Assembly (NCBI GenBank): GCA_947461335.1 | Contig: CANHLB010000005.1 | Location: forward strand, 1-22,387 | Origin: Burkholderiaceae bacterium | GTDB taxonomy: Bacteria > Pseudomonadota > Gammaproteobacteria > Burkholderiales > Burkholderiaceae | Direction of reading: 5' to 3' | Length of the DNA stretch: 22,387 nucleotides | In this document: one piece after another, positions 1 to 22,387 of the stretch | Layout: each line of letters begins with the position of its first letter | Position numbering within the stretch: position 1 is the stretch's first letter | Translations under genes and position numbers: made by a program | Notes under the pieces: model-generated | Database searches by the model: none | What the model was told of the DNA's origin: nothing | The model's input: the letters and a program-made list of their open reading frames with translations, nothing else

Positions 1-134
1 ACGACCCTAAAGTTCAGCATGGGCATCAGACTTTGACCACCAGCTATTACTTTTGCATTCACATTGCTTTGCAAATGTTGCAAAGCCTCCTCAAGAGAGT
101 AGGCACAAAAATAGTTGAATGGAGCTGGCTTCAT
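1..134 (-). CDS. FAD-binding subunit of a CoxM/xanthine dehydrogenase-family molybdenum hydroxylase (5' end only)
   Basis: Only the first 44 codons are inside the window; the gene runs off the left edge. The peptide starts MKPAPFNYFCAYSLEEAL and reaches the FAD-binding signature AGGQSLMPMLNFR, which is typical of the medium (FAD) subunit of CO dehydrogenase-type hydroxylases (CoxM, HcrB, HmfB, NdhF relatives). That subunit passes electrons between the 2Fe-2S subunit and a quinone or other acceptor. The ATG shares one base with the stop of the upstream gene (TGATG), and an AGGG sequence lies about 8 nt before it, so translation is probably coupled to the CoxG-crotonase gene. Genes for the Mo-binding and 2Fe-2S subunits are expected just outside the window. 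The family is clear; the substrate cannot be told from this piece. Confidence 0.88.
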   Translation of the reverse strand, partial: MKPAPFNYFCAYSLEEALQHLQSNVNAKVIAGGQSLMPMLNFRV

Positions 135-1618
135 CAATTACCCTGAAAACGCGGCTCACGTTTTTCAGCAAAAGCTTTGCGCCCTTCGTGATAATCATTA
201 CTTTTTCCAGCTGTAGCAATTAAGGCCTCAGCGAGCTCACTATCCAAGACTCCACGCCCCATAGCTACTCCATTGAGAATATATTTAGCGCCAGAAATAC
301 TTAGCGGGGCATTTGAAGCCAATAACTTAGCAAAAGAGCGTGCTGAAACCATCGGATCATCTGATAATTTCTGCTCTACCTTTTTCTTTTTACCTAAAAG
401 CTTTTGTAACCAGCTAACTTGACTATCTTGTTCTGAAGTACCAGACATGTGATCAATAAATCCCATTTTCAATGCCTCTGGTGCGGTAAAGCGTTGTGAG
501 CCAAATAAAATTTTCTTAGCTTGAACAAGGCCAACAAGATTTAGTAACTTCTGAGTACCCTTAACACCATAAATAATCGATAAACGTGCTGCAGGAATAC
601 CAAACTGAGAATGAGAGGCCGCATATCTAAAATCACAAGACATAGCTAAATGCGCGCCACCACCCAAACAAAAGCCACGAATCACAGCTATGGTTGGTTT
701 ACTGATGTTGGCAATAGCGTCGCAGCAGGCATCAACTGCTACCTCATAGTCCCAGACCTGCTTATCAGTTGCGCGAACTTTTCCAAATTCAGAGATATCT
801 GCACCAGCACTAAAGTCTTCTCCAGCGCCGGTCAAGATAACAGTCCGAACATTTGCGTCTTGCTCTAGGGCTCCTAATATTCCAGGAATCGCCTTCCACA
901 TACCCAAAGTCATAGCATTTTTTGTTTTAGGTCTATTGAATGTAACTACTGCAATATGATCAGAAATCCAAATCTTGATCTTGTCGTCAACCCATACATC
1001 CATTACGTCAGAATCGGTAGGTTCAAATAAATTCGCCGTGGTGCCAATACCATAACCAAGCTTGGCATCACCTAGGCTCGTAGATGCTGGCTGTCGATGA
1101 GTAGCAGAGGGTGCTGCTACCATTGCTTGCTTTTTATATTTTGCAAAATCAATGCCTTCAGCTGGTTTCATATCTAGGCCACCAACCGCCCTGCTAAAAC
1201 TCTCAAAAAAATCATCTGCATTCTTACGAGCAGTAGCATCTATGAGTCTTGAGCCTAATTGCGCAAGTTTTCCACCAACATTTGCTTTAACCGTGTAACG
1301 CAACAATGTAAGAGATTGATCTAATTCCTCTAACTCAACTTGAATTTCAGCCTTAGCAAATCCAGCCATTCCGCCTTGACCTTCACCTACCAAGGTATAG
1401 CTTGATGGAGCAATGATGTCTGATAAGGTGACATTGCCAAGAAAGCGGGCTTTAATTGGGCCGACCTTAGATACCACAACCGCAGAATAGGAAGTTTCAG
1501 ATAACTTTTGCAGATCTTCGCAACCAGGTATGCTTTTTTTCAATACCTCTGGGTTATTTAGGGCATCCCAAACCACACTTCTTGATGCGTCTAAACGCGC
1601 TTCACCCACCATATCCAT
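134..1618 (-). CDS. CoxG (SRPBCC) domain fused to a crotonase-fold (enoyl-CoA hydratase/isomerase-like) domain
   Basis: A 494-residue two-domain protein. Residues 1-147 match the CoxG/SRPBCC fold found with CO dehydrogenase-type hydroxylases (MDMVGEARLDA start, IPGCEDL at 30-36, GEGQGGMAGFAKA at 78-90, RKNADDFFESF at 131-141). Residues about 148-210 are a polar linker. Residues 211-494 are a crotonase domain with the oxyanion-hole segments AGADISEF (271-278) and GFCLGGGAH (315-323). The two glutamates that catalyse hydration in classical enoyl-CoA hydratase are replaced: His323 follows GGGA, and Ala343 lies in IPAARLS. A plain hydratase is therefore unlikely; hydrolysis, isomerisation or lactone opening of a CoA thioester is more plausible. 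A lysine-rich insertion (about 391-421, KKKK at 410-413) is unusual. The gene lies 28 nt after the thioesterase gene, with GGAG before the ATG, and overlaps the FAD-subunit gene by one base. Pairing CoxG and crotonase in one chain next to a Mo hydroxylase suggests that they act on one CoA-bound intermediate. Confidence 0.9.
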   Translation of the reverse strand: MDMVGEARLDASRSVVWDALNNPEVLKKSIPGCEDLQKLSETSYSAVVVSKVGPIKARFLGNVTLSDIIAPSSYTLVGEGQGGMAGFAKAEIQVELEELDQSLTLLRYTVKANVGGKLAQLGSRLIDATARKNADDFFESFSRAVGGLDMKPAEGIDFAKYKKQAMVAAPSATHRQPASTSLGDAKLGYGIGTTANLFEPTDSDVMDVWVDDKIKIWISDHIAVVTFNRPKTKNAMTLGMWKAIPGILGALEQDANVRTVILTGAGEDFSAGADISEFGKVRATDKQVWDYEVAVDACCDAIANISKPTIAVIRGFCLGGGAHLAMSCDFRYAASHSQFGIPAARLSIIYGVKGTQKLLNLVGLVQAKKILFGSQRFTAPEALKMGFIDHMSGTSEQDSQVSWLQKLLGKKKKVEQKLSDDPMVSARSFAKLLASNAPLSISGAKYILNGVAMGRGVLDSELAEALIATAGKSNDYHEGRKAFAEKREPRFQGN

Positions 1619-1646
1619 CTAAGTTCTCCGTTTGGAAGCTAAATAA

Positions 1647-2093
1647 TTAATTTGCTTTTACAAGCCCTTGCAATACAGTCCGTACATTTTGCGGAATTGG
1701 GGTCGATTTATTGCTTTTACGATCAACGTATACATGCACAAAATGTCCCAAAGCAGAAGCAATGTCATCATCATTTTTAAAAATAGCGACTTCGTACTTG
1801 ACACTACTAGTTCCAAGATGTGTCACTTTCATTCCAACATGTATGAGGTCTGGAAAAACAATCGGTGAAAAATATTTACATTGAGTTTCTATGACTAAGC
1901 CAATGATCTCGCTTTTAAGCACATCTAAGACATTGTGCTCAATCAAATAACGGTTGACGGCAGTATCAAAAAATGAGTAATAGACGGCATTGTTGATGTG
2001 TCCATAAGCATCGTTATCCATCCACCGAGACTGAACGTCTTCGAATGCCACAAAATCAGCACGACTTGGTGGGGACAGTTTTTTATCACTCAT
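1647..2093 (-). CDS. Acyl-CoA thioesterase, 4-hydroxybenzoyl-CoA thioesterase/YbgC-like hotdog fold
   Basis: A 148-residue single-domain hotdog protein, the usual size for this family. The segment RWMDNDAYGHINNAVYYSFF carries the family signature, with Asp28 at the position of the catalytic aspartate of 4-hydroxybenzoyl-CoA and YbgC thioesterases and His32/Asn34 following. The C-terminal part has the expected strand pattern ending in GHFVHVYVDRKSNKSTPIP. Its ATG overlaps the stop of the alcohol dehydrogenase gene by 4 nt (ATGA), so the two are translationally coupled. In this operon it probably releases CoA from the pathway product or rescues stalled thioesters. The acyl group it hydrolyses cannot be predicted from the sequence. 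Cytoplasmic; no signal peptide. Confidence 0.9.
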   Translation of the reverse strand: MSDKKLSPPSRADFVAFEDVQSRWMDNDAYGHINNAVYYSFFDTAVNRYLIEHNVLDVLKSEIIGLVIETQCKYFSPIVFPDLIHVGMKVTHLGTSSVKYEVAIFKNDDDIASALGHFVHVYVDRKSNKSTPIPQNVRTVLQGLVKAN

Positions 2094-3238
2094 AAAGCCT
2101 CTTTATAAAGAAGTGCAGCATCACTTAAAGTAATTTCGCGAGGACTATTCATCAGAAGACGGGTTTGTAGCATGGCATCACTTGCGAGTTGCTCTATATC
2201 AGCCGATGTAATCCCAACATCTATCAGGCGATCTGGCAGGCCAAGCTCACCGGCTAAGCTACTGAGATACTCAGCCAATTGAGTTGCTTGCTCAATTGTT
2301 GAGCCTTGCAAACCAGGTTTAATAATTTGGCCAAGCTCTGCATACATAGCATGTGCTACTTCTAAATTGAAGCGCATCACAGGACCAAGCATCAAGGAGT
2401 TAGAAAGTCCATGTGGTACATGAAACCTAGCGCCAATGGGATAAGCTAGTGCATGAACGCCTGCTACGGGTGCATTCGTAAATGCCATGCCCGCAAGACA
2501 AGCCCCAAGCAACATATTTTCACGTGCATTAATATCATCACCACTATTCACTGCTTTATGTAGATTTCCAGCTAGCAGTCTCAGCGCCTCTTTAGCTAAA
2601 CAATCTGAAAGAGGATTCTTTAAGCGTTTAGTAGTGAAAGCTTCAATGGCATGAACCATGGCATCAATACCTGTTGCAGCCGTCACATGTGCTGGTAAAC
2701 CTAAAGTCAATTCAGCATCTAACAAAGCAACATCAGGCAATAGCTGTGGTGATACGACGCCTTTTTTCTCACTCTCACTCACTGTCACGATTGAAATCGT
2801 GGTTACTTCTGAACCAGTTCCAGCAGTTGTAGGAACCAATATGAGCGGTAGACGTGGACCTTTAGCCATTCCAACCCCATATATATCTGCAAGCTTTTCT
2901 TTACCTGGCGCAAGAAGTGCCACTAGTTTTGCGACATCCATTGAGCTGCCACCACCAAAGCCAACAATAAAATTCGCTTTACATTGCTGAGCAACTTTAA
3001 CAGCGCTATCAATGACAGATACTGGTGGGTCAGCTTGGACATCAGAAAATATTTCAAGTGCAATATCTAACTCTTTGAACTGTGGTAAAGCCTTATTAAG
3101 CAAGCCAGCAGATAAGACCCCTGGATCGGTAATGATTAAGGCAGACTTGCCGCCGCGCTCCTGAATTCTTTTTGCAAGATTTGCAGCTCCACCTCTTTCA
3201 ACAAGAATCGAGCGTGTAGAGTGAAAGTCAAATTGCAT
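2090..3238 (-). CDS. Iron-containing alcohol dehydrogenase (maleylacetate reductase-like family)
   Basis: A 382-residue NAD(P)H-dependent group III dehydrogenase of typical length. Nucleotide-binding GGGSSMD is at 95-101 and PTTAGTGSE at 136-144. All four metal ligands are present: Asp192 and His196 in GIDAMVHAIEAF, then His262 and His276 in the HALAYPIG and HVPHG segments, which predicts a divalent iron (or zinc) enzyme. The family interconverts alcohols and aldehydes or ketones, or reduces maleylacetate. A clear AGGAGA precedes the ATG, which lies 15 nt after the ligase stop, and the 3' end overlaps the thioesterase start. In an operon with a CoA ligase and a Mo hydroxylase it may act on an aldehyde or alcohol form of the substrate or on a semialdehyde intermediate; this is inference. 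No ring-cleavage dioxygenase is seen nearby, which argues against a classical maleylacetate role. Confidence 0.92.
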   Translation of the reverse strand: MQFDFHSTRSILVERGGAANLAKRIQERGGKSALIITDPGVLSAGLLNKALPQFKELDIALEIFSDVQADPPVSVIDSAVKVAQQCKANFIVGFGGGSSMDVAKLVALLAPGKEKLADIYGVGMAKGPRLPLILVPTTAGTGSEVTTISIVTVSESEKKGVVSPQLLPDVALLDAELTLGLPAHVTAATGIDAMVHAIEAFTTKRLKNPLSDCLAKEALRLLAGNLHKAVNSGDDINARENMLLGACLAGMAFTNAPVAGVHALAYPIGARFHVPHGLSNSLMLGPVMRFNLEVAHAMYAELGQIIKPGLQGSTIEQATQLAEYLSSLAGELGLPDRLIDVGITSADIEQLASDAMLQTRLLMNSPREITLSDAALLYKEAL

Positions 3239-3253
3239 ATCTTCTCCTGATGA

Positions 3254-4795
3254 CTAGATTTTTTCTTTGAGCTTAAAGCGCATGACTTTGCCAGAACCTG
3301 TTCGAGGTATCTCCTTAACTACATGAATAGCAGCCGGGACTTTATAAGATGAAAGCTGTGTCTTTGTAAAGTCAATCAAGGCCTCAGAATCAACTGAATG
3401 CCCTTCACGTAAAACAATAAATACCACCGGAATCTCACCTAAATGCTTGTGTTCAACCCCCACTGCCGCACAATCAAGCACTGCAGGATGTCGAAGCACG
3501 GCTTCTTCAACCTCGCCAGGTGCAATGTTTTGACCGCCTCTGATAATGAGTTCTTTAAGCCTACCGGTAATAGTGAGATAGCCGTTTAAATCTGCTTTTG
3601 CTAAATCTCCAGTACGGTACCAACCGTCTTTCAGTGCGGCTGCAGTTTCTGTGGGTTTATTGTGATATCCCACCATCACATTTGGGCCGCGAACAATGAG
3701 CTCACCCTCATACCCAGCATCAAGATCTTTTCCTGTAGCAGGATCCACAATGCGAACAGCAACGCCGATCACTGGAAGCCCACATGATCCTAGAGTTCTT
3801 CCGCCTGTTGTTGAGTTCATGGTTACCATTGTTGAGGTCTCGGTAATGCCATAACCATCTAATAATTGGATATCAAAGAATTCTTCAAAACCTTTATTCA
3901 AATCTGCAGGCAAGATTGCGCCGGCTGAAATGCAAAGACGCATGCCGTTAAGCTTAATAGCAGCATCTGCTTTAGCAGATTCCAAAATATAATGGAACAT
4001 AGTCGGCACACCAGGCAGAACGGTAAATTTTCCGGTCTTTAATAGCGTCAATACTTGAGTAGAGGAATACTTTTCAACAATGAACTCGCTGGCTCCGGCT
4101 GCCACTATTCCAAGCACAGAGAAATTCAAGGCATATGAATGAAAGAGCGGCAAGGGTGAAAGCACAACATCATTCTCATTCATGCCCGCTATAGGAATCC
4201 AGCATGCGGCTACCACCCAGAGCATTGAACGAACCGTTAATTGAACACCCTTGGCCTTTCCAGTTGTACCCGATGTGTACACGATGAAGGCAACGTCATC
4301 AATACTTGTACTTTCTTGCTCATCGCCTAAATTGCTATTATCTACAAGATAGTTAGAAAAATTTTCACATCCAGAAATCTCTTCATCATCTACGATGACA
4401 ATCTGAATGTCTGTTCCAATCTCAGATCGAATGCCATGGATGACATCTAGCCTGTCTTTGCTAGTAATCATTATTTTTGCGCCTGAATCAGTCATTCTGT
4501 AACTGACTTCGCCAGGAGCAGCATCATGAGAAATTGGAACGGCAACAAGACCAGTTCGCACAGTACCAAAACAAGCGAGCACCCAATTAACTGAATTCGG
4601 TAGATAAATAGCAACCTTATCGCCAGGGACAAAACCTTTGCTGCGAAGCTTTTTAGCTACATTCCTCGATTGACGATTTAACTCTTTGTAACTAGCTTCC
4701 TTATGACTATCCCAATAGGCGACCTTAGAGCCATATTGTTGCGCCCTTTCCTCAAGTAATTGAGCAAGTGGCTTGATTACATCCGTCTTGATCAT
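3254..4795 (-). CDS. AMP-dependent acyl-CoA synthetase (acid:CoA ligase), first gene of the catabolic operon
   Basis: Adenylate-forming ANL-superfamily enzyme of 513 residues that would activate a carboxylic acid to its CoA thioester through an acyl-AMP. Motifs from the ATG at 4795: phosphate loop YTSGTTGKAKG (173-183), GYGITETS (314-321), GWYRTGDL (391-398), the hinge region GRLKELIIRGGQN, and the catalytic C-terminal lysine in RTGSGKVMR (Lys503). An in-frame TTG lies two codons upstream, but AGGA 8 nt before the ATG favours the ATG. No signal or membrane segment. By position it catalyses the entry step of the pathway encoded downstream. Furoate-, benzoate- and medium-chain acyl-CoA ligases all share these motifs, so the substrate is open; a 2-furoyl-CoA synthetase (HmfD-like) role is one hypothesis. 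Confidence 0.93.
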   Translation of the reverse strand: MIKTDVIKPLAQLLEERAQQYGSKVAYWDSHKEASYKELNRQSRNVAKKLRSKGFVPGDKVAIYLPNSVNWVLACFGTVRTGLVAVPISHDAAPGEVSYRMTDSGAKIMITSKDRLDVIHGIRSEIGTDIQIVIVDDEEISGCENFSNYLVDNSNLGDEQESTSIDDVAFIVYTSGTTGKAKGVQLTVRSMLWVVAACWIPIAGMNENDVVLSPLPLFHSYALNFSVLGIVAAGASEFIVEKYSSTQVLTLLKTGKFTVLPGVPTMFHYILESAKADAAIKLNGMRLCISAGAILPADLNKGFEEFFDIQLLDGYGITETSTMVTMNSTTGGRTLGSCGLPVIGVAVRIVDPATGKDLDAGYEGELIVRGPNVMVGYHNKPTETAAALKDGWYRTGDLAKADLNGYLTITGRLKELIIRGGQNIAPGEVEEAVLRHPAVLDCAAVGVEHKHLGEIPVVFIVLREGHSVDSEALIDFTKTQLSSYKVPAAIHVVKEIPRTGSGKVMRFKLKEKI

Positions 4796-4875
4796 TGCCA
4801 ATTTCCTATATTTTGAAAATTAAAGATCCTTTACTGCAAGCAATAGCCTAAAACAGTTAAAGAAGCCTCAAAGTA

Positions 4876-4904
4876 ACTATCTTTATTAGACCATAATATG
4901 TAAA
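4876..4904 (-). promoter_or_regulatory. Candidate sigma-70 promoter for the ligase operon
   Basis: On the minus strand TTTACA (4904-4899) is followed by a 17-bp spacer and GATAGT (4881-4876). The -35 matches consensus in 5 of 6 positions and the -10 in 4 of 6. It would give a leader of about 75 nt before the ligase ATG. AT-rich DNA produces such matches by chance, so the call is tentative. Confidence 0.38.
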
Positions 4905-4929
4905 TAAATATAAAAAATTAAATATTAAT

Positions 4930-4945
4930 TAGGTATAAACACCTA
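4930..4945. repeat. Dyad TAGGT-N6-ACCTA, possible operator
   Basis: Perfect 5-bp arms (4930-4934 and 4941-4945) around ATAAAC. It lies about 25 bp upstream of the candidate -35 of the ligase operon. G/C-containing arms stand out in this very AT-rich stretch, but the arms are short. Confidence 0.35.
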
Positions 4946-4959
4946 CTAATTTCTATAAG

Positions 4960-4995
4960 TTATTGTTTTAAATAGATTTTTATTAAAAACAATAA
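4960..4995. repeat. 10-bp inverted repeat TTATTGTTTT-N16-AAAACAATAA, possible operator
   Basis: The arms at 4960-4969 and 4986-4995 are exact reverse complements, with centres 26 bp apart. The element lies between the two divergent promoter candidates. It could be a two-site operator for a dimeric or tandem-domain regulator. The arms are AT-only, so chance origin in this background is a real alternative. Confidence 0.4.
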
Positions 4996-5020
4996 GAAAT
5001 TCATAAGATTTTGAATAAAT

Positions 5021-5050
5021 TTGATACTTGTCTTAATGAACTTATATAAC
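5021..5050 (+). promoter_or_regulatory. Candidate sigma-70 promoter for the solute-binding protein gene
   Basis: TTGATA (5021-5026) is followed after 16 bp by TATATA (5043-5048), or after 18 bp by TATAAC (5045-5050). Transcription would start near 5056, leaving a leader of about 55 nt that ends in a strong GGAG ribosome site 7 nt before the ATG at 5112. Confidence 0.5.
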
Positions 5051-5111
5051 TAGTATTCATTTAGTGGCACCACAACCCCAACAAAGAATCCCGAGACAAA
5101 GGAGTTTTTAC

Positions 5112-6332
5112 ATGTTCAAGAAAAAATTACTGGCATCCGTCAGCATTCTGGCGATGTCTTCAGCGCTTATATCGCAGCCTGCTACAGCTCAAATTTCTAA
5201 CGATAAAGTCCGAATTGGTGTATTAACTGACATGAGCGGTCAGTTTTCACATGAATCTGGCGCAGGTTCTGTCACTGCAGTCAGAATGGCTATCGATGAT
5301 TTTGGTGGGAAAGTGAATGGAAAGCCTATTGAGCTTATTTATGCAGACCACCAAAATAAACCTGACATTGGAGCTACCAAAGCCCGAGAATGGTATGACA
5401 GTGGCATTGACATGATTGCTGGATTGATTAACTCAGGTGTTGCCCTCTCCGTGACTAATGTGGCTAAAGAAAAAAATAAGATTGCCATTATTAATGGCTC
5501 GGGTAGCTCAAGACTTACAAATGAAGGTTGCACACCAGTCAGTATTCACTATGCATACGATACCTATGCGCTAGCTACTGGTACAACTAAATACCTCATC
5601 AAAGAGAAAAAATTAGATACTTGGTATTTCTTAACTGCTGACTACGCATTCGGTCATGCACTCGAAGCTGATGCAACAACAAATATCAAAGCACTAGGCG
5701 GGACAGTTATTGGATCCACTCGTTACCCAATGGATACTAACGATCACTCATCCTTTCTTTTAAAAGCTCAAGCTTCTAAAGCTCAAGTAGTTGCGCTGGC
5801 AGGTTCCGGACAAGGCTTTATTAATGCAGTTAGATCAGCACAAGAATTTGGTATTCCAAAAGGCGGTCAAACTATTGCAGGTCTTTTAGTTTGGGATACT
5901 GACGTAGATGCACTTGGATTACAAAAAGCGCAGGGAATGATTATGACCTCTGGCTTTTATTGGGACAGAACTCCTGAAACCCGTGCCTGGTCAAAACGCT
6001 TTAAAGAACTAATGGGGCGCATGCCACATATGGGTGATGCAGGCGATTATTCCTCAACGATGCAGTACCTGAAAGCCATCAAAGCTGCCGGTACAGATGA
6101 AACTGGTGCAGTAATGGCTAAGTTGAAATCAACCCCAATCAACGACTTCTTCGCAACGAATGGACGTATTCGTGAAGATGGTCGCATGGTGCATGATATG
6201 TATGTTTATCAAGTGAAGACTCCTGCGGAATCTAAATACCCTTGGGACTATTTGACGCTGAAGGAAACTATTCCTGCTGCCCAAGCTTATCGCCCTCTCA
6301 GCGAGAGCTCTTGTTACTTAGTTAAAAAATAA
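5112..6332 (+). CDS. ABC-transporter periplasmic substrate-binding protein, LivK/aromatic-acid type
   Basis: A 406-residue type I periplasmic binding protein. The start at 5112 is chosen because GGAG lies 7 nt upstream and the protein then opens with a proper signal peptide (MFKKKLLASV, hydrophobic core, ATA-Q cleavage after about residue 26); a reading frame open to 5064 adds only a non-signal-like extension. The mature part starts with DKVRIGVLTDMSGQF, typical of branched-chain amino acid-type receptors. The segments SIHYAYDTYALATGT and FLTADYAFGHALE are characteristic of the subgroup often found near aromatic-acid catabolic genes. No permease or ATPase gene is adjacent, so it either uses a transporter encoded elsewhere or its partners lie beyond the left edge. 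It is transcribed away from the ligase operon, faces a shared control region, and has its own terminator. It probably captures the pathway substrate. Confidence 0.9.
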   Translation: MFKKKLLASVSILAMSSALISQPATAQISNDKVRIGVLTDMSGQFSHESGAGSVTAVRMAIDDFGGKVNGKPIELIYADHQNKPDIGATKAREWYDSGIDMIAGLINSGVALSVTNVAKEKNKIAIINGSGSSRLTNEGCTPVSIHYAYDTYALATGTTKYLIKEKKLDTWYFLTADYAFGHALEADATTNIKALGGTVIGSTRYPMDTNDHSSFLLKAQASKAQVVALAGSGQGFINAVRSAQEFGIPKGGQTIAGLLVWDTDVDALGLQKAQGMIMTSGFYWDRTPETRAWSKRFKELMGRMPHMGDAGDYSSTMQYLKAIKAAGTDETGAVMAKLKSTPINDFFATNGRIREDGRMVHDMYVYQVKTPAESKYPWDYLTLKETIPAAQAYRPLSESSCYLVKK

Positions 6333-6348
6333 TCTGGACTGAAATCCT

Positions 6349-6378
6349 AAAGAAGCCTCCTGTGGGGGCTTCTTTTTT
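6349..6378 (+). terminator. Rho-independent terminator of the solute-binding protein gene
   Basis: Stem AAAGAAGCCTCC (6349-6360) pairs with GGGGGCTTCTTT (6364-6375), with one G-T wobble and a TGT loop, and runs directly into six T (6373-6378). It starts 16 nt after the stop codon. Confidence 0.9.
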
Positions 6379-6406
6379 GACAATTTACCGGTGAATACAA
6401 TAACAG
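6377..6406 (+). promoter_or_regulatory. Candidate promoter of the tandem HxlR regulator, overlapping the terminator tail
   Basis: A perfect -35 TTGACA (6377-6382) begins in the T-run of the preceding terminator. Possible -10 boxes are TAACAG at 6401-6406 (18-bp spacer) or TACAAT at 6396-6401 (13 bp, short). Either would start transcription downstream of the GTG at 6391, which favours the ATG at 6424 as the true start of the regulator. Confidence 0.45.
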
Positions 6407-6423
6407 AAAACATTGAACCCATC

Positions 6424-7371
6424 ATGGCAGATGCTTGCTCTGTCAGGAGAACTGTCAACATTATTGGTGACGGCTGGTCATTCATGATTTTGCGGGAATG
6501 CTATTTTGGCGTCCGCCGCTTTCAAGACTTTCAGGAAATTCTAAACATTCCTCGTGGTACCCTAACGACGCGTTTAAATAGCCTAGTCTCAGAAAATATC
6601 CTTCAGAAAAAATCCTCTGATCCGAGTAAAAAGCGTTTGGAATATCGACTGACAAAACAAGGCATTGATCTATATAAAGTCATGATTGCATTAATGGGCT
6701 ATGGTGATAAATGGATAGAAGCTTCTCCAAAACAGCCGCTCAAACTCAAACATAAAACCTGCAACCATGAATCTCATCCTTTTGTTGGATGCCCTCACTG
6801 CAGACAAGAAATTATTGCTTCAGAAGTAACTTATAGAAATGGTCCGGGTTTTGGATTTGAGCCCGCATACCCAGGCCCCAAACTTCGCAAGTCGGCAGAT
6901 CCTGTACTGCTTGAAAAGAGACGGCCTAGTTCGGTAGCAAGAGCACTGAGAACCATAGGAGATCAATGGGGATTTATGGTTCTCAGAGAGGCTTTCTTCA
7001 AAGTCAGAAGGTTTGATCAAATACAAAATAAGCTAGGAATTGCACCCAATACTTTAGCTAACAGATTGAATCATTTCTTAAACGAGGGAATCTTTCAAAA
7101 GGTACAGTATCAAAGCAACCCCGATAGATTCGAATACCGCCTAACACCTAAAGGGAGAGCAATTTTTTCTAGCTTTATGGCCATGCTAGCGTGGGGTGAT
7201 AAATGGTTAGCAAAGGATGGTCCACCCCTAATTCTGACTCACCAGAACTGTGGCCATGACTTTACCCCATTAGTGATGTGCGACTTTTGCAAAAATGAAA
7301 TACATGCGAAAGATATGGCATACGACACTACTTACAGAGATCCAAGAGCATCTATAAAGCACTCCAACTAG
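6424..7371 (+). CDS. Tandem HxlR-family transcriptional regulator with two zinc-ribbon-like motifs
   Basis: A DNA-binding protein made of two copies of an HxlR/MarR-like winged helix. In numbering from the GTG at 6391, copy 1 covers about 16-110 (CSVRRTVNIIGDGWSFMILRE) and copy 2 about 180-275 (SVARALRTIGDQWGFMVLRE). Each copy is followed by the same C-x-H-x7-C-x2-C pattern: Cys124, His126, Cys134, Cys137, then Cys287, His289, Cys297, Cys300, which suggests a metal site per half. HxlR proteins normally have one such domain and dimerise; here the dimer appears to be covalent. I place the start at ATG 6424 (315 residues) because the likely promoter lies over the upstream GTG and a start a few residues before the conserved Cys is usual in the family; GTG 6391 (326 residues) remains possible. 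Neither has a clear ribosome site. It probably controls the neighbouring divergent catabolic operon. Confidence 0.85.
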   Translation: MADACSVRRTVNIIGDGWSFMILRECYFGVRRFQDFQEILNIPRGTLTTRLNSLVSENILQKKSSDPSKKRLEYRLTKQGIDLYKVMIALMGYGDKWIEASPKQPLKLKHKTCNHESHPFVGCPHCRQEIIASEVTYRNGPGFGFEPAYPGPKLRKSADPVLLEKRRPSSVARALRTIGDQWGFMVLREAFFKVRRFDQIQNKLGIAPNTLANRLNHFLNEGIFQKVQYQSNPDRFEYRLTPKGRAIFSSFMAMLAWGDKWLAKDGPPLILTHQNCGHDFTPLVMCDFCKNEIHAKDMAYDTTYRDPRASIKHSN

Positions 7372-7474
7372 CGGCCTGCTAAAGACTTATCTTTTTTACT
7401 GAAATAGTTTAGGCTATAGGCTTATTTACCCAATAGTAGTTGTTTCCCTTCTCACTAATGAATACGGTGCCAAT

Positions 7475-8269
7475 ATGGATCTTCCTTTATTAAGATTTGC
7501 TCTAGAGTTTCCGGACGTCGGTCTTCGAATAGCGCTATCTTTCGGAGTGCTATCTGTCTGTTTGATCACTTTCTGGATTTTTCAGAAACTGTTCCCCAAC
7601 GTACTTTTTGGTGAAGACTCTGAATACGCCGGCTATATCTATAACGCGATGGGTGTTGTATTTAGCCTCGTCTTTGCCTTCGTCACAGTATTGGTTTGGC
7701 AAAACTATAACGTGGTGAGTGATGCCATTGCTAAAGAGGCCAGTACTCTTAATAGTATGTATCGACTCTTTTCCGCCTTTCCACCAGAAGTTGAAAAAAA
7801 AGGTAGGGATGCCCTCAGAACTTATACAAAAACAGTTGTAGAGGAAGAGTGGCCGCTTCTAAGTAAAGATAAATTTAGTATTAAGGCATATGAAGACTTA
7901 TTAAAAATTGATGACATCGTCATTAATCTCCAGCCACAAAACCAAGGTCAGTCCAATGCACATCAGCTAATGCTTCGTTTAGCAATCGAGGCTAACGAGT
8001 TACGACGAAGCCGAGTCTACAATGCGCACTTTGCGCTAGCCCCTCCTGCGTGGCTAGGCCTCATTAGCAGCTCACTTATTTTTCTATTCTTCGCATGTCT
8101 TTTTAAGATGCAATCAGTACGTACTCATCTGATTTTAATTTTCTTTTTAGGCCTTACGATTGTTGGGGTTCTCTATTTCATGGTGATATACATTCATCCA
8201 TTCTTAGGTCCAATGGCTCTAGGTCCGGGCCCAATCGCAAATTTACTCAAAATAGCATGGGTTTATTAA
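7475..8269 (+). CDS. DUF4239 (bestrophin-like) integral membrane protein
   Basis: A 264-residue inner-membrane protein with predicted membrane segments near 19-37, 54-76, 193-211 and 217-240 and a soluble helical region of about 115 residues between the second and third. The ending HPFLGPMALGPGPI matches the hallmark of DUF4239 proteins (a PF-G followed by a short strand after the last helix), and EANELRRSRV before the third helix also fits. The family is distantly related to bestrophin channels, but I know of no established function. It stands alone, 103 nt after the regulator gene, and faces a second four-helix protein transcribed toward it. There is no clear ribosome site before the ATG, so the start is only moderately certain. 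Confidence 0.8.
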   Translation: MDLPLLRFALEFPDVGLRIALSFGVLSVCLITFWIFQKLFPNVLFGEDSEYAGYIYNAMGVVFSLVFAFVTVLVWQNYNVVSDAIAKEASTLNSMYRLFSAFPPEVEKKGRDALRTYTKTVVEEEWPLLSKDKFSIKAYEDLLKIDDIVINLQPQNQGQSNAHQLMLRLAIEANELRRSRVYNAHFALAPPAWLGLISSSLIFLFFACLFKMQSVRTHLILIFFLGLTIVGVLYFMVIYIHPFLGPMALGPGPIANLLKIAWVY

Positions 8270-8286
8270 GGCTATGATGAATATTC

Positions 8287-9093
8287 TTAAGGTGAAGCGC
8301 TAAATGTCTCCTTAAGCAATAACAACTCTCGATTGATTTCTTCATAAGGCATCAAGATATTAGGCATCTCTAAAGAGAGAATGACATAGAGCGAGAGGCC
8401 AATGAGAGCTATATATAGACCAGCCAACAACCAATCATTCTCATTTTTGACCGCCATTGTATAGCCGATCAAAAAAGCACCTACGCATAAAAGAAAGAAT
8501 AGAAACCTCATCAATAGGCTAGGTGGATGCGCTTTTTGACTAATAATTCCAGTGAAAAATACGGTAGATAAGTTTTTGACCTGCGGCATGAGTATTTCAT
8601 TTGCAAATGTTTGGGTTTCTGGAGGAGCATTGAGAGCTGCCCGTGATGCTTGCTCATAAATCTTGCGAGTGAGTTCTAAAACTTGATTAGCACCTTTATC
8701 GACTTCCAGCCGAGTCTTTGGATCTTTAACAATAGTTAAACGCAAATTAAGTAAATCATTCAGTGAATTTTTTAGAGTAGCCTGGTCACTGGGAGCTAAG
8801 TATTTCAGTGACTCATATACTTGCCCTAGGGTCTGCGCTTGCACTCGAATCGATTCTTCTCGAACGCTATAGCGATTAGCTGAAGTTGAGAATGTAAACC
8901 CAAGTACTAAAGCTGAAAGACCAAAAATAGCAGTGGCCAAGGAGTCTCTGACTATTACCTGACTACCGCTCTGCTTTTTTAAACGGTAGTGGCCAAAAAA
9001 CCAACCCATTGCCGTAAATACAAAAATGGCAGCAGCAAAAAATAAGGGTACGTATTGAATGAGATCTAGATGTTGGTAAATGATTGAGTTCAT
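8287..9093 (-). CDS. Four-helix membrane protein, distant DUF4239/bestrophin-like relative
   Basis: A 268-residue protein with predicted membrane segments near 13-33, 51-70, 193-214 and 221-241, and a central soluble part of about 120 residues. After the second helix the sequence LGFTFSTSANRYSVREESI resembles a widespread bacterial group (LGFTFS...RY/R) usually annotated as bestrophin-like or uncharacterised membrane protein. It has the same topology as the protein at 7475-8269 but lacks its PFxG ending, so the two are not close paralogues. The two genes converge with 17 nt between their stops and no strong terminator there. Function unknown; a channel-like role is a guess. Confidence 0.72.
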   Translation of the reverse strand: MNSIIYQHLDLIQYVPLFFAAAIFVFTAMGWFFGHYRLKKQSGSQVIVRDSLATAIFGLSALVLGFTFSTSANRYSVREESIRVQAQTLGQVYESLKYLAPSDQATLKNSLNDLLNLRLTIVKDPKTRLEVDKGANQVLELTRKIYEQASRAALNAPPETQTFANEILMPQVKNLSTVFFTGIISQKAHPPSLLMRFLFFLLCVGAFLIGYTMAVKNENDWLLAGLYIALIGLSLYVILSLEMPNILMPYEEINRELLLLKETFSASP

Positions 9094-9173
9094 ATATTTC
9101 TAGCCTTGATTGATTTGTCTCATTCTAAGCGGTTTGCCATGTATGAATGAAAAGTCAGCTAAAGCCGGCTATC

Positions 9174-9662
9174 TCAATGATCTACTTTGAAATCAAATAC
9201 CAGAATGCCATTTTCACCATCTCGCAGAAATGGCTCAATAAAGTTTTTGAATTCACTGTGTAATTGATCATAGTACTGGGGGTCACTTACTGCAGGAGTC
9301 CCAACATAAAAGTTTCGATCGCCCTCCGACCTAAAGGTCACAATAAATGCTTGTTCGTAACCCTTACTTAATCCCTCTAAACTACTCTGACTACCAGAAA
9401 TGATGGAAGCAATATAAGGAATGCCATTGCGCTTAGATCCATTCTTAAGGGCCATAAACTGTTTCTTTATAAGCTGTCTTTGATCCTCGGTAATGTCTTC
9501 TTTATATTTAAAAAGAACAATGTGTTCAGTTCTTCCAGGACGGTAATCTTTAGCAGTAAACGCCTTTGCTTCTGCACCAGTAAGAGCCGTTTGAGAATAG
9601 GCTGTGGTGAATAAAAAAAGATTGGCAACGCATATCAGCAGTGTAAGAGCAACCCTTTTCAT
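9174..9662 (-). CDS. Exported Dabb-family (stress-responsive alpha/beta barrel) protein
   Basis: A 162-residue protein with an N-terminal signal peptide (MKRVALTLLICVANLFLFTT, likely cleavage near AYS-Q at about residue 23) followed by one Dabb domain. EHIVLFKYKEDIT and a C-terminal stretch with YVGTPAVSDPQYYDQLHSEF and GILVFDF are the family landmarks. Dabb domains are dimeric ferredoxin-like barrels related to the DyP/chlorite dismutase and EthD folds; many have no known activity. It starts 3 nt after the katG stop, with AGAAG before the ATG, so it is almost certainly cotranscribed with katG and may share its peroxide response. Export to the periplasm is unusual for a Dabb protein, most being cytosolic. 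Confidence 0.82.
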   Translation of the reverse strand: MKRVALTLLICVANLFLFTTAYSQTALTGAEAKAFTAKDYRPGRTEHIVLFKYKEDITEDQRQLIKKQFMALKNGSKRNGIPYIASIISGSQSSLEGLSKGYEQAFIVTFRSEGDRNFYVGTPAVSDPQYYDQLHSEFKNFIEPFLRDGENGILVFDFKVDH

Positions 9663-9665
9663 CTT

Positions 9666-12195
<2,530 letters not shown>

Positions 12196-12414
12196 ATGCG
12201 CATCAAAATTACAAAAAGCCTCGTGCTCAATGCTCAAATTCATGAGGCAGAGCCGATTCCTGAAGCCCTCTTTCCGGAAGGGGAGTATCTTGCCAACCTC
12301 ACACCTGAAGGCAAGATAGAGGTCATCAATACAAAAAAGATCAAAGCCTTATTTTCTTTTTCACAATTTAGAGAAAAAGTGTCTCAGGGCGACTTCATTG
12401 TGATGGAAGCCTAA
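12196..12414 (+). CDS. Small uncharacterised protein (72 residues)
   Basis: I do not recognise this protein. The ATG at 12196 begins MRIKITKSLVLNAQIHEAEP, and the sequence has a mixed strand/helix character (EGEYLANLTPEGKIEVIN, then FSQFREKVSQGDFIVMEA), which looks like a small folded domain rather than noise. The frame is open upstream to 12079, but that extension starts at TTG, is rich in Lys/Cys/Trp and does not look coding. There is no strong ribosome site. It ends 6 nt before the stop of a gene on the other strand. Soluble, no signal peptide or Cys motif. Its function cannot be inferred. Confidence 0.55.
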   Translation: MRIKITKSLVLNAQIHEAEPIPEALFPEGEYLANLTPEGKIEVINTKKIKALFSFSQFREKVSQGDFIVMEA

Positions 12415-12420
12415 ACCGCT

Positions 12421-12798
12421 TTAATGGTCTAGATCTAGGCTCTGTACTAAGCTGGCAAGCTTTACCAAAGAATCAAAGGAATTGGACTTACTAGCCTCCA
12501 CATCTAGATTCTCCCAATTAAATTCTAAAGAGAAGTGGGCTGATTCAATAATCAGCTCGTAACTTGAAGAAACCTTATTGTTGGGATTAGCATCCAACTC
12601 TTCAGTAATGGGCACTTTAATTACTGCAATAGCATCAAGCAGCATTTCTACTTCTGATGATGTCAGATGCCTATTGTGTAAAACGTCATCCGTTCTCTTA
12701 ATCGAAAGCCTTGATGTCTCGTCAATGATAACTTCATATTGATTGAGACCTAAGTCAAACCAAACCGTTAATTCAAGAGCGATTGGATAAGTTTTCAT
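12421..12798 (-). CDS. Uncharacterised acidic protein (125 residues)
   Basis: I do not recognise the family. It is an acidic cytoplasmic protein with no signal peptide or membrane segment. It opens with a strand-rich part (ALELTVWFDLGLNQYEVIID) and has a C-terminal helix (FDSLVKLASLVQSLDLDH). The ATG directly follows the TAA of the gene at 12799-13026 with no spacer (TAAATG), so ribosomes finishing that gene can restart here and the two products are probably made together. The segment LTSSEVEMLLDAIAVIK is amphipathic and could be an interaction helix. Nothing in the sequence points to an enzymatic role. Confidence 0.68.
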   Translation of the reverse strand: MKTYPIALELTVWFDLGLNQYEVIIDETSRLSIKRTDDVLHNRHLTSSEVEMLLDAIAVIKVPITEELDANPNNKVSSSYELIIESAHFSLEFNWENLDVEASKSNSFDSLVKLASLVQSLDLDH

Positions 12799-13026
12799 TT
12801 AATCTACCTCATCAGCATGGGGTTCATCGAAATGCAGCTTATGGGGCTTTTGCTGAGCATCTAGCTGAACCCACTTGCTTTGCTGCATTCTATATTGACA
12901 ATCTTCTGCATGATTTTCAATTAAACCAAAAATCACTGTCGTTGAAATCTTGCAGTACTGACATCGATAAGCATGTTGATGCTCTTCAATTTTTTCCTGG
13001 GGGTAGTCAATATAGAAGGGTTTCAT
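12799..13026 (-). CDS. Small protein with a CxxC...HxxxxC zinc-finger-like motif (75 residues)
   Basis: This unrecognised 75-residue protein carries YRCQYC at 20-25 and, about 17 residues later, HAEDC, giving a Cys-x2-Cys...His-x4-Cys arrangement that could hold one zinc ion. Flanking regions are charged and His-rich (EEHQHAY near the start, HKLHFDEPHADE at the end). It is the first gene of a two-gene unit with the 125-residue protein, whose ATG abuts its stop. A GGAA sequence about 10 nt before the ATG could serve as a weak ribosome site. Small one-finger proteins of this kind often bind nucleic acid or a partner protein; that is only a suggestion. Confidence 0.68.
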   Translation of the reverse strand: MKPFYIDYPQEKIEEHQHAYRCQYCKISTTVIFGLIENHAEDCQYRMQQSKWVQLDAQQKPHKLHFDEPHADEVD

Positions 13027-13078
13027 ATGGGAATTTCCGTGGAATTACAGATTCTGAAACCATCTTACACCTCATTAA

Positions 13079-13131
13079 TATAATAGCTAGCAGCTTGCTA
13101 CGATGTAATTTGAGTTACCCTATTGGGGTAA
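13079..13131 (+). promoter_or_regulatory. Candidate promoter and two dyads upstream of the carboxylesterase gene
   Basis: A perfect -10 TATAAT lies at 13079-13084; the -35 region is weak. Just after the expected start of transcription are two dyads: TAGCA-GCT-TGCTA (13088-13100) and TTACCC-TATTG-GGGTAA (13115-13131). They could form an operator or a small 5' leader hairpin. The same region must also hold the promoter of the divergent two-gene unit ending at 13026. Confidence 0.42.
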
Positions 13132-13161
13132 ATCAACAACTTGATACCTACTGGAAGCCCT

Positions 13162-13833
13162 ATGGATTTACTGCCTTGCATTGAATTAGAAACACAAGCA
13201 AACCCAACTGCCGCCGTAATTTGGCTTCATGGCCTAGGGGCGGATGGAAATGATTTTGTTCCTATCGTTTCAGAATTAGATCTTGCCGGCTGCCCTGGCA
13301 TTCGATTTATTTTCCCTAGCGCACCGAGTATGCCAGTCACCGTCAATGGTGGATATGTCATGCCTGCCTGGTATGACATTATTGGGCGTAACTTAGTAGA
13401 TCAAGAAGATGCTCCTGGTATTTTGAAATCAGCATCTTCAATTGTGCAACTCATCGAGCATGAAGCGGCTCGTGGCATTGCTTACGACAATATTGTTTTG
13501 GCGGGCTTCTCCCAAGGTTGTGCGATGGCCCTGCAAGTTGGTCTTCGCTTTCCGCAGAGACTTGCCGGAATAATGGCGCTTTCAGGATATCTACCACTAG
13601 CAATGACTCTCGCTACCGAGAAGCATTCAGCTAACCAAAACACGCCTATTTTTATGGCTCATGGAGAATATGACGCCGTGGTTTCACCAGAACGCGCTCA
13701 AGCTTCTTGTGCCTTGCTTGAAAAAATGGCTTATTCGGTTAACTGGAACGAATACCCCATGGAACACTCTGTTAATCGTGAAGAATTAGCTGATATCTCA
13801 CGCTTCTTACAACAAGTACTTGGCTCTAAATGA
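13162..13833 (+). CDS. Alpha/beta-hydrolase carboxylesterase (phospholipase/carboxylesterase family)
   Basis: A 223-residue serine hydrolase of the short carboxylesterase/acyl-protein thioesterase-like family, which cleaves esters of short to medium acyl chains. VIWLHGLGADGNDF forms the oxyanion side. The nucleophile is Ser117 in GFSQG; Asp171 in HGEYDAVVSPERA and His202 in YPMEHSVN complete the triad. The start is the ATG at 13162, with GGAAG about 6 nt upstream; a TTG at 13141 would add seven residues but lacks support. Cytoplasmic, no signal peptide. It is a single-gene unit, converging on the TauE/SafE gene with 4 nt between stops. The natural substrate is unknown. Confidence 0.92.
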   Translation: MDLLPCIELETQANPTAAVIWLHGLGADGNDFVPIVSELDLAGCPGIRFIFPSAPSMPVTVNGGYVMPAWYDIIGRNLVDQEDAPGILKSASSIVQLIEHEAARGIAYDNIVLAGFSQGCAMALQVGLRFPQRLAGIMALSGYLPLAMTLATEKHSANQNTPIFMAHGEYDAVVSPERAQASCALLEKMAYSVNWNEYPMEHSVNREELADISRFLQQVLGSK

Positions 13834-13837
13834 ACTA

Positions 13838-14623
13838 TTAGAGTAATCCATCGGCAATTAACTTAATACTTGCAACTAGCAAGAAAAATTGCACGATACG
13901 GTAATACCACTTCATTGAAATTTTTTCTGCCAAGTAAAAGCCTAGGTAAACACCAATCGGTACACAAGGTAGCAAAATCACTGAGGTGGCTAACTGTTTG
14001 AAATTAAGAAGCTCTAAATAAGCATATGGCCCTAACTTCCCAAAATTAATCATTGCAAAGAAAATGCCCAAGGTAGAGGTATATACCATGGGTATAAGCT
14101 TTTCTCTCAACATAAAAATCGTGATGGGTGGCCCACCATTGTGCGCGACAAAAGAAGTAAAGCCGGAGGTCAAACCCATTAAACGGCCTAACCAAGGATA
14201 AGGTTTAGCATCTTTTAAATCAAAATGAGATGTCACTAGCATCTGAATTAAGAAGAGCATGATGAAGATGCCAACCGAAAGTGTTAAGACTTTTGGGGTG
14301 ATGATCGTAAAAAAGATCATTCCTAAGAGCATACCTCCAAAAGCAGGCGGAACAATGAGTTTCAAAATCCGCCAATCGGCATTCTTAATAAACCGACGCA
14401 AACCCACTAAATCAATAGCAATTAAAAGCGGTAGCAAAATGGCCAATGCTTCATTGATGCTGGACTGGCTTGCCATCAAGGGTAGGGAAAGTACACCTAA
14501 ACCAGCACCAAAGCCACTCTTGGAAATGCCAACAACAATGACACTCGCAATAGCACAAATAAAGAAGGCGAATGAATGCGCATGAAATGATTCAATTACT
14601 GGAGCGCTAAGGGATTGGAGCAT
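13838..14623 (-). CDS. TauE/SafE-family membrane transporter
   Basis: A 261-residue inner-membrane protein with about seven or eight hydrophobic helices. It has the family pattern of two related halves: the N-terminal one near VVGISKSGFGAGLGVLSLP, and the C-terminal one after GLTSGFTSFVAHNGGPPITIF. Members export sulfite, sulfoacetate or other organosulfur anions, or take up small anions; the substrate here cannot be predicted. There is no ribosome site before the ATG, but TAGTAT on the minus strand ends 6 nt before it. A strong terminator for the upstream TRAP-protein gene lies 36 nt before its ATG, so this gene must have its own promoter. No sulfur genes are adjacent. Confidence 0.9.
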   Translation of the reverse strand: MLQSLSAPVIESFHAHSFAFFICAIASVIVVGISKSGFGAGLGVLSLPLMASQSSINEALAILLPLLIAIDLVGLRRFIKNADWRILKLIVPPAFGGMLLGMIFFTIITPKVLTLSVGIFIMLFLIQMLVTSHFDLKDAKPYPWLGRLMGLTSGFTSFVAHNGGPPITIFMLREKLIPMVYTSTLGIFFAMINFGKLGPYAYLELLNFKQLATSVILLPCVPIGVYLGFYLAEKISMKWYYRIVQFFLLVASIKLIADGLL

Positions 14624-14658
14624 CGTGCAATACTAACAAATGAATCTCGATTGAACAG

Positions 14659-14686
14659 AAAAACAAAGGGGGCTTAACAGCCCCCT
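14659..14686 (-). terminator. Rho-independent terminator of the TRAP binding-protein gene
   Basis: Read on the minus strand, AGGGGGC (14686-14680) pairs perfectly with GCCCCCT (14673-14667) around a 6-nt loop and is followed by TTGTTTTT. It starts 20 nt after the stop codon at 14706. Confidence 0.9.
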
Positions 14687-14705
14687 ACTTCTAAAATTAG
14701 GAAAC

Positions 14706-15788
14706 TTAAAGTTTCTTATTAAAACTAAATTGCGCAAATGCTTGCTCTGCTACATTAAACCACTGCGCCTCCATATTTCTAAAGGCTCGATAGTCTTCAA
14801 AAATCTTTTTGAACTGAGGATTCTTGGCGGACTCTTCTGCATAAGTTTCTTGGCTAGCCTTAAAGCAGGCTTCCATGATAGAAGTATTGAATTTACGCAA
14901 GACTGCGCCGTTTTGAATAAGGCGCTGTAGAGCTGGTGGATTTAAGGCATCGTATTTTGCACACATGTCGGTGTGCGTTTCGTAACAAGCTGCCTCCCAT
15001 GCCGCTTGATAAGCAGGAGGTAATGATTCCCATTGCTTCTTATTGACCAAGAAGGATAAGCCTGCCGCCCCCTCCCAAAAAGCTGGGTAGTAATAATTTT
15101 TTGCTACTTTTGCTAAGCCCAATTTTTCATCATCGTATGGGCCTACAAATTCTGCGGCATCAATTGTGCCCTTTTCAAGAGCTGAATAAATTTCACCTGC
15201 AGGTAACTGCTGAGGTACTACACCTAATTTCGCTAGCACCTGCCCTGCAAAACCAGCAATACGGAATTTCAAACCTTTGAGATCTTCAGGGGTCTTGATC
15301 TCTTTCCTAAACCAACCACCCATCTGAGTCCCAGTTTGGCCACCCAAGAAATTGACGATGTTATAGCTGGCATAGAGCTCACGCATCAACTTCATACCAT
15401 TGCCATAAAGCATCCAAGCAGATTGTTGTCGTGCAGTTAAACCAAAAGGAGCGGCAGTATCAAAAATGAAGGCGCTATTTTTTCCCAAATAGTAGTAACT
15501 AGCCGTATGCCCACACTCAACAGTACCGTTTTGAACTGCATCAAGCACTTGCAAAGCAGGCACCACTTCACCAGCGGCAAAAACTTTAACATTAAATTTG
15601 CCATCAGTGGCTTTACGTAAAGAGTTAGCAAATACTTCAGGCGCACCAAATAAGGTATCCAATGATTTAGGAAAGCTCGATACCAAACGCCAATTTAAGG
15701 TTGGTAAATTGTCCGCAATTGCAGGGGCACCTAGAGCAGCAGCACCTGCACCAATTGAAGCTTTCTTTAGAAATGAACGTCTTTGCAT
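14706..15788 (-). CDS. TRAP-transporter substrate-binding protein (DctP family, TakP-like), Tat-exported
   Basis: A 360-residue periplasmic receptor for a tripartite ATP-independent transporter. The N-terminus is a twin-arginine signal (RRSFLKK at 3-9, then an Ala-rich core, cleavage near APAIA-D at residue 25). The TRAP signature lies at 172-220: LKFRIAGFAGQVLAKLG with the conserved ligand-binding Arg176, GEIYSALEKGTIDAAEF, and GPYDD. The last two match the TakP/lactate-binding subgroup that captures 2-oxo acids or lactate, sometimes with a metal ion. GGGAG lies before the ATG. No DctQ or DctM membrane gene is adjacent, so it is an orphan receptor that must use a permease encoded elsewhere. 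The gene has its own terminator and follows pmbA by 60 nt. Confidence 0.93.
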   Translation of the reverse strand: MQRRSFLKKASIGAGAAALGAPAIADNLPTLNWRLVSSFPKSLDTLFGAPEVFANSLRKATDGKFNVKVFAAGEVVPALQVLDAVQNGTVECGHTASYYYLGKNSAFIFDTAAPFGLTARQQSAWMLYGNGMKLMRELYASYNIVNFLGGQTGTQMGGWFRKEIKTPEDLKGLKFRIAGFAGQVLAKLGVVPQQLPAGEIYSALEKGTIDAAEFVGPYDDEKLGLAKVAKNYYYPAFWEGAAGLSFLVNKKQWESLPPAYQAAWEAACYETHTDMCAKYDALNPPALQRLIQNGAVLRKFNTSIMEACFKASQETYAEESAKNPQFKKIFEDYRAFRNMEAQWFNVAEQAFAQFSFNKKL

Positions 15789-15848
15789 TGCAATCTCCCT
15801 CTTCAGTATTTTTAGTATTTACTGCATTTCTATATTCTATAAGTAGAT

Positions 15849-17195
15849 TTATTTTCCACCAATTGTCATCGATCCGAGGAGGATCGATCCGGTCTCTTTG
15901 CCACCCCGGATTAAGGTATCACTGCCAATTAACTCAATATCTAAAAGCATATCGCGCAAATTGCCAGCAATCGTCACTCCTTCAACGGGGAATTGAATTT
16001 CTCCATTCTCCACCCAGTACCCAAAAGCACCTCGTGAATAATCACCCGTAACATAGTTCACGCCCTGTCCTATCAATTCAGTTACCAATAAGCCAGTCCC
16101 CATTTCTTTTAGTAAAGCGGCTAAACCTCCCTTGGGTGATTTCTTGCTTTGCAGCGTGAGGTGATGAGATCCACCAGCATTACCAGTGGTCTTCATTCCT
16201 AATTTACGTGCTGTATAAGTAGATAAAAAATAACCTTCTAAAATTCCTTTGTTGACCACAGTGCGTGCACTGGTCTTTACACCTTCTTCATCAAATGGTG
16301 CGCTACCAGCCATTGCTTTAAGGTGTGGGTTTTCAAAGAGGCTGACATGCTTAGGGAGAACTTGTTTTCCCAAGCTATCAAGTAAGAAACTCGAACGTCT
16401 ATAAAGGGCGCCGCCTGTAACTGCTTGCACTAAGCCCCCTATTAGTCCAGCCGCCAAAGGTGCTTCAAATATCACCGGGCAGCGGCGGGTTGTGATCGCT
16501 CTCGCTTTCAGGCGTGAAAGTGCTCTTTGCGCAGCGTATTTACCGATAGCAGCAGGATCGGCTAATTCTTCCGGGATGCGGGAGGTGGAATACCAATCAT
16601 CACGCTGCATGTGAGCTTGCTTACCACCTTCGCTAGCAATTGGCGCACAAGAAATATAGTGGCGTGAATAAGGATATCCCCCCATAAAGCCATGACTTGT
16701 ACCCATCATAAAATGAGCGTGATGCGCAGACACCGAAGCGCCATCACTATTCTGAATTTGTTTGCTGACTGAAAAAGCAGCGCCTTCTGCAATACGCGCA
16801 ATTTCTACTGCCTGCGAAGCTTCAATATTCCATGGATGGAATAGATCTAAATCCAGTGGATTTTTCTCCAAGAACTCTCGTTCAGCCGGACCTGCACACG
16901 TATCTTCAGCTGTGTGCTGTGCAATATGATATGCAGCATCAACAGTAGCCTTTAAGGATGTCTTAGAAAAATCACTAGTACTGGCACTTCCACGATGTTG
17001 TCCTATGTATACCGTGAGGCCTACTTGCTTATCAAGACTCTGTTCAATCGTCTCTACCTCACCCTTGCGGACCGTTACGGATAGACCCTGACCCTCGGAA
17101 ACCTCAGTTACAGCGTCTGAAGCGCCCCTTCTTTTGGCCTCTTTGAGCAAAAAATCGACTATTTCTTGAAACTGATTAGATGTATATGTAAACAT
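15849..17195 (-). CDS. pmbA: PmbA/TldE subunit of the TldD-TldE protease complex
   Basis: A 448-residue cytoplasmic protein of standard PmbA/TldE length. It has the N-terminal domain that embraces the substrate peptide (SVTVRKGEVETIEQSLDKQ, VGLTVYIGQHRGSASTSD) and the C-terminal beta barrel ending GNLRDMLLDIELIGSD and GSILLGSMTIGGK. GDYSRGAFGYWVENGEI is a family hallmark. As expected for TldE, it lacks the HExxxH zinc site of TldD and would support proteolysis by its partner, which is not encoded here. The complex trims modified peptides and degrades CcdA-type antitoxins in E. coli. The ATG lies 26 bp from the divergent mogA start; the AGGA just before it is closer than usual for a ribosome site. 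Confidence 0.95.
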   Translation of the reverse strand: MFTYTSNQFQEIVDFLLKEAKRRGASDAVTEVSEGQGLSVTVRKGEVETIEQSLDKQVGLTVYIGQHRGSASTSDFSKTSLKATVDAAYHIAQHTAEDTCAGPAEREFLEKNPLDLDLFHPWNIEASQAVEIARIAEGAAFSVSKQIQNSDGASVSAHHAHFMMGTSHGFMGGYPYSRHYISCAPIASEGGKQAHMQRDDWYSTSRIPEELADPAAIGKYAAQRALSRLKARAITTRRCPVIFEAPLAAGLIGGLVQAVTGGALYRRSSFLLDSLGKQVLPKHVSLFENPHLKAMAGSAPFDEEGVKTSARTVVNKGILEGYFLSTYTARKLGMKTTGNAGGSHHLTLQSKKSPKGGLAALLKEMGTGLLVTELIGQGVNYVTGDYSRGAFGYWVENGEIQFPVEGVTIAGNLRDMLLDIELIGSDTLIRGGKETGSILLGSMTIGGK

Positions 17196-17209
17196 GTCCT
17201 AATAATAGC

Positions 17210-17215
17210 TAGAAT
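17210..17215 (+). promoter_or_regulatory. -10-like box TAGAAT six bases before the mogA ATG
   Basis: TAGAAT (17210-17215) is followed by agaaac and then the ATG at 17222. Transcription from this box would begin at or next to the A of the start codon, giving a leaderless mRNA, consistent with the lack of any ribosome site. The -35 region is weak. Confidence 0.4.
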
Positions 17216-17221
17216 AGAAAC

Positions 17222-17845
17222 ATGAAGCATACCGAAGCTTGGAATCGAAGCACCCCGAATGAAGTCAAAATTGGCCTGATCTCCATTTCTGATCGAGCCA
17301 GTAAAGGTGTTTATCAGGATGAGGGCATTCCCGCCCTGCAAAACTGGCTGATAAAGGCCATCAGTAATACCTGCACCTTTCATGAGCGCCTCATTGCAGA
17401 TGAATCTGAAATCATCACCGAGACCATTGTGGAGTTAGTCGACGAACTAGGGTGCGATCTAGTGCTCACAACGGGCGGCACAGGCCCCTCTAGAAGAGAC
17501 CTAACCCCAGAGGCTACCCGTGATGCCGGAACTCGTGAAATGCCAGGTTTTGGCGAGCAAATGCGTCAAATTAGCCTCAATTTTGTACCTACAGCAATTT
17601 TGTCGAGACAAACTGCAGTTTTAAGAGAAATTGAAGGTCATGCCGCCCTAGTGATCAACTTACCCGGGCAACCCAAGGCAATTGCTGAGACGCTTGAAGG
17701 CCTCAAGGATGAAAATGGCAAATCCATTATTCCTGGCATCTTTGCCGCAGTCCCTTATTGCATTGATCTCATTGGTGGACCCTATATAGAAACCAATGAA
17801 GAGCTTATTAAGGCGTTTAGACCTAAGAGCGCCATTCGGAAATAA
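17222..17845 (+). CDS. mogA: Molybdopterin adenylyltransferase
   Basis: A 207-residue MoaB/Mog-fold enzyme that adenylates molybdopterin before molybdate insertion. It resembles E. coli MogA closely along its length: IGLISISDRASKGVYQDEG near the start, TTGGTGPSRRDLTPEAT at the nucleotide site, REMPGFGEQMRQISL, and FRPKSA near the C-terminus. The first 12 residues before KIGLISIS are slightly longer than usual, but no better start exists. It diverges from pmbA with 26 bp between start codons. Its product is needed by Mo-cofactor enzymes, including the CoxM-type hydroxylase that begins at the left edge of the window. Confidence 0.95.
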   Translation: MKHTEAWNRSTPNEVKIGLISISDRASKGVYQDEGIPALQNWLIKAISNTCTFHERLIADESEIITETIVELVDELGCDLVLTTGGTGPSRRDLTPEATRDAGTREMPGFGEQMRQISLNFVPTAILSRQTAVLREIEGHAALVINLPGQPKAIAETLEGLKDENGKSIIPGIFAAVPYCIDLIGGPYIETNEELIKAFRPKSAIRK

Positions 17846-17875
17846 ACTCTTTAAGTATTAGCCATCCATTTACTT

Positions 17876-18463
17876 TTACTGCGGTAATGGGACGATAAAT
17901 TTCTCACGGTAGTACTTGAGCTCTTCAATAGACTCTTCAATATCAGCTAAAGCAGTGTGTGCCTGATTTTTAGTGAAGCCTTTTACTAATTCTGGATGCC
18001 AACGCTTACATAACTCTTTTAAGGTTGATACATCAATATTTCGATAATGAAAGTAGGCCTCTAACTTTGGCATGTACTTCGCCATAAAGCGCCGATCTTG
18101 GCCAATAGTATTGCCACACATCGGCGAAATTCCAGCTTTGATATATTGCTTTAAAAAAGTAATGCACTCTGCCTCAACAGTGGCTTCATCCATTGTGGAG
18201 GCTTTGACCTTATCAATCAGGCCTGAGCGACTATGAGTGCCTTTGTTCCAAGCATCCATGGCATCTAAAAGTGCATCATCTTGATGAACCACCCAGACAG
18301 GGGCTACAGCAATAGTATTGAGGTGGGCATCTGTGACAATAATGGCAATTTCCAGAATTCGCTCAGTTTCGGGGTTTAAACCCGACATTTCCATATCCAC
18401 CCAAATCAGGTGCTCATTGGCCGGTGCTGATTTAATCTCAGTCGTGTTCGTTTGTTCGCTCAT
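17876..18463 (-). CDS. orn: Oligoribonuclease
   Basis: A 195-residue 3'-5' exonuclease of the DEDDh family that degrades the last two to five nucleotides of RNA, including pGpG from cyclic-di-GMP turnover. All acidic ligands are visible: Asp23 and Glu25 in WVDMEMSGL, Asp123 in [12 protein letters not shown], and His169 with Asp174 in [11 protein letters not shown]. About 15 residues precede the conserved [10 protein letters not shown], slightly longer than E. coli Orn, and the ATG at 18463 is the only sensible start. It diverges from the M48 peptidase gene with 15 bp between start codons. Essential in many proteobacteria. Confidence 0.97.
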
Positions 18464-18466
18464 ATC

Positions 18467-18472
18467 TATAAT
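18467..18472 (+). promoter_or_regulatory. Perfect -10 box TATAAT six bases before the M48 peptidase ATG
   Basis: TATAAT (18467-18472), then gatctc, then ATG at 18479. The spacing puts the first transcribed base at the ATG, and there is no ribosome site, so a leaderless message is likely. The -35 would lie inside the divergent orn coding sequence and is poor. Confidence 0.5.
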
Positions 18473-18478
18473 GATCTC

Positions 18479-19729
18479 ATGACATTCACAATTATTTTTT
18501 TAATCGCCTTTATTGCTAGTTTTGGCCTGCGCCACTGGCTATCTCAACGTCAAATTCGCTATGTTGCCCAGCATCGCGATCGTGTTCCTCCAGAATTTGC
18601 TGAAAAAGTAAGTCTAGCTGAACATCAAAAAGCAGCTGACTACACGATAGCCAAATTACGCCTCGGTATTTTAGAAAACGGGGTCAGCGCCGTCATTTTA
18701 ATTGCCTTCACCTTATTGGGTGGTCTGGAGATTCTGAATATTGCTTTGCTGCAGTTATTAGGAGAAGGAATCCCACAGCAAATGGCTTTAATAATCTCTA
18801 TCGTCATCATCTCTGGAATCATCGATATCCCCTTCTCTTGGTACAAACAGTTCTACTTGGAAGAGCGCTTTGGTTTTAATCGCATGACTAAGAAATTGTT
18901 CTTCAGCGACATGATCAAAGGGATAGGAGTTGGCGGTGCTATTGGCACCCCATTACTCTGGATCATTTTGACCTTGATGGCGCAAGCGGGAGATCTCTGG
19001 TGGCTCTGGGCATGGGGTGTCCTCACAGCATTTAGTCTCTTAATGCAATGGATCTACCCTAGCTTTATCGCCCCACTCTTTAATAAATTTCAAGCGCTTG
19101 AAGAGGGTCCTTTGAAAACCCAAATTGAAGCGCTACTGACGCGATGTGACTTTGCAAGTCAGGGCTTATTTATCATGGACGGTAGCAAACGTAGTGCCCA
19201 TGGCAATGCATTCTTTGCCGGCATGGGGAAAGCCAAGCAAATTGTGTTCTTTGATACTTTGATTGAAAAACTCAATCCAGATGAGGTGGAGGCTGTTCTT
19301 GCCCATGAACTAGGTCACTATAAGCGCAACCATATCCGTAAGCGCCTCTTAGCTACTTTTGCCCTGAGCTTTGGCATGTTTGCCCTACTAGGCTGGATTA
19401 GTACTCAAGTCTGGTTCTATAACGATTTAGGAGTAATGCCTAACCTCAATGGCTATAACGGCGGCTTGGCACTAGCCCTTTTTATGTTGGTATCACCAGT
19501 ATTTAGTTTTTTCTTTACGCCCCTTGCTAGTCTTGCATCACGCAAACATGAATACGAAGCAGATGGTTTTGCCGCGGAAAAGTCTTCTTCTAAAGATCTC
19601 ATTTCTGCTTTAGTAAAGTTGTATCAAGATAATGCGTCAACACTGACCCCCGATCCAATCTATACCGCTTTTTATAGTTCACATCCGCCTGCTCCATTGC
19701 GGATTGCCAACTTGCAGCGACTTAGCTAA
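18479..19729 (+). CDS. M48-family membrane metallopeptidase (Ste24/CAAX-protease-like)
   Basis: A 416-residue multi-pass zinc peptidase. From the ATG at 18479 the zinc site HELGH is at 276-280 and the third ligand in EADGF at 360-364; the flanking [20 protein letters not shown] and [25 protein letters not shown] are typical Ste24 elements. About five to seven hydrophobic helices surround the site. A TTG at 18452 could extend the protein by nine residues, but it lies inside orn and has no ribosome site. Bacterial members take part in quality control of membrane proteins; the exact substrate is unknown. It lies between orn and rsgA, an order I recall as common in Burkholderiales, and is probably cotranscribed with rsgA, whose ATG lies 11 nt after its stop. 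Confidence 0.94.
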
Positions 19730-19740
19730 TCAGTCGGCTA

Positions 19741-20754
19741 ATGGAACAGTTTCATGCACTACTCACTGCTTCTTATGGAAGACACTACTTAGCACAGCGT
19801 TTAGTCACAGATGGACATGGTGATAAAGCACCTAGTGGTCCTTTAATTCAGGTCAGTACACCTGCTAAGCAGCACGTTGGTGCTGTAGGTGATCGCATGC
19901 TACTTGAGATGACTTCTGTCGATCAAGCACGCATTATTCAAATAGAGCCACGTGAAAATATTCTTTACCGATCAGACGCTTTTAAGAGCAAGATTATCGC
20001 CTCTAATGTTGATCAAATTTTGGTAGTACTTGCAACACAACCTGCTTTTTCACCTGACCTTTTAGGTAGGGCAGTAGTCGCTGCAGAAACCAATCAAATT
20101 GGTTTGCATATTCTCTTGAATAAATGCGATCTCAAAGATCATTTGGAGCACGCTCGAAAAATCATCGCGCCTTATGCGCGCATGGGCTATCCAGTGAGTG
20201 AGGTATCAGCTAAGTTTGATCCCGTATCAATTGATGCTCTTCAGTCAGCACTAAGAGGTAAGGTTTCTGTATTTGTAGGGCAATCTGGTATGGGTAAATC
20301 GAGCTTGCTAAATGCCTGGGTGCCCAATGCTGCCGCCCTTACACAAGAGTATTCAGTGCGCTTGGATACTGGCAAGCACACCACTACCGCTTGTCGTTAT
20401 TTTGAACTACCCGAAGCTTGGGGAAGAGATGAATCCGGCAAGCTGGGTGCACTCATTGACTCTCCGGGCTTTCAGGAGTTTGGTTTAGCGCATATGTCAG
20501 TAAGTGAATTGCAACATGCCTTTAGAGAATTTAAAGACTTGCTAGGTAAGTGCCGCTTTCATAATTGCGCACATCAATCGGAGCCTGATTGTGCAGTACG
20601 TGCAGCAGTAGACAGAAATGAGATTGCGCCGGAAAGGCTGGCGTTATTTAGGCAACTACGGTCGGACTCAAAAACAGCAGATAAGCAAATTCAGGGAATT
20701 AGCCAAGCCAAAGAGCGATGGTCAGCATTAGCAATAAAGCCATCCAAGCGATAA
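19741..20754 (+). CDS. rsgA: Ribosome small subunit-dependent GTPase A
   Basis: A 337-residue circularly permuted GTPase that assists late maturation of the 30S subunit. Order of parts: an OB fold (about 1-70), then the GTPase motifs in permuted order, NKCD (127-130), GQSGMGKSS (180-188), GKHTTT (211-216) and DSPG (240-243), then a zinc knuckle with Cys271, Cys276, His278 and Cys284. All are intact. The last 56 bp overlap the 3' end of the convergent CbiB/AmpE-like gene, so the C-terminal residues of both proteins are encoded in the same DNA. It follows the M48 gene by 11 nt, with no clear ribosome site of its own, which suggests translational dependence on that gene. Confidence 0.97.
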   Translation: MEQFHALLTASYGRHYLAQRLVTDGHGDKAPSGPLIQVSTPAKQHVGAVGDRMLLEMTSVDQARIIQIEPRENILYRSDAFKSKIIASNVDQILVVLATQPAFSPDLLGRAVVAAETNQIGLHILLNKCDLKDHLEHARKIIAPYARMGYPVSEVSAKFDPVSIDALQSALRGKVSVFVGQSGMGKSSLLNAWVPNAAALTQEYSVRLDTGKHTTTACRYFELPEAWGRDESGKLGALIDSPGFQEFGLAHMSVSELQHAFREFKDLLGKCRFHNCAHQSEPDCAVRAAVDRNEIAPERLALFRQLRSDSKTADKQIQGISQAKERWSALAIKPSKR

Positions 20755-21658
20755 CCAAGCGCCATACCAATCCTACTGCGGAGCGCATTGTGCGTTCAGT
20801 AGGCTCCAGGCCTACCTCATAGATCAGCGGCTCACCAGCTTCAGCCATACGCAAAGCCTCATCACTATCAGGCTCACTTAAGGGTTCACCTAAACGTACA
20901 CCGAGAGCACCACTGCCTGATGCCAAAATCACCGCAGATAATGGGTCAGACCATTTCTGGGTGAGGTAACGCCAAGCATACACAGCGCCTTCAAAGTTAC
21001 CTACAATCGCAAAGCCCATTGCAGTAATCCGTGACGGTATCCAATCAAGTACATAGAAAAAGTGACGGGCAGATTCACTCAAGTTGAAGTCACCGCGTTC
21101 AGACCAACGCTGTGCAGCAATATCAGCCAAACGATAAAGCACAACACCCGCAGGACCCATTGGCATCATGAACCAGAACAACACACCAAATACATGGCGA
21201 TGCGAACCAATGATGGCGCGTTCAAGCGCTAAAGAAATGACTTCAGCCTCTGAGAGGTGCGATGTATCTAAGCTTGGACCATACCACTCACCTAAGGCAA
21301 GACGTGCTGCTGGTAAATCATGGGCCTCAATGGCTTCATGAACCAGAGTAAAAGAATGGCTGAACTGACGAAAGCCAAAAAACAAATAGGCAATCACTAC
21401 GTTCCACAAGAAACCCAAGATAGGATAAGTCACCATACAGGCGACATAGACTAAAAATACTAAGAATGTCGGCAAAATGAATGCTACTAAACAAGCCATC
21501 CGAGCACCGACTGGACTTGCTCCCTCTTCGGTCTTGCCGCCGAATTCTCCAGCGACCCAATTGAGCCAACGGGTGCACATGCGCACAATCCAATGGCTAG
21601 AGCTTACTGGGCGATATTGCTCAGCAATGAGGGCGAAGAGGATAGAAAAGAAAGTCAT
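20699..21658 (-). CDS. CobD/CbiB-AmpE superfamily membrane protein
   Basis: A 319-residue integral membrane protein. The start is the ATG at 21658 (MTFFSILFALIAEQYRP), which overlaps the NUDIX stop by 4 nt; upstream sequence open to 21709 is inside the NUDIX gene and not needed. The segments FGVLFWFMMPMGPAGVVLYR and FFYVLDWIPSRITAMGFAIV resemble both AmpE (beta-lactamase regulation) and CbiB/CobD (cobinamide synthesis). No cobalamin genes are near, so a true aminopropanol-linking role is doubtful and AmpE-like or unknown function is more likely. There are four to five hydrophobic helices, with one at the very C-terminus (VWRLVIAWMALLLMLTIALW) encoded in the 56-bp overlap with rsgA. Confidence 0.85.
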   Translation of the reverse strand: MTFFSILFALIAEQYRPVSSSHWIVRMCTRWLNWVAGEFGGKTEEGASPVGARMACLVAFILPTFLVFLVYVACMVTYPILGFLWNVVIAYLFFGFRQFSHSFTLVHEAIEAHDLPAARLALGEWYGPSLDTSHLSEAEVISLALERAIIGSHRHVFGVLFWFMMPMGPAGVVLYRLADIAAQRWSERGDFNLSESARHFFYVLDWIPSRITAMGFAIVGNFEGAVYAWRYLTQKWSDPLSAVILASGSGALGVRLGEPLSEPDSDEALRMAEAGEPLIYEVGLEPTERTMRSAVGLVWRLVIAWMALLLMLTIALWLG

Positions 21659-22387
21659 ACTTTTAATAAATGATATAGGTTTCGTAACATTCCCGCTGTA
21701 GCACCCCAAATAAAGCGGTTCTCATAAGGCATTGAATAAAAACGGCGCCCACCCTGCTCGCTTTGCCAAAGCCTGACTTGATGATTTTGAGGGTCTAGCA
21801 AAAAACTCAAGGGGACTTCAAACACATCGGCGACCTCAAACTCATCTAAGATATATTCCGCCTGAGCCTGAACCAATCCCACTACTGGAGTCACACTATA
21901 GCCAGACACTGTTAAGTATTGGGGTAAATGACCAATAATCTCTACGCGACTTCGATCCAAACCAATTTCTTCTTCACTTTCGCGCAAAGCTGTCTCATTT
22001 GGACCTTCATCCTCAGGATCCATTCGACCCCCAGGAAAACTAATTTGGCCTGCGTGATCGCGCAAATGATTCGTTCGCTGCGTCAACAAAACCCACAAAC
22101 CATCTTCCTTCAATAGCAAAGGAATTAGTACTGCTGCTCTAGTCACCTTGCCAGCAGCCTTGCGTTTAGCAATGATGTCGGATGCGATCACGTGACGGTT
22201 CTCATCAGTAATTTCTGGCTCCCAATCTGGAGGAGCCTGAAAGCGGGCTTTCAAAGCCGCTGGTTCAAGACGCTCTTTGGGCACTTTGATCTGACTGTCA
22301 CAAACCTCATAAATCGGAATCGCTTGTGCGTCAAAGCCTGGGGGTGATGCCACATTGATGACATCTTCTTCAGGTTTGGGAGTCTTG
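21655..22387 (-). CDS. NUDIX hydrolase, coenzyme A pyrophosphatase-type (5' end probably beyond the window)
   Basis: A NUDIX enzyme predicted to cleave CoA or its derivatives into 4'-phosphopantetheine and 3',5'-ADP. In numbering from the GTG at 22353, the CoA-pyrophosphatase signature LLTQRTNHLRDHAGQISFPG is at 89-108 and runs into the NUDIX box, which ends LRESEEEIGL at 123-132. The loop between GG and RE is one residue longer than the generic NUDIX box, as in YeaB/NudL. The frame stays open from that GTG to the right edge and reads KTPKPEEDVINVASPPG, so the true start may lie outside; I report the whole open stretch as partial. The GTG gives a 232-residue alternative. Its stop overlaps the membrane-protein start (ATGA). 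Confidence 0.85.
   Translation of the reverse strand, partial: KTPKPEEDVINVASPPGFDAQAIPIYEVCDSQIKVPKERLEPAALKARFQAPPDWEPEITDENRHVIASDIIAKRKAAGKVTRAAVLIPLLLKEDGLWVLLTQRTNHLRDHAGQISFPGGRMDPEDEGPNETALRESEEEIGLDRSRVEIIGHLPQYLTVSGYSVTPVVGLVQAQAEYILDEFEVADVFEVPLSFLLDPQNHQVRLWQSEQGGRRFYSMPYENRFIWGATAGMLRNLYHLLKV

Follow-up and report, generated by a model that had tools for sequence, protein, structure and literature searches.

The window, the whole stretch of 22,387 nucleotides that was analysed, carries on its minus strand a CoxG-crotonase fusion gene (134..1618), a single reading frame of 494 aa with the stop TGA at 136..134. The plus frame over bases 134..1618 contains many stops, and the coding strand is the minus strand. 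A CoxG (SRPBCC) domain occupies residues 1-147 (1178..1618, minus), followed by a variable linker at residues 148-208 (995..1177, minus) and a crotonase-fold domain at residues 209-494 (137..994, minus). Pfam assigned COXG (PF06240) to residues 5-145 at 113.4 bits (cut-off 22.2) and ECH_1 (PF00378) to residues 220-418 at 152.4 bits (cut-off 27), both scores being far above chance level; the best NCBIfam match of residues 209-493 was PRK06127, with 274 bits under its cut-off of 291. Thus the two domains in one uninterrupted frame that the sequence-only reading had described were recovered by profile searches (CoxG 5-145, crotonase 209-493). The coupled CoxM-type gene that it placed behind them was confirmed as well, since the fusion stop overlaps the coxM ATG in the sequence TGATG (136..132) and residues 1-45 of a CoxM-like FAD subunit are encoded at 1..134 (minus) before the contig edge cuts the gene.

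Gene content was compared over 39 loci that we chose from 78, comprising 16 fused, 18 separate and five undecided loci, with counts made at half of the scripted score thresholds and a tblastn limit of 1e-10. The fused loci were taken from the genome_contigs records, and the contig of one (L034) holds only CoxG residues 113-147. Outside the comparison stand the other half of that gene (L051), a locus with a broken crotonase (L072) and the remaining loci, taken as more distant relatives. In L072 (9700-10850), CoxG is intact and the crotonase frame after it has about 90 codons, its middle being missing. The identical loci L062 and L063 are counted twice among the 18 separate loci; here, in Rhizobium sp. 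R634 (NZ_LOKW01000023.1), the separate-gene cluster lies twice on one contig over 20,741 bases, identical throughout.

The operon in the window is ordered ligase, iron alcohol dehydrogenase, thioesterase, fusion and coxM. The 4HBT-type thioesterase (1647..2093, minus; PF13279/PF03061) lies directly upstream of the fusion in 13/16 fused loci, as judged by position, and is preceded by the iron-containing alcohol dehydrogenase (2090..3238, minus; PF00465; 10/16 fused and 15/18 separate loci) and an AMP-forming acyl-CoA ligase (3254..4801, minus; PF00501; 14/16 and 16/18). Divergent from these, a branched-chain-type ABC substrate-binding protein (5064..6332, plus; PF13458) was found in seven of the fused and 15 of the separate loci, and a two-domain HxlR regulator (6391..7371, plus; PF01638 in two stretches) in 11 and five, respectively. 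Further along the window lie two convergent genes for bestrophin-like membrane proteins (7475-8269, plus; 8287-9093, minus), the second scoring under the Pfam cut-off.

Contig C148 of the same assembly encodes CoxM residues 210-291, CoxS, an MBL protein, CoxL, an SDR and the N-terminal part of an aldehyde dehydrogenase, and judging from this gene content it probably carries the other half of the window operon. The whole series is present on one strand in the congeneric genome G498 (ligase, alcohol dehydrogenase, thioesterase, fusion, CoxM, CoxS, MBL, CoxL, SDR and aldehyde dehydrogenase), with ABC transporter genes divergent to the operon. CoxM, CoxS, CoxL, MBL and SDR were each found in 16/16 fused loci, so that CoxG is linked to CoxMSL-type genes in all of them; in the separate-gene loci, some of which are cut by contig ends, CoxM was found in 18/18 and CoxS, CoxL, MBL and SDR in 17/18 each. 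The cluster is present in alpha-, beta- and gammaproteobacteria. In a further congeneric genome, G471, the cluster contains the crotonase alone, CoxG being absent from the 14 kb examined and matched five times elsewhere in the genome, indicating that a CoxG-crotonase tether is not essential. The G471 crotonase (L122:5345-6244) has 299 aa and an N-terminal extension.

The fusion is genuine but patchily spread. Both domains were present in 118 of the 120 hits listed, out of 1284 database hits at E <= 0.001, the two without CoxG being P0029 and P0094, and fusion holders among those listed include, by name, Cupriavidus, Paraburkholderia, Variovorax and Pseudorhodoferax. One of the database proteins, P0104 (630 aa), contains a thioesterase, CoxG and crotonase; its junction resembles a one-base frame change relative to L039 and could reflect either an error or a further fusion event. 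A first relatives search gave no full-length match in the other 100 genomes among the rows listed; a wider set of 121 genomes of the genus added G498, so that the fusion was found in 2/121. Four of 399 genomes of the order matched at E <= 1e-70, and the fusion was found in two of the 399, namely the window genome (G000) and G166, where the fusion protein has 463 aa and both domains were verified with Pfam; in G199 and G222 the crotonase is present, with no CoxG in the 4 kb around it. Among plasmids, 36 records were retrieved, none reaching 80% query coverage; in the 25 listed, similarity is confined to the crotonase part.

An assembly or sequencing artefact could be suspected, as the window assembly is fragmented (219 contigs, 78.6% complete), but we regard it as next to impossible. 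The fusion recurs in many assemblies with differing linker sequences, and the artefact is refuted by the copy in G498, which lies on a single contig of 2.03 Mb and is 85% identical over all 494 residues without a stop. A stop overlooked near residues 150-210, or a frameshift there, which the sequence-only reading had named as grounds for refuting the fusion, is excluded by this copy together with the 118 of 120 listed hits and the 16 loci. The same reading knew of no described enzyme with this architecture. This holds for the literature, where our searches found no description of a CoxG-crotonase fusion or of its pathway, no characterised example and no experimental work on any member of the family; as an architecture it is already recorded in JGI protein names ('enoyl-CoA hydratase/carnithine racemase/carbon monoxide dehydrogenase subunit G').

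In an alignment of 28 sequences (A1), both domains are conserved and the linker (about 148-208) varies freely. The first structure model had a mean pLDDT of 73, with the crotonase part weaker and the linker mostly at very low confidence; fold matches from this model confirm the superfamily only, and the CoxG head shows the SRPBCC fold of the solved CoxG. No hydrophobic segment was found in the window linker, where the highest 19-residue mean hydropathy was 0.29, and the corresponding maximum was 0.62-1.22 in 16/16 fused linkers. For the separate loci, 10/18 CoxG tails reach 2.48-2.88, and the other 8/18 have tails of 2-36 residues without a hydrophobic segment. The C-terminal membrane tail of the rhizobial CoxG, also referred to in the title of PDB entry 8uds, is absent from the window CoxG. 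The fusion is the only PF06240 match in the window genome, whose assembly is incomplete as stated above. A 798-aa 'CoxG' frame in L080 was set aside, as we read it as a chance long ORF ending in a normal CoxG.

The Glu pair at positions E109 and E129 of E. coli PaaF is catalytic in enoyl-CoA hydratases. In the fusion both sites are occupied by other residues, H323 and A343, each in 27/28 sequences of A1. An ordinary enoyl-CoA hydratase (EC 4.2.1.17) was rejected on this basis: the crotonase fold is present, but since both glutamates are missing, the domain is probably not an enoyl-CoA hydratase. The pocket positions are kept in A1 (G320 28/28, Y350 28/28, H323 27/28) and in the separate single-domain crotonases (18/18, 18/18 and 17/18). 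Fusion residue Y350 aligns with Y140 of the methylmalonyl-CoA decarboxylase ScpB (E. coli b2919), which we take to be an important residue of that enzyme; a literature search on decarboxylase, crotonase and Tyr140 found nothing naming Tyr140. The window crotonase is 27% identical to ScpB, which has E where the window has H323, and it reached 117 bits on the methylmalonyl-CoA decarboxylase family profile, under the cut-off of 257.

AYxCSFR is the active-site motif of form I CO dehydrogenase. CoxL of the cluster has GPYRGVGR instead, in 33/33 rows of other loci and also in the window genome, and form I CO dehydrogenase was therefore rejected as the partner. The CoxL of locus L037 (Cupriavidus numazuensis LMG 26411) gave 490 bits vs 991 on TIGR02416, and its best PDB match was quinoline 2-oxidoreductase. 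The curated succinate-semialdehyde dehydrogenase cut-off of 828 was passed by the aldehyde dehydrogenases of L037 (852.4) and L035 (840.3), and the rhizobial one of L117 passed the subfamily cut-off (715 vs 646) and missed the equivalog (813.7 vs 828). Overall, a dehydrogenase of this type was found in 11/16 fused and 9/18 separate loci, two of the matches being weak (L039, 42% identity; L071, 33%). The MBL protein resembles AttM-type lactonases, with 137 against a cut-off of 390 and well under every lactonase cut-off.

Taken together, we propose, with a probability of about 0.6, that the CoxG head serves the molybdenum hydroxylase and is tethered to the crotonase in the CoA-dependent degradation of a small acid. 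What the sequences show directly is the two domains, the gene cluster, the loci with separate genes, the loss of both hydratase glutamates and the lack of a transmembrane tail; from these we infer the hydroxylase partnership, the pathway with its step order and the benefit of tethering. The substrate would be a small carboxylic acid, probably cyclic, that is taken up and activated to its CoA ester, which the CoxMSL-type molybdenum hydroxylase would oxidise. The lactonase-like protein may help ring opening, and succinate semialdehyde and succinate are the predicted end products. The CoxG head would act for the hydroxylase as CoxG does for CO dehydrogenase, by quinone or membrane contact, the crotonase domain would carry out oxyanion-hole chemistry other than hydration on a CoA-bound product, and the flexible linker would hold the two together. 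Several observations count against this proposal: the G471 cluster without CoxG, the wide spacing of the two genes in 10/18 separate loci, the incomplete occurrence of succinate-semialdehyde-type dehydrogenases, the low lactonase scores of the MBL protein, and reports that CoxG is dispensable for CO use in O. carboxidovorans and for electron transfer to quinones in Sulfolobus. The suggestion made from the sequence at the outset, that the fusion may tie a CoA-intermediate step to the Mo hydroxylase or deliver its electron acceptor, is plausible and agrees with the gene set, with CoxM, CoxS and CoxL in every fused locus.

As the 18 separate loci hold the same cluster, the pathway most likely existed before the two genes were joined. 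The separate loci are found in Rhizobiaceae, Brucellaceae, Rhodobacter-like and other Hyphomicrobiales and in one gammaproteobacterium, and in 10/18 (Rhizobiaceae, Brucellaceae) CoxG and crotonase lie kilobases apart. In Silicimonas (L044-L046) the two genes share a frame with only one stop and about 10 codons between them, which fits the idea of a neutral fusion, in which a stop was lost between adjacent operon genes and the domains work as before, the tether having no special role. The trees point the same way. To account for the fused rows, the crotonase tree (40 rows, leaving out undecided ones) requires at least two changes, an initial CoxL tree (34 rows) two, and a larger CoxL tree (38 rows) three. 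On this larger tree, grouping the 19 fused rows into one clade was rejected (p-AU 3.6e-7); placements there are unsure owing to the long branches L116, L122, L053 and L069, the last being weakly placed. With several changes and one fused clade rejected, joining or splitting looks easy, and the rarity of the fusion (two genomes each in the genus and in the order) is also in keeping with neutrality. Against this, in the supported CoxL clade that includes the window (18 rows) 17 rows are fused and none has separate genes, the remaining row being G471 without CoxG, and both domains are strongly conserved with only the linker varying freely. A neutral origin of the tether is accordingly possible, and we consider it the less probable explanation.

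Two other readings concern what the crotonase does. It could be a catalytically dead oligomer scaffold that multimerises CoxG heads, as the loss of both hydratase glutamates might suggest, but the pocket is kept not only in A1 (G320, Y350 and H323) but also in the separate single-domain crotonases, which have no CoxG head to carry, and such a scaffold is unlikely. A soluble hub, in which CoxG carries quinone for the hydroxylase and the crotonase attached to it removes CO2 from a substituted malonyl-CoA formed once the lactone is opened, is doubtful too, if marginally less so. Its putative route, constructed from the gene set, would use most of the cluster genes: 3-furoyl-CoA would be 2-hydroxylated and the lactone opened to 2-(2-oxoethyl)malonyl-CoA, followed by decarboxylation (Y350 acting as Y140 in ScpB), thioester hydrolysis to succinate semialdehyde and oxidation to succinate. 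A literature search covering 3-furoic acid among other substrates found nothing naming 3-furoic acid. A CoxG head that serves the hydroxylase and is tethered to an active crotonase remains our preferred reading.

CoxG fusions are not unique to the CoxG-crotonase gene, as CoxG is also fused to the C-terminus of CoxL in another cluster of the same genus. This was verified with Pfam in G498 (C1 near 831780; L129:3239-6277) and G471 (C13; L130:2747-5704); in addition, an open frame of 1025 aa in G166 (C68:260166) and frames of 998-1024 aa in six more same-genus genomes were recorded as frames only, without a Pfam check. The G498 gene is surrounded by an AraC regulator, CoA ligase, crotonase and substrate-binding protein, and the G471 gene by CoxM- and CoxS-like frames recognised by eye. 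In the CoxL-CoxG cluster, both hydratase glutamates are retained by the crotonase, as seen in two aligned rows. The occurrence of CoxG with different partners in CoA-linked molybdenum-hydroxylase clusters supports a functional connection between CoxG and the hydroxylase. A third arrangement was observed in L131 (G471:C35), where CoxG, a crotonase-like gene, CoxL and CoxM are accompanied by a UbiD-like decarboxylase and a TctC receptor.

Among described pathways, the HmfABCDE route for 2-furoyl-CoA in Cupriavidus basilensis HMF14, as outlined in PMC6678421, likewise combines a CoA ligase with a molybdenum hydroxylase acting on the CoA ester, and the gene order of the CoxL-CoxG cluster resembles hmfABCDE, an AraC gene lying close by. 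Unlike the Hmf set as given there, the fusion cluster contains an MBL lactonase-like protein, SDR, thioesterase, alcohol dehydrogenase and succinate-semialdehyde-type dehydrogenase; the Hmf route outlined there ends in 2-oxoglutarate, and its lactone-opening step has no assigned gene (PMC6678421). The fusion cluster seems to mark an uncharacterised CoA-dependent molybdenum-hydroxylase pathway. The same gene set is annotated on the Rhizobium gallicum plasmid pRgalR602a (NZ_CP006878.1), where CoxG and crotonase are separate and 5 kb apart, and the ten relatives measured have the hydrophobic CoxG tail.

The role ascribed to CoxG is that of an accessory protein delivering a molybdenum enzyme to the membrane or to quinone. 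In O. carboxidovorans, it is proposed in the account in PMC4240915 to recruit CO dehydrogenase to the membrane, and coxG mutants retained CO use with slower growth. The Sulfolobus CoxG was reported, in the portion of PMC11962113 concerned with it, to anchor a dehydrogenase to the membrane and not to be required for electron transfer to quinones, and a quinone-binding CoxG is cited in PMC13240472. The M. smegmatis CoxG of aerobic CO dehydrogenase (PDB 8uds) is titled 'minus lipid anchoring C-terminus', whereas the window CoxG continues into the crotonase instead. A CoxG that lacks an evident membrane tail and is physically linked to an enzyme from its own cluster offers a simple system for distinguishing a mobile carrier from an anchor.
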